Shown: in pieces, positions 1-64,000 of the stretch
Layout: the number at the start of each line of letters is the position of its first letter
Position numbering within the stretch: the first letter of the stretch is position 1
NCBI GenBank assembly: GCA_026014805.1
Contig: JAOZHR010000022.1
Span: 1 to 64,000, forward strand
Direction: 5' to 3'
Source of the DNA: Candidatus Bathyarchaeota archaeon
GTDB taxonomy: Archaea > Thermoproteota > Bathyarchaeia > Bathyarchaeales > SOJC01
Length of the DNA: 64,000 nt
Made by a program: the position numbers and the translations under genes
Notes under the pieces: generated by a model
Database searches by the model: none
Told to the model about the DNA's origin: nothing
What the model saw: the letters and a program-made list of their open reading frames with translations, nothing else

Positions 1-75
1 CTTTTGAAAACCGTATCGTCCCACATCTTGAACTGTCGTAAAAAGGCCCGGCTTAATCACTTTGCATAGTTTCAT
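1..75 (-). CDS. pxpC: 5-oxoprolinase subunit C / biotin-dependent carboxyltransferase family (N-terminal fragment)
   Basis: Only the first 25 codons are in the window; the gene runs off the left edge. The translated start contains KPGLFTTVQDVGRYG, the conserved opening of the PxpC / allophanate-hydrolase-like family. PxpC works with PxpA and PxpB to open 5-oxoproline (pyroglutamate) to glutamate using ATP. The ATG at 75 is chosen because an AGG lies about 10 bases before it and the family motif begins a few residues later; a TTG further upstream is possible. It follows pxpB by 28 bases on the same strand, so the three subunits form one operon. Identification is firm despite the short length. 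Confidence 0.85.
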   Translation of the reverse strand, partial: MKLCKVIKPGLFTTVQDVGRYGFQK

Positions 76-103
76 TTTTGCTATTCCTGAAATCTTCAAA
101 CTC

Positions 104-775
104 TTATTTTCCAACGGGTTTGAATTTCACAGCGTCACCGGGCTGTATCAAGGCCGGTGGATGTTTTCTTGTGTCGAAAAGCTTTAGGGGAGTTCGACCG
201 ATTATCCGCCATCCTCCGGGAGACTCACACGGGTATATACCGGTCTGTTTTTCAGCTATTCCCACAGACCCTGCTGGAACTCGCAACCGCGGCGTTTCAA
301 ATCTCGGTGTCGCGATTTCGTCGGCTACTTCGCCTAAGTATGGGAAACCAGAGATAAAGCCAATCATGTACACCGTGTATTCTCTATCACTATGTAGCCG
401 AATAACCTCTTTCTTGTCTAGGTTGTGATATTTAGCCACGTAGGCGAGGTCTGGGCCGCATTCGCCGCCGTAAATTACTGGCACTTCAATTACTCGTTTT
501 CGGGTTGAAGCTCTAAACTTGTCCAGTCTTTCTTCAAAATCTCTTAATCTGAAAACCAACTGTTCATAACTTATCTTCAACGGGTCATAGTAAACAAGGA
601 GCGAACGGTAGGTTGGCACACACTCTTCCACACCTTTTAGCTCAAGTTGGGAAATTGCACGGTTTAAGGCGTGCACCTTCCTGTTAAGGTCTAGACTTAT
701 GGTGTTGCCGAACTCAACCAATAACGCCCTATCGCCCACAGGCATATGCTTCGCAGTTTGGTACATAGTTTGCAC
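104..775 (-). CDS. pxpB: 5-oxoprolinase subunit B (KipI/PxpB family)
   Basis: A 223-residue cytoplasmic protein of the KipI/PxpB family, which with PxpA and PxpC hydrolyses 5-oxoproline. The N-terminal part has the family signature GDRALLVEFG, the middle has YRSLLVYYDP, and the C-terminal half has GFPYLGEV, followed by RVPAGSVGIAEKQTGIYP and PGGWRIIGRTP, the carboxyltransferase-like core typical of the family. Length is normal. The GTG at 775 directly abuts the pxpA stop codon, giving translational coupling; an ATG nine bases further in is an alternative. The gene order A-B-C is that of bacterial and archaeal pxp operons. Confidence 0.93.
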   Translation of the reverse strand: MQTMYQTAKHMPVGDRALLVEFGNTISLDLNRKVHALNRAISQLELKGVEECVPTYRSLLVYYDPLKISYEQLVFRLRDFEERLDKFRASTRKRVIEVPVIYGGECGPDLAYVAKYHNLDKKEVIRLHSDREYTVYMIGFISGFPYLGEVADEIATPRFETPRLRVPAGSVGIAEKQTGIYPCESPGGWRIIGRTPLKLFDTRKHPPALIQPGDAVKFKPVGK

Positions 776-1549
776 CTAGACGAAAGTGCCTACAGGCGTA
801 ACTTCAACATCTGCAGCCAAAAGCGCTTTCTTGACGGATTTCGCAAGCTCCACAGCGTTTAACGTGTCGCCGTGAACACAAATGGTATGCACTTCGTCAA
901 ACTTTACAGTCTGACCATCGATAGCAGTTACACTTTTTTCCTTTACTATCCTTACCGCCCTCTCAGCCACAAGTTTCGCTTCTTCAATCACCGCTCCCGC
1001 TATGTTTCTGGAAACTAAGCTTCCGTCTGGGTTGTAGGCTCTGTCAACAAAGATTTCATGAGCCACGCGCAAACCTGCCTCAGCTGCTATCTTCGCCATC
1101 TTAGAGTTTGCCAAAGCAAAAAGCATCAGTTTAGGGTCCACAGCACATAAAGCTTCGATGATGGCGTTTGCATAAGCTTCGTTCTTGGCCGCAGTGTTGT
1201 AGAGGGCTCCATGAGGTTTAACGTGTTGCAGATTCTTGTCGGCGGCTTTTGCGAAAGCTGCGAGGGCGCCTACCTGATAGATAACGATGTTCTCTACTTC
1301 TTCTTGGGAGAGGCTCATGTTGCGGCGACCGAACCCCAACAAATCTGGGAACCCAGGATGTGCACCTATTGCAACTCTATTTTCTTTTGCCAACTTCACG
1401 GTTCGAGCGATAACGACTGGGTCGCCTGCGTGGAAACCGCAAGCGATGTTGGCTGAGGTTATGAAAGGCATAATTTCTGCATCGTGTCCTATTTTGAAGT
1501 TACCGAAGCTTTCGCCGAGATCGCAGTTGATGTCGATTTTGAGCTTCAT
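776..1549 (-). CDS. pxpA: 5-oxoprolinase subunit A (LamB/YcsF family)
   Basis: A 257-residue LamB/YcsF-family protein, the subunit that, with PxpBC, opens 5-oxoproline to glutamate. It starts with IDINCDLGESFGN and contains SANIACGFHAGDP, GAHPGFPDLLGFGRR, HVKPHGALYN and ICVHGDT, the full set of conserved family blocks with the metal- and substrate-contacting His and Asp residues. Length is standard (about 250). The ATG at 1549 is the only sensible start. It is the first cistron of the pxp set, 17 bases after the diaminopentanoate dehydrogenase-like gene, so all four probably share a transcript used for amino-acid catabolism or repair of cyclised glutamate. Confidence 0.95.
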   Translation of the reverse strand: MKLKIDINCDLGESFGNFKIGHDAEIMPFITSANIACGFHAGDPVVIARTVKLAKENRVAIGAHPGFPDLLGFGRRNMSLSQEEVENIVIYQVGALAAFAKAADKNLQHVKPHGALYNTAAKNEAYANAIIEALCAVDPKLMLFALANSKMAKIAAEAGLRVAHEIFVDRAYNPDGSLVSRNIAGAVIEEAKLVAERAVRIVKEKSVTAIDGQTVKFDEVHTICVHGDTLNAVELAKSVKKALLAADVEVTPVGTFV

Positions 1550-1566
1550 GTATGAGCCTCTTGAGT

Positions 1567-2595
1567 TTAATGAAGGAAATTACGCATGTTTTCTGTTGCT
1601 GCAGAAGGAACAGGCAAGTCCTTCATGGTAACTAAACCCGGCGATGCATTAATCACTTTGGGAATTGTGTTCACCACCATCGCCACAGTACCTATATCAC
1701 CGTGCACACAAGGTGTGATTTTCTGGTTTACGTTTGGAACACCTTCAATTGATATGGAGTCATATTCTTCCTCTGCGCCAATGTATGCTTGAAACTCAAG
1801 AGTGATCACTTCCTTTCCATTTTTATATCCTCTTGCCACTTGTCTTAAGCCAGCCGCGTAACCAGCCTTAACTTCGATGGCCTCGCTTCTAACAGGTTTC
1901 TTGGCGATAACAGGCTCAACCGGATCAACTTTAATCCCCTCCAGCTCCCAAGCTAAGGCTGCCGCAATCATTGAGATGGACTGTTCTAAGCCTACATGTC
2001 CAGTAATCACTTTCTTTTCGATTGCTTTATGGAATTCCTCTGTGGTAAGACTTGCACCAATCTTCTTTTGGAAAGGTACTCGTCGAGTGGCGGCGTTCAT
2101 GATTCGAACCGCTTTTATTTTTTCTATTTTTTGGCAGACTGCGGTAAGAGTGATGACTAGGGTGTCCATTAGAAAGCCGGGGTTTATGCCTGTGCCTAGA
2201 ACTGTGGCTTGGTGTTTCTTGGCTAGTGCATCAAGTTTTTCTGCCAGTTGTGGTTCTGAAAGATAGGGATAAGAGAGTTCTTCACACGTTGACACCACAT
2301 TGACCGCTTCTTTTACGATTTCTGCAAGCTGTGGAAAAACGTCTTTCAGATAAGATGAAGTTGTGTGCACCACGATGTTTGGTTTCGTCTTTGAAAGCAC
2401 TGCCTTGGTGTTGCTTGAGATAATCACTCCAACATGCTTGCCTATGCCTAAGACTTCTCCCAAATCCCTGCCCACTTTCTCCTTTGCCACATCGATGGCT
2501 CCAACTATTTCTAATCCTTTTTTCTGGAGGAGATGTTTTGCTATGAGGCTACCGACTGCTCCTACGCCGTATAAAACTACCTTTATTTTCTCCAA
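1567..2595 (-). CDS. 2,4-diaminopentanoate dehydrogenase-like NAD(P)-dependent enzyme
   Basis: A 342-residue protein with an N-terminal Rossmann fold (VVLYGVGAVGSLIAKHL; GxGxxG near residues 10-15) of the dihydrodipicolinate-reductase superfamily. The middle (TCEELSYPYLSEP, TGINPGFLMDTL) and the C-terminal block resemble 2,4-diaminopentanoate dehydrogenases of ornithine and lysine fermentation, which oxidatively deaminate 2,4-diaminopentanoate to 2-amino-4-oxopentanoate. The other enzymes of that pathway are not in this window, so the exact substrate is inference. The start is TTG at 2595 with AAGGTTGAG about 7 bases upstream. It lies at the head of the pxp operon, supporting a role in amino-acid breakdown. 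Confidence 0.75.
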   Translation of the reverse strand: MEKIKVVLYGVGAVGSLIAKHLLQKKGLEIVGAIDVAKEKVGRDLGEVLGIGKHVGVIISSNTKAVLSKTKPNIVVHTTSSYLKDVFPQLAEIVKEAVNVVSTCEELSYPYLSEPQLAEKLDALAKKHQATVLGTGINPGFLMDTLVITLTAVCQKIEKIKAVRIMNAATRRVPFQKKIGASLTTEEFHKAIEKKVITGHVGLEQSISMIAAALAWELEGIKVDPVEPVIAKKPVRSEAIEVKAGYAAGLRQVARGYKNGKEVITLEFQAYIGAEEEYDSISIEGVPNVNQKITPCVHGDIGTVAMVVNTIPKVINASPGLVTMKDLPVPSAATENMRNFLH

Positions 2596-2693
2596 TTTCT
2601 CAACCTTTTTATTTTTGTTGCTTTGTGTTTGGATATAGGTGTTTCGCAGCGTGTATTATGATGGCTTTGGACAAAAGGTTTACGTTTGTAAAG

Positions 2694-2701
2694 TTTTATA
2701 T
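2694..2701 (+). promoter_or_regulatory. TATA-like box for the Hdr-Kor operon
   Basis: TTTTATAT lies about 75 bases before the ATG of the first Hdr gene, in the only intergenic space upstream of the operon. With the usual archaeal spacing of about 25 bases, transcription would begin near 2725 and leave a leader of about 45-50 bases. This is a pattern call without experimental support. Confidence 0.45.
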
Positions 2702-2772
2702 CGGAGACGCCGCTTCTATTCCAGAATAACGAATGAACTACTCATAGAGCGACTAACGGAGCAAGAGGTCTA

Positions 2773-4206
2773 ATGAAACCAATGCTCATCCCAAAGGAAA
2801 TCCGTGAAAAAACAAAATACTGCTATGAGTGCGGCATTTGCACCGCAAGCTGTCCCATGGCAGAACTTCTGTCAACGCATTACAACCCTAGGAGTCTTTT
2901 GCAAAAAGTTCTTACAGAACCCGAAAAGACTTTGAACGAAAATAGGCTTTGGCTGTGCGCGTGGTGCTACAAATGCTACAAACGATGCCCCCAAGGATTA
3001 AAACCGCCAGAAATATTCCAAATTCTAAAAAGTGAAGCCGCAAAACGTGGACTTTCTAGTGGTTTCGAAGAGGCGGTTGCAATAATAGAAGAAAATGTGC
3101 CTTTTCCGGTTATCTGCTGGTACACTTGTTTTCACCCTGAACGTGCAGAAGTGGGTGATGAAAAGATAACTGAGGCTTTGGAAAAATTAGCCGCGCAGCG
3201 CATGCAATCAAAAAAGAAAGAAACAGCCACTGGTCACAAGGAGAAGATTGCAATCATCGGCTCAGGTCCTGCAGGACTTACAGCTGCTTGCGAACTAGTA
3301 GAAAAAGGATACTCGGCTACGATTTTTGAAGCTCTTCCAGAGGTTGGAGGTATGTTAAGGACAAGCGTGCCAGAGTACAGATTGCCCAGAAAGGCGCTAC
3401 AAAGTGAAATTCAATGTTTGAAAGATTTGGGCGTGGAAATAAGAACCAACACAAGGATTGGGAAAGACATTAGTTTTGATGAGCTTTGGCGAGATGGATA
3501 TAAAGCTGTGTTTGTTGGAGTTGGCGCCCATAAAAGTCGAAAATTGGGAATTGAAGGTGAAGAGCTGGAAGGAGTTATTGACGCTTTGGGCTTTCTTTGG
3601 AAAGTAAACATGCAACAAAAAGTCAGCCTTGGAAAAAAAGTAGGAGTAATCGGCGGTGGAAACGTTGCCGTCGACGCCGCTAGAACCGCACTTCGCCAAG
3701 GAGCCAAAGAAGTTGTTATTCTTTACAGAAGGTCACGAGAGGAGATGCCAGCTAACCCTTGGGGAGTTATGGAAGCAGAAAAGGAAAGTGTGAAAATCGA
3801 ATTTTTAGTGGCACCCCAAAGAATTCTAAAAAAAGAAGGAAGGGCTGAGGGATTGGAGTGTATTAAAATGAAGTTGGGAGAACTGGATGAAACTGGCAGA
3901 AAAAAACCAATGCCAATTGAAGGCTCCGAATTCTCTCTAGAGCTAGATACGATAATAGTTGCTATTGGAGAAACAACAGAAACTACTTTCTTGCCCAAAG
4001 AAGTAGAAGTGGACAGAGGCAACAGAATTCTAGTTAACCCGATTACCATGGAAACCAGCATGACGGGAGTTTTTGCAGGCGGAGACACGGTCACTGGACC
4101 AGCAACTGTGATAGAGGCTATCCTTGCTGGAAAACGAGCCGCATGTTCCATCAACCAATATCTAACGGAGATTAGGGAAAGGGAGGAAAGAAACCGTGGC
4201 GACTGA
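2773..4206 (+). CDS. HdrC-like ferredoxin fused to GltD/NfnB-like FAD-NAD(P)H oxidoreductase
   Basis: A 477-residue fusion. Residues about 15-80 hold two 4Fe-4S motifs (CYECGICTASCP and CAWCYKCYKRCP) arranged as in HdrC, the small heterodisulfide-reductase subunit. From about residue 155 the protein is a GltD-type flavoprotein: an FAD site (IIGSGPAGLTAACEL), EVGGMLRTSVPEYRLP, an NAD(P) Rossmann (VIGGGNVAVDAARTALR) and a final GVFAGGDTVTGPATVIEAI block. Such subunits (GltD, NfnB) pass electrons between NAD(P)H and iron-sulfur partners. The ATG at 2773 has GAGG about 5 bases upstream. The gene overlaps the HdrA fusion by 11 bases, implying a stable complex. Which of NADH or NADPH is used cannot be read here. 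Confidence 0.85.
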   Translation: MKPMLIPKEIREKTKYCYECGICTASCPMAELLSTHYNPRSLLQKVLTEPEKTLNENRLWLCAWCYKCYKRCPQGLKPPEIFQILKSEAAKRGLSSGFEEAVAIIEENVPFPVICWYTCFHPERAEVGDEKITEALEKLAAQRMQSKKKETATGHKEKIAIIGSGPAGLTAACELVEKGYSATIFEALPEVGGMLRTSVPEYRLPRKALQSEIQCLKDLGVEIRTNTRIGKDISFDELWRDGYKAVFVGVGAHKSRKLGIEGEELEGVIDALGFLWKVNMQQKVSLGKKVGVIGGGNVAVDAARTALRQGAKEVVILYRRSREEMPANPWGVMEAEKESVKIEFLVAPQRILKKEGRAEGLECIKMKLGELDETGRKKPMPIEGSEFSLELDTIIVAIGETTETTFLPKEVEVDRGNRILVNPITMETSMTGVFAGGDTVTGPATVIEAILAGKRAACSINQYLTEIREREERNRGD

Positions 4207-6604
4207 AAAGAAAGTTGAAGAAGAGCCGCGAATCGGCGTCTATGTGTGCCACTGCGGACTAAACATAGCGGGCACGGTGAACTGTGAAGAAGTGGCAAAG
4301 TTCGCTGCTACTCTTCCCAACGTAATTGTTGCAAAAGACAACCGATACGCATGTTCTGACCAAGGCCAAGAGCTTATCAAAAGTGACATCAAAGAGCACA
4401 ACCTTAACCGTGTAGTTGTTGCTTCTTGTTCTCCACGCCTCCACGAGCCCACTTTTAGAAAGGCGTGTGAAGAAGCTGGATTGAACAAATATCTTTTCGA
4501 AATGGCAAACATACGAGAGCATTGCAGCTGGGTACATCTTCACGATAAAGAAGCGGCTACAGAGAAGGCTAAGGACTTAGTTAGAGCGGCGGTGGCGAAG
4601 GTTGCTCTTCTTAAGCCAGCAATCGAAACCGAAGTTCCTATACTCAGAAAAGCGTTAGTAATTGGTGGTGGAGTGGCGGGAATTCAAGCGGCCTTAGACT
4701 TGGCTGATACGGGCTATAAAGTGTATTTAGTGGAAAGAGAGCCAAGCATCGGCGGAAGGATGGCGCAGATTGACAAAACTTTCCCCACGATGGACTGCTC
4801 AATCTGTATTCTTGCACCAAAAATGTCCGACGTAGGTCATCATTCCAATATCGAGTTATTAACAAACAGTGAGGTCCAAGAGGTTAAGGGATACATTGGA
4901 AACTTTAAAGTAAAAGTGCTGAAAAAGCCGAGATATGTAACGGACGATTGCAGCGCTTGCAACGATTGCTCAGAAGTATGTCCCATAACCGCGCCAAACG
5001 AATTTGACATAGGCTTAGCAACGAGGAAGGCAATTTATACACCCTTCGCTCAAGCGGTGCCATCTACCTACATAATTGACCGTGAAATATGCCTCAACAA
5101 AGAAGGAGTCATCCCGTGTGACAAGTGCATAAAAGCCTGCGAACGACTAGCCATAGACTTCGACATGAAACCAAAACCCTTGGAATTGGAAGTCGGTACA
5201 ATAATTGTGGCAACAGGCGCCGACGTATACGACCCTTCCTCACTGCTAAACTACGGATACACTCATTACCCGAACGTACTAACCTCACTCGAATTTGAAA
5301 GACTAATCAACGCGGGAGGGCCTTCTGGAGGAAACCTTATTCGCCCAAGTGACATGAAAATTCCCGAATCGGTTGCCTTCATCCAATGCGTAGGCTCACG
5401 GTCTAAAAAAGGAAACTTCTATTGCAGCAACGTATGCTGCATGAACACGATAAAAGACAGCCTGCTAATCAAAGAACACTGGCCTGACGTTAAGATATAC
5501 GTTTTCTACGTGGACATAAGGGCTGTTGGAAAAGGTTTTGAAGATCTCTATAGAAGGGCGAAGGAAGAAGGTGTAATATTTATTCGAGGATTGCCAGCAG
5601 AAGTGATTGAAGACCGGAAAACTAACAACTTATGGCTAATTGGGGAAAATACACTCCAAAAAGAGCTGTACAAAGTCAAAACGGGCATGGTGATTCTTTC
5701 AGTCGGCATCGAACCCTGTCATGACAGCGATGTTATTCAACGCCTCTTCACGCTGTCTAGAACTCCTGACGGATTTTTCATGGAAGCTCACCCCAAACTC
5801 AAACCTGTAGACGCCCCCACTGGAGGAGTGTTCTTAGCAGGCTGCGCCGAATCTCCAAAGGACATAAAAGACAGCGTAACCCAAGCAAGCGCTGCAGCAG
5901 CACGCGCTGGCATCCTGATGGCGCAAGGAAAAGTAACTGTTGAAGCCATCACGCCCGAGCCTATTCCTGAAAACTGTACAGTCTGTGGACTATGCGCCCG
6001 AGTTTGCCCTTACAATGCGATTGTTGTGGACAAAGAGCACAAGCTGGTCGAGATTATTGAGGCTGCTTGTGCTGGATGCGGCACTTGTGGTGCCGAATGC
6101 CAATTTGAAGCCTTACACATGCGTCACTTCACGAACGCCCAAATCCTAGCTCAGATTGGTGCGTTGACGGAAGAGGATGCTGACAAGAAGATAATTGCGT
6201 TTTGTTGCAATTGGTGTGCTTACGCAGGGGCAGATTTCGCAGGCGTCAGTCGTATGCAGTATCCACCAAACGTACGTATAATTCGAACGATGTGTTCAGG
6301 AAGAGTGTCACCAAAGTTTGTTGAACACGCATTTGCCAGAGGTGCAGGGGCAGTGTTAGTCGCTGGGTGTCACCCAGGCGACTGCCACTACATCGACGCT
6401 AACTATCAAACGCAGAAAAGAATGGAGAGATTGTGGAAGAAAATGGAAAGACTGGGAGTTGACAAAGAGAGACTTCAGCTTCTGTGGGCTTCTGCTGCTG
6501 AAGGCGAGAGAGTCGCATCTAAGGTACGCGGAATGCAGGCAACATTGAATAAGCTAACGCCTAGGGAACTGGAAAATTCGAAGAAAGGCTTTGCAGGAAG
6601 CTAG
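4196..6604 (+). CDS. hdrA: HdrA-like flavoprotein fused to MvhD-type 2Fe-2S domain
   Basis: An 802-residue iron-sulfur flavoprotein. It opens with the HdrA N-terminal domain (VYVCHCG near residue 15), has an FAD Rossmann (VIGGGVAGIQAALDL, about 155-170), the HdrA segment PTMDCSICILAPKM, an inserted ferredoxin motif CSACNDCSEVCP (about 252-263), and two 4Fe-4S motifs at about 597-640 (CTVCGLCARVCP, CAGCGTCGAECQ). The last 140 residues are an MvhD domain with intact cysteines (FCCNWCAYAGAD, CSGR, AGCHPGDCHY). HdrA is the site of flavin-based electron bifurcation; MvhD normally delivers electrons from a hydrogenase or formate dehydrogenase. Start is GTG at 4196 with GGAGG before it. No hdrB or hydrogenase gene is adjacent. 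Confidence 0.92.
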   Translation: MATEKKVEEEPRIGVYVCHCGLNIAGTVNCEEVAKFAATLPNVIVAKDNRYACSDQGQELIKSDIKEHNLNRVVVASCSPRLHEPTFRKACEEAGLNKYLFEMANIREHCSWVHLHDKEAATEKAKDLVRAAVAKVALLKPAIETEVPILRKALVIGGGVAGIQAALDLADTGYKVYLVEREPSIGGRMAQIDKTFPTMDCSICILAPKMSDVGHHSNIELLTNSEVQEVKGYIGNFKVKVLKKPRYVTDDCSACNDCSEVCPITAPNEFDIGLATRKAIYTPFAQAVPSTYIIDREICLNKEGVIPCDKCIKACERLAIDFDMKPKPLELEVGTIIVATGADVYDPSSLLNYGYTHYPNVLTSLEFERLINAGGPSGGNLIRPSDMKIPESVAFIQCVGSRSKKGNFYCSNVCCMNTIKDSLLIKEHWPDVKIYVFYVDIRAVGKGFEDLYRRAKEEGVIFIRGLPAEVIEDRKTNNLWLIGENTLQKELYKVKTGMVILSVGIEPCHDSDVIQRLFTLSRTPDGFFMEAHPKLKPVDAPTGGVFLAGCAESPKDIKDSVTQASAAAARAGILMAQGKVTVEAITPEPIPENCTVCGLCARVCPYNAIVVDKEHKLVEIIEAACAGCGTCGAECQFEALHMRHFTNAQILAQIGALTEEDADKKIIAFCCNWCAYAGADFAGVSRMQYPPNVRIIRTMCSGRVSPKFVEHAFARGAGAVLVAGCHPGDCHYIDANYQTQKRMERLWKKMERLGVDKERLQLLWASAAEGERVASKVRGMQATLNKLTPRELENSKKGFAGS

Positions 6605-6605
6605 G

Positions 6606-6914
6606 GTGGGATTGGTTGTGCCTCAAAAACTGTGGAGAAAACCTTTAGACACTGAAAAAATCAAGCTTCCCAAGGCAGAAATCCACATCATAAAGGATTT
6701 CTGTAAAGGCTGTGACTTCTGCATCGAATTCTGCCCAAAGAATGTATTAGAAAAATCTGACAAGATTAACAAGAGGGGAGCATACCTGCCAAAAGTGGTG
6801 GATGAGAATAAATGTGTCCTTTGTGGCTTTTGCATGGCCATCTGTCCCGAGTTTGCCATTTTTACCATTGAAAAGAAATGTAAGGAAGGTTGTGAGAATG
6901 GAGAAAAAGAATAG
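6606..6914 (+). CDS. korD: 2-oxoacid:ferredoxin oxidoreductase delta subunit (2x[4Fe-4S] ferredoxin)
   Basis: About 102 residues with two ferredoxin motifs, CKGCDFCIEFCP and CVLCGFCMAICP, as in KorD/PorD, the subunit carrying electrons from the thiamine-diphosphate site to ferredoxin. I place the start at GTG 6606 because AGGAAG lies 5 bases upstream; a TTG at 6591 and a GTG at 6618 are in frame alternatives. The Cys-rich tail KKCKEGCENGEKE is extra. It sits between the HdrA fusion and korA (overlapping korA by 17 bases), the normal place for korD in an archaeal korDABC set. Confidence 0.9.
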   Translation: MGLVVPQKLWRKPLDTEKIKLPKAEIHIIKDFCKGCDFCIEFCPKNVLEKSDKINKRGAYLPKVVDENKCVLCGFCMAICPEFAIFTIEKKCKEGCENGEKE

Positions 6915-8055
6915 AGCGGTTCTTACAGGAACGCATTTCATGAGCGGAGATCTGGCATGCGCCGAAGGAGCAATTGCCGCTGGATGCCGATTCTTTGGCG
7001 GCTACCCCATCACTCCCGCCACTGAGATTGCTGAGCGAATGGCTAGACGAATGCCCGAAATTGGCGGTGTTTACATTCAAATGGAAGACGAAATCGGCTC
7101 CATTGCCGCTATCATTGGGGCCTCTTACGCTGGTAAGAAAGCCATGACTGCAACGTCGGGTCCAGGATTCAGCTTAATGCAGGAAAACATAGGATTAGCT
7201 GTCATGACTGAAGCACCTCTTGTTATCGTAGACATAATGCGTGGTGGTCCCAGCACCGGCCAGCCAACCATGCCTGGGCAACAAGATATGATGCAGGCGA
7301 AGTGGGGGTCCCACGGAGACTACGAAATTATCGCGCTGGCTCCTGCATCTGTTCAAGAGATGTTCGATTTAACAATAGAATGCTTCAACCTCGCCGAAAC
7401 CTATCGTGTTCCAGTCATGTTGCTAGCTGACGAGATTATTGGTCACATGTGGGAGCGAGTCAAGATTCCACCCCCCGAAGAAATTGTTCTTGTCAGTCGC
7501 AAAAAACCCAAAGTGCCGCCGAATGAATACCACCCCTTCAAACCGGACGGAAACCTAGTTCCTCCCATGGCTTGCTTCGGAGAAGGCTACCGCTTCCACG
7601 CCACCGGCTTAACACACGACGAAAAAGGTGCACCCAAAACGGTAAGCATCGAAGAGCAGACCAAACTTGTCAAAAGGCTGTGCGACAAGATACGCAAGAA
7701 TGCTGGAAAAATAATCAAAGCTGAAGAAGTAATGTTGGAGGACGCTGAGGTGGCAGTTATTGCTTACGGCATTACTTCCCGCGCAGCTTTAAGTGCAGTG
7801 CGAAAGGCCAGAAAGGAGGGGATAAAAGCGGGGCTGCTTCGTCTAATCACCATTTGGCCCTTCCCAGAAGAACTAGTTGCTGGAATTGCTAAACAGGTTA
7901 ACGTCATAATTGTTCCTGAAATGAATTATGGACAGCTAGTTCGAGAAGTTGAAAGAATGGCAAAGACGACTCCAGTCTTTCTCTTTTCAAAACTTGGTGA
8001 AGAACCCCATCGACCTTCAGAAATTATAGAAGCTATGAGGAGGGCTCTGAAATGA
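6898..8055 (+). CDS. korA: 2-oxoacid:ferredoxin oxidoreductase alpha subunit
   Basis: A 385-residue alpha subunit of a CoA-acylating 2-oxoacid:ferredoxin oxidoreductase (2-oxoglutarate type most likely). It contains the pyrimidine-binding core FFGGYPITPATEIAE, ATSGPGFSLMQENIGLA and MRGGPSTGQPTMPGQQD, then the transketolase C-terminal region (VIAYGITSRAALSAV). The GGPSTG motif and separate alpha/beta/gamma/delta chains are typical of KorA. The ATG at 6898 is preferred over more distant in-frame codons because AAGGAAGG precedes it and the conserved sequence starts soon after. It overlaps korB by an ATGA junction. Substrate (2-oxoglutarate versus a branched-chain or aryl 2-oxoacid) cannot be fixed from sequence alone. 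Confidence 0.93.
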   Translation: MEKKNRAVLTGTHFMSGDLACAEGAIAAGCRFFGGYPITPATEIAERMARRMPEIGGVYIQMEDEIGSIAAIIGASYAGKKAMTATSGPGFSLMQENIGLAVMTEAPLVIVDIMRGGPSTGQPTMPGQQDMMQAKWGSHGDYEIIALAPASVQEMFDLTIECFNLAETYRVPVMLLADEIIGHMWERVKIPPPEEIVLVSRKKPKVPPNEYHPFKPDGNLVPPMACFGEGYRFHATGLTHDEKGAPKTVSIEEQTKLVKRLCDKIRKNAGKIIKAEEVMLEDAEVAVIAYGITSRAALSAVRKARKEGIKAGLLRLITIWPFPEELVAGIAKQVNVIIVPEMNYGQLVREVERMAKTTPVFLFSKLGEEPHRPSEIIEAMRRALK

Positions 8056-8921
8056 CCGAGTCAAACTTGATGTTAGAGCATCCCTTGGCAAAATATTTGA
8101 GACAGGAAAGGATGCCACACATTTGGTGCGAAGGCTGTGGAAACGGCGTTCTGCTGAGCAGCTTCTTTGAGGCTCTCGACGAACTTAAGCTGAACTTGGA
8201 CAAGTTAGTTGTCGTTTCAGGAATCGGATGCATCGGTCGCGCAGCTGGCTATGTCAACGTTGACTCGTTCCACACAACGCACGGTAGAGCCATAGCCTTT
8301 GCTACAGGAGTGAAGCTTGCCAATCCAGACTTAAAAGTCGTAGTAATCAGTGGCGACGGCGATCTCTTCGCTATCGGCGGAAATCACTTCATCCACGCTG
8401 CCCGTAGAAACGTGGATATCAAAGTTATCTGCGCCAACAACTTCAACTACGGAATGACTGGCGGCCAGTATGGTCCAACTACACCCTTAGACTCATGGAC
8501 CACAACTACTCCTTACGGAAACATTGAACATCCCTTCAACCTAGTTCATCTAGCTGCAGCATCTGGTGCCGTGTACGTTGCCCGATGGACAACGCTTCAA
8601 GTGAGAAGACTAAGAAACTCGATAGAAAAGGCGCTGCAAAAGGAAGGCTTCTCCTTCATTGAAGTCATATCGCCGTGCCCAGAGATTTATGACCGCTACA
8701 ACAAGCTTGGAACAGCCATTGACGTAATGAAACGGTTTAAGCTGGTGTCCGAAGTTCGGCATGGTTACGATCCTGCAAAAGCAGAAATAACAAAAGACCA
8801 AATCATAGTGGGCGAGTTTATCGATATTGAAAAGCCAAGTTATGGCAGGTTATTCCGAGAAATGACTGCTAAGGTGCAGAAAAAACTCAAAGGAGGAAAA
8901 GCCAAATGCGAACGGAAATAA
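8052..8921 (+). CDS. korB: 2-oxoacid:ferredoxin oxidoreductase beta subunit (thiamine-diphosphate binding)
   Basis: A 289-residue beta subunit. The N-terminal WCEGCGNGVLLSSF motif, SGIGCIGRAAGY, and the thiamine-diphosphate/Mg motif GDGDLFAIGGNHFIHAARR ending in NNFNYGMTGGQ are all present. These bind the cofactor that decarboxylates the 2-oxoacid and forms acyl-CoA while reducing ferredoxin. PYGNIEHPFNL and the conserved CPEIYDRYN segment fit KorB better than PorB. Start ATG 8052 overlaps the korA stop; the 3' end overlaps korC by 16 bases, indicating tight translational coupling. Confidence 0.94.
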   Translation: MTESNLMLEHPLAKYLRQERMPHIWCEGCGNGVLLSSFFEALDELKLNLDKLVVVSGIGCIGRAAGYVNVDSFHTTHGRAIAFATGVKLANPDLKVVVISGDGDLFAIGGNHFIHAARRNVDIKVICANNFNYGMTGGQYGPTTPLDSWTTTTPYGNIEHPFNLVHLAAASGAVYVARWTTLQVRRLRNSIEKALQKEGFSFIEVISPCPEIYDRYNKLGTAIDVMKRFKLVSEVRHGYDPAKAEITKDQIIVGEFIDIEKPSYGRLFREMTAKVQKKLKGGKAKCERK

Positions 8922-9466
8922 GGTTTGCAGGTTTCGGAGGACAAGGCATCATCCGTTCAGGCTTGATACTGTCCATGGCAGCCTGCATTTACAGCGATAA
9001 AAACGCAGTGCAAACTCAATCCTATGGACCAGAGTCAAGAGGCGGCAGCTGCAAATCCGAAGTGGTCATAGCAGATGAAGAGATAGACTTTCCAAAAGTA
9101 GACAACCCAGATATAGTAGTGATAATGTCACAGGAAGCCTACCACAAATACGTCAGCACCGCAAAGAAAGGTGCAACAATCCTTGTTGACCCTAACAGAG
9201 TAACAGATAGAAGCGACCCAGCAAACACAAAAATATATGACATACCGGCAACGAAATTCGCAGAAGAAATGGGTAAAACAATAGTAGCAAACGTGGTTAT
9301 GCTAGGCGCTCTAACAGCCATCACAAACACAGTCACGCCGGAAGCCATGAAAAAAGCTGTTTTACGGAATGTTCCAAAAGGGACTGAAGAACTGAATATG
9401 ACGGCCTTTGAAAAAGGCTATGGCTATGGCAAACAACTTCTAAAAAGCCAAGGCAACAGCGAGTAA
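8906..9466 (+). CDS. korC: 2-oxoacid:ferredoxin oxidoreductase gamma subunit
   Basis: A 186-residue gamma subunit with the family opening IRFAGFGGQGIIRSGLIL, QTQSYGPESRGGSCKSEVVI and the VVIMSQEAY segment. The gamma chain contributes to CoA binding and subunit assembly. AAAGGAGG lies about 8 bases before the ATG at 8906. It closes the HdrC-GltD / HdrA-MvhD / KorDABC operon; 54 bases of spacer precede the next cistron, whose product is unrelated. Confidence 0.94.
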   Translation: MRTEIRFAGFGGQGIIRSGLILSMAACIYSDKNAVQTQSYGPESRGGSCKSEVVIADEEIDFPKVDNPDIVVIMSQEAYHKYVSTAKKGATILVDPNRVTDRSDPANTKIYDIPATKFAEEMGKTIVANVVMLGALTAITNTVTPEAMKKAVLRNVPKGTEELNMTAFEKGYGYGKQLLKSQGNSE

Positions 9467-9550
9467 GCTATTTCTCCAGTCAAAATGGAAAGATTTCAAG
9501 GAAAAAGGCTTTTCAAGTAAGTGCCCAACTCGTCAATAGGTGAAAGAAAG

Positions 9551-10048
9551 TTGAAAGTAGGTATAATATCGGACACGCATGACAATCTGCCTTTAGTCGA
9601 CAAGGCAATAGAGAGACTCAACCGCGAAAGGGTAAAAATAGTGCTTCACGCAGGCGATTATATTGCGCCCTTCACCGTAGCGCGTTTCAAACAGTTAGAA
9701 GCAAAACTAATTGGTGTTTTTGGAAACAACGATGGCGACCATGAACTATTGAAGAAACGATTCGCAGACATTGAAGCGGCGGAGATTCGAGGTAACTTCG
9801 CTGAGGTTAAAGTCGATGGGTTGAAAATTGCATTACTGCACGGTGGAGAAGAAGAGCTTTTTCAATCGCTTGTCAACATTGAATGTTATGACGTGGTGGT
9901 TTATGGACACTCGCATGAAGCGCGAACGTACAAGAAAGGCAAAACAACAGTAGTTAATCCTGGGGAGGTCTGCGGTTACTTAAGCGGAAAATCTACGATA
10001 GCTCTATTGGACACAGTAACTCGAGAAGCGAAGATTGTTCAATTATAG
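9551..10048 (+). CDS. YfcE/MJ0936-type metallophosphoesterase
   Basis: A calcineurin-like phosphoesterase of about 165 residues. All five metal-binding blocks are visible: GIISDTHDN, LHAGDYIAP, GVFGNNDGD, ALLHGGE and VVYGHSHEAR, plus NPGEVCG near the end. MJ0936 and YfcE are Mn/Ni-dependent phosphodiesterases whose natural substrate is unknown. The TTG at 9551 is chosen as start because AGGTGA sits 6 bases upstream and the fold begins immediately; a GTG at 9521 is in frame but poorly placed. It lies shortly after korC and is convergent with the HD-domain gene that ends at 10049. Confidence 0.88.
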   Translation: MKVGIISDTHDNLPLVDKAIERLNRERVKIVLHAGDYIAPFTVARFKQLEAKLIGVFGNNDGDHELLKKRFADIEAAEIRGNFAEVKVDGLKIALLHGGEEELFQSLVNIECYDVVVYGHSHEARTYKKGKTTVVNPGEVCGYLSGKSTIALLDTVTREAKIVQL

Positions 10049-10744
10049 TCAACTCTGCCTTTTTCGTTTGATTTTCTCTACAGTTTTGCTTACCCCTTCC
10101 CATCCTTCGACTGTTTTCGAATGAACAATTTCGAAGGCTTCCTTCGACGTCAACAACATATGCTCCTCCCCTGTAGCTGTTCTCGAGAGATACCTCGCAG
10201 CCCGCAACACATCACCACTTAGCCGAGAGTCTGCCTGGTCTGCCAGATGACAGATTAATGCTTCAACTGTTCTAGGCCACATCGGTCCTGCTTGACCTCC
10301 ATGATGAGCACAAACTATGTGAACTAAATCTAGTGGGAAATCTCTTCGAATCAATTCGGCGGTGATGAGAGACAAGTGGTCTAGGCGTTCCCCGATGTGT
10401 GAAGTGGAGTAGCCTTCACCTTTCGACTCGTAAGTTAATGGTTTGAAAATGTCGTGCAACACAACGCCTGCCATTACGAGGTCATGGTTCACTTTGCCTC
10501 CGTATACTTTCTTGGTAACATCACAGAGTGTTAATGCAATTTTTGCTGTGGCAAGAATGTGCTCAATGAACCCTCCGGGATAGCTGTGGTGGCGGGAGAG
10601 ACTGGCAGGAGAAATGTTGAGGGGTAGTCCAGAATAAATTGTTCCGCTAATTTCGATTTGCGGGTTTTCAACTATTTCTGCAACTTTTTCTCGAAGCCTT
10701 CTGTCCTTTATTTGGTTCAAAACGCGTCTTAGGCGGGAATTCAA
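10049..10744 (-). CDS. HD-domain phosphohydrolase, YhaM-related
   Basis: A 231-residue HD-superfamily protein. Metal ligands are visible: HHSYPGGFIEH (about 52-62), VLHDIFK (His-Asp about 97-98) and a late AHHGGQAG. The HHxYPGGxxEH pattern is that of the YhaM/CBF1 3'-5' exoribonuclease group, but the OB-fold RNA-binding domain of bacterial YhaM is absent, so the substrate could be a nucleic acid or a nucleotide. It is the downstream partner of endonuclease V with a gap of only 6 bases, suggesting nucleic-acid metabolism. The start is TTG at 10744, the only suitable codon before the conserved region. Confidence 0.8.
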   Translation of the reverse strand: MNSRLRRVLNQIKDRRLREKVAEIVENPQIEISGTIYSGLPLNISPASLSRHHSYPGGFIEHILATAKIALTLCDVTKKVYGGKVNHDLVMAGVVLHDIFKPLTYESKGEGYSTSHIGERLDHLSLITAELIRRDFPLDLVHIVCAHHGGQAGPMWPRTVEALICHLADQADSRLSGDVLRAARYLSRTATGEEHMLLTSKEAFEIVHSKTVEGWEGVSKTVEKIKRKRQS

Positions 10745-10750
10745 AACGTA

Positions 10751-11461
10751 TCACTCTCTTCTCTCTTTGCTTACTCGCTTTTTTTGAATTTTCCGTTTTT
10801 CCCTCGCCGCTAAAGCGTGAGCTAGGCGGATGGGTTTTGGAATTCGATAGGTTGGGGTACAGTGCTTGACGATTTCTATGGCTCTTTTCAGCGAGACCAT
10901 GTGTCCAACGCTGACGTAGACAGGTTTTGTCCCCGTTCTAGTGGTAAGCGCCACTCCCACTACTTCCTCTTTATCTGTTATTGGCGCCCAGTTTGCTTCA
11001 TTAAATTCACCTATCTTCCCGATCAGTGGGCGCTTCGCTACACCTACAGTTGCTCTGCCAATAACAAGTCCTAAGTGGCTGGCAAGTCCAAGTCTGTGAG
11101 GATGCATTATTCCTTGTCCGTCAACGAGGAAAATATCTGGTTGCAAGTGAAGTTTCTTGACAACCGCAAATGCCGGGGGAATTTCTCTAAATGATAATAG
11201 TGTTGGAATGTAGGGGAACTTCGTTTTGACGCTGGTTGTTTTTGATTCAACGAGGGAAAGCAAGCTATAGTCAAGGACTACAGTGGCGCCAATTGACAAT
11301 TCTTTTGTATAAGCTACGTCCACTCCTGCAACATATTGTATTTTATTAGGAAGGGTGTCTCGTCGAATTATGCGTTTTGAGATCTTTGACTGCGCTGCGT
11401 GAGCCTTTTTAACAGAAAACGACGTTGAGATTTTTACTCGTTTAGATTTTTGCGAAGACAA
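10751..11461 (-). CDS. nfi: Endonuclease V
   Basis: A 236-residue endonuclease V, which cuts the second phosphodiester 3' to deoxyinosine (or inosine in RNA). The catalytic blocks are visible: AGVDVAY (Asp near 48), PYIPTLLSFRE, VDGQGIMHPHRLGLASHLG, VGVAKRPL and a conserved SVGHMVSL segment. A basic N-terminal extension of about 25 residues and a Lys/Arg-rich C-terminal tail are longer than in many relatives. The start is TTG 11461; the nearby ATG at 11466 is out of frame and gives only a short peptide. It is followed at once by the HD-domain gene and preceded by the translin-like gene. Confidence 0.93.
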   Translation of the reverse strand: MSSQKSKRVKISTSFSVKKAHAAQSKISKRIIRRDTLPNKIQYVAGVDVAYTKELSIGATVVLDYSLLSLVESKTTSVKTKFPYIPTLLSFREIPPAFAVVKKLHLQPDIFLVDGQGIMHPHRLGLASHLGLVIGRATVGVAKRPLIGKIGEFNEANWAPITDKEEVVGVALTTRTGTKPVYVSVGHMVSLKRAIEIVKHCTPTYRIPKPIRLAHALAAREKRKIQKKRVSKERRE

Positions 11462-11473
11462 GCCATGGCGACC

Positions 11474-12112
11474 TTACTTTTCTTTTGCACTAATAGTTTT
11501 TTCAAGCTTCTTAATTGAGCGCTCGAGCAAGCTTCTCCGTACTTCAATTGTAACGTCTCCGCGGGTGGCTTCTATGATTCTTCTTGCAATGTCAGTTTTT
11601 CGTCTTAGCTCAGAAAGAAATCGCAAAGCCTTATCCATGACCATAAGCTCGTCGTGGATGAGCTCCATTGTCTCAAGGCTTTTCTCAGCAACCTTCGTGT
11701 CTCCTTTTCTGAGATGATCTAAGGCTCTGCGTCTAAGCTCACCTACAACATCTGCTAATCCAAGCAAATATGAAGTGGATGGAGCACCGATTTTCTTGGG
11801 ACCGACAAACTTTCCATCTTGCGCCAATTCGAGGAAAATGTGGGCTTCGGTGTATTCTTGAAAAGCGGAATCCACAATGCCTGCATAGAGAAATTTTTGA
11901 TGAACTGGGGGGATATCATCGAGTTTTGTGAAAAACTTTTTTATCTCCTTTAGCAACTTCTCTGCTTCCCTGAACCGTTCCTTATGCACTAAGAAGATTG
12001 CTTGTTTCGAAAGACGGGTTGCCTTTCGCATGGCGTCATAAAGTTCATCTTTGATTTCTTCTCTTTCCCTTAATTCTTTGTCTATTTTGCTCAGAATATT
12101 TCTTAGCGACAT
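11474..12112 (-). CDS. Translin-family nucleic-acid-binding protein
   Basis: A 212-residue all-helical protein of the translin/TRAX family. Family traits are LRNILSKIDKELREREE at the start, an IYKxR-less but typical GAPSTSYLLGLADVVGELRR centre, and KALRFLSELRRKTDIARRIIE near the end, in the position of the region that in translin holds RNA-binding and oligomerisation helices. Archaeal homologues form rings that bind or cleave RNA. The ATG at 12112 is preferred; GTG and TTG codons up to five residues earlier are possible. It precedes endonuclease V by 12 bases on the same strand. Confidence 0.85.
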   Translation of the reverse strand: MSLRNILSKIDKELREREEIKDELYDAMRKATRLSKQAIFLVHKERFREAEKLLKEIKKFFTKLDDIPPVHQKFLYAGIVDSAFQEYTEAHIFLELAQDGKFVGPKKIGAPSTSYLLGLADVVGELRRRALDHLRKGDTKVAEKSLETMELIHDELMVMDKALRFLSELRRKTDIARRIIEATRGDVTIEVRRSLLERSIKKLEKTISAKEK

Positions 12113-12177
12113 GTGTACATGCACCAAAATTGCTTTGCAGAGTGATTCGTAAAGGTGTCTTTATAGCCTTTTTGATG

Positions 12178-13134
12178 CTATCCCAGCTTGATGGGTTTCT
12201 CCAGTCTACTTAATAAAACCACTCGGCTATTTCTTGATTCGTCAAGCACCTTGTAACTGGTTTCCTCAGCCAATGAAGCAGCAAAGTCTTGGATTTCCTC
12301 ATGTAGCGGCGTGTTTGCATATGTTAGTCTCAGCCGTGAAAATCCAACATGCATATAAGCTTTTGGCTCCACGTAAGTGGGACGGGCTTTTTCCACTAGT
12401 TTGCCATAGAATTCCGGGTGTTTAAGGTTGAGATGGCGGACTAGAGTTATGCGCATAACGGTGGGACATTTGAAGCTTGGCAGCAAAGCAAGAGTTTCGT
12501 TTAACTTCTCCCAAGCATTGGGGATTTGAGGTCGGCAAGTTTCGTAGTAAGTTTTTTTGTCTGGGGCACATGTTGAAATGTAAAGTTGTGTGGGTTCTTC
12601 GCTTAATTTAGACAACGCTTCAGGTATTGTCCCGTTTGACACGAGGAATGTTGTGAAGCCTTTTTTGTGGAAGGATTTAATCAAGTCTCCAAGCCGTGGA
12701 TAGAGTGTTGGTTCTCCAGCTAGGCTTATGGCAGCGTGTCTCGGCGTCAACGCTTCTCTATACTTCTCCTTGTTGGCTTTGGGGTTTGCTTTGTAGCCGC
12801 TCAAAAGTCTCATTTGTGCTCTTATACAGCCCTCTACAATGTCTTCAGGCTCATCACAGGTTGGCAACACTGTCTCTTCCCACTTTAATCCTTTGTCTCC
12901 GCTTTGAGCCCTCCAACAAAACAGACATCGCATTGTACAGTTAAAGACTGTTGGCGTCATCTGTATGCATTGGTGGGTCTTTATTCCGTAGAATTTTTGT
13001 TTGTAACAAGGTTGGTTGTGGATTAATGTGTTGTAGAGCCATCGGCAACGCTTGACAGCTGAGTGCTGGCCTATCATATGATATTTTTGGGTTTTCATCA
13101 GTTGAAGGAGTTCTTTTGGAATCTGAGATTGCAT
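12178..13134 (-). CDS. taw1: Taw1 / TYW1-like wybutosine-pathway radical SAM enzyme
   Basis: A 318-residue radical SAM protein that condenses pyruvate with N1-methylguanosine-37 of tRNA-Phe to give 4-demethylwyosine. The radical-SAM cluster motif is CTMRCLFC; upstream Cys residues (RCRW, NQPCYKQ, HQC) match the second 4Fe-4S cluster of archaeal Taw1. GQHSAVKRC, SLAGEPTLYPRL, FLVSNGT and YVEPKAYMHVGFSRLRL are all conserved. Start ATG at 13134 has GAGGACC upstream; a TTG 11 codons earlier is less likely. The preceding step is made by Trm5, which is encoded at 19.3 kb. Confidence 0.94.
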   Translation of the reverse strand: MQSQIPKELLQLMKTQKYHMIGQHSAVKRCRWLYNTLIHNQPCYKQKFYGIKTHQCIQMTPTVFNCTMRCLFCWRAQSGDKGLKWEETVLPTCDEPEDIVEGCIRAQMRLLSGYKANPKANKEKYREALTPRHAAISLAGEPTLYPRLGDLIKSFHKKGFTTFLVSNGTIPEALSKLSEEPTQLYISTCAPDKKTYYETCRPQIPNAWEKLNETLALLPSFKCPTVMRITLVRHLNLKHPEFYGKLVEKARPTYVEPKAYMHVGFSRLRLTYANTPLHEEIQDFAASLAEETSYKVLDESRNSRVVLLSRLEKPIKLG

Positions 13135-13167
13135 TGATAGGGTCCTCAAATTTTCTAGGAGAATCAA

Positions 13168-13554
13168 TCCGTTTTGCGTTAATAAAAATGTGTCTTATTG
13201 TTGATGTGCAGATTTCTACGTACGACGTCTTGATATAGAGAGAGCTATGGTGTTTTTCCTTTTAGTTTTTTGATGCGTCTGTGGTACGCTATTGTTATTG
13301 ATATGACCGATAGAATGGCCGCGGATATTTCACTTCTTCTGAGCCACCAGTGCAATCTGGCGGTGGAAATGCAAAACCTTCGTTGCTAAAGTGATGCGTG
13401 CGGCAGTTGTCTGACAGGTTAAGTTTTCGAATTTTAAGTAGTTGAAAGAGTGCTCGTGGAATTGAAGGTTGCTATGCAGCATTTTCTGAAGGATCTGAGC
13501 AATTAAAAATATTGGATCACAAATAAGAGTACAGTTAACTTGCAGCCTGCATTT
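13168..13554. other. Intergenic region; possible decayed remnant on - strand
   Basis: No convincing gene. The minus strand from 13471 to 13295 is open for 58 codons but has no start codon. Its first part reads IPRALFQLLKIRK, which parallels IPKELLQLMKTQK at the start of Taw1, in the same frame relation; the DNA over about 36 bases is also recognisably similar. After that the two diverge (the remnant reads on through THHFSNEGFAFPPP). It may be a decayed partial duplication of the taw1 5' end or a chance match. Confidence 0.3.
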
Positions 13555-14737
13555 TTATTCCAGAAAACAGTATTCTATGTTTTGGAACTCTTTTGAGAAC
13601 TTTTCTACATCCTGTTTAACTTTTTTTGGGTCTTCTTTGTCGATGATTGCAGATTTTATGAATTCTGCTATTTTCTCCATCTCAGCTGCCTTCATCCCCC
13701 GCCTCGTTACTTCGCAAGTGCCAAGCCTTACTCCACAGTCTGCAATTATGTTTGCCTTCTCAAGCCGCTCAGCCACTTCCTGTCCCTGCTTATAACCTCC
13801 ATAATCTAATAGAAGTTGATGTGACTTAGTGTAACCAAGACTTGAGGCAATAACTGGAAACCCAAAGTCATCTAGTGCTTTTGCAAGGGCTTGTGCATTG
13901 CTAATGACTTGTTCAGCGTAGGTGCTTCCAAACTTTTTCATTTCTGCCAATGCTAGAGTTAGAGCGGCTATTCGATTCCAATGAGCGTTGTCCACAAAAG
14001 CTGGAAAAATCTTCTCTTTCATGGTTTCTCCATATTCTTTATCTGCGAGTATTATGCCTCCTTGCGGTCCAAAGAAGGTTTTATGGGTTGAACCGAAAAG
14101 CGCTGAAGCGCCCTCTTGAAGTGGGCTTTGGAATTTCCCGCCAGCTATTAACCCCATGACATGTGAGCCATCGAACGCCACGTGTGAACCAACTGCCTGC
14201 GCTGCTTTAGCTACTTCAAGAACTGGATGGGGGAAGAGAAAGAGGCTAGCTCCAAAAATCACCACGTCGGGTTTGACTTTGATTATGGTCTCCACAGTTT
14301 TTTCAGTCTTTATGTTCATTTTTTCTTTGGAGAAAGGAAAGGCTTTAACTTCTATTCCAAGGACTTTGGGTAACCCTTTTTGCCAAATTCCCGGATACCC
14401 GCCATCTTTTGCGGAGACACACATTAAAATGTCACCTTGTTTTGTGAAATTGGCTAAAAAAATCCAGTCTGCTACGTGTCCTGAAAGAGGGCGCAAGTCA
14501 GCGGTCTCTGCTTTGAAAAGTTTTTTTTGCGATTTCTTCTCCATTTTTTTCTATTTCATCAACGAAGTGGGTGCCCATGTAGAAATGATTTCGTGCAGTA
14601 TATCTATGGGCTAGTTCGGAGGAAAGTAAGGAACGAACTTGAGGGCTCATGATGTTTTCTGAAGGGATAAGGTTGATGCATTGTTTCTCACGCCACTGTT
14701 CATGTTTTTGCACTAGGTCTAGAATATCCGCAATCAT
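13555..14737 (-). pseudogene. glyA: Serine hydroxymethyltransferase-like gene interrupted by a frameshift at an A8 run
   Basis: Two overlapping reading frames together encode one PLP enzyme of about 394 residues. The first (14737-14498) has INLIPSENIMSP, HRYTARNHFYMG and FVDEIEKNGEEIAKK; the second (from about 14520 to 13555) continues with LFKAETADLRPLSGHVADW, DGSHVMGLI and the PLP-lysine site GSTHKTFFGPQGG. The frames meet at eight T on the + strand (14521-14528); seven would restore EEIAKKLFKAE exactly. SHMT makes glycine and methylene-tetrahydropterin from serine. Either this is a sequencing or assembly error, a real mutation, or a slippage site. Start ATG at 14737; the frame stays open about 150 bases further upstream without an ATG. 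Confidence 0.85.
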
Positions 14738-14885
14738 TCGACCTGACCACAAATTCAAGGGTTTGTCGTTCAGATATTTACCGCTTGTGGAAATGTCAAG
14801 GAGATTTAGCCTTCTACTTAGTTCTAAGATGTCTGAGTTTAGCGAAAAAGGAAATGATAATATGCTCGGAGAGTGAGAACAGATA

Positions 14886-14896
14886 AAAGTTTAAAA
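14886..14896 (+). promoter_or_regulatory. TATA-like box for the surface-protein gene
   Basis: AAAGTTTAAAA lies about 60 bases before the ATG at 14954, in the divergent space between the SHMT-like gene and the surface protein. Spacing allows a leader of roughly 30-35 bases. Confidence 0.45.
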
Positions 14897-14953
14897 CATC
14901 CTCTTTACTAAGAAGTGTCAAACCTTCGTATAGCCATAACATGAGGGAACAAC

Positions 14954-17092
14954 ATGCACAGAAAATTTCACTTAAAAAGAGCTCCAACTTTCTTAATAAT
15001 TCTACTCGTTTCAGCTTTTTTCGCAGCCTTGCCTACACCGAAAGTTTATGCTGAAGTCTCAATAAGTGAACTTTCTAAATACGAAGGGTTTGTCGGGGAC
15101 CTTCTCAATTTAACTGGGCAAATTAATACAATAAATGGCACCTACGAAATTCTGTTCGATGGAACAACAGTCAAAAGCGGAAATGCAACATTAAGAACCG
15201 TAGAGGACGTATTTATAGTTCCAAACAGCACATTTGGCGTCCATCAGGTACAATTGCGAGACGTTCTTAATACCACAGAAAGCACCCCCCCTCTGAACTT
15301 CACCGTCAATACAAAATACGTTGTCAGGGCAATAACACCGCAAGCGCCAAAGCAGTTGCAGGAAGGTACAAACATGACTCTTTTAGCTGAGATCACGGGA
15401 GGAGACGCAGGCAAAACTACACGTGCGAACATAACTGTGCAGGACCCAGACAATATGACTTATTCATCACTCGAATTTCTCATGCGACCGGATCAACATG
15501 GTTATGTCAACATTAGCAAAATATACCCCGTAGACTTTGGAGCGGATGCCCATACTTTCTTCGTCGGTGTCTACAACATGTCACTAGTTGATACGCTTAA
15601 TGCAACTCTTGCATCAGGAAACTTCACCATAGGATTGACAGATGCCGTGGAGTATCACAGGTTTCAAACAGTCTATATTCAAGCCGCAAATTACACTTCG
15701 ACCGAGTTCTTAACGATTAAGATAACTCACCCTAACGGAACAGTTGAACTTACGCCAAGTAACGCGTCAGGACCTATTGGGATAATCACCGCAAACTGGA
15801 CAATTCCCGCAAACGCTAGCATAGGGCTTTACAGAGTTGATGTAAAAGATACAAAACCGCTTGGGACTGAAAAACCAGTGGTGGACAGCCAAAATTTCAC
15901 AGTTGTTTCGAAGTCCTTTGCTTGCGAGGTTAAAACGTTTAATTTAGACAAAGAGCCTGTGGAGGGCGTTCTGGTTGAGGCGTGGAACGTTACTAGCCCT
16001 CCAATCGTGAGAAATGAAACTACAAACGAAGAAGGAGTTACAGTTTTCCTTTTGGAAGCCGCGAATTATACTTTCAAGGCGTTTTGGAATGCCTCGGATG
16101 GACCTAAGGCAGAAGTAGGTGAAACATCATGGATAAGTTTAGCTGGAAACCTTACTGGAGGCTCAGCTGTGAACATTACGTGTTCCGTTGCTCACATCAA
16201 AGTAGCAGTCAAAGATGTAGAAGGAATGGTACTTCCCTTTGTCGGTATACGCGTAAACTTCACCTATGTCTCGAGATTAGCAGATATTCCCATAACCCCC
16301 ACTCCACTCTTCTCTGAAACTGACATAACAGGTATAAGCATATTTCAAAACATGTTCACAAACGTTAGCTACACTATACAAGCAAATCGTTATAGCTACA
16401 TATTCGACACAGCCACAATAAACCTTACATCCACGAGCTGGCTCAACATAACCTGCCCAGCATACGAGCTCATTATAAGCGTTTATGACAGAAACGGCTC
16501 GGCGTTGCAGGATGCACAAGTGAAGGTTTATGAATGGAGCATTGGGCTAAGCGGCTTGGTGGGAATAGAAAACACGGGGGCGAATGGAGAAGTTACTTTC
16601 AATTCTACTTTTGGAAAGTACACAGTGAATGTGTACAAGGACGAAATACTCTTAAACCAGACAACAATACTCCTTATAAACCAGCCAACTACTCTTGCAG
16701 TTTATTGCAAGCTCTACAATCTAACACTTGGCATTAATGTACTGGACTTTTTTGGACAAGGGACACCAAACGCAAACGTTACAATAGAACGTGAAGGAAC
16801 CGTTCTTTTATCCTTAAATACTGGAGCAGGAGGAGGCGCACAATTTACAAACCTCGTCGGTGGCAACTACAGAATCTTTGTTTACATAGGCGAAAAGACA
16901 TATGAAATCACTACACTTTATCTTCAAGAGTCGAGAACGATTACATTAAAAATAGGAGGAATCGTGTCAATCGGCGGTTTCATAACAGAAACAAGTCTTT
17001 TCATTACTGCAGTCTTCATGTTATTGCTGGTCGCTATTTTTCTGCTTGCCTTCATTTATCGTAGAGTCAAATCAACTCCCAAAAAGGAGTAG
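14954..17092 (+). CDS. Secreted, membrane-anchored surface protein with Ig-like/carboxypeptidase-regulatory-like repeats
   Basis: A 712-residue extracytoplasmic protein. A signal peptide occupies about residues 1-33 (basic MHRKFHLKR, then a hydrophobic stretch ending ...KVYAEV). The body is beta-rich and full of N-glycosylation sequons (NxS/T). From about residue 320 it has repeated units of the form V.V.D..G.P...V.V with SSWLNITC- and TTLAVYCK-type ends, like carboxypeptidase-regulatory-like or PEGA-type folds. A single C-terminal transmembrane helix (about 680-702) is followed by basic YRRVKSTPKKE, so the protein is anchored with the body outside. Enzyme motifs are absent; a structural or adhesive cell-envelope role is inferred. 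It stands alone on its transcript. Confidence 0.8.
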   Translation: MHRKFHLKRAPTFLIILLVSAFFAALPTPKVYAEVSISELSKYEGFVGDLLNLTGQINTINGTYEILFDGTTVKSGNATLRTVEDVFIVPNSTFGVHQVQLRDVLNTTESTPPLNFTVNTKYVVRAITPQAPKQLQEGTNMTLLAEITGGDAGKTTRANITVQDPDNMTYSSLEFLMRPDQHGYVNISKIYPVDFGADAHTFFVGVYNMSLVDTLNATLASGNFTIGLTDAVEYHRFQTVYIQAANYTSTEFLTIKITHPNGTVELTPSNASGPIGIITANWTIPANASIGLYRVDVKDTKPLGTEKPVVDSQNFTVVSKSFACEVKTFNLDKEPVEGVLVEAWNVTSPPIVRNETTNEEGVTVFLLEAANYTFKAFWNASDGPKAEVGETSWISLAGNLTGGSAVNITCSVAHIKVAVKDVEGMVLPFVGIRVNFTYVSRLADIPITPTPLFSETDITGISIFQNMFTNVSYTIQANRYSYIFDTATINLTSTSWLNITCPAYELIISVYDRNGSALQDAQVKVYEWSIGLSGLVGIENTGANGEVTFNSTFGKYTVNVYKDEILLNQTTILLINQPTTLAVYCKLYNLTLGINVLDFFGQGTPNANVTIEREGTVLLSLNTGAGGGAQFTNLVGGNYRIFVYIGEKTYEITTLYLQESRTITLKIGGIVSIGGFITETSLFITAVFMLLLVAIFLLAFIYRRVKSTPKKE

Positions 17093-17101
17093 CGAATTGG
17101 A

Positions 17102-17112
17102 AAAGTTTATAA
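17102..17112 (+). promoter_or_regulatory. TATA-like box for the Cys-rich protein gene
   Basis: AAGTTTATAAT lies directly after the surface-protein stop codon and about 90 bases before the ATG at 17197. It would start a transcript near 17138 with a leader of about 60 bases that probably also covers cofD. Confidence 0.4.
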
Positions 17113-17196
17113 TACTCAAATGCCTAAGCCATTTTCGTTGAAACGTGAAAACGTCCAAAATTGAATTTTGTATGAAACCACATTAAGGTAGTGTCT

Positions 17197-17487
17197 ATGT
17201 TGGGTGAAGTAAAATATTGTTCCCCCCGATGTAATTTGTTCAAATGCGGAAAAAACGCTGTAATCTATAAAGGCAATGATGTCTGGTGTAGGTGGACCGA
17301 TGAAAAATGCAACGTTGCAAATTGCAACTACGCAACGTGCATTAAACGAAGACTACTGCCGAGCGGTATATGTGGAGAAACCATAAAACGGAAAACAACC
17401 GAAAAACGGATGGAAGAAGTTGTTGGACCCCCTGTAAAGCTTCGCGGAAAAACTCTAAGAAAGGTGGGCGAGAAAGAAATTTTCTAA
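17197..17487 (+). CDS. Small Cys-rich protein of unknown function
   Basis: A protein of 96 residues that I do not recognise by family. Eight cysteines fall in the first 60 residues: YCSPRCNLFKC, then VWCRW, EKCNVANCNYATC and SGIC, followed by a strongly basic, Cys-free tail. The spacing suggests two metal sites (zinc or iron-sulfur). AAGGTAG lies about 5 bases before a GTG at 17191 and 9-10 before ATG 17197; either could be the start. It lies 56 bases before cofD on the same strand. Codon use and the SD sequence support a real gene. Confidence 0.65.
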   Translation: MLGEVKYCSPRCNLFKCGKNAVIYKGNDVWCRWTDEKCNVANCNYATCIKRRLLPSGICGETIKRKTTEKRMEEVVGPPVKLRGKTLRKVGEKEIF

Positions 17488-17543
17488 AACCCCCTCTACT
17501 GAGACATAAACAGTTAACATTAAACCTTAACCAACCGCAACAT

Positions 17544-18506
17544 ATGGCTAGGGTAGTCTCTTTGATCAAGCGAGTAACTTGTCTTGCAGGAGGAATCGGC
17601 GCCGCCAAATTTCTTCAAGGTCTCGTTAGAATATTACCACAAGAAAACATAACGATAATTGTCAACACCGGTGATGACATAGAACTTCACGGTTTACACA
17701 TTTCCCCAGACCCCGACATCATAATGTACACTCTAGCAGGCATTGTGAATGAAGAGAAGGGATGGGGAATACAAAGCGACACGTTCAACTGCCTTAACAT
17801 GTTTCAAAAATATGGGTTGGAAACATGGTTCAAGCTTGGCGACAAAGACCTTGCTACACACATTTACAGGACACAACTTCTGAAAAACGGCTTCTCCCTA
17901 GGCGAAGTTACACAGAAACTCTGCAAATCTCTTGGACTCAAAGTGAATATTCTACCTATGACCAACGGAAAAATTGCCCCACAAATACTTACAAATGTGG
18001 GTAAAATGCATTTTGAAGAATACCTTGTGCGAAGAGGGGCAAAAGATAAGGTTCTAGATGTGATTTTCGAAGGCGTCGAGTCGGCACATCCAACTCCAGG
18101 AGTTATTGAGTCTATACAAGATGCCAGTGGCATCATAGTATGTCCAAGCAACCCGATAGTAAGCATAGGTCCAATTCTAGCAGTCAAGAAAATCAGAGAG
18201 GCTTTGAAGGAAACCACAGCGAAAGTGGTCGCTATAAGCCCAATTGTTGGAGGTGGCACGATAAATGGACCTGCAGACAAATTGATGCGGGGGCTAGGGC
18301 TAAAGGCTTCAGCTTACTCTGTTGCTTTCCTATACCGCGACTTTCTTAATGTGTTCATATTGGACGAAGTTGACGAGGTAGAGAAAGAAAATATTGAAAG
18401 GCTTGGGATGAAGGCTATCGCAGCTAATACGATCATGCGCTCGTTAGAAGACAAGGTCGAATTGGCGAGACTAGCTTTGGACGCCATTGATCCCACCGCA
18501 TACTAA
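17544..18506 (+). CDS. cofD: 2-phospho-L-lactate transferase (coenzyme F420 synthesis)
   Basis: A 320-residue CofD, which joins lactyl (or enolpyruvyl)-2-diphospho-5'-guanosine to the deazaflavin Fo to give F420-0. Family blocks are visible: CLAGGIGAAKFLQGL, VNTGDDIELHGLHISPD, GWGIQSDTF, GDKDLATHIYR, CPSNPIVSIGPIL and ISPIVGGGTINGPADKLM. The ATG at 17544 gives normal length; the frame is open further upstream but that part overlaps the Cys-rich gene. No Shine-Dalgarno is seen, so it may be translated by coupling or from a leaderless transcript. Its end meets rpoP tail to tail. Presence of CofD means the organism uses F420. Confidence 0.95.
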   Translation: MARVVSLIKRVTCLAGGIGAAKFLQGLVRILPQENITIIVNTGDDIELHGLHISPDPDIIMYTLAGIVNEEKGWGIQSDTFNCLNMFQKYGLETWFKLGDKDLATHIYRTQLLKNGFSLGEVTQKLCKSLGLKVNILPMTNGKIAPQILTNVGKMHFEEYLVRRGAKDKVLDVIFEGVESAHPTPGVIESIQDASGIIVCPSNPIVSIGPILAVKKIREALKETTAKVVAISPIVGGGTINGPADKLMRGLGLKASAYSVAFLYRDFLNVFILDEVDEVEKENIERLGMKAIAANTIMRSLEDKVELARLALDAIDPTAY

Positions 18507-18673
18507 TCTGTGGAAACCCGCTTTATAACAGGTGGCCTAATTTTCTTCAAAATGCGGTATCCGCAGAAAGTGCATTTGACTCCTCCACCGCGTAGCTCCA
18601 ACTCTTCAGTGGGCACTTTTGCCCCGCATCTTACGCACTCGTAAACAAGTCCGTCACCTGTTTTTTCAGACAT
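18503..18673 (-). CDS. rpoP: DNA-directed RNA polymerase subunit Rpo12 (RpoP)
   Basis: A 56-residue zinc-ribbon subunit of archaeal RNA polymerase (Rpb12 homologue). The translation shows YECVRCGAKV and VKCTFCGYRILKKIRPP, the two Cys pairs of the zinc ribbon and the conserved basic KxRPP tail. Its length is within the usual 45-60. The gene starts at ATG 18673 and its TAG stop overlaps the cofD stop region by a few bases, tail to tail. A TATA-like box lies 40 bases upstream. It is easy to miss because it is so short; usually it follows rpl37Ae, which is not present here. Confidence 0.93.
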   Translation of the reverse strand: MSEKTGDGLVYECVRCGAKVPTEELELRGGGVKCTFCGYRILKKIRPPVIKRVSTD

Positions 18674-18712
18674 CGTGTTTCGCTCTCTTTAACGATGGGT
18701 AGCTAATGTGCA

Positions 18713-18720
18713 ATTTAAAT
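18713..18720 (-). promoter_or_regulatory. TATA-like box for rpoP
   Basis: ATTTAAAT (palindromic on both strands) lies 40-47 bases upstream of the rpoP ATG on the minus strand, the right distance for a short-leader archaeal transcript starting about 18690. From here to 18959 I see no gene; the only structure is a small hairpin TTTCGC-AA-GCGAAA near 18865. Confidence 0.4.
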
Positions 18721-18959
18721 CTATTGACTCTTCCTGAAATCCATTTTTCTGTGCAAATACAGATCGGACTTCTCTCAGTGATTATGGCCTCATTTAAGAA
18801 CGAAATACATTATTTTTCATAGCTTTGTATGTTGATATTTTTGTTGATCTCGTGCAAAGATGTGTTTCGCAAGCGAAAAATCCAGACAAGAAATTAAAAG
18901 GTGTATTCTTATAGAGTAAGGATAGGACAAGTTAAAACGTCTAAAGAAAGTGACTTGGG

Positions 18960-19130
18960 ATGTCGATTATAGAAATAATAACGAGAGCCCTTATGTTCAA
19001 GAATAATGAAATTCCCACAGCCTTTACAGAAGGAGAAAAACACGCGTTTCTTCCAAGAGGGTATGTTGAATTCGGAGAATTCGCAGAAACAGCTTTGAAG
19101 AGAGAATTAGAAGATGCGCACGCGCAATAG
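18960..19130 (+). pseudogene. Truncated Nudix hydrolase remnant
   Basis: A 56-codon frame starting ATG 18960. It reads like the N-terminal half of a Nudix hydrolase: ITRALMFKNNE, GEKHAFLPRGYVEFGE and ETALKREL. This matches the Nudix box G-x5-E-x7-RE-x-x-EE up to the RE, then stops at TAG with EDAHAQ instead of the EE-x-G ending. The catalytic region is therefore incomplete and the rest of the enzyme is missing. After the stop, an overlapping frame (19114-19299) is open for 61 codons without recognisable content. I read it as a gene relic. Confidence 0.65.
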
Positions 19131-19323
19131 AAAATCAATTGAAGTTATTCTCAAATGCCGATTTGATGTCCCCATAGTTTTAGAGATTCAAGAAAGGGAG
19201 ATGGATTACGCAATAAACATGATTCAGGGAAAGAAGTATCTTGAAGCGTTACTAAATTCGAAACAGAGAGGACGTTTCACAAAAATGGAAGAGAACTAAA
19301 ATACGCGTACAAAGGTGTAGGTT

Positions 19324-20175
19324 ATGAAGGGCAATTTGAAGGCTATTCTCAGAGGAAAGCTTTCGCCTGAGGAGCTTGCTTTAGTTTACAAATCTTATGA
19401 TATCATTGGAGACATTGCTGTTATACGTGTTCCAGATAAACTGCTGCCGCTCAACGAAACGATTGCTGAGGCTTTGATGAGACAACACAAACATGTTAAA
19501 GCTGTTTGGCGACAGTCAAGCCCCGTTTTCGGGGATTTTAGATTGCGGAAGCTTGAATGGATTGCGGGGAAGAAGAAGACCGAGACTGTTTACAAAGAGC
19601 ATGGGTGCCTGTTAAAAGTTGATGTAGGAAAATGTTATTTTTCTCCTCGACTTGGTTTTGAAAGAATGCGGATTGCCAACTTAGTTAGGGATAATGAAGT
19701 TGTTGTGAACATGTTTGCCGGCGTAGGTTGCTACTCGGTAATAATTGCTAAGCACTCGAAAGCTGCAAAGATCTATTCAATTGACATAAATCCCGTTGCA
19801 GTAAAATATATGCGGGAAAACGTTCTGCTGAATAAAATGGTTAACACGGTAATTCCTATAGAAGGAGACGCAAGAACAACAATTGAGGAGATGCTAAAAA
19901 ATACAGCTGATAGAATTCTAATGCCGCTACCTGAAAAGGCGTACAAATACATCGACTCCGCATTCTTAGCGGTTAAGCTCCAAGGCGGCTGGATTCATTA
20001 CTACAGTTTTGAACATGCGAAAAAAGAAGAAAATCCTATTGAGAAAGCAAAAACACAAGTTAGAGAAAAGCTAAAGCAACAAAACGTCAACTTCGAATTA
20101 CCCTTCGGTCGTATAGTGCGACTAACGGGGCCCAACTGGTATCAAATAGCCATCGATATTCAAGTTAAAAAGTAA
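19324..20175 (+). CDS. trm5: tRNA (guanine37-N1)-methyltransferase, Trm5/Taw2 family
   Basis: A 283-residue class I SAM methyltransferase of the Trm5 group. The N-terminal domain (YDIIGDIAVIRVPDKL) is followed by CYFSPRLGFERMRIANLV, the SAM motif MFAGVGCYSVIIAKHS, SIDINPVAVKYMRENV, and MPLPEKAYKYIDSAF. Trm5 makes m1G37 in tRNAs and supplies the substrate for Taw1; Taw2, a close relative, transfers the aminocarboxypropyl group later in the pathway. MPLPE in place of the usual N-P motif leaves some doubt between Trm5 and Taw2. It starts at ATG 19324 just after GTAGGTT and is convergent with aIF2. Confidence 0.83.
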   Translation: MKGNLKAILRGKLSPEELALVYKSYDIIGDIAVIRVPDKLLPLNETIAEALMRQHKHVKAVWRQSSPVFGDFRLRKLEWIAGKKKTETVYKEHGCLLKVDVGKCYFSPRLGFERMRIANLVRDNEVVVNMFAGVGCYSVIIAKHSKAAKIYSIDINPVAVKYMRENVLLNKMVNTVIPIEGDARTTIEEMLKNTADRILMPLPEKAYKYIDSAFLAVKLQGGWIHYYSFEHAKKEENPIEKAKTQVREKLKQQNVNFELPFGRIVRLTGPNWYQIAIDIQVKK

Positions 20176-20247
20176 TGTGCAATTATAGCTGTTGGATCAG
20201 AAGACGTCAAAGCCTTTTGGGGCCAGATAGACGTCTGTTTATGATGT

Positions 20248-22029
20248 TTATGCAGCCCAAAAGGGGGTTGTCTTCTTTCTCATTAATTCAACATACCCTT
20301 TCAGAACTTCAAGCTCCTCAGCTGTCAAGCGGTCTTGAAACTTTGTCAGCAGAGCTCTGGCGTGATTTTCTGGAACCCGAACATAAAGAACATCTTTTTC
20401 GTTAATATGGCGTCCAACAACAGGTTTATCCAGAGAAACAGCCACTTGCATACCAACTACAGCCTCAGAAACCGCCTTTCCCCGATCTTGAATCTGTATG
20501 ATCTCTCCCACATCCTCCCCATCTTCTTTAACAAGGACAACCCTTGGTTCTATTCGGCCCGCTAGAACTTCCACTCCTACAATGGCAGGTTTCGCTTTTC
20601 TGAAAATGTATCCTAGCAATATTCGGATTTTGCCTGGCTTAGCGAGGCTGTCAAACTCTTCAAGAGATAGTTTGTCGCGTTCATTCTGTAGCCACTCCAC
20701 AAACTCGTCTATTAGATGGTAGATTACGTTGTGTTGAAAGATTTTGACTCTCCGATCTTTAGCTTCTTCTTCAGCATCAGGCAATACTTTTACATTAAAC
20801 GCTAAAATAGTTCCAAAAAGCGGCTCGTGCTCTTTTACAACGTTGGCTTCTACAACATCACGTTTCGACACATCGCCGACATCTGCTAGTCGTATAGGAA
20901 TATTTTCCCGTTTCAAACTCTCTGCGATAGCTTCCAAAGAACCCAATGCATCAGTCTTCAACACAATACCTTCAACGTCTGTTGCAATCTTTACCTTCTC
21001 AACTTCCTCAGAGACCATCCTGACAAACTCTTCAATCCGTTCTTCCGAAGGTATAACATACAACGGAGCTCCAGCCAAGGCCGTATCTAAATCTGGGGCA
21101 GCTATCTTTATCCCCGATGCAGCAGAAACAGAATCCACCGAAGAAAACTTGTCGCGAGGATCCATTATTTCATCCAAAGACTTAGGCAAGAGAACCGCAC
21201 GAACTTTCGTCACAATCGGCTTCCCCTTGCCTCCAATCACAATTGTATCTCCTTTCCGAAGAATCCCATCATAAACAACAGCATTAACAGTCATTCCAAG
21301 CCCCGCTTCTTCCATTACTTCCAAGATCGTTCCTTTCCCAGGGCCTTCCGTTACCTGCAGTTGTGTCTTAAGATACTGTTGCGTTAACCCCACAAGAACC
21401 GAAAGAAGTTCCGGAATTCCTTCCCCTGTTTTTGCGCTAACGGGCACAAGGGCAATTGTTCGCGTGAAATCTTTTATTCTATCGAAACGTTCAGACTGAA
21501 AGTCTAACGTGGAGAAAGTGCGCATAATTGTATAAAGACGATTGTCAAGGTCTTCGCGTACATAGCGGTCTTGGGACTGATAGGATTTCAAAAAGAGTTT
21601 TTTATGATGAGAAATCCATCCTGGTATGCGGTCAATTTTATTTACAGCAACCAGAAATGGCGTCTTTCTAGCCTTTAAAATGTCCAGAGACTCGTAGGTT
21701 TGGGTTTCAAAGCCCTTTAATACGTCAATTACTAGAATGGCGATATCGGCGGCGCCTCCGCCTCGCTTTCTAAGGTTAGCAAAAGCCTCATGTCCAGGAG
21801 TGTCAATTACCAGAAGACCGGGAATCTGAATTTTTCCCTTCAATCGATCTAGTAATGAACCACATATCTCCATAAGTGTGTCTAGAGGGAAGAAACTTGC
21901 GCCAATGTGTTGGGTTATGCCGCCTGCTTCGCGTGCTTGGACACTGCTTTTTCTAATATTGTCTAGCAAAAGAGTCTTTCCAGTGTCAACGTGTCCTAGC
22001 ACGCAAACTATAGGTTGTCTTGTTGGCAT
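20248..22029 (-). CDS. infB: Translation initiation factor aIF5B (IF-2 type)
   Basis: A 593-residue translation GTPase that promotes ribosomal subunit joining. G domain motifs are GHVDTGKT (G1), DTPGHEAF (G3) and NKIDRIPGW (G4); the switch I region has AGGITQHIGASFFP. The later domains include GTILEVMEEAGLGMTVNAVVYDG, TDALGSLEAIAESLK and the C-terminal LVGYIFRKAKPA-like segment. Length is normal for archaeal aIF5B. ATG 22029 is preferred because the conserved RQPIVCVLGHVD starts right after it; a TTG 4 codons earlier is possible. It usually sits downstream of rpl7ae-rps28e-rpl24e-ndk; here ndk is missing and a radical-SAM relic lies in between. Confidence 0.96.
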   Translation of the reverse strand: MPTRQPIVCVLGHVDTGKTLLLDNIRKSSVQAREAGGITQHIGASFFPLDTLMEICGSLLDRLKGKIQIPGLLVIDTPGHEAFANLRKRGGGAADIAILVIDVLKGFETQTYESLDILKARKTPFLVAVNKIDRIPGWISHHKKLFLKSYQSQDRYVREDLDNRLYTIMRTFSTLDFQSERFDRIKDFTRTIALVPVSAKTGEGIPELLSVLVGLTQQYLKTQLQVTEGPGKGTILEVMEEAGLGMTVNAVVYDGILRKGDTIVIGGKGKPIVTKVRAVLLPKSLDEIMDPRDKFSSVDSVSAASGIKIAAPDLDTALAGAPLYVIPSEERIEEFVRMVSEEVEKVKIATDVEGIVLKTDALGSLEAIAESLKRENIPIRLADVGDVSKRDVVEANVVKEHEPLFGTILAFNVKVLPDAEEEAKDRRVKIFQHNVIYHLIDEFVEWLQNERDKLSLEEFDSLAKPGKIRILLGYIFRKAKPAIVGVEVLAGRIEPRVVLVKEDGEDVGEIIQIQDRGKAVSEAVVGMQVAVSLDKPVVGRHINEKDVLYVRVPENHARALLTKFQDRLTAEELEVLKGYVELMRKKTTPFWAA

Positions 22030-22203
22030 AGTGTTTCCCAATATTGATTTTTTTCAGGCTCACTCTGAAAGCCTCATAAAAATGATGTCTCTTTGATATA
22101 AACTATTTTGCTTAACGATGTTTCTACAGCCACTTTTTAATGCAACTGTTCTCTAAACGAAAATCGTGATGATACTTTTTGTGGGTTGAGAAAAAAGACA
22201 AGA

Positions 22204-22634
22204 TTTCGCTGTTTCTGCTCACTATGCAGCTAAGAAAGGTGTGGAAAATGTGCCTAGCTTTCTAAGCAGATGCGACGCCGGAAAGTTCTATATGTTCTAG
22301 AACCAAATGATGGCATCAAATCATGTGTTTTCTTCCCCATTGGCACAGATGCTGTTCGAGGAAATATCATGAAAGGCAATTTGGAGGATATTTGGAACGA
22401 CGACGAAATGTTTTGGAAGCTTAGAACAAGAGAAAATTTTGAATCATCTGAAGTGGAAGAACGTTAGTTGGATGTGGAATCTGCAAAGATAAGCACATTT
22501 GCGGGGGTTGCCGCGCTCGTTCCTATAGCTATTTCAACGGCGACCTTGACGGTCCAGACATTACTTGTATTGATACTAAAGAAACTTGGGAAAGAATTGT
22601 CAGTGCTCTCTTAGTTACACCGATAACGTCTTAG
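22204..22634 (+). pseudogene. Decayed radical SAM/SPASM protein (heme-pathway AhbC/AhbD-like C-terminal part)
   Basis: Three consecutive reading frames give the C-terminal part of one SPASM-domain protein. From 22204: KKGVENVPSFLSRCDAGKFY; after a shift near 22290: LEPNDGIKSCVFFPIG and GNIMKGNLEDIWND; after another near 22460: LVGCGICKDKHICGGCRARSY followed by a Cys near the end. This is the pattern CxAGxxY...EPNGD..PC.F.P...GN.....L.DIW......CG.C....CGGCRARAY of AhbC/AhbD-type enzymes. No radical-SAM CxxxCxxC domain is present, so the N-terminal two thirds are gone. It is on the opposite strand within a ribosomal-protein/initiation-factor neighbourhood. Confidence 0.72.
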
Positions 22635-22636
22635 CT

Positions 22637-22834
22637 CTAAGCTTTACCTTTTTCCTCTTTGCCGAAATATTTTGTCCATCTCAGTTTTCTTGAATCTCTA
22701 CCCAGTTTCAAGCTGTTTTTGCGGCATTTGCTTGAACAGAACCATAGAATAGTGCCGTCATTTTTAACATACATTTGACCAACGCCTTGCTGAAATTCAT
22801 GTCCACAGAAGGAGCATGGCCTTGATTTCGGCAT
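22637..22834 (-). CDS. rpl24e: 50S ribosomal protein L24e
   Basis: A 65-residue zinc-binding protein of the large subunit. [17 protein letters not shown] and [23 protein letters not shown] are the L24e signature with both Cys pairs. Normal length. It is third in the L7Ae-S28e-L24e order found in most archaea, 25 bases after rps28e. Confidence 0.97.
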
Positions 22835-22859
22835 TTGTAATGTCTCCAGTTTTCTCTTT

Positions 22860-23093
22860 TCAACGCCGCATTTTTCTTGCTTCGCGTTCCGTTTCTCTCA
22901 GCATCAATACATCTTCAACTCGAATGGGGCCTTTGACATTTCGAGTAATTATGCGCCCTTTGTCTTTGCCTTCGAGTATGCGCACTCGTACTTGTGTTAT
23001 TTCACCGGTTGAGCTTGTGCGACCTATGACTTGGATGACTTCGGCAGGAATGTGTTCTAACCCTTCTGTTTTCTTCTCTTCTCTTCTGCTCAT
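22860..23093 (-). CDS. rps28e: 30S ribosomal protein S28e
   Basis: A 77-residue small-subunit protein. [20 protein letters not shown], the [12 protein letters not shown] core, and the [16 protein letters not shown] terminus match the S28e family throughout. The ATG at 23093 lies 1 base after the end of rpl7ae, so the two are coupled. Confidence 0.97.
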
Positions 23094-23094
23094 T

Positions 23095-23475
23095 TTACCG
23101 TTTGCCTCGTTGAAGTCCCTCGATTCTGCTGACTATTTCCTTGACGAGATTTGCAGCGTCTCCTTCTTTAAGAATACATACAGATGCAGATGGGACGTCG
23201 ATGCCTACAGCTGCGCCTATTTTCTTTTTTGTCGGAACGAATATGAATGGAATTTTTCTTTCTTCGCAAAGGATGGGAAGATGGGCAACGACTTCTGGGG
23301 GTTCAACATCTTCCGCGATGACTACTAGTTTTGCAATGCCGCGTTCAATAGCTTTTGTTGTTTCGTTTGTTCCTTTTCTGACTTGGCCTGTTTGAGTTGC
23401 GATTTGCAGGGCTTCATAGGCCGCATCTGAGACTTCTGTTGGGGTTTCAAATTTTACATAGAATGGTTTGGACAT
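23095..23475 (-). CDS. rpl7ae: 50S ribosomal protein L7Ae
   Basis: A 126-residue kink-turn-binding protein that is part of the ribosome and, in archaea, also of C/D and H/ACA sRNPs and RNase P. Conserved blocks are [52 protein letters not shown] and SVCILKEG. Normal length; first gene of the L7Ae-S28e-L24e cluster. Confidence 0.97.
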
Positions 23476-23520
23476 TAGCCTTCACCCTTTTCATGTTGCA
23501 GAGCTTATTCAGCATCTCCC

Positions 23521-23530
23521 ATTTATAAGG
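23521..23530 (-). promoter_or_regulatory. TATA-like box for the L7Ae cluster
   Basis: CCTTATAAAT on the minus strand lies about 46-55 bases before the rpl7ae ATG, giving a transcript start near 23500 and a short leader. Confidence 0.5.
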
Positions 23531-23582
23531 TTTAGTTATTTTGTGCGTATGGTAGTGCGGCTTAAAGCATATAAGTTTTGGA

Positions 23583-23945
23583 CTAAATGGGGTGTTTTGG
23601 CGGTGTGTTGTGTTTCTTATCGAGTTTGAGAATTGCTTTCAGCAGATTTGTGAAAAGCTTTACTCCTGTAACGTTAACTATTGGAAGATTTACCCCTTTT
23701 TCAACTTCGTAAAATTTTTTGTATTTCGGAAATTCCGTATAACAGACTTGGCTGATTGGGAACTCACGCTTGGCTATTTCGTGTTCGAAAGCTTTTTCGT
23801 AAACTTCAGCGCATATAAGATGTCCGTCTATCCAAAACAAACGATTTATGCTATAGGTTGATGCACACCAGATAAGATCGTCTAATGGGCGTTTGTCAAG
23901 TCCCAATACAACAACTTTCTTTGTAGGTGCGATTTTTACCGTCAA
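23583..23945 (-). CDS. Conserved-looking hypothetical protein (120 aa)
   Basis: A soluble 120-residue protein that I cannot place in a family. It has alternating hydrophobic beta-like stretches (KKVVVLGLDKRPLDDLIWC, INRLFWIDGHLICAEVY), no membrane helix, no metal motif and a basic C-terminus ending in a proline-rich tail. The start is TTG at 23945 with GGAG about 13 bases upstream. It is 9 bases downstream of the XPF nuclease gene on the same strand, so it may be cotranscribed and act in the same DNA-repair setting; that is inference from position only. Confidence 0.6.
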   Translation of the reverse strand: MTVKIAPTKKVVVLGLDKRPLDDLIWCASTYSINRLFWIDGHLICAEVYEKAFEHEIAKREFPISQVCYTEFPKYKKFYEVEKGVNLPIVNVTGVKLFTNLLKAILKLDKKHNTPPKHPI

Positions 23946-23954
23946 AATGCTTTT

Positions 23955-24659
23955 CTACTCCTTAAATGGTGTGTTTAGAACTTTCTTTACCTTTTTGCTG
24001 ATTATAGGTCCGAGACCATGCACGTCTTTTGCCCAACCATCCACATTAATTAGAGCGTTTATGGGAGTTTGGTAAGATTTAAGAATAGCTAACGCTTTTT
24101 CGCGACCGATATTTGGAAGACTTGCAATGAGGTAAAGCTGTGCATCAGCCAACGTTGCGATTTTCTTTGCAGCATGTACCACGGGAATCCGCTTTTCAAT
24201 TATTTGTTCTTGTTTAGCAGCAGTGTACAGAAAGTCAACTGTTTCCTTATAGTTTGAAGTATGAACCAACGCAATTCCCTGTTTTGCCAAAGCAAACATG
24301 GCGCCCCAAACTGCTGACGGGTTGATGCGGGTGAACTTGTAAATTATCGGCAGATATCCCTCAAGCAGAACAATGGCGGTTGGATACAGTTCTTTTAACC
24401 CAAAAAGCTGGTCAAATAAGTAGCGGCGTGTTAGAGTATACACGAAGTCATGGACTGTTTTTCGCTCGACAGCGCAACGGTCTGAGAGAATATAATCGCC
24501 TTTTGGCAGCGGAAGGCTTTGAACTTTGGCTCCCCGTTCTACCAATCCTTTGACGATTTTTGAAGCGCTACTTGCTTCGCGGCTGTCAACTATTATCATA
24601 GGTTGCGGTTCTTTTTTCGGCTCTCTAATATACGGCACTAGTGTTTCGGTTCCAGACAT
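23955..24659 (-). CDS. XPF/ERCC4-family structure-specific endonuclease (stand-alone, no helicase domain)
   Basis: A 234-residue protein with an ERCC4 nuclease domain followed by a helix-hairpin-helix domain. Catalytic motifs are visible: IIVDSREASS, KGDYILSD and AVERKTVHDFV (the ERKxxxD core). The HhH part is IASLPNIGREKALAILKSYQ and VHGLGPIISKKVKKVL. This architecture, without the N-terminal helicase of euryarchaeal Hef, is the crenarchaeal/thaumarchaeal XPF type, which cleaves 3'-flap and fork structures, usually with PCNA. No clear C-terminal PIP box is seen. ATG at 24659. Confidence 0.92.
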   Translation of the reverse strand: MSGTETLVPYIREPKKEPQPMIIVDSREASSASKIVKGLVERGAKVQSLPLPKGDYILSDRCAVERKTVHDFVYTLTRRYLFDQLFGLKELYPTAIVLLEGYLPIIYKFTRINPSAVWGAMFALAKQGIALVHTSNYKETVDFLYTAAKQEQIIEKRIPVVHAAKKIATLADAQLYLIASLPNIGREKALAILKSYQTPINALINVDGWAKDVHGLGPIISKKVKKVLNTPFKE

Positions 24660-24775
24660 TCTCTCAACTCAATTGTAAATAATAATCAAAAGTGTGTTCA
24701 CTGACTAATAAAATGTTGAGAAGAATTAGTGTTGTGCTTTCTGTGAAAAAAGAAAAAAAAGAGGAGTTTACAGTT

Positions 24776-26080
24776 TTAAGGGCCTTTCTTTGTGATTTCC
24801 TTGATTACACCCGCAGCGACTGTAGTGCCCATGTCTCGCACCGCAAATCGTCCCAACTCTGGAAAGTCGTTGTAAGTCTCTACAGCGATTGGATGTAGAG
24901 GTTCCATACGGACAATGGCGCCGTCTCCTGTCTTTAGGAATGCTGGTTTTTCTTCAACTGTCTGACCGGTTCGAGGGTCAATTTTTTTGATGAGCTCGGT
25001 GAATCGACATGCGACTTGTCCTGTGTGGTAGTGAAGGACAGGTGTGTAGCCAGCTGCAACTGCGGTGGGATGGTAGATTACTATAATTTGTCCAATGAAC
25101 TCTTTGGCGACGCTTGGTGGACTGTCTGGATGCCCGCATACGTCTCCTCGGTGCACGTCATTTCTTGATATGCCCCTCACGTTAAAGCCTATGTTATCTC
25201 CTGGCTCAGCTTTAGGGACCCTTGTGTGATGCGTTTCCATAGATTTAACTTCTGCCTTAACGTTCGATGGCATAAAGATAACGGCGTCACCTTCTTTTAT
25301 GACTCCTGTCTCAACGCGTCCTACTGGTACTGTGCCTACACCTGTAATCGTGTAAATATCTTGCACTGGTAAACGTAAGGGTTTATCAAGTGGTTTTGGT
25401 GGAACGTCGAAACCGTCTAAAGCCTCAAAGAGTGTTGGTCCTTTGTACCAAGGCATTTTGTCGCTTTTCTCGACTAAGTTGTCCCCTGTCCAGCCAGATG
25501 TTGGTACAAATGGGACTTTCTCAACTTTGAAGCCAACCATTTTAAGCATGCGACCGATCTCACTTTTGATTTCTTCGTAGCGCTCTTGGCTCCAGTTAAC
25601 TGTTTGATCATCCATTTTGTTAACTGCTACTATCAGCTGATGACAACCTAGTGTGAAGGCTAGGAAGCCGTGTTCTCGTGTCTGTCCGCCTGGACCGATG
25701 CCCGCTTCGAATTCCCCCCTCTTCGCCGAAACAAACAGTATTGCAGCGTCAGATTGACTTGCACCTGTGACCATGTTTTTGACGAAGTCTCTGTGACCTG
25801 GAGCGTCAATGACTGTGAAGAAGTATTTCTTGGTTTCAAATTTGAGGAATCTGAGGTCGATAGTTAAGCCTCTCTCTCGTTCTTCTTTAAGGTTGTCGAG
25901 GACCCATGCAAACTTGAAAGTTTCTTTGCCCAATTTTCTTGCTTCTTCTTCGTAAGATTTCATTACCCTATCGTCGATGGCTCCGGCTTTATAGAGCAGG
26001 TGTCCAGTGGTTGTGGATTTTCCATGGTCAACGTGACCGATAATGATTAGGTTTAGGTGTGGTTTCTCTGATTTGCTCAT
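24776..26080 (-). CDS. tuf: Elongation factor 1-alpha (aEF1A)
   Basis: A 434-residue translation GTPase that brings aminoacyl-tRNA to the ribosome. G motifs are [21 protein letters not shown] and [41 protein letters not shown] and the terminal [15 protein letters not shown] are diagnostic. Start ATG 26080 has a strong GGAGGAG. The same frame is open to 26308, but that stretch is an upstream leader and not part of the protein. Inference: the very good ribosome binding site fits one of the most abundant proteins in the cell. Confidence 0.97.
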
Positions 26081-26248
26081 TTTTTCTCCTCCATATATTG
26101 TTTTTACTTCCTCTAATTTATTGGTGAAATTCGATTTACACCACTGTTCTTTCGGCAATATTAAGTTTACTTTCTCACAACCAGCAACTCCAATAATATT
26201 TGCGAGTTGGGGGATGCCGAACAACACAAACGTTAGAAACCCACTTCT

Positions 26249-26258
26249 TTTAAATACA
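26249..26258 (+). promoter_or_regulatory. TATA-like box for the DRG-like GTPase gene
   Basis: TTTTAAATAC lies 43-52 bases before the ATG at 26301, in the divergent space shared with the EF-1alpha gene. Expected transcript start is about 26280. Confidence 0.5.
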
Positions 26259-26300
26259 TAGATATTGCTTTGCCTTTCTATGTGAAGGAGTAAAGGTGTA

Positions 26301-27476
26301 ATGCCCACAAATTTGCCTCCGGAAGCGAAAAAGAAATGGGACGAGGCTTCGATGGTCAGAAACCCTGGAGAGAAGCTTCAACTCCTGCAAGAGTTTCTGA
26401 GCTTGGTTCCTAAACACAAGGGTACTGGAAGACTTCGTGCGCAAATTAAAACGAAAATGGCTACGTTGCGGAGAGAAGTAGAAGAGGCAAAACACAGAAA
26501 AGTCGGTGTGCGAGGACCGAAGTTTTTTATTGAGAAAGAAGGAGCTGCTCAGATTGTTGTTTTAGGGCAAACGAAAGTAGGGCGAAGTAGTCTTCTAGCT
26601 TCTGTTACAAACGCGAAGGTTGAAGTCTCTGATTATTTTTTCACGACACAGGAACCGGTTCCTGGTATGCTTCCTTTTGAAGACCTTCAAATTCAAATTG
26701 TTGAGGCCCCAGCAATGATTAGAGGTGCTGCAGAGGGAAAAGCGTGGGGACAAAAAACATTGGCGTTAGCGCGGAATGCTGATGGTTTAATTTTGATGGT
26801 TGACTTAGTCAAAGATCCTTGTGGGCAGTTTTCTTTTATCTTGAATGAACTTGACAACGTACGTATTCTTGTTAAAAGACCTAGTGCCAGGGTAGAAGTA
26901 GAACGGAGACATATGGGGGTTGGCCTAAGAATTTTCGTAATCGGCAAACTTGTCGATTGCACTCTCAAAGATGTTGAGACGTTGCTGAAGAGTTATAGAA
27001 TTTCCAATGCCATTGTAAAAATATATGGCAATGCCACGCTTGACGATGTTGAAGACTCGATTTTTGAGAGCGTTGTGTTTCGTCCAGCAATCATAGTAGC
27101 AAATAAGTTCGATGTTGAAGGAGCCGTAGAAAGTTTGAGCAGATTGAAAAAGTTTGTTGGCGGTCGCCTTAATGTAATTCCAGTATCCTGCAAAACGGGG
27201 TTCGGATTGAAAAGGCTTGGTGTAGAACTGTTTAATTCGCTTGAAATAATCCGTGTTTATACTAAAGAGCCAAACAGCAAGAAGCCCTCTCCGGCACCAT
27301 TTATTTTGAAGAAAAATTCTACAGTTGCGGAATTGGCGAAGCAGATTCATAGCGACTTTTATAGTCGCTTTTCTTTTGCAAAAGTGTGGTCGAAACGACT
27401 TCCATTTAGCCCTCAGAAGGTTGGTTTGTCTTTTGTTTTAGATGATAAGGATATTGTAGAAATGCATGTGCGATAG
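26301..27476 (+). CDS. DRG/Obg-like TGS-domain GTPase with altered P-loop
   Basis: A 391-residue member of the archaeal DRG-like GTPases: a helical N-terminus with [19 protein letters not shown], a G domain, and a C-terminal TGS domain (about 320-391, [18 protein letters not shown] and [10 protein letters not shown]). G4 is intact (VANKFD) and G5 is plausible (VIPVSCKTG). The P-loop reads GQTKVGRSS (89-97), with Arg where the invariant Lys of GxxxxGKS/T should be, and G3 reads VEAPAMIRG without the DxxG Asp. The family acts on ribosomes. ATG at 26301 follows a GTGTA stretch with weak SD. It is convergent with rps7. Confidence 0.86.
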
Positions 27477-27477
27477 T

Positions 27478-28056
27478 TTATCTTGAAGCCATGGCGATTC
27501 TTTCCATTTCGTTATGTTTAGATACTGCGTAGCTTTTTATATCATTATTTGCTGCCAGAATAAGTTCTTCCGCTATGCATTCTTCTAGTGTGCGAGGATT
27601 ACCAAAGGTTGATTTTCGAGCGCCTTCAGACAATAAACGAAGAGCAATGTCTACTCTTCTTTGCGGTGCGACGTCAACAGCCATGTGGTAAGCTGTACCG
27701 CCGTACCTGATTCTGGTTGTGTCTTCGCAGGGAGCAGAATTCTCAATGGCTTTTACGAGGACTTCAACTGGGTTTCTTCCCGTTTGCAGGTGGATAATTT
27801 CAAACGCGTTTTTCAACGTGTTTATTGCTCTTACTTTCTTACCCGCGTGTTTTCCTGGTCTCATTAAGTTATTTATGAATCTTTCAACAATGTTCACTGC
27901 TGCCTTGTGAAACCTGTGATGCTCATGTCTCCCCATGCTGTGGGGGACAAAGACTGGTGTAATAGAGACGTATTTTTTTAGACTAGGATCTTGTAGCTGA
28001 ATTTCTTGAAAGCTCCATTTTCCGAAAAGCTTTATTTCCTGTGCTTGTTTGCTCAT
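27478..28056 (-). CDS. rps7: 30S ribosomal protein S7
   Basis: A 192-residue S7, which nucleates the head of the small subunit. Key blocks are NNLMRPGKHAGKKVRAINT, NPVEVLVKAIENSAPCEDT, VDVAPQRRVDIALRLL and the C-terminal KSYAVSKHNEMERIAMASR. The ATG at 28056 fits homologues; the frame is open 17 codons further but that overlaps rps12. It follows rps12 with a 16-base gap, the classic str-operon order. Confidence 0.97.
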   Translation of the reverse strand: MSKQAQEIKLFGKWSFQEIQLQDPSLKKYVSITPVFVPHSMGRHEHHRFHKAAVNIVERFINNLMRPGKHAGKKVRAINTLKNAFEIIHLQTGRNPVEVLVKAIENSAPCEDTTRIRYGGTAYHMAVDVAPQRRVDIALRLLSEGARKSTFGNPRTLEECIAEELILAANNDIKSYAVSKHNEMERIAMASR

Positions 28057-28072
28057 TTTTTGCCACTTTCTT

Positions 28073-28513
28073 TCAGCGCATTGGTTTCTCTTTTCTACCG
28101 TATACAAGTTCGTTTAGAGACACACCGTTGACCATGATGACTTTCCATCTTACACCTGGGATGTCGCCCATGCTTCCTCCTCGGGAGCCTCCGATGCCTT
28201 CAACTATCACTTCGTCATGTTCGTCTACTACGTTTAGGGCTCCGTCGCCTGGTAGAAAGGCTGTTATGGATCTGCCGTTCTTGATAAGTTGTGTTCTTAC
28301 GCATTTCCTGATGGCGCTGTTGGGTTGTTTGCTTTCAATCCCAACTTTCTCTAGCACAATTCCCCGTGCCATAGGTGCACCTTGTAGAGGGTCGGCTTTG
28401 ACATCTAGTCTAAGCATTCGCCGTTTGTAGTAGCGGTCGCTCCAACGGAACTTCTTCCTTTTCTTAACTAGCTGTCTTGCGGCGAATTCACCTGTTGGCG
28501 ACTTTGAACCCAT
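28073..28513 (-). CDS. rps12: 30S ribosomal protein S12
   Basis: A 146-residue archaeal S12 (S23 in eukaryotes), part of the decoding centre. It contains [56 protein letters not shown] and [17 protein letters not shown]; the KQPNSA loop is the conserved decoding-site segment. Normal length. A TATA-like box lies about 40 bases upstream. Confidence 0.97.
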
Positions 28514-28548
28514 GCTTCAGATCATCTCGCTACGATAAACCACATTTC

Positions 28549-28561
28549 TAATATTTAAACT
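28549..28561 (-). promoter_or_regulatory. TATA-like box for rps12-rps7
   Basis: GTTTAAATATTAG on the minus strand lies 36-48 bases before the rps12 ATG, giving a transcript start near 28523. Confidence 0.5.
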
Positions 28562-28594
28562 GTCATATGGAAGAATTTCGCTAATATAGGAAGT

Positions 28595-28984
28595 CTACTT
28601 TGGTTTCCTGTAGATTTTAACGCCGTCTCTTTCTGTGACATACTCGAATCCAGCCTCAATCAGTTCCCTGTCTTCCTTCACTCCAGTTGAAACACGTGTC
28701 GTGTAGTCGTCGGTTTCAAAGCTCACAAGCTGCGTGTAAAGTATAGTGTTGTTGATGTTCTTGTGCCCCAGTAGCTTCATTACGTGAAGGATGTCCTTCG
28801 TTTTGTGGTATTCCCTAGTCGCTTTCCAATGACGAAACGTGTGAAGATGGATCTGTATGATTCTTGGGTTTTTCAGTTTAAATGCAATTCTCTTACGCTG
28901 TGCATTTATGTTTCGCCGCATACTATCCAGCAGAGCCCCTTTTTTCTCTGCGCTGAAGATCCAGTTGCGAACAAGAGTCCGCAA
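28595..28984 (-). pseudogene. Tyrosine recombinase (XerA-like integrase) C-terminal fragment
   Basis: An open frame of 129 codons that encodes only the end of a phage-integrase-type recombinase. The HxxR motif is present (HTFRHWKATREYHKTKD), then LGHKNINNTILYTQLV with the His and the nucleophilic Tyr. The box-I arginine, the N-terminal DNA-binding domain and about half the catalytic domain are missing; the frame upstream of TTG 28984 is closed by a stop. The extra C-terminal tail (ELIEAGFEYVTERDGVKIYRKPK) is common in archaeal integrases of this type. It is probably the relic of an integrated element next to the S12 operon. Confidence 0.8.
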
Positions 28985-29072
28985 TTGCCTTCAAGACGAG
29001 TATTGTCGATAAAAAAAGTGCATGTGGAGCTGTCTTCACACTAAAACGCTTACTTGTTTGTTGCTAAAATCC

Positions 29073-30275
29073 CTAAGCAGATCTGCTTAATTCAGCTAAC
29101 AGCGCACTTTTCAGCTTCTTCGGCTTAGTCTTCACTATATTGACATGTAGGGCTTCATGAAAACTGAGAAATTTCCTCAGTGTAGATACTAATTCAACAA
29201 CAAAGTCTTCTTCAAAGCGTCCTTCCTCTAATACCAAAGAATTAACGATCATCGTTTTGTTCACCCTGTCCAATTTCGGATCAATTCTTCCAACAAATTT
29301 CGAACCACAAAGGATAGGCAAGACGTAGTAACCATATTGCCTCTTCTCCGGAATCTTATAGATTTCCCACGCGTAAGTGAAACCGAAAATTTCGGAGATC
29401 ATTCTCCGGTTCCAGATGAGGTTATCAAGGGGGGAAATGAAATGAATTTTTTCTTCAATGGAAGAATCTTCTGCGACCTCGAGTGTGCCTAAATATCTTT
29501 CTAGAACGTAGTAGACATGCTTGACACCTTCTACTTTTACTGGACAGATCTTTCTATCCTTGACCATTTCTTCTATTGTTGCCTTGCGTTGTGGAGATTT
29601 TAATGTATGCCAGCCAAATCTCCAGTCACGTGTATCAACGAAACCGTAAGCCCTCATGTATTTCTCAATCATGAATCGGTCATATTCCTCTCTGGTAGGT
29701 ATCTCAACGTTCAAGTTCTTAGGTAGGATGTGCTCCATCAAATCGTAGTATCGACGATTCCCATCCACGTGATGAATCATTACCTCTCCACAATCCCAAA
29801 GCAAGTTCAAAACACGTTTTGCAGCTTTGCGCCCCACTTTTTCAAAATCCTTTGCACACAATGGGCCATTAGCTTCGATAGTTGATAATACATGACGAAC
29901 TACATCTTTAAGTTCTTCTCGCCTAGCTTTCAAACGTTCATAGAACGGCGAGTGAAACTCCATATAATTTCGCATTCGATAGTCAAAATATCGGAACTCC
30001 TCCATGGGAATGATTGATTTCTCGTTGCACCAATATTCGAACACAGCTTTGTCTTTGTAGAGTAACGTGTCTAAATATGAGAGCTTATAGTCGCTTACTC
30101 TGTTATAGAGAACTAGGTGATGGTTGCGGTGGACAACACGGACGGGATCAATTTGGACACATTCCAGCCGCCTGATTGCCTCCAACGTTCCATTTTTTCC
30201 TTCACCGTGCTGAAATCTCTGCCTAGTGATGAGAAATCTTCTCGCAGTCTCCTTTGAAACCGTCATCAGCTTCAT
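29073..30275 (-). CDS. YcaQ/AlkX-like winged-helix DNA glycosylase (HTH_42 family)
   Basis: A 400-residue protein of the family that includes AlkZ and YcaQ, which unhook interstrand crosslinks and bulky alkyl lesions. The N-terminal winged helix is followed by ECVQIDPVRVVHRNHHLVLYNRV; the QID sits where YcaQ has its catalytic QxD/QxE motif. Further blocks are FEYWCNEKSIIPMEEF, GWHTLKSPQRKATIEEMV, ISPLDNLIWNRRM and VLPILCGSKFVGRIDPKLDR. Length is normal. ATG 30275 has AAGGGA upstream. Repair of DNA crosslinks is the family function; no partner genes lie next to it. Confidence 0.85.
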   Translation of the reverse strand: MKLMTVSKETARRFLITRQRFQHGEGKNGTLEAIRRLECVQIDPVRVVHRNHHLVLYNRVSDYKLSYLDTLLYKDKAVFEYWCNEKSIIPMEEFRYFDYRMRNYMEFHSPFYERLKARREELKDVVRHVLSTIEANGPLCAKDFEKVGRKAAKRVLNLLWDCGEVMIHHVDGNRRYYDLMEHILPKNLNVEIPTREEYDRFMIEKYMRAYGFVDTRDWRFGWHTLKSPQRKATIEEMVKDRKICPVKVEGVKHVYYVLERYLGTLEVAEDSSIEEKIHFISPLDNLIWNRRMISEIFGFTYAWEIYKIPEKRQYGYYVLPILCGSKFVGRIDPKLDRVNKTMIVNSLVLEEGRFEEDFVVELVSTLRKFLSFHEALHVNIVKTKPKKLKSALLAELSRSA

Positions 30276-30386
30276 CTTGTTCCCTTTCTGTCTTTGTTAA
30301 CTCTTCGGAGTTGAACTCGTTGTCATGCCAATATTATACACATACGAATAAAAATGTCTGCAAAAGACCCTCAAAAAACCCCAGAG

Positions 30387-30770
30387 TTATTCTGTCAGTT
30401 GCAGCGCTATTTTTTCACCTGAACGACTATAAACCACCACGTTTTCTATTCCAGCAAATGGATATGCCACTATCATTATTATTCTACCAAAAGAATGGTT
30501 CAAATCTCCTACCGAAGGCTTTGCCACGCCTGACGGGTGCGAGTGAACACTTCCCATAAGCGAAAAGTCCATTGGAAGCATATATGCAGGAAAGCTTGAA
30601 AACCCTCTGCCATGAGTAGCCAACGGAGGAATTACAAGGTCTGTTATTTCAATTCTACCTCTTTTAGCCTTACCACGTAAAAGAAGAATCGTTTCCCGAG
30701 GATACACGGCTCTTGCACACTCTAAAATTGCATCTAGCAATTTCCGCCCAATCGCAACTTCCGCTATCAT
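30387..30770 (-). CDS. JAMM/MPN-domain metalloprotease
   Basis: About 127 residues with the JAMM zinc motif: YPRETILLLRG (catalytic Glu), then GSVHSHPSGVAKPSVGDLN, which fits HxHP-x7-S-x2-D. Stand-alone archaeal JAMM proteins can remove SAMP-type ubiquitin-like modifiers or act in sulfur-carrier processing. There is no ubiquitin-like gene close by, so the substrate is unknown. ATG 30770 is used; a TTG four codons earlier is in frame. It is divergent from the lipoate ligase gene. Confidence 0.86.
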   Translation of the reverse strand: MIAEVAIGRKLLDAILECARAVYPRETILLLRGKAKRGRIEITDLVIPPLATHGRGFSSFPAYMLPMDFSLMGSVHSHPSGVAKPSVGDLNHSFGRIIMIVAYPFAGIENVVVYSRSGEKIALQLTE

Positions 30771-30844
30771 TACGACCAGCAAACCAAAAATATCTCATCC
30801 ACATTTATATCCATCGCTTGAACATTTAAAAAGGCTGAGCAAAA

Positions 30845-31657
30845 ATGTCTCCTTGGCGCCTGCTAAAACCCGAAACAGACAATGCCTTCGTTAACATGGC
30901 GGTTGACGAGGCCATACTGCGGGCGAGAATCGAAGAAAAAGTACCTAATACTTTACGTTTTTTTCGTTGGCGTCCTTCAGCCGTGTCTATTGGGCGTTTT
31001 CAGAACGTTTACGACGCAGTTGACTTGGAAAACTGCAGAATCCACGGCGTGGATGTGGTTAGGCGTATATCCGGAGGCGGCGCGGTTTATCATGACTCTG
31101 AAGACGAAATCACCTACAGTGTTATCGTGAAACAGGAGGATTTAGGAACGGATGACGTCGCAGAAGCGTACATCCAAATTTGCAGCGGACTAATTGAAGC
31201 AGCTCACATTCTAGGCGTAGACGCTGAATACAACAAAGGCAATGTCAAACAATGTCCTAACATAACCGTTAAAGAGCGGAAGATTTCTGGAAGCGCTCAG
31301 GCACATAAAAGAGGTGTAATTCTTCAACACGGTACTCTCTTGATGAACGTTGACTTGCAGAAAATGTTCACATTTCTCAAAGTTCCTTGGGCAAACACCC
31401 GTGGAGACTTGATAAATATTGCTACGAGAAAAATTACGTCGGTTGCAGATGAGTTAGGCAGCTGTGTAGCCGTCGACCGAGCTTGTGAAGCGTTGACCAG
31501 AGGATTTGAAAAAGTTCTCGGCATAAAGCTTGTAGAAGGCATCCTGACCGATTATGAGTTAAATCTTGCTCAGAGACTAGAAGAAGAAAAGCTTGCAACT
31601 TATGAGTGGAATTTTGAAGGTAAGACTAACCTCTTAAGCTCCAAACCAGTCAGTTAG
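30845..31657 (+). CDS. lplA: Lipoate-protein ligase A family (catalytic domain)
   Basis: A 270-residue BPL/LplA-family enzyme. RRISGGGAVYHD is the lipoyl-adenylate binding loop, followed by NDITVKERKISGSAQ-like residues (NITVKERKISGSAQ) with the catalytic Lys, and HGTLLMNVDL. The N-terminus FVNMAVDEAIL is typical. The separate C-terminal accessory domain of bacterial LplA is missing; many archaea encode it as LplB, which is not nearby. A lipoylated target could be GcvH, but none is visible in the window. The last bases overlap the convergent polB by 24. Confidence 0.9.
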   Translation: MSPWRLLKPETDNAFVNMAVDEAILRARIEEKVPNTLRFFRWRPSAVSIGRFQNVYDAVDLENCRIHGVDVVRRISGGGAVYHDSEDEITYSVIVKQEDLGTDDVAEAYIQICSGLIEAAHILGVDAEYNKGNVKQCPNITVKERKISGSAQAHKRGVILQHGTLLMNVDLQKMFTFLKVPWANTRGDLINIATRKITSVADELGSCVAVDRACEALTRGFEKVLGIKLVEGILTDYELNLAQRLEEEKLATYEWNFEGKTNLLSSKPVS

Positions 31658-33538
31658 CTTCGTATCTTGTTCCAACGTCATGTCCATTGGCTTAAAGGTT
31701 TGTTCAAGAGCCGTCGTTAAATTGCGGATATAATCCTCTGCATTAATCTCTGCCAAACTCCTTACATGACTAACGGGTTTCACTGTGAACGTTTTATCTC
31801 TGTAGTTGAAGGGCTTAACCTTTATGAAATGAACAGTGTCTCGGCGGCTTAGCTTTTCCCCAGCGTTAATGAGCTGTAAGGCACATTGATAAGGCTGAGG
31901 CATAATCTTTGTTGCACTGGCTCTTTCAACAGGATCATAATACAGTTGCACAGAATGGACAAGGTCTTCAAGTTCCACATCGCGTTCCCGCAGCTTCTTT
32001 ATCGCGTTGTGGACTAGGGCAACAATTTCCTTTTTCGCCAAAGAATATTGTTCCATGCTCTTCACTTCGCTAAGCACTTTTACACAGTCGCGAAAAACTT
32101 GTTGAATGAATTTTGGTGCGTTGGATTTTATCGCTGTCAGGCCTTTCAAGTCGGGGATTCCGTTTTTTGTTATGCCTAAATATGATTTTTTTGCTTTTGA
32201 CAATACGCAGAGAGCGTAGCGTTTTTCTATGGCCAAGTCAAGATTCAGCTTTTTTTTAACGGTGTCAATTAGGCTTTGCACCTGTCGCGGTGACGGTTTG
32301 TCTAGGAAAATGGAGTCGGTGTCGCCATAAGTTGGATGCATTCCGTTTTCTCTTGCAATTTTCCATGTAGTCTGCAGTGCCCATCGCCCATAGCCTGTTA
32401 TGGATTCTGCAAGTGGGGGGCATGCAACTCCATGGATGCGAACGGTCACGCCATAGCTGGAAACACTTATCAGTTTAAGTAGCTTCGATGCAGCCTTTGC
32501 TAACTGTCTCTCCTGCTCTGAGATGGAAGTATCATTGGACAGGGGTTTGAACCAACGGATTCGGAGATCCTTCAATGCTCCTATCAGTAGCGAATAGAAG
32601 CCTTTCCGTTTCGTACAAACATGATGCTCTATTTCAGAAATTTTGTTGGCTTTGCATTCTTCGTGGGGACAATTAACTGTCTCGTATGAGAGGTTGTAGC
32701 TGTCTATACAGCTGGGGTATAGGCTCTCAAAATCGCAGACAACCGTGTCGAAATATATCCCTGCTTCTGGTTCAATTGTGAGGGCGCCAGGAACTTGGTG
32801 TGTTTCAAAGCCTCTTCGCAGTTCTTCGGATGTAGGGATGAGAACATTGTTGTTGCGAAGATGCGTGTAAATCATAGATTTTATCCAGTCGCTTACTCTT
32901 CGGCTAGCGTAAGCTTCTGGAATGGGAATATTGGCTATTCTTGCAAGCAAGAAAGCGAGGTAGATTTGTTCTGTAGCATCTTCCTGCCTTTTCTCACCAC
33001 CCAACAGATCCATATTGATTTTTGGAACTGGTTGATGACAGAGGTTGAACCATTTCTCAATCTGTGCATATTTCGGCGGGGTTGTCTGTCTTTCTTGTGC
33101 AAAAGCTTTGTCAAATTTTTGTTTCAAGTCCCGCTGAACAGTTTTAGCCACTACAAAATTGTCCCCTTGTTGGATGTAGGGGGCGCCAAACACTAGACCA
33201 TTGTCGTAAATGTAGCTTCGACTGTACTCGATTTCACTTTCCCAGACATTCCTAAACTGGTTAATTAGCTTCTTAAGGAATGTTGGAGTCCAAGCCCTTA
33301 CTTTTGCGAGTTGCACTATTTCGTCAGTGAACAAGTTTAGTTTCTTAACAAGCTCCACTTCGCCTTGAATACTCGCTACTGCTTCTTCCTCTTCTTTTGA
33401 CAAAGGACAAGTTGCCAAGAAGTAAGGTTTATACTTGCTAGTGCTAAACTCTCTAATTTCTCCGCTAGACGAATCATAAAACTCAAGCTTAATCTCTCGG
33501 TTTGTATCTGTGAACTTTACATTCCACAGGAATAGCAT
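31634..33538 (-). CDS. Family-B DNA polymerase lacking most of the 3'-5' exonuclease domain
   Basis: A 634-residue PolB. Motif A is DFESLYPS (269-276), motif C YGDTDS (404-409) and the thumb-side motif KKSYLG (450-455), so the two catalytic Asp positions are intact. Motif B reads KLISVSSYG, with Val in place of the usual Asn of KxxxNSxYG. The N-terminal domain is kept to about residue 140, but the exonuclease region is reduced: only a helix like ExoIII (RQEDATEQIYLAFLL) remains and ExoI/ExoII are not found. The protein is about 150 residues shorter than replicative PolB. A lesion-bypass or repair role is inferred; it could alternatively be a PolB2-type relative. Confidence 0.85.
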   Translation of the reverse strand: MLFLWNVKFTDTNREIKLEFYDSSSGEIREFSTSKYKPYFLATCPLSKEEEEAVASIQGEVELVKKLNLFTDEIVQLAKVRAWTPTFLKKLINQFRNVWESEIEYSRSYIYDNGLVFGAPYIQQGDNFVVAKTVQRDLKQKFDKAFAQERQTTPPKYAQIEKWFNLCHQPVPKINMDLLGGEKRQEDATEQIYLAFLLARIANIPIPEAYASRRVSDWIKSMIYTHLRNNNVLIPTSEELRRGFETHQVPGALTIEPEAGIYFDTVVCDFESLYPSCIDSYNLSYETVNCPHEECKANKISEIEHHVCTKRKGFYSLLIGALKDLRIRWFKPLSNDTSISEQERQLAKAASKLLKLISVSSYGVTVRIHGVACPPLAESITGYGRWALQTTWKIARENGMHPTYGDTDSIFLDKPSPRQVQSLIDTVKKKLNLDLAIEKRYALCVLSKAKKSYLGITKNGIPDLKGLTAIKSNAPKFIQQVFRDCVKVLSEVKSMEQYSLAKKEIVALVHNAIKKLRERDVELEDLVHSVQLYYDPVERASATKIMPQPYQCALQLINAGEKLSRRDTVHFIKVKPFNYRDKTFTVKPVSHVRSLAEINAEDYIRNLTTALEQTFKPMDMTLEQDTKLTDWFGA

Positions 33539-33618
33539 CTTGTTCCTAACAACTGTCTAAGATGTTCTTAATAAAAAACTCGTATGAAGAATGTTGCACT
33601 GCAGAAAAACAAAGTGCT

Positions 33619-33640
33619 TCTAACTCCTCCAATAGTTAGA
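33619..33640. terminator. Small inverted repeat between divergent genes
   Basis: TCTAACT-(8 bases)-AGTTAGA forms a perfect 7-bp stem in the 178-base space between polB and the Trm112-like gene, which diverge. No T run follows on either strand, so it may be an operator rather than a terminator. Confidence 0.25.
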
Positions 33641-33716
33641 GGAAGTGTGATAGTTTCTGCGTAAGTCTTTTAAGCAAATCAACAAAAAGAGCATTTGAAG
33701 AAAGGAGATGTTTTGC

Positions 33717-34007
33717 ATGAAGAAAAAGTTGATGGATATTCTGGCTTGCCCCATCGACAAATACCATCCACTCGAGCTTCACGTTTTTGAGGAGAAAGAA
33801 GAAATCATTGAAGGATTAATCGTTTGTCCAAAATGTCTGCGCTGGTACCCGATCCGCGACGAGATTCCCGAAATGTTGCCAGACGAACTTCGCGATGAAA
33901 AAGACGAACTGCCCTTCTTGAAAAAGTGGAAAAGCAAAATTTCCAAAAAAATCCTTACAGAAGGCAAACCGTTCAATTTGGAAGCAAAAATCAGAAAGAA
34001 AGACTAG
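33717..34007 (+). CDS. Trm112-like methyltransferase-activator protein
   Basis: A 96-residue Trm112p family protein with MDILACPIDKYHPLELHVF at the start and LIVCPKCLRWYPIRDEIPEMLP in the middle, the zinc-knuckle and hydrophobic patch of the family. Archaeal Trm112 proteins bind and activate several RNA and protein methyltransferases. The N-terminal Cys pair is reduced to one Cys (ACPIDKYHP). The start is ATG 33717, spaced about 7 bases from AAAGGAGAT; the ATG at 33708 overlaps that ribosome-binding site. It is convergent with the sugar-dehydrogenase gene. Confidence 0.85.
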   Translation: MKKKLMDILACPIDKYHPLELHVFEEKEEIIEGLIVCPKCLRWYPIRDEIPEMLPDELRDEKDELPFLKKWKSKISKKILTEGKPFNLEAKIRKKD

Positions 34008-34970
34008 TCACGTTTTGTTAAACTTCAATTTTATTGCGCTGCCTTTTTTAGAGGATTTTATGGCAGCTTCAGCGATTACTAAGGCCTTTAACCCGTCGAC
34101 ACCTGTGACCTCCGGCTCTTTATCTTTAAGTATGCTTCTTGCAAAATGCTGCAACTCCAGTTTTAATGGTTCTTTCCATTCATATCGTGGCTTCAATGTC
34201 TCTTCTAGAGTTTCCACGGTTATTTCTTGCGTGAGATAATTGAGTGACAATATCGCGTCGCTGCCCGTGAGCGTCAAATTTCTAATTTTGTCAGGTGTCA
34301 ACCAGTTTGCTTCAATAAAAGCTGTTTTTCCACGCTTAAACGTGAGCATTATCTGGGCGTAATCTTCAAATTTTGTGTGCTTCAGGTTTCCAACTCTTGC
34401 ATAAACCGTTGTCGGGTCTTCTTCAAAGATTTTCCGCATAATGTCTATTTCGTGAATTGCATAGTCTTTCACAACTCCTACATCGCCTATTCTTTCAGGC
34501 CACCGTGAAACCCGTTTAGCGGTAGCTGAGACAAGTTCGCCGATCTCTCCTTTTTTCAAAGCATCTTTGGCTCGTTGGATACCTGGGTTGAATCTTTCTA
34601 TGAAACCCACCATCAAGTGTCTATCTTTTTGTTTTGCGAAGTCTACAATTTTTCTTGCTTCTCTGATTGTGCTGGCTAATGGCTTCTCAACCAGTGCATG
34701 CTTTTCCGCTTTCAACGTTCTCATAGCCTCGGTTGCGTGGGCTGTTGTCCATGTACAGATGCTAACTGCTTCAACGTCTTCTCGTTTAAGCAATTTTCGA
34801 CTGTCGCTGTACACTTCGGCGCCGTATTGTTCAGCAATGGCTTTTGCTCTTTCTACATTAACGTCACAAACTGCTACGAGTTCAGTCTCTGAGAGTTCAC
34901 TGAACACTCTAGCGTGATTTTTACCCCAGAAACCTACGCCGATAACTGCAACGCCAAGTTGCTTGTTCAT
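34008..34970 (-). CDS. Gfo/Idh/MocA-family NAD-dependent sugar oxidoreductase
   Basis: A 320-residue dehydrogenase. The Rossmann motif is VAVIGVGFWGKNHARVF, the sugar-site motif is EKPLA with its catalytic Lys, and GFIERFNPG and DYAIHEIDIM complete the family pattern. Relatives such as WbpB oxidise UDP-N-acetylglucos(amin)uronate at C3 during surface-sugar synthesis. ATG 34970 overlaps the stop of the preceding UDP-sugar dehydrogenase-like gene (ATGA), so the two are cotranslated and probably act in one pathway. Exact substrate cannot be read here. Confidence 0.85.
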   Translation of the reverse strand: MNKQLGVAVIGVGFWGKNHARVFSELSETELVAVCDVNVERAKAIAEQYGAEVYSDSRKLLKREDVEAVSICTWTTAHATEAMRTLKAEKHALVEKPLASTIREARKIVDFAKQKDRHLMVGFIERFNPGIQRAKDALKKGEIGELVSATAKRVSRWPERIGDVGVVKDYAIHEIDIMRKIFEEDPTTVYARVGNLKHTKFEDYAQIMLTFKRGKTAFIEANWLTPDKIRNLTLTGSDAILSLNYLTQEITVETLEETLKPRYEWKEPLKLELQHFARSILKDKEPEVTGVDGLKALVIAEAAIKSSKKGSAIKLKFNKT

Positions 34971-36337
34971 TTTGTCCAAACTCCCCTTCCTAAGCCACGA
35001 TACACAAATCCATATTTCTCTGCTTTTAATGGATCTATTACATGACTGATGTCCACTATTGCTGGCGATTTTTTGGCCAAGAACTTGATTTTTTTAAGGT
35101 TCAACCGCTCAAATTTGGAATGCCCTACTAGAATGATTATGCAATCCGTTTTTTCAACAACTTTGAATAATTTTTCGGCTTCAAAGCCAAGCTCCGTCAG
35201 CTCTTTTTTTGAAAAGAACGGGTCATAAATCTGCACTATCCTCACCTTCTTTTTGAGGAGATTAATAATGTTCCTTGTCAGTGTTCTAGGTGGTTCTTTG
35301 ACGTTTGGATGTTGGGAAATCCCTAGAACTGAAATTTTTGCTCTTCTAACCGTTTTGCCGCAAACTTTCAAAGCGTCTTTTGCCAAGCGGAACGTGTAAT
35401 CAGCAATTTCTTCATTTATCTTTCTAGCTAAATGCGTCAGGCGGAGGTTCAAGTTAATGTTTTCGGCTTCTTCATAGAGCAAGAAAAAGTCACTCCGCGC
35501 CGAACTATTCAAGACGCCAGGAAAGGGCAGATGGAATGTGTCACTTTTGTTGGCAACTTTCAAGATTTCAAGAAAGTCTATTCTAAGCCTTTCGCACAAG
35601 AATGCAAGCTCATTCGCTAAAGCTTGACTGGCCTCGTTACTTGCGTTTTGGAAAAGATTTACTGCCTCGGCGGTTTTCATGCTGCTGACTTCTATAATAT
35701 TCGACTTGGTTATTCTACCTAAGACAAGATTTGCTATTCTAAGGCTTGATTCATCAATAGCGCCTACGACTCTCGAGAAGTTAGAAACTCTGCTTAATGG
35801 TTCCAGCGAATTCCCTTGAATGGGACTACAAGCCAAACCAAAATCTATGCCAGCCTTTAATCCAGATGTTTTTTCTAAAACCTCTCGCATAGAACCTTCA
35901 ACTATTCCAGGTCCTGTGGAGCAGACAAACAGAACCAAAGAATCTTTCTGCAGCCCCATTCCTACCTCTCTGCACATTTTTTCTAATAGCGAATAGTCTG
36001 GCTTTTTCTTTCGGTCAACTGCCGTTTGAACGGCGATAACAATGATGTCACTTTCAGATGCGGCCTTTCTAGCATTAGAAGATGCAGTGAAAATCGCTTC
36101 TTTCATGTATCTTTCTAATGCGCGATAGGCTTCCTTTAAAAATAGAGTTTGCCCCTTCTTTAGCAATTCAAGGGCATGCGGATTTGTGTTTACGCCTATT
36201 ACTCTGAACCCTGCGTCTGCAAAAAGACAAGCATAAGGCACGCCTATTTTGCTGCATTCGATGACGCTGACTGTGTAGTTTCCGCATTTTTCGAAACTGT
36301 CAACATCTTCTTTGTTAATGTTCATTATGCTGGACAT
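34967..36337 (-). CDS. UDP-N-acetyl-D-mannosamine dehydrogenase-like protein, probable pseudo-enzyme
   Basis: A 456-residue protein with the full three-domain layout of UDP-sugar dehydrogenases (WecC/Ugd), readable from SSMKTAEAVNLFQNASNE and the last-domain opening ISVLGISQHPNVKEPPRT. But the active-site residues are gone. The dinucleotide loop GxGxxG reads ECSKIG (27-32); the general-base Lys of EAxK is Asn 227; the Cys of GxGGxC is Ser in GVLNSSARSDFFLL (274-287); and the Glu of PER is replaced (SPIQGNSLEP). The structural frame is kept, with no stop or frameshift. The product may have a regulatory or scaffold role beside the Gfo/Idh enzyme; an active relative elsewhere would be needed. 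Confidence 0.82.
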   Translation of the reverse strand: MSSIMNINKEDVDSFEKCGNYTVSVIECSKIGVPYACLFADAGFRVIGVNTNPHALELLKKGQTLFLKEAYRALERYMKEAIFTASSNARKAASESDIIVIAVQTAVDRKKKPDYSLLEKMCREVGMGLQKDSLVLFVCSTGPGIVEGSMREVLEKTSGLKAGIDFGLACSPIQGNSLEPLSRVSNFSRVVGAIDESSLRIANLVLGRITKSNIIEVSSMKTAEAVNLFQNASNEASQALANELAFLCERLRIDFLEILKVANKSDTFHLPFPGVLNSSARSDFFLLYEEAENINLNLRLTHLARKINEEIADYTFRLAKDALKVCGKTVRRAKISVLGISQHPNVKEPPRTLTRNIINLLKKKVRIVQIYDPFFSKKELTELGFEAEKLFKVVEKTDCIIILVGHSKFERLNLKKIKFLAKKSPAIVDISHVIDPLKAEKYGFVYRGLGRGVWTK

Positions 36338-36399
36338 TTTTTCACTTCTGTGGTGTTTATCCGGCTGGGCATTTTGTGGTTTGAAAGCTTGTCTTGAGT

Positions 36400-37767
36400 T
36401 TAAGGGCTTATGATTTGTTGCAGTTTTCGCTTATATTCTTTAACCAATATGTACGCTCTTTCTTTTGTCTCTGCTTCGGCGTAAAATCGGTATATGGGTT
36501 CGGTTCCGCTTGGTCTTATGAGGATGGAGCTTTTTTTTGGTAACCATAATTTTACGCCATCGATGGTTTCAGGATTTAAGTACTTGACATCTGCAACCAA
36601 TTTTTTAAGAGCCAAAGTTTTCTTTTCGTTTGGGCATTTTATTTTGCCTTTTTCGAGGTAATAATGAGGCAATTCGCCCAGCAATCGAGACAGCTTTCTC
36701 TCAGTTTTCGCCATTATGTCCAAGATTAAAGCTGTTGTCATTGCACCGTCTCGTACTGGCTGATGGGGACCGTAAAATACGCCTCCATTTTCTTCTCCTC
36801 CCAATTTTGCCTTCAGTTTCTTCATAGTGTATGAGACGATGGTGCTTCCAACCTTTGTCCAGACTAACTTGCCGCCATATTTTTCTGCGATGTCTTTGAC
36901 TACTTGTGAAGAGCTTACAGGCGTGACAATCATTTCTCCGCTGTTTGCTTGTAGAAAATGTTTTTCTATCAGGGCGAAGGTGCGATCTCCCCATTGTATT
37001 TCTCCTTTTTCGTCTACGAAGATAGAGCGGTCTGCATCACCATCGAAAGCAACGCCGAAATCTGCCCCAACAGTCTTCACCGTTGTTGCCAAGTCTTGTA
37101 AAATTTCTGGTGTAGGTTCTGACATTCTACTTGGGAATGTTCCATCGATGTCTGCGTTTATAGTGGTGACTCGGCAGCTTAGCTCTCTAAGCAAGTACGG
37201 TGTTACCAAGCCGCCTACGCCGTTGGCAGCGTCCACCACAACGTGGTAATTTTTTTTCCTAATCGCAACAACATCAACATGCTTTTTCACAGCTTCTTTG
37301 TATTCATCCAAGACTCTGAGCAAAACGTACACATGTCCAACTCTACACCAGTCAACGCGGTTCGCCTTGTTTTCAAAGAATATGTTTTCGATTTCAACCT
37401 CTTGTTGCCTTGGAATTTCTACGCCGTCTTTTGCCATCACTTTTATTCCATTATATTGAGGTGGGTTGTGGGAGGCTGTAATCATGACGCCGCCGTCCAT
37501 TTGGTGATTTTTAACTGCGTATTGGATGCTGGGTGTAGGTGCCATTCCAGCGTCATAGACGTTGCAGCCTGTTGAAACCAGTCCACTTGTGACCGCGTTT
37601 GCTAGCATAATATTACTGACTCTGCTGTCATATCCTAGGAGAATTCTGCCTCGTTTGAAGAAGGTACCGATGGCTTCTGCAATTCTTATTGCAAACTCTG
37701 GCGTTAATTCCTCGTTAACTACTGCGCGGATCCCGTTTGTTCCAAACAATCGTCTTGACTTTTCCAT
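36400..37767 (-). CDS. glmM: Phosphoglucosamine mutase / phosphomannomutase family
   Basis: A 455-residue alpha-D-phosphohexomutase. LFGTNGIRAVVNEE at the start, the phosphoserine loop MITASHNPPQYNGIK, metal loop AFDGDADRSIF, sugar loop GGEENGG and phosphate loop IRPSGTEPIYRFY are all present. It interconverts hexose 6- and 1-phosphates (glucosamine in the GlmM reading, mannose or glucose possible). It lies 17 bases after the nucleotidyltransferase gene and 60 before the UDP-sugar dehydrogenase-like gene on the same strand, so it feeds a nucleotide-sugar pathway. Confidence 0.93.
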   Translation of the reverse strand: MEKSRRLFGTNGIRAVVNEELTPEFAIRIAEAIGTFFKRGRILLGYDSRVSNIMLANAVTSGLVSTGCNVYDAGMAPTPSIQYAVKNHQMDGGVMITASHNPPQYNGIKVMAKDGVEIPRQQEVEIENIFFENKANRVDWCRVGHVYVLLRVLDEYKEAVKKHVDVVAIRKKNYHVVVDAANGVGGLVTPYLLRELSCRVTTINADIDGTFPSRMSEPTPEILQDLATTVKTVGADFGVAFDGDADRSIFVDEKGEIQWGDRTFALIEKHFLQANSGEMIVTPVSSSQVVKDIAEKYGGKLVWTKVGSTIVSYTMKKLKAKLGGEENGGVFYGPHQPVRDGAMTTALILDIMAKTERKLSRLLGELPHYYLEKGKIKCPNEKKTLALKKLVADVKYLNPETIDGVKLWLPKKSSILIRPSGTEPIYRFYAEAETKERAYILVKEYKRKLQQIISP

Positions 37768-37784
37768 TTTCCATTCGTCTCAGG

Positions 37785-38909
37785 TTACATAACGCATCTA
37801 GGTGTGAGTATATTTTCGGAAATTTCTTTCGAGGGGCATATTTTGACACCGTGGGTGAGAGTGATGCTATCTCGAATCACTGTGTTGTCGCCTATTAAGC
37901 ATCCTCTTCCGATTTTCACCTTTTTTCCGATAGTGACAAACTCGCCTATTATTGCTCCTTCAACGGTCGTAAAATCTGAAATTGTAGTGTTTGGGAAAAC
38001 GATGCAGTCTTTCATGCGAACTTCTTTCCCTACAAAAACGTTTTTTCCAAGAGACACGTTTGGACCTATAATCGATTTTTCTCCCACAGTCACACTTTCT
38101 CCAATAGCCACTGCTTCCTTGATTTCACCTTTCTTACCGATTCTCGCTTCCCCCAAATTATTGCTTGTTTCCATTCCTGCTTCAAGCCAAAGCCTGTTTG
38201 CTTTGATGTAGTCTATTGGCTTTCCAACATCGACCCATAAGCCTTTAATTTCGTGACCGAAAAGCTCTCCTTCTTCTGCAAGCTTTGGAAATATCTCCCG
38301 TTCTATGGAGCATCGTCTGCCCGCTGGGATGTAGTCAAATATGCATGGGTCAAAGACGTAAATGCCAGCGTTTGCCAAGTTGCTTGGCGCCTTTTTAGAT
38401 GGCTTTTCTACAAATCTCGTAATGCGATTTTTCCTTGTTAGTTTCACCACCCCATAGCGGCTCGGATCTTTGATTCTGCGGAGTGCTATGGCTGCTATAC
38501 AGTCGTTGCTTTTGTGTTGTTCCATAATTTCTGAGTAATTAACGTCGGTCAGGATATCGCCATTTAGCACTAAGAAAGGCTTTTTTCTTCCCAGAAGCTT
38601 TTCAGCCTGTTTTACAGGGCCTCCGGTTCCTAAAGCCCTTTGCGAAGAACATGCGGTTTTAGGTTTTAGTGGCATGTCTCTGGAGTAATGAAGTCTTATT
38701 CCATGTTTTGACTTACCGCAGATGTGCTCAAGGGCGTCTGCCATGAAGTTGACGGCAAGTATTGCTTCCTTTACGCCGTTTTCTGCTAGTCTTTTAAGCG
38801 TCAAATCGAGAAGTGGCTTGTTGGCTATTGGAAAGAGAAGTTTCGGTCTTGTGCAACTTAGGGGGCGTAGTCTTGTTCCGAATCCTCCCGCCAAGATTAA
38901 AGCTTTCAA
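37785..38909 (-). CDS. Sugar-1-phosphate nucleotidyltransferase with left-handed beta-helix domain
   Basis: A 374-residue protein. The N-terminal transferase has ALILAGGFGTRLRPLSCTRPK and LNGDILTD; the C-terminal part (about 260-355) is a run of hexapeptide repeats (IGESVTVGEKSIIGPNVSLG and more). The layout is shared by GMP-mannose pyrophosphorylase-like enzymes and archaeal GlmU-like proteins; linkage to glmM favours UDP-GlcNAc synthesis but GDP-mannose is possible. The start is TTG 38909. The transferase loop carries an unusual Cys-containing stretch (KPKTACSSQRALGTGGPV). Confidence 0.9.
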   Translation of the reverse strand: MKALILAGGFGTRLRPLSCTRPKLLFPIANKPLLDLTLKRLAENGVKEAILAVNFMADALEHICGKSKHGIRLHYSRDMPLKPKTACSSQRALGTGGPVKQAEKLLGRKKPFLVLNGDILTDVNYSEIMEQHKSNDCIAAIALRRIKDPSRYGVVKLTRKNRITRFVEKPSKKAPSNLANAGIYVFDPCIFDYIPAGRRCSIEREIFPKLAEEGELFGHEIKGLWVDVGKPIDYIKANRLWLEAGMETSNNLGEARIGKKGEIKEAVAIGESVTVGEKSIIGPNVSLGKNVFVGKEVRMKDCIVFPNTTISDFTTVEGAIIGEFVTIGKKVKIGRGCLIGDNTVIRDSITLTHGVKICPSKEISENILTPRCVM

Positions 38910-39052
38910 AGTTTTCTTCGTTCTCCGAATAGGGATTTAGATTCTGTGATACTTGACTAAAAACTTTGTCGAAACACCGGACTCGTCAACATATCCAAAG
39001 CTGCCATCTTCAATCTTGTTCTTTCACGCTCGCAACTGCGCGCGCGCGTTTT

Positions 39053-40597
39053 TTATTCCCATTCTATCGTTGCAGGTGGCTTGTGAGTAATATCGTAGAC
39101 CACTCGGGTCACATCAGGTATCTCATTAGTTATTCTCGAAGAAATCTTTTCAAGAACTTCGTAGGGAATCTCTGCAAAACTAGCAGTCATAGCTTCTCTG
39201 CTTTCAACAATCCGCACTGCAACCATGTAGCCATACGCTCTAGAATCTCCCTTAACCCCCGTGCTTTTGGTATCTGTCAACACCGCAAAATACTGCCACA
39301 ATTCATCCTTAAAACCAGTACCTTCAATCTCATCAGTGACAATCCTGTCTGCCTTTTTCACAATATCCAACTTGTCCTCTGTAACCTCGCCTATTATTCT
39401 CACAGCTAGACCGGGTCCTGGAAAAGGCTGTCTCTTGACAATTCTATTGGGTAACCCTAACCTTTCGGCAACTTTCCGAACCTCATCTTTATACAGGTCT
39501 CTTAATGGCTCAACAACAGCTTTGAACTCCATTTTCGCGGGCAACCCAGCAACATTGTGATGCGTCTTTATCTTGTCCGAAAACTTCCCAAATCCTGATT
39601 CGATTCTGTCTGGGTAAATTGTTCCTTGTACAAGATATTCTGCGCCAACTTTTCTTGCCTCTTCTTCGAAAACGCGAACAAACTCTTCACCGATAACCTT
39701 TCGTTTCTGCTCCGGGTCGGTTACACCTCGAAGTTTCTGTAAAAATCTTTGTCTAGCATCGACGGCTATGAAGTTAATGTCAAATTTTCGGAATGTGTTC
39801 TCGACAAATTCTGGCTCGCTTTTCCGCATGAAACCGTGATCTACAAATACAGCTGTGAGGTTTTTTCCTATTGCCTTTGCGGCTAGGGCTGTCACTGTGC
39901 TAGAATCTATGCCACCACTCAACGCTACTATTACTCTATCAGCACCTAACAATTCTTTTGTATCGTCTATTGCTTTTTCCACGAAATCTTCCATGGTCCA
40001 GTTTGGCTCGCATTGACACACTTCAAAAAGAAAGTTTTTCAGCATTTTGTCTCCATTTTCTGTGTGAACTACCTCTGGGTGCCACTGCAACCCGTAAACA
40101 ATACCTTTTTTGTGGCGGAAGGCAGCGACCGGACAGTTTTCGGTGTGAGCTAATGCTTCATATTCATTTGTGAGACTATAGACGATGTCACTGTGGCTCA
40201 TCCATACTTTCTCTTTGCTATTTAACCCTTTTAATACACCAACGGGCTTATCTATTGTCGCGCAGGCGATGCCGAATTCTCTTTTCTCTGCGGGCTTGAC
40301 CAGTCCTCCCATGATGTGAACTATTAATTGATGCCCATAACATAACCCCAAGACAGGGAGGCTCAAATTGAGGATGCCATGGTTAACTTTTGGGGCGTTC
40401 GGTTCAAAAACGCTTTGCGGGCCTCCCGATAAAATAAGACCTTTAACGTTAACCTTCTTTTGCCAACTTTCTATTTCAGTTGGTGAGATATCGTGGGAAA
40501 CTATTTTTGAGTAGACATTGTTTTCTCTTATTCGCCTTGCTATTAGGTGGCAGTATTGTCCGCCAAAATCTAAGACTAGAACTGTGTCTATTTTCAT
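39053..40597 (-). CDS. guaA: GMP synthase (glutamine-hydrolysing), fused GATase and synthetase
   Basis: A 514-residue GuaA in one chain. The class I glutaminase has LILSGGPQSVFE, the nucleophile elbow PVLGLCYGHQLIVH and GLQWHPEV; the ATP-pyrophosphatase has IVALSGGIDSSTVTALA; the dimerisation domain ends with TRVVYDITHKPPATIEWE. It converts XMP to GMP. Many archaea encode the two parts separately (GuaAA and GuaAB), so the fused form is noteworthy. ATG 40597. It stands alone, with a GC-alternating tract (CGCGCGCG) just downstream at 39040. Confidence 0.96.
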   Translation of the reverse strand: MKIDTVLVLDFGGQYCHLIARRIRENNVYSKIVSHDISPTEIESWQKKVNVKGLILSGGPQSVFEPNAPKVNHGILNLSLPVLGLCYGHQLIVHIMGGLVKPAEKREFGIACATIDKPVGVLKGLNSKEKVWMSHSDIVYSLTNEYEALAHTENCPVAAFRHKKGIVYGLQWHPEVVHTENGDKMLKNFLFEVCQCEPNWTMEDFVEKAIDDTKELLGADRVIVALSGGIDSSTVTALAAKAIGKNLTAVFVDHGFMRKSEPEFVENTFRKFDINFIAVDARQRFLQKLRGVTDPEQKRKVIGEEFVRVFEEEARKVGAEYLVQGTIYPDRIESGFGKFSDKIKTHHNVAGLPAKMEFKAVVEPLRDLYKDEVRKVAERLGLPNRIVKRQPFPGPGLAVRIIGEVTEDKLDIVKKADRIVTDEIEGTGFKDELWQYFAVLTDTKSTGVKGDSRAYGYMVAVRIVESREAMTASFAEIPYEVLEKISSRITNEIPDVTRVVYDITHKPPATIEWE

Positions 40598-40904
40598 GTC
40601 GATTCCTATCTTGTGAGTAGTGAGAACGCCTTTGTTACTTTACTGTTGCGGTTTAGGCGAAAAGGTCTTCTTTAATCTCTTATTGCTGTAACTTCTACCG
40701 TTTCTATGGGCAGTGATTTTGGATGTGCCCTTGTCGCGGATGTTGCATGCTGTGGCAGCTAGGCATTGAAGATTTGAAGATATTCCGTTTTGACCAGAAC
40801 AAACTTCGATGTTGCCGCCATGCGCTCAATGTTTGGCGATCTAGCGATACGTATTTAAGGTTATCATACCGATATGCACGGATGAACATAATGGTGATTT
40901 GAAG
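40598..40904. other. Intergenic region with promoter of the tungstate transporter operon
   Basis: No gene is seen. A TATA-like ATTTAAGG at about 40855 lies 50 bases before the wtpA start. The rest holds no repeat or recognisable coding sequence. Confidence 0.4.
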
Positions 40905-41963
40905 ATGATTAAACTTTCTAGAAGTGGACTAACTAGAATACAAACAAGTGTACTCATTTCCATTCTTGCCATTACGACAGTAGGAGGGCTTCTCTACTAC
41001 TCTGACAGATCACAGAAGATTGGATTGAAAGTTTTTTGTGCAGGTAGTTTGGCGCTTCCTTTTGAAGATATTAGAGTTGAATTCGAGGCAAACCATACGA
41101 ACGTTGAAGTGCAATTAGAACCTAGTGGCAGTATCATCTGTGTGCAAAAGATCACAGAACTTGATGAAGAGTGTGATGTGCTTGCATCTGCAGATTACAC
41201 TCTGATACCAAATATGATGATGACTTCGGACTCAAACCACACAAGTTGGTACATAATATTCGCTGTTAATAGGATGACTATAGTGTATACTGACCAAAGT
41301 AGATATGCTGACGAGATAAACTCAACTAACTGGTACAACATTCTTCGAAGAAACGATGTGAAATGGGGGTTTTCCAACCCCAATATGGACCCGTGTGGGT
41401 ATAGATCGCTCATGGTCATACAGCTTGCAGAACTCGAATATGACGATGATCTGATTTTTGAGGATCTAATCGAGGCTAACTCGGATATTACAGTATCTGA
41501 AGCCGACGGGATATATACTATAGACACTAATATGTCAGATTTGAATCCCAACACCGCGAAGTTGATGATTAGAGAGAAGTCCATTGACCTGATTTCTTTT
41601 GTGCAGGAGGGCGGATTGGACTACGCTTTTGAGTACTCGAGTGTCGCGAGGCAGCATGGACTCAAATTTCTGGTATTGCCTGAATCCATTGATTTGAGCT
41701 CTGATTATCATAAGGGCATCTACAAGACCGTGAGGGTTCGGAAAACCACAAAAACTAGTACTGGAAAGCCAATTGTTTATGGGTTAACAATACCTAATAG
41801 TTCCCCCCATCCAACGCTTGCTGCAGAATTCGTCAAATATATCCTCAATGAATTCGGTCAAAGTGTCCTACACAATAACGCGCAACCACCTGTTGTGCCA
41901 GCGGTAACAAATGACATAGACAAAGTTCCTGAAAGCCTTAGACCATACATAGTGGGGCAATGA
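40905..41963 (+). CDS. wtpA: Tungstate/molybdate ABC transporter, substrate-binding protein
   Basis: A 352-residue lipid- or helix-anchored binding protein. An N-terminal hydrophobic segment (about 12-32) is followed by KVFCAGSLALPFEDI and VQLEPSGSIICVQKITELD, the oxyanion-binding signature of WtpA/ModA, and CDVLASADYTLIP. WNPNMDPCGYRSL-like (SNPNMDPCGYRSLMV) and LTIPNSSPHPTLAAEFV complete the family pattern. ATG 40905 has GGTGA 7 bases upstream; the TTG at 40899 is less likely. It begins the wtpABC operon and would deliver tungstate or molybdate for tungstopterin or molybdopterin enzymes. Confidence 0.93.
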   Translation: MIKLSRSGLTRIQTSVLISILAITTVGGLLYYSDRSQKIGLKVFCAGSLALPFEDIRVEFEANHTNVEVQLEPSGSIICVQKITELDEECDVLASADYTLIPNMMMTSDSNHTSWYIIFAVNRMTIVYTDQSRYADEINSTNWYNILRRNDVKWGFSNPNMDPCGYRSLMVIQLAELEYDDDLIFEDLIEANSDITVSEADGIYTIDTNMSDLNPNTAKLMIREKSIDLISFVQEGGLDYAFEYSSVARQHGLKFLVLPESIDLSSDYHKGIYKTVRVRKTTKTSTGKPIVYGLTIPNSSPHPTLAAEFVKYILNEFGQSVLHNNAQPPVVPAVTNDIDKVPESLRPYIVGQ

Positions 41964-41967
41964 GATT

Positions 41968-42774
41968 ATGTCCATTAAAGTCTTCAAACGTCAACCTCTT
42001 TCTCTGATTTTTTTGCTTATAGGCTCTCTTATCATACTCTTCATAATTCTCACACTCTTCAACATGATTTTCCAGCAAATCGTACTCGAGCCAGGGAGTC
42101 TTCTTGAAGCAGCTAGTGACCCTGCAGTGATAAAATCGATTCTATTGACTTTATACGCTTCTTTTCTCGCAACCTTGGTCGCAGTAGCTCTTGGAACACC
42201 TCTGGCATATGTTCTTGCAAGGCATGATTTTTTTGGAAAAAGCGTGGTGGAATCCATCATTGATGTGCCAGTGATAATACCGCACAGCGTTGCAGGGATA
42301 GCTCTATATGCCCTGTTTATGCGTAGAAGCGCCATGGGAGGCGCCTTTTCGAATCTTGGTATCATCTTCGAAGATTCTCTGTGGGGTATTGTAGTCGCGA
42401 TGCTTTTCGTGAACACTCCATTCTATGTAAATGCTGCGAAAGAGGGTTTTCAGAGCATCAATCCACATCTTGAACGCGTGGCCAGAACCTTAGGTGCCAG
42501 CCAGCAGAAAGCCTTCTACTGGATAACGTTGCCCTTGGCTATCCGCCACCTTTTTTCTGGAGCCGTAATGGCATGGGCTAGAGGTATAAGTGAGTTTGGC
42601 GCAGTAATAATTATAGCATTTTATCCCATGGTTGCTCCGATTTTAATATATTACGAATTTACCACTGGTGGCCTAGCTAAGTCTCAGCCCATAGCAGTCC
42701 TCCTAATACTTGTTTGCTTTGCAATTTTCATTGTTCTGCGCACATCTGCGAAGTACTGGGAGAGACGAAAATGA
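41968..42774 (+). CDS. wtpB: Tungstate/molybdate ABC transporter, permease
   Basis: A 268-residue inner-membrane permease with about six transmembrane helices. The EAA loop, which contacts the ATPase, is ERVARTLGASQQKAFYWITLPL. IDVPVIIPHSVAGIALYALFM and WARGISEFGAVIIIAFYP are the WtpB/ModB family blocks. It starts 4 bases after the wtpA stop and overlaps wtpC by ATGA. Confidence 0.95.
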   Translation: MSIKVFKRQPLSLIFLLIGSLIILFIILTLFNMIFQQIVLEPGSLLEAASDPAVIKSILLTLYASFLATLVAVALGTPLAYVLARHDFFGKSVVESIIDVPVIIPHSVAGIALYALFMRRSAMGGAFSNLGIIFEDSLWGIVVAMLFVNTPFYVNAAKEGFQSINPHLERVARTLGASQQKAFYWITLPLAIRHLFSGAVMAWARGISEFGAVIIIAFYPMVAPILIYYEFTTGGLAKSQPIAVLLILVCFAIFIVLRTSAKYWERRK

Positions 42775-43820
42775 TCACCTTTGAAAAAGTCAGTCACGAA
42801 TGGGGCGATTTTTCCCTCAAAAACGTGACTTTTAACATAAACAGGGGGGAATACTTCGTTATCCTCGGGCCTACAGCTGCTGGTAAAACCTTAATCCTTG
42901 AAACTATTGCTGGATTCTACATTCCACGTGAGGGGAACATCTTCCTAGATGGAAGGGACACTGCAAGCATCCCACCAGAGAAGCGCAACATCGGCTTTGT
43001 CTATCAAGACTATTCCTTATTTCCTCATATGTCGGTAGAAGAAAACATTGCTTTCGGTCTGAAAATGCGGAAGCTTCCTAAGAGAGATGTTGAATCTAAA
43101 GTCCAGAGTATAATGGATTCCATGCACATTTCTTACATTAAAGGTAGGGTTCCTTCAACTCTTTCTGGTGGGGAACGACAGCGGGTGGCTTTAGCCCGTG
43201 CCCTCGTGATAAACCCTGATATTCTTCTCCTTGATGAGCCATTAAGCGCTTTGGATTCAAGAACTCAGGAATCACTGAGGGAAGAATTAAGGAGAATCCA
43301 TAAAGTACAAGGTACAACGACGATTCACGTCACTCATAATCAAGATGAAGCTTTGGCGTTGGCCGACAGAATAGGCGTAATAATGAATGGTGAAATAGTC
43401 CAAGTTGATACGCCTTACAAGATTTTCAACGAGCCTGTGAGTGAGGAGATGGCGGTTTTTGTTGGGGTGGAAAACATTGTTAGAGGAAGGGTAGTGTCGA
43501 GTGAAGAAGGTGTGGCTCTAGTGCAAGTCGGGAGCAATCACATAAGTGCGCTTTCTAATATTGGAGCCGGGGAAGTAAACGTTTTCATTAGACCCGAAAA
43601 TGTAGTCTTATCTAGAGATAAGTTAGAGAGTAGCGCACGAAATAGTGTTATTGGGAAGATTACTGACATAATTCAGTTTGGGGCGATACTTAGAATATAT
43701 ATGGATAATGGTCTTTCGGCTTTAGTGACGAAGCAAGCAATAGAAGAGCTTGAATTGAATGTTGGGGAAAAAGTTTATGCTTCATTCAAGGCTACAGGTG
43801 TGCATCTGATTAAACGATGA
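42771..43820 (+). CDS. wtpC: Tungstate/molybdate ABC transporter, ATP-binding protein
   Basis: A 349-residue ABC ATPase. Walker A reads GPTAAGKT, the Q-loop is VYQDYSLFPHMSVEENI, the signature LSGGERQRVALARAL, Walker B ILLLDEPLSALD and the switch His is in THNQDEALAL. The C-terminal third (IRPENVVLSRD, then a TOBE-like domain) often binds oxyanions to shut down transport. ATG 42771 overlaps the wtpB stop; longer in-frame starts lie inside wtpB. Confidence 0.95.
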   Translation: MITFEKVSHEWGDFSLKNVTFNINRGEYFVILGPTAAGKTLILETIAGFYIPREGNIFLDGRDTASIPPEKRNIGFVYQDYSLFPHMSVEENIAFGLKMRKLPKRDVESKVQSIMDSMHISYIKGRVPSTLSGGERQRVALARALVINPDILLLDEPLSALDSRTQESLREELRRIHKVQGTTTIHVTHNQDEALALADRIGVIMNGEIVQVDTPYKIFNEPVSEEMAVFVGVENIVRGRVVSSEEGVALVQVGSNHISALSNIGAGEVNVFIRPENVVLSRDKLESSARNSVIGKITDIIQFGAILRIYMDNGLSALVTKQAIEELELNVGEKVYASFKATGVHLIKR

Positions 43821-44243
43821 AACTATTTGGGCGTGTGTGTGCAAATAATTTACAGGTCATTCTATCGAAAGGCAAGCACTTTCCTACACACGACGTTCGT
43901 TTTACGCCAAAAACGCCCAAATCCATCTGAAACCAAGAAGTTGGAGAGTTTATAGAGACGAGACGGTCCCTAAAGACTCGTCCACATATATCTGAAACCT
44001 GGTGGAGCAATTTTCCGTTGGGCTAACGCCTACAAACCATGTCTAACCGAATATCAGGTCTCCGCAGCTAATACCTTCTGAAATGTTCAAGTTCATTAGT
44101 TGTCTCACTTGTATCTGAAATTCTCGAAATTCCCTTTAAAGATACATTATTCCACGCTAAATTTCGTTGAGGAACTGCTGCTTCTGCCTCAGTTCATAGG
44201 CTATGTCTTACCAGGTAATTAAGGCGGCTTCATTGCTTGTTGG
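43821..44243. other. Intergenic region after wtpC, no gene seen
   Basis: Frames here are short and unlike protein on both strands; I see no tRNA, terminator or repeat until the hairpin at 44244. Confidence 0.4.
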
Positions 44244-44340
44244 AAAAGGGAGGGACATATGGAAAAACCATTTTCAATAGGGAGAAAGGAGAAGGCTTTG
44301 AGAAGAAAATTCTCTTCTTTTATCCATATGTATCCCTTTT
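44244..44340. repeat. Long imperfect hairpin (about 97 nt) with inner stem-loop
   Basis: The outer arms pair AAAAGGGA (44244-44251) with TCCCTTTT (44333-44340), and CATATGGA (44256-44263) with TCCATATG (44323-44330); a GGGA/TA internal loop separates them. Inside is a second stem AGAAGA-(6)-TCTTCT at 44301-44318. Sixteen base pairs in the arms plus six inside suggest a structured RNA or a miniature repeat element. No coding sequence overlaps it. Confidence 0.55.
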
Positions 44341-44354
44341 TTCAAGCTCAACCG

Positions 44355-44369
44355 TCGTAAGACTTACGA
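44355..44369. promoter_or_regulatory. Perfect 15-bp palindrome (candidate operator)
   Basis: TCGTAAG-A-CTTACGA is a perfect inverted repeat. Its right half plus two bases, CTTACGATA, recurs as a direct copy at 44390-44398. The two flank a TATA-like ACTATAAAA at 44379-44387, the layout expected of a repressor or activator site at an archaeal promoter. Confidence 0.45.
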
Positions 44370-44378
44370 TAGCATACA

Positions 44379-44387
44379 ACTATAAAA
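44379..44387 (+). promoter_or_regulatory. TATA-like box inside the operator region
   Basis: ACTATAAAA lies between the palindrome at 44355-44369 and its half-copy at 44390-44398. A transcript would start near 44412 and could cover the small ORF at 44556 with a long leader; a second AT-rich box TTTATTAAG near 44508 is better placed for that ORF. Confidence 0.35.
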
Positions 44388-44555
44388 AGCTTACGATATA
44401 AACAAACTAACAAACGATAATTTCTAATTTAAACATTATAAGTTGAAAGATAGAGAATAAACGATTGTGTGTCGATATGTTTTAAAGTTCTACAAGTAGG
44501 TAAAAACATTTATTAAGTCTTAATATACGAGTTACACTAAGCTTGGTGGGCAAAA

Positions 44556-44726
44556 ATGAAAAGCACCTTAAAAGCAAACAATAAACCGTTTTCTTCCCTA
44601 CATGAGAAAGTAAAAAGTGACTACTTGCGCCGGGCATCAAAAAACCACGCATTGTGGAGCGATTTGCCTTTGGAAGTAAGAATGAAACAAGCAATGAGAC
44701 CAATGTACCTAACTAGATATGAATAA
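44556..44726 (+). CDS. Small basic protein (56 aa), unknown
   Basis: An ATG frame of 56 codons preceded by TTGGTGGG about 6 bases upstream and by the AT-rich box TTTATTAAG about 45 bases upstream. The protein is basic and helical-looking (SSLHEKVKSDYLRRASKNHA, PLEVRMKQAMRPMYL). No family is recognised. The good ribosome binding site and promoter raise it above chance, but length is short. Confidence 0.45.
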   Translation: MKSTLKANNKPFSSLHEKVKSDYLRRASKNHALWSDLPLEVRMKQAMRPMYLTRYE

Positions 44727-45255
44727 CAGCGCGCATTCCATATATCCACCCTCTTGTTTTTATAACGTGTCTTTTGATATTTCTACATTTGTTTGACGCA
44801 GTAGAGAGGTTATCCTATTAGATTTCCTAATGAGTCGAGGATTCTTTGTTGGTATGGAGACTTATGGAAGAAGCTCTGATTTGGCGGAAGCTAGTTAACG
44901 TTGTGCTGAATGTGATGTTTTGACATTGTGTATCCTTATTGATGTGCTCCGCTCTGCTTTTTATAGGTCCATGATACCCCGAGTTGCGCATAGCCTGATG
45001 AGCATACCTGTTCGTTGCGCGTGCCAACAAAAGCTCCGTGCTTTAGAAGATTGATTGTGCTGCGAAACAAACCTGAAGATGTTCTTCTCGCCTTATTAGC
45101 CAGCTTTTGCAAACGATACACAACAGTCATGCTTTATATTCACAATACGAATACTTGGGCATTCGCTGGGATATTGTTTATTGATGCATTAGATTTATCT
45201 ATCTTCATGCCATTAGTATTTCTCGAAGACAATTGCGGGGAGAAAACTGAGCCCA
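44727..45255. other. Intergenic region, no clear gene
   Basis: Frames on both strands are open for up to about 90 codons, but none has a family motif or a good ribosome binding site. I see no repeat or RNA gene. Confidence 0.35.
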
Positions 45256-45792
45256 ATGGTGAAAAAATCTCCTTCAAAAGATGAAGCCTTAGAAGCTTTA
45301 GACTTCATAATCAATGTTCTCAGAGAACACGAGAAAGATCTTGACCGTTTGATAGGTGAACTGGGCAACATAACATCGTCAGTGGGTAAGACAGGCGAGA
45401 TGGCTGAAAAGATTGAAAAAGTTGAAGAACGTCTCTCCACTCTTCAAACTGAGATTACTGGTTTGATAGGTATTCTTTCTTCTCCCCGTAAGCAACCAGC
45501 AGCACTACCAACTGCACTATCTACGGCATCAGCTGCTCCAAGGGGACCACCAGTAATAGTTCGATGTAAACAGTGGAATGACTTCAAAACATTAGCAAAA
45601 GGCGCAGACACTGTGTCTTTTCTGTTCAGAGAGACCGAGAAGAGCTTTCAAGCAGACGCTTTAAAAGATGGGCGAGTACTGACTTTTAGCGGTGATTTGC
45701 CAAAAGATGCGAGGTTACTGAAGTTGTGGTTGGCTAGCGAGTTAGAAGTAGGAGAAGAGAAGATTTTCGAAGGCATACTCGCAATAGGATAA
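45256..45792 (+). CDS. Coiled-coil protein with C-terminal globular domain, unknown
   Basis: A 178-residue soluble protein. Residues about 8-75 form a coiled coil (EALDFIINVLREHEKDLDRL, KIEKVEERLSTLQTEI), followed by an Ala/Pro linker (about 78-97) and a globular domain with VRCKQWNDFKTLAKGADTV and a Leu-rich end (KLWLASELEVGEEKIFEGIL). I do not recognise the family. The long acidic coiled coil suggests oligomerisation. It is convergent with the reductive-dehalogenase homologue. Confidence 0.7.
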   Translation: MVKKSPSKDEALEALDFIINVLREHEKDLDRLIGELGNITSSVGKTGEMAEKIEKVEERLSTLQTEITGLIGILSSPRKQPAALPTALSTASAAPRGPPVIVRCKQWNDFKTLAKGADTVSFLFRETEKSFQADALKDGRVLTFSGDLPKDARLLKLWLASELEVGEEKIFEGILAIG

Positions 45793-45828
45793 ATTTGTAA
45801 TTGGAAATCAGGTTGCAATATACGCGTA

Positions 45829-46926
45829 TTAATATTCTTTTAATTGCCAAAATTCTTCTGGAGAGACGTTGACTTTTCCTGCTGATGCGACATTGTATGG
45901 GCAAACTTTTATGCATGTTGAGCAGTCTGTGCCATTTTTGTACCAGAAAAGATAACACTGTTCAACGTTGACGTACCATTTCAACGCTCCAGGATTATTA
46001 GATTGGCATGCTGTTTCGAAGCTTGGTTCATCATCCATTGAAATCGCACCTGTCTCGCAATACTTAGCGCATAACTTACATTTTTTGCAGAACTCTTTTA
46101 CTCCAAACTCTATAGATTTATCCGCTTCCAGCGGAAAATCTGTTATAACCTTGCAGAGCCTAACCCTTGGGCCATATTGAGGCGTTATCAATAATCCATT
46201 ACGACCCAGTTCTCCAAGTCCAGCGTCAATTGCAAGTGGAACGCTTAAAGCAGTATCGTTTCCACATTGAATTGCTTTGTATCCGAGATTTCGGATGAAC
46301 TCGCCCATGCATGCAGCTATGAAAGACATTTTCGAATATCCCACCCCTGTGGCAGCCGCCGCGGAAACAGCTGGAGAGGTTGCAATCCCATCTGCGTCCA
46401 TTTCAACTGCCATAACGATAACGTTTTCGAATTTCTTAGGGATGTCAACGTCAGCGTAAACCCAATTTCTGTTGAGATTGCAGATTCCAACGAGCGAAGC
46501 GCCGAAAAGCTTTGCTGCCCGCTTGATGTAGATGTTCATCTTATGTAGGTCATTGATCTCGCGTTTAGTTTTTGCCCAGTCAATTCCAATAGTATCTACA
46601 GGTGTTTTGTGTGTTCTAATCCTGGTCCATGAGAATCCATCTTTGAAAGCGTCATGTACTATCCAAGAGGCATAGGCCAAGGCAAAGTCTACTTGCGAAT
46701 ATCCCGATTTTCCTTGAGTAATTATGTCAAGAACTTTTTCATTGTAGTTTTTCTTGTAGCCTTTCCACGACGAGTCCCATTTGACTCTTTCAAAAATGAT
46801 GTTTTTCTGGGTGAAACGCCGAAGTTTAGAGCGGTCAACAATGTAGGGTGGCTCTTTGACTACCTTTACCGAGATTTTCGGGACCTTACTCTTCTGGTTC
46901 GGAACGTTTATGTCGCGCAAAGTCAT
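45829..46926 (-). CDS. Cytosolic reductive-dehalogenase homologue (RdhA-like corrinoid/Fe-S protein)
   Basis: A 365-residue protein. The C-terminal two thirds carry the RdhA/QueG-type layout: IDAGLGELGRNGLLITPQYG and VRLCKVITDFPLEADKSIEF, then the double 4Fe-4S region FCKKCKLCAKYCETGAIS and DCSTCIKVCPYN. NNPGALKWYVNVEQCYLFWY is the RdhA-type linker rather than the QueG one. There is no twin-arginine signal or membrane anchor (rdhB) nearby, so it is cytoplasmic. In the family, cobalamin cleaves carbon-halogen bonds; the substrate here is unknown. ATG 46926 has GAGGG upstream. Confidence 0.82.
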   Translation of the reverse strand: MTLRDINVPNQKSKVPKISVKVVKEPPYIVDRSKLRRFTQKNIIFERVKWDSSWKGYKKNYNEKVLDIITQGKSGYSQVDFALAYASWIVHDAFKDGFSWTRIRTHKTPVDTIGIDWAKTKREINDLHKMNIYIKRAAKLFGASLVGICNLNRNWVYADVDIPKKFENVIVMAVEMDADGIATSPAVSAAAATGVGYSKMSFIAACMGEFIRNLGYKAIQCGNDTALSVPLAIDAGLGELGRNGLLITPQYGPRVRLCKVITDFPLEADKSIEFGVKEFCKKCKLCAKYCETGAISMDDEPSFETACQSNNPGALKWYVNVEQCYLFWYKNGTDCSTCIKVCPYNVASAGKVNVSPEEFWQLKEY

Positions 46927-47029
46927 AGCATGGCCCTCAAAGATAAGAGGTATTTATCATATTAAATCCATTGTTGTAGAAATCAAACGCGTATTTGATG
47001 TGCCCGTTGTTGAGGTCGCAACCATTTGG

Positions 47030-47821
47030 TTATTGCTGCTTCCTCGCTTTGTATACATCCCAACTATTCGCTATGTTTTGCATAAGCTCTGGCTGGATGT
47101 TGTAGAAGTCGTTTATTTTTCCTTGTGGAAAGAATATTCTGATTAGAAAGCTCTTTTCAAGTCTGTTTAGTTTCAACATGCTCAGTTCTGGCTTCTTTGG
47201 AAGGATGTCCTTGTATTTGTTGTAAAAACTTTCAAGGACAGGGAGAATGCATTCCTCAATTAGCTCTTTATTCGTTACATTTTCTGAATGGGGAAAGCCT
47301 ACTTCGAAGGAGTAGTCGATTACGTTTCTTCCGGTAGAATAATTAAGGATGGTGCTGTCCAAGACTTTCCTATTTGGTATCTCCATGATGTTATATGTAG
47401 GTGTGTATACTTTCGTGTAGTTGATGGTTATCTCTCGCACCTCCCCTTCAACATCTCCTATTTTCACGTAATCCCGAATCATAAATGGCCTCGATATCAT
47501 GATGTAAAGGCCAGCCAAAAAGTTTCCCACAGTCTGTGTGGAGGCAAACCCAATAGCTGCTCCAGTCAAAGCGGAAACTCCAACAAACCAGTCAGTAGGC
47601 AAGCCGAAAAAAGATAAAAAGGCAACCATGCCAGCTGCAGCAATAATAATTCTAGCGATTAACTTGAAAATGTTTTCAACATGAGGCGGTAACCTTAAAC
47701 GCTGTGAGTATCTGGCGATTGCCCTACGTATCAACTTGTCGGCAACAAGCATTGCAACTAAGATAATCAAACCTTTTGCAATAAGCAGAAGATTCTCCAT
47801 CGTTAAAAAATCTTCAAACAT
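47030..47821 (-). CDS. mscS: MscS-family mechanosensitive channel
   Basis: A 263-residue membrane channel. Three transmembrane segments occupy about residues 8-28, 50-70 and 78-110. The pore helix is ASTQTVGNFLAGLYIMISRPF, followed by IGDVEGEVREITINYTKV, the beta domain, and NRKVLDSTILNYS. It opens under membrane tension to release solutes on osmotic downshock. It has the short form without extra N-terminal helices. ATG 47821, divergent from the inositol-phosphate synthase gene. Confidence 0.94.
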   Translation of the reverse strand: MFEDFLTMENLLLIAKGLIILVAMLVADKLIRRAIARYSQRLRLPPHVENIFKLIARIIIAAAGMVAFLSFFGLPTDWFVGVSALTGAAIGFASTQTVGNFLAGLYIMISRPFMIRDYVKIGDVEGEVREITINYTKVYTPTYNIMEIPNRKVLDSTILNYSTGRNVIDYSFEVGFPHSENVTNKELIEECILPVLESFYNKYKDILPKKPELSMLKLNRLEKSFLIRIFFPQGKINDFYNIQPELMQNIANSWDVYKARKQQ

Positions 47822-47861
47822 ACGAAATTTCTCCTCTTAGGAAGGATTTACCATTTTACAA

Positions 47862-47912
47862 AAATATTTATATGTTTCTATTGGTTACGGCGTTTCGCAT
47901 CAATTTATATAT
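47862..47912. promoter_or_regulatory. Divergent promoter pair for mscS and inositol-phosphate synthase
   Basis: On the minus strand CATATAAATATTT (about 47862-47874) lies about 40-50 bases before the mscS ATG. On the plus strand ATTTATATATAC (about 47901-47912) lies 34 bases before the ATG at 47946, giving a short leader with GAGAGGAG. Confidence 0.5.
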
Positions 47913-47945
47913 ACAATCATTCATCTTTTCGAGAGAGGAGAACCA

Positions 47946-49022
47946 ATGGAAATTAGAGTTGCAATAGCAGGGGTTGGAAATTGTGCTTCAGCCCTCATCC
48001 AAGGTGTCGAATACTATAAAAACGCCAGAGAAGACACGAAGGTTCCAGGATTAATGCATGTCAATTTCGGGGGCTATCATGTTCGAAGCATAAAGTTCGT
48101 AGCTGCCTTCGAAGTTAACCAGCAGAAGATTGGTAAAGACTTGGCTGACGCCATATGGGCTGAGCCAAATGTCTGTGCAAAGTTTACTGATGTCCCCCAG
48201 CTAGGAGTAAAAGTGATTCCTGGGCCTGCTCTTGATGGGGTGGCGCCTCACATGAAGACACCATTCCATGCTTATGACAGTGAGAAGGTTGAGGCTTCTG
48301 ACATTGCACAAGTTCTTGCAGACACTAGGGTGGACATGCTAGTTAATTTTATTCCAGTAGGAAGTCACAACGCAACGTTTCACTATGCTCAGGCGTGTCT
48401 TGATGCGAGATGCGCCTTCGTTAACTGCATTCCGGAATTCGTTGCCTCAGATAAAGCATGGGGCAAAAGGTTTGAAGGAAAGGGCCTGCCTGTTGCGGGC
48501 GACGACATTAAGAGCCAGCTTGGCGCCACAATTTTGCATCGGAATTTGGTGAGGCTGTGTGTTGATAGGGGGATTAAAATTGAGGAAACTTATCAGCTCA
48601 ACCTCGGTGGCAACACGGATTTCTTGAATATGACGGTGGAGGATAGGTTGAAGACGAAGCGTATAAGCAAGACTGAGGCTGTTACTAGTCTTGTGCCTTA
48701 TGAAGTACCGACGCGCATCGGTCCTTCTGACTATGTGCCTTTTCTTAAGGATAAGAAAATATGCTACTTATATGTTAAAGGGCGAAAGTTTGGCGATCAA
48801 CCAGTTACGCTGAGAGCGAAGTTGGAGGTTGAGGATTCACCTAACAGCGCAGGAGTAACTATAGATGTTATAAGGGCTGTGAAGCTGGCGCAAGATAGAG
48901 GAATCGCAGGTCCTCTTGTCAGTATTTCTTCTTATGCGTTCAAGCATCCTCCAGTGCAGGTTCCAGACGACTTGGCAAGACAGTGGGTAGAAGACTTCAT
49001 TACAGGAAAGCGAGATAAATAG
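47946..49022 (+). CDS. Inositol-1-phosphate synthase, copy 1
   Basis: A 358-residue NAD-dependent myo-inositol-1-phosphate synthase, which makes 1L-myo-inositol 1-phosphate from glucose 6-phosphate for archaetidylinositol lipids or compatible solutes. The family blocks are VAIAGVGNCASALIQGVEYY, VNFIPVGSHNATFHYAQA, AGDDIKSQLGATILHR and ETYQLNLGGNTDFLN; the C-terminal PNSAGVTIDVIRAVKLA and SISSYAFKHPPVQ are also typical. A GAGAGGAG precedes the ATG. A second, divergent copy lies at 51528-52589 in the opposite direction. Confidence 0.94.
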   Translation: MEIRVAIAGVGNCASALIQGVEYYKNAREDTKVPGLMHVNFGGYHVRSIKFVAAFEVNQQKIGKDLADAIWAEPNVCAKFTDVPQLGVKVIPGPALDGVAPHMKTPFHAYDSEKVEASDIAQVLADTRVDMLVNFIPVGSHNATFHYAQACLDARCAFVNCIPEFVASDKAWGKRFEGKGLPVAGDDIKSQLGATILHRNLVRLCVDRGIKIEETYQLNLGGNTDFLNMTVEDRLKTKRISKTEAVTSLVPYEVPTRIGPSDYVPFLKDKKICYLYVKGRKFGDQPVTLRAKLEVEDSPNSAGVTIDVIRAVKLAQDRGIAGPLVSISSYAFKHPPVQVPDDLARQWVEDFITGKRDK

Positions 49023-49106
49023 AAAATGAAGAAGAAATTAGAAACTCATGATTCACGTGTGACAAACATTATATTCTTTATCTAATGATGGAGAATCGGG
49101 ATTCTG

Positions 49107-49796
49107 ATGAGTCCTAGGAAATCTGTCTCAACCGGTGCCAACATAGGTATTCGATATGAACAACACATAAATCATTTGCTCAAGAACAAAGGACTTCAGC
49201 CCAAAAAGATTGTATCTGCTGGTGCTACAGATAGCCCCAACGGATTTGTTGATTATCACTCTATTAATTTTCCTATCGAAATAAAGAAAGATCTGTCTGC
49301 CGATTTCGCTCAAATTGAGTTGAATTGGGACATTAAAAAAAGATTTTTCTATTCTAAACGGAGTAAGAACAACGAATTCATATCGATTCTTAAAAAAGAA
49401 AAATTCTTGGATGAAATAAATACAAGATGGAGTGGAATCCCTCGAAAATTTACCCGCAATTTTCTCACCAAAAATGATAGATATCGAGATTTAGATGAAT
49501 TCCCAGACATAAAGCGAGAAATCAAGGAAAATCTAATAGAGCAATTCTACAATTTGAAGAGCCCTCCAATCCACTACATCCAAATTGGTGGTTATGGATT
49601 CTTTTGTATGGGAAATGACGTCGCAGGATTGGGCATGCCTAGATTAATTGGAAAAGGAACTTTACGTGCAAGAGTGAAGACTAGAAACTCGAGAAAAAAT
49701 CTTTATGGATTTCTGGTGGCAATAAAACTCAGAAGTTTGAAACCGTCTTCATATGATATAGAAGAAAAAAATGGAAGAACTTTTCCTTTTGAATGA
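49107..49796 (+). CDS. Putative type II restriction endonuclease (PD-(D/E)XK)
   Basis: A 229-residue protein whose middle reads GFVDYHSINFPIEIKKDLSAD, with the catalytic pattern PD...(D/E)xK (Asp 49 or so, then EIK). The basic C-terminal half has RVKTRNSRKNLYGF. I do not recognise a specific restriction family. Its adjacency to a converging DNA methyltransferase makes an R-M pair the best reading; the recognition sequence cannot be inferred. ATG 49107. Codon use is A/T-richer than the neighbouring housekeeping genes, as often in acquired R-M systems. Confidence 0.7.
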   Translation: MSPRKSVSTGANIGIRYEQHINHLLKNKGLQPKKIVSAGATDSPNGFVDYHSINFPIEIKKDLSADFAQIELNWDIKKRFFYSKRSKNNEFISILKKEKFLDEINTRWSGIPRKFTRNFLTKNDRYRDLDEFPDIKREIKENLIEQFYNLKSPPIHYIQIGGYGFFCMGNDVAGLGMPRLIGKGTLRARVKTRNSRKNLYGFLVAIKLRSLKPSSYDIEEKNGRTFPFE

Positions 49797-49816
49797 GAAG
49801 TGAGTTATAGATGCAA

Positions 49817-50692
49817 CTAGACTAGCGACTTATGCTGCTTTTTTCCGTTGGTTCCCCAAATATTATCCAGATCAGGCGTAAATTGGTAGTCTCGATAATA
49901 TTTCGAAACGTCATCAGCAGGTCTAATTTTTTCCAGCCGTTTCTTGATTAAATTTACATGACTAGGATCTATTTCAATGCCAACTGATTTCCTTCTTAAC
50001 TGGTAGGCTGTTACCAAGGTTGTACCCGTTCCTGCCATGGGATCGAAAACTATATCGCCAGGAAGGGAAGATGATAGAATTACTCTTATCAAAAGAGCGA
50101 CAGGTGATTGCTGCTTATGTATTCTGTTTCCTGTCTTGTCTCTAAGAGGTTCTTTACCTGCAAAATAGCCGCTAGTTAATTCTTTGATATCAGCCCATAT
50201 GTCAGTAGCATACATTCCGTTTTTTCTCTTGTACTTATAGTGAGGTGGAAGAGGGGGGTCTATCCGCAGCCGGTTAAATACTCTAGGTTTTCTACCTTTT
50301 GTTGCAAATGCTATTACTTGATAGCTTTTGCCAAATCTGTATCTACCAGGTACTGCAGAAGTCTGTTTCCTCCAAATCATTGTATTCTGATAAGCCCATT
50401 TTGTTTCCCGTAAAGAACGTAAAATAAACTCGGCGTTTTTCTCTCTTTGCATGAAATAAATTGCTCCACCGTTTACAGTCGCGTTATATGTTCCTTCAAG
50501 AACCTTTTTGATCCAAGTCCAATATTCCTCGGGTTTCTGGTCATCATCAAAATATTCATAATCCTTACCCTGGTTATACGGAGGATCAAAAAAAGTAAGA
50601 TATATGTCCTTGATTGAGCCATTTTTGAAATAGTGTAGGCAATCCCCTTGCAAGATCACCGGCTTACTATTTGTGACCGAATTCTCTTTCAT
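49817..50692 (-). CDS. DNA methyltransferase (N4-cytosine or N6-adenine, class beta order)
   Basis: A 291-residue amino-methyltransferase. The catalytic motif DPPY (FFDPPYNQGKDYEY) lies near residue 33 and the SAM motif FDPMAGTGTTLVTAY near residue 230, so the order is catalytic first then SAM, the class beta arrangement. NGGAIYFMQREKNAEFIL and QQSPVALLIRVILSS are typical. It protects DNA from the convergent endonuclease. Whether it makes m4C or m6A is not decided by DPPY, though that motif is seen more in m6A. ATG 50692. Confidence 0.88.
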   Translation of the reverse strand: MKENSVTNSKPVILQGDCLHYFKNGSIKDIYLTFFDPPYNQGKDYEYFDDDQKPEEYWTWIKKVLEGTYNATVNGGAIYFMQREKNAEFILRSLRETKWAYQNTMIWRKQTSAVPGRYRFGKSYQVIAFATKGRKPRVFNRLRIDPPLPPHYKYKRKNGMYATDIWADIKELTSGYFAGKEPLRDKTGNRIHKQQSPVALLIRVILSSSLPGDIVFDPMAGTGTTLVTAYQLRRKSVGIEIDPSHVNLIKKRLEKIRPADDVSKYYRDYQFTPDLDNIWGTNGKKQHKSLV

Positions 50693-50735
50693 AGTTCTAT
50701 AGCCCTTGCATTTATTCAATTATCTATTACCCCAA

Positions 50736-50912
50736 TTAAGTATATGGCGTTTTATATTGGCAAGCTGCAATTCTAGGCTTCCAATTCTTATGTTCGTTTC
50801 TAAGAAACTTCCCGAAAAGTAATACTTCTTCATTTATCAAGGTCTCAATGGTCTGTTTCTTACCAACTCTAATCCTCGGAACTTCAACTTCTAATTCGAA
50901 AAAGGCATACAA
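50736..50912 (-). CDS. Small protein (58 aa), copy A of a tandem-like pair
   Basis: A TTG-started frame preceded by AAAAGG. The sequence includes VEVPRIRVGKKQTIETLINE and KFLRNEHKNWKPRI. The part IETLINEEVLLFGKFLRNE matches a decayed copy upstream (B, at 51267-51383: IETLINEEALLLAKYLRDE) almost residue for residue. Function unknown. The two copies flank the HELYH metallopeptidase relic, a layout like a small plasmid or viral gene module. Confidence 0.5.
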   Translation of the reverse strand: MYAFFELEVEVPRIRVGKKQTIETLINEEVLLFGKFLRNEHKNWKPRIAACQYKTPYT

Positions 50913-50927
50913 GCCTTTTAATTCTGA

Positions 50928-51256
50928 TTATCGTTTTTTCAGAACATTTCTAACAAAGACATTAGCCGCATTTTCTTCTTTTCTTTTGGACATCTCCAAC
51001 CCTTTATTCTCTACAATATGATGGTACAACTCATGTAGAACATTCCTTTTGTTCAACCCCTTCTTGGTGAAACAAGCAAGACCTTCGAAATAATCACACT
51101 CGCATGTTCTCATCACCCTTCTACCATCCAATGTTATCTTCATCTTTGGAATTCCGTAGTATTCAGTTAGAACATCTACTCTTTCTGTGCTCCTTTCAGC
51201 TCGTAGGCTAAGTGGAACTTCTCACAAACTCTCTTAGAAGGAACACGAATTTTCAT
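50928..51256 (-). pseudogene. Frameshifted small metallopeptidase-like gene (HExxH)
   Basis: Starting at ATG 51256 the frame reads MKIRVPSKRVCEKFHLAYEL, then shifts near 51200 and continues with TERVDVLTEYYGIPKMKITL and, further on, RNVLHELYHHIVENKGLEM and a conserved Glu-Asn-Ala block. The HELYH zinc motif and the following acidic Glu fit ImmA/IrrE-like or similar small gluzincins. The second part alone can start at ATG 51143 (71 codons). The frameshift looks like decay; a real short start is less likely. Confidence 0.6.
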
Positions 51257-51266
51257 TCTTGCTCCC

Positions 51267-51383
51267 TCAAAGAATAGCTATTCTGGGAACCCAACTCTTC
51301 CTTTCGTCTCTCAGATATTTCGCTAGAAGCAGAGCCTCTTCGTTAATCAGAGTCTCTATCTCTTGCCTTAGTTGGAAAGATGG
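51267..51383 (-). pseudogene. Decayed copy B of the small-protein pair
   Basis: The minus strand is open here from an upstream in-frame stop just past 51383 to TGA at 51267. It reads FQLRQEIETLINE and LLLAKYLRDERKSWVPRI, close to copy A at 50736-50912. No start codon is present, so it is a fragment. Confidence 0.55.
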
Positions 51384-51387
51384 TTAA

Positions 51388-51483
51388 TTAGTTGCCGGTC
51401 TATCACATCAAGAGAGACTTGAGTACGAGGCGAAAAATCGTGGACTGAAGTTCGCCTATGACGGAATGCGTGTGAAGTTATAG
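51388..51483 (+). pseudogene. C-terminal gene fragment on the + strand
   Basis: A 31-codon open tail reads SHQERLEYEAKNRGLKFAYD and ends GMRVKL before TAG 51481. It has no start codon and begins right after an in-frame TAA; it looks like the end of a lost gene. Family not recognised. Confidence 0.3.
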
Positions 51484-51527
51484 TACCTCAAATGTTTCTT
51501 TCTTGATGGTGTGCGTATAGGTGGAAT

Positions 51528-52589
51528 CTAGGTCTTCTGTCGAATAAAATCTTCAAATAGTTGCGTGGCCCTTTCAAGGGGCAGTATTTTTGGTGGTTGT
51601 TTAAAGGCGTAGGCAGAAATGCTCAGTATCGCTCCCGCTTCTCCTCTTTCAAGGGCAACCTTGACCGCTCTTATAACGTCTAAAAGAACTGAACCAGCAT
51701 TTGGACCATCAACGGTGCACAACCGCAGTTCAATTTCCATCGGCACTCTTCCGAAATATAGCCCCTTTAACCACAAATAGCTATCCCGTCGGTTTTGCAG
51801 AAAATCCACGTAATCAGTTGTCCCAGCCACAACCGAAGCCTTATAGGGCAAAGCCGACTCTACCGTCTTCGTCTTCACAACCCGCTTAGTTTCTCGACTC
51901 CTCTCCAGTGTATTCAGAGACTCTGTCCCTCCACCCACATCAAGCTGATAAGTTTCGGAAATGCGAACACCCCGCGCCGAAAGTAATCTCAGCAGCGTCT
52001 TATGCAATGTGGTGGCGCCGACTTGATCGATCAAATCATCACCCACAACCGGTAACCCTGCGTTCTTGAAATGTCCCGCCCACGTGATGTCACTTGCAAT
52101 ACTCACAGGCGTTACATTAATAAAAGCGCAACCAGCCCTAAGCGCTTGCTCTGCATACCATTGTGCAGCCTTCACCGCGCCGCTTGGAAGAAGGTTAACA
52201 AGCATGTCAGCACCGCTTTCCTTCAACACGTGTGCCGGATCTATTTCAGGAGAAGAATCGATTTTCACGATATCTTTGAGGTAACTTCCTAGACCATCTA
52301 AGACCTGTCCTTTTTGGACAGAGACGCCCAATTCAGGAACTTGAGCGAACTTCAAAGTGTTGTTTGGCTCTGCAAAGATAGCCTTTGACAGATCCTTTCC
52401 AACTTTTCTAGCGTCAACGTCAAAAGCTGCAACGATTTCAATGTCCCGCGGATGATACCCTGCAAGAATTAACCGCCTTAGTCCAATCACATCTTCTTCA
52501 TTGTCCATGTCTTTGTAATAGTGCAGACCTTGAACAAAACCTGAGGAACAATTTCCAACGCCAGCTAGCGCAATTTTAATTTTAGTCAT
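51528..52589 (-). CDS. Inositol-1-phosphate synthase, copy 2
   Basis: A 353-residue paralogue of the protein at 47946, convergent to it. It carries the same family blocks: IALAGVGNCSSGFVQGLHYY, ADMLVNLLPSGAVKAAQWYA, VGDDLIDQVGATTLHK and ETYQLDVGGGTESLNT. The nucleotide-binding residues are kept. Differences (for example VNLLPSGAV for VNFIPVGSH) show that the copies diverged long ago. It may make a different inositol phosphate or serve a different lipid or solute route. ATG 52589. Confidence 0.92.
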   Translation of the reverse strand: MTKIKIALAGVGNCSSGFVQGLHYYKDMDNEEDVIGLRRLILAGYHPRDIEIVAAFDVDARKVGKDLSKAIFAEPNNTLKFAQVPELGVSVQKGQVLDGLGSYLKDIVKIDSSPEIDPAHVLKESGADMLVNLLPSGAVKAAQWYAEQALRAGCAFINVTPVSIASDITWAGHFKNAGLPVVGDDLIDQVGATTLHKTLLRLLSARGVRISETYQLDVGGGTESLNTLERSRETKRVVKTKTVESALPYKASVVAGTTDYVDFLQNRRDSYLWLKGLYFGRVPMEIELRLCTVDGPNAGSVLLDVIRAVKVALERGEAGAILSISAYAFKQPPKILPLERATQLFEDFIRQKT

Positions 52590-52755
52590 CGAAAGTCACC
52601 AGTCACGCTTATGAGATAAGCGGTCCTATTCAAAACTTTTGGGGCTACAGACATCTACAAAAGCATTCTATCTTGTGAATCCTTTTATGATAAAAAAACT
52701 TTGAGAAAATAGTTTTGGATATGTTAGACAGTCGTCATCTTTGCTGGCTTTAGTG

Positions 52756-52908
52756 TTAGTACCTTGTACTTGTTCTTCTTCTCTTCGACCAACAATCTCT
52801 ACAGTAGACTGGCCTGCTGGGATCGGGCTTGAATGGAACTTCACATTCATTACCGCAATCAGCGCAAACTGCCTTGGTCATCTCTCGAGTTTCTTTTTCG
52901 TATGGCAT
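52756..52908 (-). CDS. Small zinc-ribbon protein (CxxC...CxxC)
   Basis: A 50-residue protein with VCADCGNECEVPFKPDPSRP and then VYCRDCWSKRR. The CxxCG...VPFxP...RPVYCxxC pattern is a recurrent small zinc ribbon in archaea and some bacteria, of unknown function. ATG 52908 is preferred; the frame extends upstream to 53040, but that part is not conserved-looking. Confidence 0.75.
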   Translation of the reverse strand: MPYEKETREMTKAVCADCGNECEVPFKPDPSRPVYCRDCWSKRRRTSTRY

Positions 52909-53129
52909 ACAGACTGCACCTCCTATTCGATAAGACAGAACTAGTTTTCTTTGGACTAATTCTTGCTTGTCTACCCAGTTGACGAATCGCCTTATAAACT
53001 TATGTAGCATCCAGCAGATAAACCAGCAATACCCCCCCAATTATGATTATAGAATTTTTTTCCATGATACTAACCTCATAATACAACCTAAGTTTCTATT
53101 CTGCATGCATCTCATAGGCTTAAGTTTTT

Positions 53130-53275
53130 ATGACTTGTGGAAGCGTGCGCATTGCCAGTATTCTCCATACATACATGCACTAAGTTTCTTCCACATGCCG
53201 CGCTCCCTGGCTCAACAGATATTAGCTACACGAGTTATCCTAACCCTTCCTCTCTTTTTGTGCATGTATGGTTGA
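53130..53275. repeat. Cluster of staggered inverted repeats
   Basis: TGTGGAAG (53136-53143) pairs with CTTCCACA (53188-53195); GCCAG (53154-53158) with CTGGC (53207-53211); CATACATGCAC (53170-53180) with GTGCATGTATG (53260-53270). The stems cross rather than nest, so they cannot all form at once. A TATA-like TTTTTATGAC precedes them. It may be a structured RNA or a decayed repeat; no coding match. Confidence 0.4.
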
Positions 53276-53278
53276 TTG

Positions 53279-53623
53279 TCACCAAACCATTGGGATATAT
53301 CCGTCTTTTATGAGGTTTGAAATTATTGGACCAACATATTCTATCTTGATTCCCAGCTTCGCCAAATTGCCAGACCAACTTTCCTTGTCGGATATATACT
53401 TGCAAGCCACACATTCACTTAGTTTGGCTATCTCTTGAGCCCTTTTTGCTATATCTTCGTCTTCAGCTACTAATCGCTCTGAAGGTCCGAAAAAAATCAC
53501 TTTTACGTCATCTAGCCATCTATACTTGATAGCATTGCGAGCATACATCATACCAGTTTGAGCTTTCTCTTTTTCGCCAGTTGCGATAATTATCAAAAGT
53601 TTTGAACTCATAATAGAGCACAT
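53279..53623 (-). CDS. DsrE-family protein
   Basis: A 114-residue DsrE/DsrF-like protein (LLIIIATGEKEKAQTGMMYA, VIFFGPSERLVAEDEDI, CVACKYISDKE). The family handles sulfane sulfur or acts in redox reactions; the conserved Cys of DsrE is found here in CVACKY. Two ATG starts (53623, 53611) are possible, neither with a clear Shine-Dalgarno. A stand-alone position gives no partner. Confidence 0.75.
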   Translation of the reverse strand: MCSIMSSKLLIIIATGEKEKAQTGMMYARNAIKYRWLDDVKVIFFGPSERLVAEDEDIAKRAQEIAKLSECVACKYISDKESWSGNLAKLGIKIEYVGPIISNLIKDGYIPMVW

Positions 53624-53870
53624 CCGTGAAAAAAATGTCAGTCGCGTATTAATGCATTTTGGGCCACGCGAACATCTTTATTCATCTTGCATGTAATTTC
53701 AGCATATGGAGCGTTTGAAGAGAGCTTTGAAATATGCGTTTTGCATCCTCACTCGACAGGATTTCATCAACCGAATTTTGACAGCATCACCCGACAGTTT
53801 ACAGGAACATTCATGACCCTAAGACTTAACAGAGCCGAAGAAAACAGACCTTATATGTCTCACATCGGGT
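53624..53870. other. Intergenic region, no gene seen
   Basis: Nothing coding is visible before the tRNA-like sequence at 53876, only a TATA-like TTATATG near 53850. Confidence 0.35.
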
Positions 53871-53875
53871 GATAT

Positions 53876-53914
53876 CTCCACTTGGGGGAGGGTTCAAATC
53901 TCTCCCGGTCCACC
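53876..53914 (+). tRNA. tRNA 3'-half-like sequence without a 5' half
   Basis: From CTCC (53876) there is a possible long variable stem (CTCC-ACTT-GGGG), a canonical T arm (GAGGG-TTCAAAT-CTCTC, 53888-53904) and a 3' acceptor strand CCGGTCC followed by discriminator A and CC. A 5' acceptor strand GGACCGG should lie within 100-200 bases upstream and is not found. It is a partial tRNA: an att-type duplicate left by an integrated element, a decayed gene, or a separately encoded 3' half. Confidence 0.55.
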
Positions 53915-54214
53915 TAGAATTCTAATGTTCCACTAGTGAGAAACTGAGAGCGCTAACCTTCAGTCTTAAGAGATTGTGAGAATCCAGATCAGAAGCTCAG
54001 ATTATGTATCTGAATCTGGATTTCTAAATCATAACTTTTTTCTAGCTTCGAAAGCTGCTTACAATACTTGACAATCATGTGTACCACATGCGCGCTCGCA
54101 GGTAACGGCAAATGACTTAATAAAGATTGAACAGAAAGACGCCAGTGACGCCTCTTACACCACTAGATGTATGTAGTTGGAGTCAGTATATAAGTTTAAG
54201 GTTGGGTAAGGAAT
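53915..54214. other. Intergenic region before the DUF116 gene
   Basis: No gene, repeat or RNA is recognisable. A short A/T-rich box (ATATAAG, near 54190) precedes the DUF116 ATG closely. Confidence 0.35.
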
Positions 54215-54838
54215 ATGCCCTACAAGTTTAGCTTTGACCTTTCGAGAATATCTAAGGGTTTCTTTAGAGAACTCGCAAGCATAGCCAATGAGAAAGGTCT
54301 GCACAAAAAACTTGGAGGTCGCGCTAGGCATTTAGCTGAAAAATTTAGAATTCAAGAAATGACTGGCTTGGAGATTTCTGATGCATTAATGCTTGTCGAA
54401 GACCTTGTTGACGTATATGTTAGAAACCTTTCCGAAGAACAAAAATTTCATAAAACTGGAAAACGGGCTGTTCTTCTGCCTCACTGCGCCCGCAAGTATA
54501 TGGACAATCGTTGTCAAGCGAGCTTCAATCCTGAAACTCCATCTTATAGCTGTGGTCACTGCTCAGAAGACTGTATAGTAAACCAGGCTACAAAGCTGGC
54601 TGAGAAGAATGACTACGACGTATTTGTTATCCCTGGGAGTTCTTGTGTTCCTCAGATATTGAAAAGGAGTGGCTGTGAAGGAGTTATAGCTGTCGCTTGT
54701 GGTCACGAGTTGAAAATGGGTGGTGACTTTATCCAACATCTAGGCTTAACTGGCCAAGCAATTCCTCTTACGAAAAATGGTTGCGCAAACACCAAGTTCA
54801 ACATAGAGATTTTGAAGAAGATTATGGCTTATTCCTAG
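54215..54838 (+). CDS. DUF116 family protein
   Basis: A 207-residue Cys-rich DUF116 protein of unknown function. The family pattern is visible: VLLPHCARKYMDNRCQA, SCGHCSEDCIVNQA, IPGSSCVPQIL and IAVACGHELKMGG. The Cys-rich PHC...CGHC...C layout suggests a metal cluster. Relatives are found near lipoate and radical-SAM genes in some archaea, but neighbours here do not help. ATG 54215 with TAAGGA just upstream. Confidence 0.88.
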   Translation: MPYKFSFDLSRISKGFFRELASIANEKGLHKKLGGRARHLAEKFRIQEMTGLEISDALMLVEDLVDVYVRNLSEEQKFHKTGKRAVLLPHCARKYMDNRCQASFNPETPSYSCGHCSEDCIVNQATKLAEKNDYDVFVIPGSSCVPQILKRSGCEGVIAVACGHELKMGGDFIQHLGLTGQAIPLTKNGCANTKFNIEILKKIMAYS

Positions 54839-55078
54839 ACTACGCTTATCCTAATCCTGAAAATGCTTTTCCTTTCAACATTAACTTGCAAAGGTAAAAA
54901 CTAGTGTTTTCATTGCAGTATAAGTTATAGAGCTTCTCACGTAATTACTTTGCACTTTCCATGTTCGGAGTCTATATGATTCCAAATAGAATTTTGATCG
55001 CTTACCATCAAACACGGCAAACCGGGATGCACACAAAATCTATAAGATTGAAGCCTTTACAACTAAGCTCTCAAACGC
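54839..55078. other. Intergenic region, no gene seen
   Basis: Between the DUF116 gene and fumarase no coding sequence or structured repeat is visible. Confidence 0.3.
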
Positions 55079-55093
55079 TTGGAGGAAAACCAT

Positions 55094-55975
55094 TTGAGTT
55101 TAGAACAAACAGTAGAAAACGTAGCAGTTAACCTGTTACGCTTTGCAGTTACAGAATTACCAAAAGATGTTAAAGAAGCCCTCCAAAAAGCTTACCAAGA
55201 AGAAACAAGTGAAGCGGGGAAAACACAACTCAAAGCCATCCTTGACAATGTTGCGTTAGCCCAAAGAACCCGCACCCCCATGTGCCAAGACACCGGCACA
55301 ATAATCTTCTATATCAAAGCCGGAGCAGAAGTCAAAAATCTAGACAAGATTGAAAACGCTTTACGCAACGCCACCAAAAGAGCCACAAACGAAGTGCCCT
55401 TGAGACCAAATGCTGTAGACCCATTCAAACAGAAAAACACAGGCAACAACACAGGTAGAAACATCCCCTACATAAACTGGGAAATAGTGCCCGGCAACAC
55501 CCTTGAAATCACTGTGCTACCGAAAGGCGGTGGCTCAGAAAACGTCTGCGTTACTACTATGCTAGTACCTGGAGAAGGTATCAAAGGGCTAAAGAAATTT
55601 GTCATAGACTCCGTAATCAAAGCAGGCTCAAAACCGTGCCCCCCAAACATTTTAGGCGTGGCAATTGGAGGAGGAACAGATATCTCCATGAAACTGGCAA
55701 AAAAAGCGTTACTACGCCCCCTTAACCACCCCAACTCAGACCCCGAAATAGCCAAACTTGAAAAAGAACTACTGGAAGCCGCAAACCAAACAGGTATAGG
55801 ACCCATGGGATTAGGCGGCAAGTTCACCGTCCTAAGTGTAAACATAGACTACGCTGCAAGGCACCCCGCATCCTATCCAGCGGCAGTAGCCTTCAACTGC
55901 TGGGCGGCAAGAAGGGCAACAGCACGCATTCATCCAGGTGGGCGTGTTGAATACTTAACGCATGAAATGAGGTGA
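55094..55975 (+). CDS. Class I fumarate hydratase, alpha subunit
   Basis: A 293-residue 4Fe-4S fumarase/tartrate-dehydratase alpha chain. PMCQDTGTIIFYIKAG holds a cluster Cys; NTGRNIPYINWEIVPGN, GGSENVC and PPNILGVAIGGGTDISM (Cys in KPCPPN) give the other two. It hydrates fumarate to malate together with the beta chain 7 bases downstream. Start is TTG 55094, 8 bases after GGAGG; an in-frame TTG at 55079 lies before that SD and is rejected. Two-subunit fumarases are usual in anaerobic archaea. Confidence 0.93.
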   Translation: MSLEQTVENVAVNLLRFAVTELPKDVKEALQKAYQEETSEAGKTQLKAILDNVALAQRTRTPMCQDTGTIIFYIKAGAEVKNLDKIENALRNATKRATNEVPLRPNAVDPFKQKNTGNNTGRNIPYINWEIVPGNTLEITVLPKGGGSENVCVTTMLVPGEGIKGLKKFVIDSVIKAGSKPCPPNILGVAIGGGTDISMKLAKKALLRPLNHPNSDPEIAKLEKELLEAANQTGIGPMGLGGKFTVLSVNIDYAARHPASYPAAVAFNCWAARRATARIHPGGRVEYLTHEMR

Positions 55976-55982
55976 AAAAGAA

Positions 55983-56588
55983 TTGGCAACATACAAATTA
56001 ACCACCCCAATCTCCGAAGAACATGTGCGAAAATTGAAAGTCAACGATGTTGTATACATCACAGGAACTATAGTGACAGCCCGCGACCAAGCTCATAAAA
56101 GAGCCCTGCAATTTCATAAAGAAGGAAAACAACTCCCAATCAACTTAGAAGGTTTGGCAGTTTTTCACTGCGGTCCCATAGTCAAAAAGGAAGGAGACAA
56201 ATGGAACATAGTGGCAGCTGGCCCCACAACTAGCACACGAATGGACATTTTCGAAGATGAATTCATCAAGAACTTCAAAACCCGCGTCATCATTGGTAAA
56301 GGAGGCATGGGTAAACGCACCACCGACGCCATGCAGAAATACGGTGCCATCTATGGAGCCTTCACGGGCGGAGCCGCAGTCCTCGCCGCAAAAGCAATAA
56401 AAAAAATCAAAAATGTCGAATGGATCGACCTGGGCATGCCCGAAGCCCTATGGATATTAAAGACTGAAGAATTTGGTCCCCTAACAGTCGCGATAGACTC
56501 TCACGGAAACAATCTCTTCGAAGATGTTAAAAAGAAAACAGAAGAAAATCGAACAGTTATCTACCAAAAACTCGGCATTCAGCCATAG
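55983..56588 (+). CDS. Class I fumarate hydratase, beta subunit
   Basis: A 201-residue beta chain. It has the family blocks YITGTIVTARDQAHKRA, FHCGPIVK, AAGPTTSTRMDIFEDEFI, IIGKGGMG and YGAIYGAFTGGAAVLAA. The start is TTG 55983 with GAGGTG about 8 bases upstream. The pair forms a reversible fumarase feeding the reductive or oxidative C4 branch around 2-oxoglutarate. Confidence 0.94.
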   Translation: MATYKLTTPISEEHVRKLKVNDVVYITGTIVTARDQAHKRALQFHKEGKQLPINLEGLAVFHCGPIVKKEGDKWNIVAAGPTTSTRMDIFEDEFIKNFKTRVIIGKGGMGKRTTDAMQKYGAIYGAFTGGAAVLAAKAIKKIKNVEWIDLGMPEALWILKTEEFGPLTVAIDSHGNNLFEDVKKKTEENRTVIYQKLGIQP

Positions 56589-56828
56589 CAAACTGCAATG
56601 TGCGCATGAATCTCTAACTCAAATCGGTCATAGTGCTTCCTTCAAAGGCTCTAGGATATCCTTCATCGCGCAGAAGAGGATAGTGCATTGTATGCAGAAC
56701 CTTTTGAAGAACCTTCAGTGAAACCTGCGTGTGCGTGCCAAGAAAGAGCGTGAAGGGATGTTGAAAAGACTTCAATCATTAGGATACATTCAATGCGAAG
56801 ATTCTGAACTCTAGGCGCGCGCGAACGG

Positions 56829-57938
56829 TTATATGGCTTGCGAAAGTAGCTCTGCTATGTCTAGGACTTGAATTTTTCCTTCCAAGCCTGTTGTTTTAAC
56901 GGCATCCTCGAAGGTTAGGAGACAGAAGGGACACGCAACAACTAATATCTCTGCTCCCGAGTCGGCTGCGTCCTTGACGCGGATTTCGGCGAGACGTTCT
57001 CCAGGAATGTCTATCCACATTCTTCCTCCGCCGCCTTCGCAACACAAGCTTCGCTCCCTAGAACGATCGAACTCTACAAGTTTTACGCCTGGAATGTTTT
57101 CGATAGCTCTTCTGGGCTCGTCGTATATGCCATTCTGTTTTCCTAGGAAGCAGGGATCGTGATAGATGACTGTTTTGTTTATCTCTCGTGAAAATGTGAG
57201 ATTACCTTTGCTGATTAAGTCTGCAAGTAACTGTGTGTGATGCAAAACCTCGAAGCTTGTTTGTCCATATCTGTTTTTGAAGGCGTTGTATGAGTGGGGA
57301 CAGCTTGTGACAAGATGCTTTACATCATACTTGTTGAATAGCTTAACGTTTTCTTCTATTAGAAGTTCGAATAGGCCTTTTTCACCCATACCATAAACTT
57401 CGCTTCCACAGCAGTTTTCTTCGTCTCCTAATGTTCCAAAGTTGACTCCTGCTTTTTCGAAGCACTTCACCAAGCTTGTCGCCACCTCTTGAACTCGAGG
57501 ATCATAAGCCGGTGTGCAACCTACAAAATAAAGAAACTCTGCATCTTGCGAGACGTGTTTAATGTCTAGTTCTTGTGCCCACTCCGACCTTTTGCTTCTT
57601 ATTCTTGCCCACGGATTACCATTCTTAAAAGTGCTCTCTAACGCATCACGGAGTGTTGTAGCGATTTGTCCTTGTTCTACCGCAAGGCTTCTGATGTCAA
57701 TTAGAAAGTCGTAGGGATTTATTTCCTTTGGACAGCGAATTCCACATGTAGCGCAGGTTGTACAGCTCCATAACTCGTTTTGGGAGTGTATGGTTAGCTT
57801 GCCACCTACAGAAACTTCCCGCATGTACTTTCTAACGTTTAAATTAGCCTTTCTGGACACTGGGCAACTTCCGGTACATATTCCGCAGTGAATACATTCA
57901 AGCAACTTATGTTTTTGAACGAGTTCCTGCACATTCAT
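56829..57938 (-). CDS. HdrD-like (HdrC-HdrB fusion) heterodisulfide reductase subunit
   Basis: A 369-residue iron-sulfur protein. The N-terminus has the two HdrC-type 4Fe-4S motifs CIHCGICTGSCP and CTTCATCGIRCP; the C-terminal part has two CCG domains (GDEENCCGSEVYGMG and RSLCCEGGGGRMW, each preceded by a conserved Cys as in VGCTPAYDP and HDPCFLG), which bind the non-cubane 4Fe-4S clusters that act on disulfides. ATG 57938; the longer frame is not conserved. It diverges from the HdrA-Etf operon and probably is its electron-accepting partner, on a CoM-S-S-CoB-like or other thiol substrate. Confidence 0.9.
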   Translation of the reverse strand: MNVQELVQKHKLLECIHCGICTGSCPVSRKANLNVRKYMREVSVGGKLTIHSQNELWSCTTCATCGIRCPKEINPYDFLIDIRSLAVEQGQIATTLRDALESTFKNGNPWARIRSKRSEWAQELDIKHVSQDAEFLYFVGCTPAYDPRVQEVATSLVKCFEKAGVNFGTLGDEENCCGSEVYGMGEKGLFELLIEENVKLFNKYDVKHLVTSCPHSYNAFKNRYGQTSFEVLHHTQLLADLISKGNLTFSREINKTVIYHDPCFLGKQNGIYDEPRRAIENIPGVKLVEFDRSRERSLCCEGGGGRMWIDIPGERLAEIRVKDAADSGAEILVVACPFCLLTFEDAVKTTGLEGKIQVLDIAELLSQAI

Positions 57939-58033
57939 TTTTCTTGTCTCGCTTTGATAAGATGAAACATAAGGTTTTTTAAGCGTTTTCCTTTGTATGA
58001 ATAAAAACAAGTTAAGGAAACGAGGGTGGCAAG

Positions 58034-60397
58034 ATGGAGAAGGCGCCAACGAGAATAGGGATTTACGTTTGCGAGTGCGGTGGAAACATAGGGGACGTTG
58101 TGGATGTAAAAGCTGTCTTAGAAGCAGTTAAGAATTGGGAAGGAGTTGTCGTCACAAAATACCAAAAATATCTTTGTTCAAAGCCATCCCAAGAAGTAAT
58201 AGCTGAAGCTATAAAAAAGAAAGACTTGGACCGAGTTGTAATCGCCAGCTGCACTCCAAGAATGCACCTTGCAACCTTTCAAAGCGTACTCGAGCGAGCT
58301 GGATTAAACCCTTACATGCTTGAATTCGTAAACATCCGAGAACAAGCCTCGTGGGTTCATGGTCCACAATCCTCTACGGCAGCCACAAAAAAAGCTATAA
58401 GCCTAATAAGGGGTGGCTATGAGCGAAGCATAGAACTTGAACCTTTAGAGAGCATAAGTGAAAAATGTTCAAGAGAAATTCTAGTAGTTGGTGGTGGGAT
58501 AGCTGGCATTACTGCGGCTCTGGAACTTGGCTATTTGGGTTTTAAGGTTCATGTTGTGGAAAGGAAACCAAGCATAGGCGGGAACATGGCTAAATTAACC
58601 AAAGTTTTCCCCACGTTAGACTGTGCCCAGTGTATACTCACGCCGAGAATGGCTGAGGTTGGGCGAAACCGAAACGTGAATTTGCTTACTTACGCTGAAG
58701 TACGTGGTATAAGCGGACGCCCAGGCAACTATGAAGTGGAAGTTTTCATGAAGCCTCGCGGCGTGGATACTGAGACTTGTAGAAGTTGTGGTGTATGCGC
58801 TAAAGTTTGCCCAGTTACGGTGCCCGATGAGTTCAACGAAGGCATATCTCAGAGAAAGGCGGTGTACGTAGAGTTCCCTCAAGCAGTGCCCTCAGTTTAT
58901 GTGATAGACTTTGGTGCGTGCACGAAATGCTCAAAATGTGAGCAGCTTTGTCCAGCCAAAGCCATAAACTTGGAAGACAAGGGAAAAACAATTAGGCTGA
59001 AAGTGGGCGCCATAATTATGGCCACTGGCTACGAGCTTTATGACGCGAACATGCTTAAGAACTATGGATATAGCGTTTACAAAGATGTTATCAGTATGAT
59101 GGATCTGGAACGGTTAACTTCTGCATCTGGACCGACAGGGGGTTATGTGAAAAGGGCGGATGGCGACGACGTTAAAAGGATAGCGATTGTACTTTGTGCG
59201 GGCTCCAGAGATAAGAACCACATTTCATATTGCAGCCGGATATGCTGCATGTACGCATTAAAGCAAGCTTTCGTGCTTAGGAAAATGCTTGGAATCGATG
59301 TTCATGTTTATTATATTGACATTAGAGCTACTGGTAAGGGTTATGAAGAGCTTTATTGGCGAGATGAGGAAGCTGGAGTTATCTTTACTAAAGGTAGAGT
59401 GGCTGAAATCTGGAAGAGCAAAAATGACAAACTAGTTGTTTTAACGGAGGATACTTTAATGGGTGAGGTTATGGAAAGAGAGTTCGACATGGTTGCTTTA
59501 GCTACGCCCATGGTTCCACCTGCGGGACTTGGAGAGCTCGCTGGCAAAATGAAACTTTCCTTAGGAGAAAAAGGTTTCATACAAGAAAAACACCCAAAGC
59601 TCGACCCCGTAGACTCACTTAAAACTGGGATTTTTGCATGTGGATGCGCCCTAAGCCCGAAAGACGTTCGCGACACGGTTTCCGACGCATTAGCAGCATC
59701 TGCCAAGGCTTCTCTTTTCCTGAAAGGAGAACGCATAACGACAAGTCCAGAGAAGGCCTTTGTAGTTGCAGCCTTATGTGATGGCTGTGGTCTTTGCATT
59801 CAAGTTTGTCCAGTCAACGCTATAACCATGGAAGCCAAAAAAGCCAAGATTAACCCGTTCATGTGTACTGGCTGCGGGGCATGCATTCCCGTTTGCCCGA
59901 AGGGAGCTATAGACTTTAAAAATTCAACAAATAGGCAGATCATAGCTAATCTACGGGGAGTTCTCATGGACAAGGAGCCTAACGAGGTTAGGATTGTTGC
60001 TTTTGTAGACAAGAATGTTGGATATACCGGCATGGACTTTCTGGGTCTTGACCGTGTCAACTATCCCGAAAACGTTCGAATATTGGCGGTTCCTTCTACC
60101 GCTATCTTAGGTTTAAAACATTTGCTTTATACCTTTGCCTTAGGAGCAGATGGAATATTGGTGATTGAGGGACAAGAAGACATCGATGAGCATTTTACCA
60201 AAAAGAGGATGATTGAAATGAACCGTTCCCTTGCAGAGTTTGACATAAAAGGCATGAGAGTCCGCTACAGCTATGTCCCCCTACCAGTATACAAGAAGGC
60301 TGCAGACTTGTTCACAAGGTTTTCCGAAAGAATTAAGAAATTCGGGCCCTTCTCCATGAAGAAACGTAATAAGCTCAAAGAGAAGCTAGGCATCTAG
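58034..60397 (+). CDS. hdrA: HdrA-like flavoprotein with a cysteine-free MvhD-like tail
   Basis: A 787-residue HdrA. It has the N-terminal VYVCECGGN-like segment (IYVCECGGNIG), FAD motif VVGGGIAGITAALELGYL, PTLDCAQCILTPRM, inserted ferredoxin motifs CRSCGVCAKVCP and CTKCSKCEQLCP, and two C-terminal 4Fe-4S motifs CDGCGLCIQVCP and CTGCGACIPVCP. The last 140 residues still align with MvhD (VRIVAFVDKNVGYTGMD, VNYPENVRILAVPS) but every 2Fe-2S Cys is replaced. It is followed by etfB and etfA, so electrons probably enter from the flavoprotein Etf. ATG 58034, with the HdrD-like gene divergent. Confidence 0.92.
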   Translation: MEKAPTRIGIYVCECGGNIGDVVDVKAVLEAVKNWEGVVVTKYQKYLCSKPSQEVIAEAIKKKDLDRVVIASCTPRMHLATFQSVLERAGLNPYMLEFVNIREQASWVHGPQSSTAATKKAISLIRGGYERSIELEPLESISEKCSREILVVGGGIAGITAALELGYLGFKVHVVERKPSIGGNMAKLTKVFPTLDCAQCILTPRMAEVGRNRNVNLLTYAEVRGISGRPGNYEVEVFMKPRGVDTETCRSCGVCAKVCPVTVPDEFNEGISQRKAVYVEFPQAVPSVYVIDFGACTKCSKCEQLCPAKAINLEDKGKTIRLKVGAIIMATGYELYDANMLKNYGYSVYKDVISMMDLERLTSASGPTGGYVKRADGDDVKRIAIVLCAGSRDKNHISYCSRICCMYALKQAFVLRKMLGIDVHVYYIDIRATGKGYEELYWRDEEAGVIFTKGRVAEIWKSKNDKLVVLTEDTLMGEVMEREFDMVALATPMVPPAGLGELAGKMKLSLGEKGFIQEKHPKLDPVDSLKTGIFACGCALSPKDVRDTVSDALAASAKASLFLKGERITTSPEKAFVVAALCDGCGLCIQVCPVNAITMEAKKAKINPFMCTGCGACIPVCPKGAIDFKNSTNRQIIANLRGVLMDKEPNEVRIVAFVDKNVGYTGMDFLGLDRVNYPENVRILAVPSTAILGLKHLLYTFALGADGILVIEGQEDIDEHFTKKRMIEMNRSLAEFDIKGMRVRYSYVPLPVYKKAADLFTRFSERIKKFGPFSMKKRNKLKEKLGI

Positions 60398-60412
60398 GAG
60401 AGAAAAAGCGTT

Positions 60413-61201
60413 ATGGATATAATCGTTTGTGTGAAACACGTTCCTGAAACGGCGGAAGCAGAGATAAAAATAGACTCTGCAGGAAAATCCATAGAAAAAA
60501 GTGGTTTAGTTTTTGACATTAATGAATGGGATGATTACGCTCTAGAGGAAGCAGTGCAAGTAAAAGAAAGAATCGGAGGAACTGTCACCGCCATAACAGT
60601 GGGTTCTGAGGACGCTGACAGCACTTTAAGAAAGTGTCTAGCCCGAGGAGCAGACAAGGCTGTAAGGCTTACCGACCCGAAGTTCGAAGGCTCTGACGGC
60701 TACGCCATCGCCAAAATCCTCTATAAGACCATTAAGGACTTGCCTTTCAACATGATATTTACGGGGGCACAAGCAGGTGACGATGGCTATGCAATAGTGG
60801 GGCCAATACTTGCAGAACTTCTCGGAATCCCCCACGCCACTATGGTTAAGAAAATCGAATTGAACAGTGACGTCGCCAAGGTTAACCGTGAATTGGAAGG
60901 TGGCTTGGAAGAAATTATCGAAATAAGGCTACCAGCTGTGCTTACAATCCAAACAGGAATTAATGAACCTCGCTATGTCTCCATTATGGGAATAAGAAAA
61001 GCAATGCAGAAGGAGATAAAAGTCTTCAGCTTGGCTGAAGTTGGCCTAAGCGAAAATGAGGTTGGGGAAGCTGGTTCATGGACAAAAATAGAAAATATGT
61101 ACGTGCCACCTGTAGAGAAACAAGCAGAATTCCTAAAAGGGAGTCCAGAAGAAGTTGCTGCGAGAATCGCCGAAATCCTAAAAGCAAGGGGGTTAGTATA
61201 A
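60413..61201 (+). CDS. etfB: Electron transfer flavoprotein beta subunit
   Basis: A 262-residue EtfB. DIIVCVKHVPETAEAEI, NEWDDYALEEAVQVKE, ITVGSEDADSTLRKCLARGADKA and FTGAQAGDDGYAIVGPILAE are the conserved blocks. It binds AMP or a second FAD; bifurcating Etf types use the latter, and I cannot tell from sequence alone. It starts 15 bases after hdrA and the etfA ATG follows its stop directly. Confidence 0.94.
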   Translation: MDIIVCVKHVPETAEAEIKIDSAGKSIEKSGLVFDINEWDDYALEEAVQVKERIGGTVTAITVGSEDADSTLRKCLARGADKAVRLTDPKFEGSDGYAIAKILYKTIKDLPFNMIFTGAQAGDDGYAIVGPILAELLGIPHATMVKKIELNSDVAKVNRELEGGLEEIIEIRLPAVLTIQTGINEPRYVSIMGIRKAMQKEIKVFSLAEVGLSENEVGEAGSWTKIENMYVPPVEKQAEFLKGSPEEVAARIAEILKARGLV

Positions 61202-62185
61202 ATGAAAGAAATTTTTGTTCTAAGCGAACACAGGCAAGGACAGATCAGAGACATAACCTTTGAAATGTTAGCCAAAGGTAAGGAATTGGCTGAGAAAACA
61301 AACACAGAACTAACAGTAGTGCTATTCGGGAAAGATGTCAAAGAACAAGCAAAAACTCTTTCAGAATACGCAAAAAAGGTTCTGTTGGTTGAAGATGCAA
61401 AGTTGGAGAATTTTAACTCAGAAACCTATCAGAAAATACTATCCAATTTAATAAGAGAACGCAAGCCATTATTAACCTTAATTGGGCACACCTCTTTTGG
61501 TATGGATTTGGCGCCATGCCTCGCTGTTTCGTTGGATGTACCCTTAGCAACGGACTGCATAGACCTAAGATTTAAAAATGGGACATTAACTGTGACACGT
61601 CAGATGTATGGTGGCAAAGTAAACGTCAATGCAGTGCTTCGTAAAGCAGAAAATTACATCGTGACTGTTCGACAAGCATCTTTCCCAGCTGGAAAGAAGA
61701 CTTCTACAAATGGAGAAATTATTGAAATTCCTTCTCCTATTTCCGAGGAAACAGCGGAAAAACGCTTTATCAAATACGTTTTGCCTCCTCCCGGCGGCGT
61801 AGATATAACAGCTGCGGATGTGCTCGTAGGAATTGGGCGCGGGATAAAAGACGAAAGTGATATTCCTCCAATAGAAGAACTGGCAACAACCCTTGGAGCT
61901 GTATTAGCCTGTTCACGTCCCATCGTAGATAAAGGATGGCTTCCTAACGACCGCCAAATAGGCAGTTCTGGAAAGACCGTTAAACCGAAACTTTACATAG
62001 CCCTCGGAATAAGCGGTGCCTTCCAACATGTCCTCGGGATGAAGAACTCGGATCTAATCATCGCAATAAACAAGGATCCACACGCACCTATATTCAGTGT
62101 AGCTGACTATGGTATCGTGGAAGACCTCTTCAAAATAGTTCCGCCCCTAAAAAGCAAAGTAAATGAACTAAAAGGAAAAAGGTAA
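61202..62185 (+). CDS. etfA: Electron transfer flavoprotein alpha subunit
   Basis: A 327-residue EtfA. The FAD domain has VGIGRGIKDESD, ACSRPIVDKGWLPNDRQIGSSG, LYIALGISGAFQHVLGM and IIAINKDPHAPIFSVADYGIV. The Etf pair takes electrons from acyl-CoA dehydrogenases or lactate-type dehydrogenases, so the neighbouring HdrA could be coupled to oxidation of an acyl-CoA or hydroxyacid. The etfA ATG follows etfB stop without a gap. Extra ferredoxin domain is absent. Confidence 0.95.
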   Translation: MKEIFVLSEHRQGQIRDITFEMLAKGKELAEKTNTELTVVLFGKDVKEQAKTLSEYAKKVLLVEDAKLENFNSETYQKILSNLIRERKPLLTLIGHTSFGMDLAPCLAVSLDVPLATDCIDLRFKNGTLTVTRQMYGGKVNVNAVLRKAENYIVTVRQASFPAGKKTSTNGEIIEIPSPISEETAEKRFIKYVLPPPGGVDITAADVLVGIGRGIKDESDIPPIEELATTLGAVLACSRPIVDKGWLPNDRQIGSSGKTVKPKLYIALGISGAFQHVLGMKNSDLIIAINKDPHAPIFSVADYGIVEDLFKIVPPLKSKVNELKGKR

Positions 62186-62390
62186 CGCAATCAAACTTTT
62201 TGCCCGTTCCATCGATGCCCACTTCGAATTTCTTCATGATCTCCATTTTCCTAAGCCACAAAGAATCCTCTTTCTCAAATCAGGGTGATACCTTGAAGGC
62301 TGAGTTGTTAATTTCTGAGTTCAACTATGCTTTAGCAAGACGCAATATTTAATACACAGCCATACACTTTAATTGTACAGGAGAGCAACG
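62186..62390. promoter_or_regulatory. Intergenic region with promoter of the secretion-ATPase gene
   Basis: ATATTTAATAC near 62346 is a TATA-like box 45 bases before the TTG start at 62391; AGGAG lies 7 bases before the start. I see no other feature. Confidence 0.4.
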
Positions 62391-64000
62391 TTGCAACACT
62401 TGAAAAAAGCGTCAGCGAAACTAAAAGATTCTCTAAAAAAAATTAAGTTGCCACGATTCCGTAAGTCACCTATGCAAATGGTTGTTCAAAAAGCACCACC
62501 AAAACCAGTGCCCAGGGGTTTCAAGATTATTGAGAGATATCCGTTGTATGAACCTTTTGCACATGTGGCTATAGTGCAGAACCCAAAAACTGGTGAATAC
62601 AAATATATACTTGACGAGTTACAGCTGGATCCGTTGGAACAGAATATCTACAATCGTGTTTTGGATGTTTTGCTGGCTGAGATAGATTCTCCAAAAGAGG
62701 AAATTGATGATCCTAGAAAGTTTTTTGCCACAGAAGCCAGACAAATCGTCGACAAATACCGTATCAGCCTAGGATGGTTACCCGATGTTTCTTGGTACAA
62801 AATCCTATATCACGCTGAGCGAGACCTCGTCGGCTTCGGAAGAATTGACCCACTTATGCGTGATCCTAACATCGAAGACATATCATGCGACGGTATCCAA
62901 AAATCAGTTTACATATGGCACCGAAAATACGAAAGTCTCGAAACCAACCTCATTTTCCGAGAAGATCCCGAATTGGACAACTTGGTAGTTAAGCTAGTTC
63001 ACATGGGTGGACAACATGTAAGCTCTGCATTCCCTATAGTTGACGCCTCACTTCCCGGAAAACATAGACTTGCTGTATGCTATCGACGCGAAATTACGCC
63101 TTTTGGCACAGCTTTCACTATACGGAAATTCAGAGAAGACCCATATTCTATCATTGACTTGATTAACCTCGGAACCTTCTCTGAAGAGATAGCTGCGTAT
63201 TTCTGGTTATGTCTAGAAAATAGAGCATCAGTCATGATTTTGGGAGGCACAGCATCCGGGAAAACAACAGCATTGAATGCTCTTGCCTGCCTTATTAAGC
63301 CAGGTAGCAAACTAATCACAATTGAGGAAACCGCTGAGCTGAATCTTTCTCATGAGAACTGGATTTCGTTGATTTCAAGAAGGAGTTATGGACTTGGTAA
63401 AAACCAAACAGGTGAAGTGACACTTTTTGATCTTGTAAAAACTTCGATGAGACATAGGCCAGACGTTCTCATAGTAGGGGAGATTCGAGGCGCAGAAGCC
63501 TATGTCCTATTTCAGGCAATGGCAACAGGTCATGGTGGTATGAGCACAATGCACGCTGAAGACATTGATTCTGCGGTTAAGCGTCTCACCCAGAAGCCTA
63601 TGAATATTGCACCTGCATACATTCCGCTCTTGAACATTGTGTTATCTATTCAAAGGGTTCACTTAGAAGTAGAGGGGGAAACGAAAGCATTTAGACGTGT
63701 GATGGAAATAAGTGAAGTTGCTAACTACGAGGATTATCGAAGGATTTTCAAATGGCAACCTACGAAAGACGATTACATATCTTCATTTGACGATAGCGTT
63801 ATGTTGCCTTACATGTCTGAACGCACCGACATGGACAGAAAAGATTTGGAAAAGGAGATTGAGCAACGTAGAAAAGTGTTGCATTGGATGAGAGAACAAA
63901 ACATTCGCAGCTACAAAGATGTTGCAGCAATTATTGCAGAATATTATGCTAGACCAGAAGAATTCTACAAAAAAGTTTCAATAGGAGAAATAGAAGCACT
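62391..64000 (+). CDS. Type II/IV secretion-system (pilus/archaellum-type) ATPase, 3' end outside the window
   Basis: An open frame of 536 codons continues past the right edge. The start is TTG 62391 with AGGAG 7 bases upstream. After a basic helical N-terminus (LKKASAKLKDSLKKIKLPRF) it has the GspE/FlaI N-domain, then GFGRIDPLMRDPNIEDISCD, Walker A LGGTASGKTTAL (near residue 285), DVLIVGEIRGAEAYVLFQA (Walker B) and TGHGGMSTMHAEDIDSAVKRL. This ATPase drives assembly of type IV pili or archaella. Membrane partner (FlaJ/TadC) would be expected next, outside the window. Confidence 0.93.
   Translation, partial: MQHLKKASAKLKDSLKKIKLPRFRKSPMQMVVQKAPPKPVPRGFKIIERYPLYEPFAHVAIVQNPKTGEYKYILDELQLDPLEQNIYNRVLDVLLAEIDSPKEEIDDPRKFFATEARQIVDKYRISLGWLPDVSWYKILYHAERDLVGFGRIDPLMRDPNIEDISCDGIQKSVYIWHRKYESLETNLIFREDPELDNLVVKLVHMGGQHVSSAFPIVDASLPGKHRLAVCYRREITPFGTAFTIRKFREDPYSIIDLINLGTFSEEIAAYFWLCLENRASVMILGGTASGKTTALNALACLIKPGSKLITIEETAELNLSHENWISLISRRSYGLGKNQTGEVTLFDLVKTSMRHRPDVLIVGEIRGAEAYVLFQAMATGHGGMSTMHAEDIDSAVKRLTQKPMNIAPAYIPLLNIVLSIQRVHLEVEGETKAFRRVMEISEVANYEDYRRIFKWQPTKDDYISSFDDSVMLPYMSERTDMDRKDLEKEIEQRRKVLHWMREQNIRSYKDVAAIIAEYYARPEEFYKKVSIGEIEA

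Follow-up and report, generated by a model that had tools for sequence, protein, structure and literature searches.

Organization of the locus and the core of HdrA

The window, that is, the whole 64,000-nucleotide stretch of DNA analysed here, belongs to a MAG of 1.79 Mb from the class Bathyarchaeia. The genes and features considered in this work are the following:

55079-56588, forward strand: fumarate hydratase subunit genes (55079-55975 and 55983-56588), named from sequence
56829-57938, reverse strand: hdrD, soluble EtfD/TfrB-like protein of 369 aa (profile matches, alignments)
58034-60397, forward strand: hdrA of the Etf/HdrD-linked subclade, 787 aa (ORF list, profile matches, predicted model)
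58622-58624, forward strand: codon of C197, equivalent of Cys197 in known HdrA (alignment)
59108-59110, forward strand: codon of E359, counterpart of E356 of the bifurcating FAD site (position and motif)
59261-59263, forward strand: codon of K410, counterpart of K409, which stabilises FADH- (position and motif)
59777-59896, forward strand: intact C-terminal ferredoxin of HdrA, with C582, C585, C588, C592, C611, C614, C617 and C621 (alignment)
59981-60394, forward strand: Cys-free FlpD/MvhD tail of HdrA, residues 650-787 (profile match, alignments)
60413-61201, forward strand: etfB, 262 aa, 15 bp after hdrA (ORF list, profile match)
61202-62185, forward strand: etfA, 327 aa, beginning right after etfB, without an N-terminal ferredoxin domain (ORF list, profile match)

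The HdrA encoded at 58034-60397 (P0001) consists of an N-terminal Fe-S domain, a thioredoxin-reductase-like FAD domain, an inserted ferredoxin, a C-terminal 2x[4Fe-4S] ferredoxin and the Cys-free MvhD tail, and its predicted model resembles solved HdrA chains in a structure comparison. The NCBIfam HdrA2 profile (NF040770) spans residues 7-773 with 837.6 bits, below the curated cut-off of 1100, while the other HdrA considered from this window, encoded at 4196 (P0002), passes it with 1264.5 bits. According to the alignment, P0001 retains the N-terminal cluster ligands C13, C15, C48 and C73, the cross-protomer C197, which in HdrA completes the N-terminal cluster in the partner protomer (PMC9012536), and all the cysteines of the inserted and C-terminal ferredoxins, the latter being the port that adjoins MvhD in known complexes. 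It also carries the two residues with a role at the bifurcating FAD of HdrA, K409, which stabilises FADH-, and E356 (PMC12054007); their counterparts K410 and E359, equated by position and motif and not by structure, are found in 77/77 and 76/77 proteins of the Cys-free clade described below. P0001 resembles the type Ia HdrA2 of the M. acetivorans HdrA2B2C2 complex in the order of its domains, in its FAD residues and in the Fe-S ligands of the core, and it has the same C-terminal MvhD fusion, but its tail lacks the ligands for a working [2Fe-2S] cluster and its partners are HdrD and EtfAB instead of HdrB2C2. The tandem HdrA pairs found at L095, L138, L141 and L143 raised the idea of a heterodimer of P0001 and a canonical HdrA, but P0001 needs no such partner, as it keeps both C197 and the N-terminal cluster ligands.

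Other HdrA loci were noted in the same genome. P0002 itself (4196-6604) is part of another unusual module (2773-9466) in which it is preceded by an HdrC-GltD-like fusion (2773-4206) and followed by ferredoxin and 2-oxoacid:ferredoxin oxidoreductase-like genes (6591-9466). On contig C22 near 82.5 kb (L097:12478), an HdrA with a fused tail of altered cysteine motif (CCSEC, PCTG, CKSDGC) adjoins HdrBC and a [NiFe]-hydrogenase-like gene.

A conserved MvhD-fold tail without cluster ligands

The preliminary description of this locus had identified the C-terminus of P0001 as an MvhD-like domain devoid of cluster cysteines and had contrasted it with that of P0002, and both observations hold. Residues 654-771 match the full length of Pfam FlpD/MvhD (PF02662; 73.3 bits against a cut-off of 22.3, E=2.3e-20), and the tail alone matched six MvhD chains among solved sequences (E=4e-9 to 1e-6). 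In the alignment the tail of P0001 has 0/5 cluster cysteines and that of P0002 5/5. The latter lie in FCCNWC, MCSGR and GCHPGDC, where P0001 has D659 and V662 in place of the CNWC cysteines, S688 in place of that of CSGR, and G713 and D718 in place of those of CHPGDC, and the same replacements are seen against the stand-alone, Cys-intact MvhD proteins that its own genome also encodes. As all five cysteines are replaced, the tail cannot bind a [2Fe-2S] cluster or relay electrons through it, in contrast to the MvhD/FlpD subunits (5ODC_D and relatives) whose profile it matches over the full length. Published accounts describe type Ia HdrA, with MvhD fused, as bearing one [2Fe-2S] cluster (PMC5296606, PMC12054007).

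The same description had considered the tail a docking or structural relic. A structural or docking role is retained here as the simplest proposal, but selection, conservation and a confidently predicted fold all contradict the word relic. Between the window gene and its close orthologs the tail has a dN/dS of about 0.03-0.10, the same as in the rest of the protein; more than 40 tail positions are at least 90% conserved in the Etf-linked subclade, several of them newly acquired relative to MvhD; and E712, P687 and H696 are conserved across the Cys-free clade, E712 being present in 76/77 rows at a position that is Gly in nearly all Cys-intact tails. Furthermore, an AlphaFold2 model of the HdrA built from 58 sequences has a mean pLDDT of 90.6, with most blocks of the tail at 86-96 and one loop at 71. 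A sequencing error or a pseudogene is ruled out by the low dN/dS together with the recovery of 81 Cys-free sequences.

These sequences come from 136 non-redundant HdrA proteins collected in class-wide and GTDB-wide searches, in which none of the five tail cysteines is present in 81, two in 7 and four or five in 13, the remaining 35 being tail-less; as the sample was seeded with the window protein, the Cys-free fraction is not a population frequency. In a tree of the HdrA core, built with the tail left out, 77 rows, all of them Cys-free, form a single branch (SH-aLRT 99), most of them coming from Bathyarchaeia and others from Nezhaarchaeota and two Asgard lineages, and the 41 rows of the Etf subclade are nested within it (SH-aLRT 100). 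By parsimony, this nesting makes the loss of the cysteines older than the link to Etf. All these data show that the tail is a conserved MvhD-fold domain whose [2Fe-2S] ligands had already gone in the common ancestor of a large group of HdrAs.

Outside this clade, the SdhAB-linked HdrAs from Thermoplasmata, WOR-3 and KSB1 retain two tail cysteines or none, and they may derive from the same loss event: a single loss shared with the main clade is not rejected by the AU test (p=0.51), so that a separate second loss in the Thermoplasmata/WOR-3 group is unforced. In contrast, the Cloacimonadota HdrA L143 represents a forced separate loss (p=1e-5 when all are placed together). Tails with exactly two of the five cysteines (ADDMCTY ... 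GECE), found at L138, L141, L145, L146, L152, L174 and L095, are possible intermediates of cysteine loss, and some of these HdrAs adjoin a second, canonical HdrA plus MvhD. With respect to the FAD domain, C404 (YCSRICC) is replaced by Gly in 20 of the 36 Cys-free-clade proteins outside the Etf subclade (e.g. L069-L071, L079-L092).

Gene neighbourhoods, HdrD and EtfAB

An adjacent Etf pair had also been reported for this locus and is indeed present, etfBA lying directly after hdrA, but the check that it suggested, whether Cys-free tails always accompany etfAB, gave a negative answer. Within six genes of the HdrA, EtfB is found in 27/41 rows of the Etf subclade and HdrD in 38/41, while the remaining 36 of the 77 Cys-free rows have no EtfB in that range (0/36). 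These other HdrAs adjoin HdrBC, succinate-dehydrogenase-like or formate-dehydrogenase-like genes, with HdrB nearby in 27, an SdhA/TfrA-like gene in 13 and malic enzyme in 10. At L059-L068, L072, L074 and L076 a Cys-free-tail HdrA is clustered with genes for SdhA/TfrA-like and SdhB-like proteins, HdrBC, malic enzyme and fumarase, which would fit a soluble complex of HdrABC with a fumarate reductase.

The reverse combination also occurs. The locus represented by L136 and L181 (the same locus by gene content) encodes EtfB, EtfA and HdrD that are, in L136, 74%, 69% and 77% identical to those of the window, next to a tail-less HdrA of 670 aa followed by a separate, Cys-intact MvhD; the more distant L214 has a similar arrangement, and the WOR-3 bacterium L137 has EtfB-EtfA-HdrA-MvhD, again with intact cysteines. 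The preliminary description had singled out EtfAB-linked HdrAs with intact MvhD cysteines as the cases that would count against its reading; L136/L181 and L137 are of this kind as far as the cysteines are concerned, although MvhD is there a separate protein. As the same kind of EtfAB-HdrD accompanies both types of HdrA, the cysteine loss is not explained by EtfAB. In an Asgard Borrarchaeum, HdrA, EtfBA and an acyl-CoA dehydrogenase (ACAD) are together, and the HdrD ortholog (55-57%) is elsewhere and not adjacent; in loci of the window type, where HdrD is divergently oriented, it is hdrA that adjoins etfB more often than HdrD does.

Co-occurrence was assessed across the 257 genomes of the class, using cut-offs near 52-58% identity in tables compiled by hand and bearing in mind that the genomes are not independent. 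The HdrD type is present in 69 genomes and the EtfB type in 69, with both in 64 (44/45 by genus). The Etf-linked HdrA is present in 49 genomes, accompanied by HdrD in 49/49 and by EtfB in 46/49, and all 33 genera of the class that have it also have this EtfB type. In G167 (L053), a 95% complete genome, HdrA and HdrD of this type are found and the matching EtfB is absent. About ten genomes that lack this HdrA still have HdrD-EtfB-EtfA side by side, often with an acyl-CoA dehydrogenase. HdrD is a steadier partner of EtfAB than HdrA is.

The HdrD of the window contains an HdrC-type 2x[4Fe-4S] domain and two CCG domains, of which the second is complete and the first lacks its last Cys (CPHS) while carrying an EtfD-type His; it therefore does not have the two complete CCG motifs of catalytic HdrB/HdrD. 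The first domain ends in CPH[GSA], with the last Cys gone, in most of the 55 HdrD compared (the window protein and 54 relatives), whereas the second CCG is complete in all of them; a His at the position of EtfD His583, within a [CS]PH motif, is present in 55/55 and absent from the listed HdrB motifs. The closest solved match is mycobacterial EtfD (9OJN; E=1e-54), HdrB chains giving 5e-7 or worse, and HdrD aligns to residues 406-743 of 9ojn_A, which form its Fe-S and CCG part and include the His that ligates cluster D2. In EtfD, the bridging cysteine is replaced by His583, which renders the CCG cluster non-catalytic, and relatives of EtfD without the first cluster are thought to accept ETF electrons at the second one (PMC13083937). 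The window HdrD is thus homologous to the Fe-S/CCG part of EtfD/EMO, the HdrD-like ETF:menaquinone oxidoreductase, and its type resembles EtfD/EMO in co-occurring with EtfAB and ACAD, but the 369-aa protein lacks the membrane domain with heme b, sits with HdrA and is missing one Cys of the first CCG. As TfrB-like proteins share the CPH His in 8/9 cases, this residue alone is no proof of ETF binding.

Regarding the Etf pair, a β-FAD motif DGDTAQVGP and an NAD motif RxFxG mark bifurcating EtfB (PMC9232219). The window EtfB reads DDGYAIVGP and PKFEG, without the Arg, so that both motifs are missing and an identity as NADH-bifurcating ETF was discarded; the more distant EtfB of L215 reads DGDTGQVGP. 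Away from HdrA, EtfBA heads a β-oxidation operon in several genomes (EtfBA-ACAD-hydroxyacyl-CoA DH-ACAD-enoyl-CoA hydratase-thiolase), and our search of the own genome yielded five ACAD matches and no Mcr. The fumarate hydratase genes adjoin hdrD in the window and in relatives, in several of which a TfrA/SdhA-like plus TfrB-like pair lies between them. An Nfn-like module (NfnA-like, GltD-like, thioredoxin-reductase-like) is found beside about 11 HdrD-HdrA loci and is absent at most EtfAB-adjacent ones, the window included. It contains a 402-aa protein with two repeats of an 8Fe-ferredoxin plus an MvhD-like domain whose cysteines are largely retained (L049:10824-12032, and likewise in L048, L051, L107, L111, L114, L116-L118, L121, L123 and L127).

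A possible route for Etf electrons and its alternatives

The preliminary description had Etf supplying electrons in place of MvhD. The loss of the [2Fe-2S] relay, the adjacency of etfBA and the co-occurrence in 33 genera agree with a role of Etf, but the cysteines were lost before the Etf link, and the EtfD-like CCG protein HdrD is a better-supported entry point for Etf electrons than the tail. Our best model is a soluble complex that would bifurcate or confurcate electrons along a route from acyl-CoA dehydrogenase through EtfAB, the EtfD-like HdrD and the HdrA FAD to ferredoxin. By analogy with HdrCB, HdrD could be seated on HdrA in a soluble complex, and from known Hdr and Etf biochemistry it would exchange single electrons with EtfAB, which would serve acyl-CoA dehydrogenases, ETF occupying the place of the heterodisulfide in HdrABC. 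The FAD of HdrA would couple this ETF/acyl-CoA side to ferredoxin, and the tail, packed by the intact C-terminal ferredoxin domain, would act as a cluster-free structural or docking domain instead of an electron relay. A third, mid-potential partner may react directly at the HdrA FAD or, in some genomes, may enter via the Nfn-like module with its Cys-intact MvhD-like domains. Textbook potentials are about -10 mV for enoyl-CoA, -320 to -340 mV for NAD(P)H or F420H2 and -500 mV for ferredoxin; with these values a mid-potential donor would bifurcate its electrons downhill, to ferredoxin and enoyl-CoA, whereas for acyl-CoA to be oxidised the electrons would have to confurcate into an acceptor more positive than about -255 mV, and the complex may work in one direction or the other. 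Taken as a whole, the combination of a Cys-free tail as scaffold and the ACAD-EtfAB-HdrD-HdrA-ferredoxin route has, in our judgement, an even chance of being correct.

Alternatively, EtfAB could dock on the Cys-free tail and take over the input role of MvhD, its FAD passing electrons to the clusters of the C-terminal ferredoxin of HdrA. The 15 bp spacing in the window, the etfBA genes following hdrA in many relatives, the intact C-terminal ferredoxin and the HdrA-EtfBA-ACAD cluster that Borrarchaeum keeps without an adjacent HdrD are all in favour of this, but the earlier date of the cysteine loss, the 36 Cys-free HdrAs without EtfAB, the orthologous EtfAB-HdrD beside a tail-less HdrA with Cys-intact MvhD (L136/L181) and the closer association of EtfAB with HdrD than with HdrA make it unlikely. 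That the tail is a decaying, functionless remnant would fit the disappearance of every cluster ligand; however, a dN/dS equal to that of the core, the conserved and newly acquired positions and the well-defined fold of the predicted model render this extremely improbable.

The loss of the tail cluster could also mean that the mid-potential pair enters elsewhere, either as F420H2 or NAD(P)H at the HdrA FAD or through an MvhD-type protein in trans. In fact, F420H2 is oxidised by M. acetivorans HdrA2, for which no site binding it is known (PMC5296606, PMC12054007), the repeated ferredoxin-MvhD protein keeps its cysteines at the Nfn-containing loci, and the own genome has stand-alone MvhD genes, but the Nfn-like module is missing from most EtfAB-adjacent loci, and the idea is compatible with the scaffold and HdrD route and hence not a full alternative to it; on its own, we find it rather improbable. 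Finally, HdrD might be a true heterodisulfide reductase, the complex reducing a thiol carrier with Etf as donor, as its CCG domains and the TfrAB-like fumarate reductase genes at some of these loci could suggest. However, nearly all HdrD miss the last Cys of their first CCG, the second site has the EtfD-type His that makes it non-catalytic in EtfD (PMC13083937), and Mcr is lacking in the own genome, all of which makes this very unlikely.

Going back to the ACAD-EtfAB-HdrD-HdrA route, it shares with FlxABCD-HdrABC and MvhADG-HdrABC a bifurcation hub at the HdrA FAD to which different input and output modules can be attached, but where those systems use MvhD and HdrB disulfide chemistry it has EtfAB-HdrD and a Cys-free tail. 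Like Bcd-EtfAB, CarCDE and Ldh-EtfAB, it is predicted to couple ETF and acyl-CoA dehydrogenase to ferredoxin; unlike them, its EtfB lacks the β-FAD and NADH motifs, and the bifurcating flavin would be that of HdrA. The pairing of Etf with HdrD as such is already known, since hdrF3 adjoins etfBA in Db. autotrophicum (PMC2702500) and D. reducens has an HdrD-like gene within its butyrate/Etf cluster (PMC4759654); the new element is the addition to it of an HdrA with a Cys-free tail. A text search of the two papers on type Ia HdrA (PMC5296606, PMC12054007) found no mention of Etf, and no description of a Cys-free MvhD tail or of an Etf-HdrA gene cluster was found in the literature searched, in which few subscription journals are represented. 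We tentatively propose, with slightly less than even confidence, a new flavin-based complex of HdrA, EtfD-like HdrD and EtfAB in at least 33 Bathyarchaeia genera as well as in Nezhaarchaeota and Asgard, in which the HdrA flavin would bifurcate, ETF (enoyl-CoA/acyl-CoA) would replace the heterodisulfide and the Cys-free MvhD would be a scaffold.

Published schemes wire MvhD-fused HdrA through the [2Fe-2S] cluster, and a whole clade is described here that lacks the ligands of this cluster, so that electron-flow models assuming an MvhD input would be wrong for the Cys-free paralogs of Bathyarchaeia and their relatives. What the MvhD domain does can be tested directly with the natural series found here, which comprises separate Cys-intact MvhD, two-Cys tails and Cys-free tails, and EtfAB-HdrD loci with one HdrA type, the other or neither. 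Should it prove real, the HdrA-HdrD-EtfAB complex would explain how anaerobic archaea couple acyl-CoA and ferredoxin without an NADH-type bifurcating ETF.
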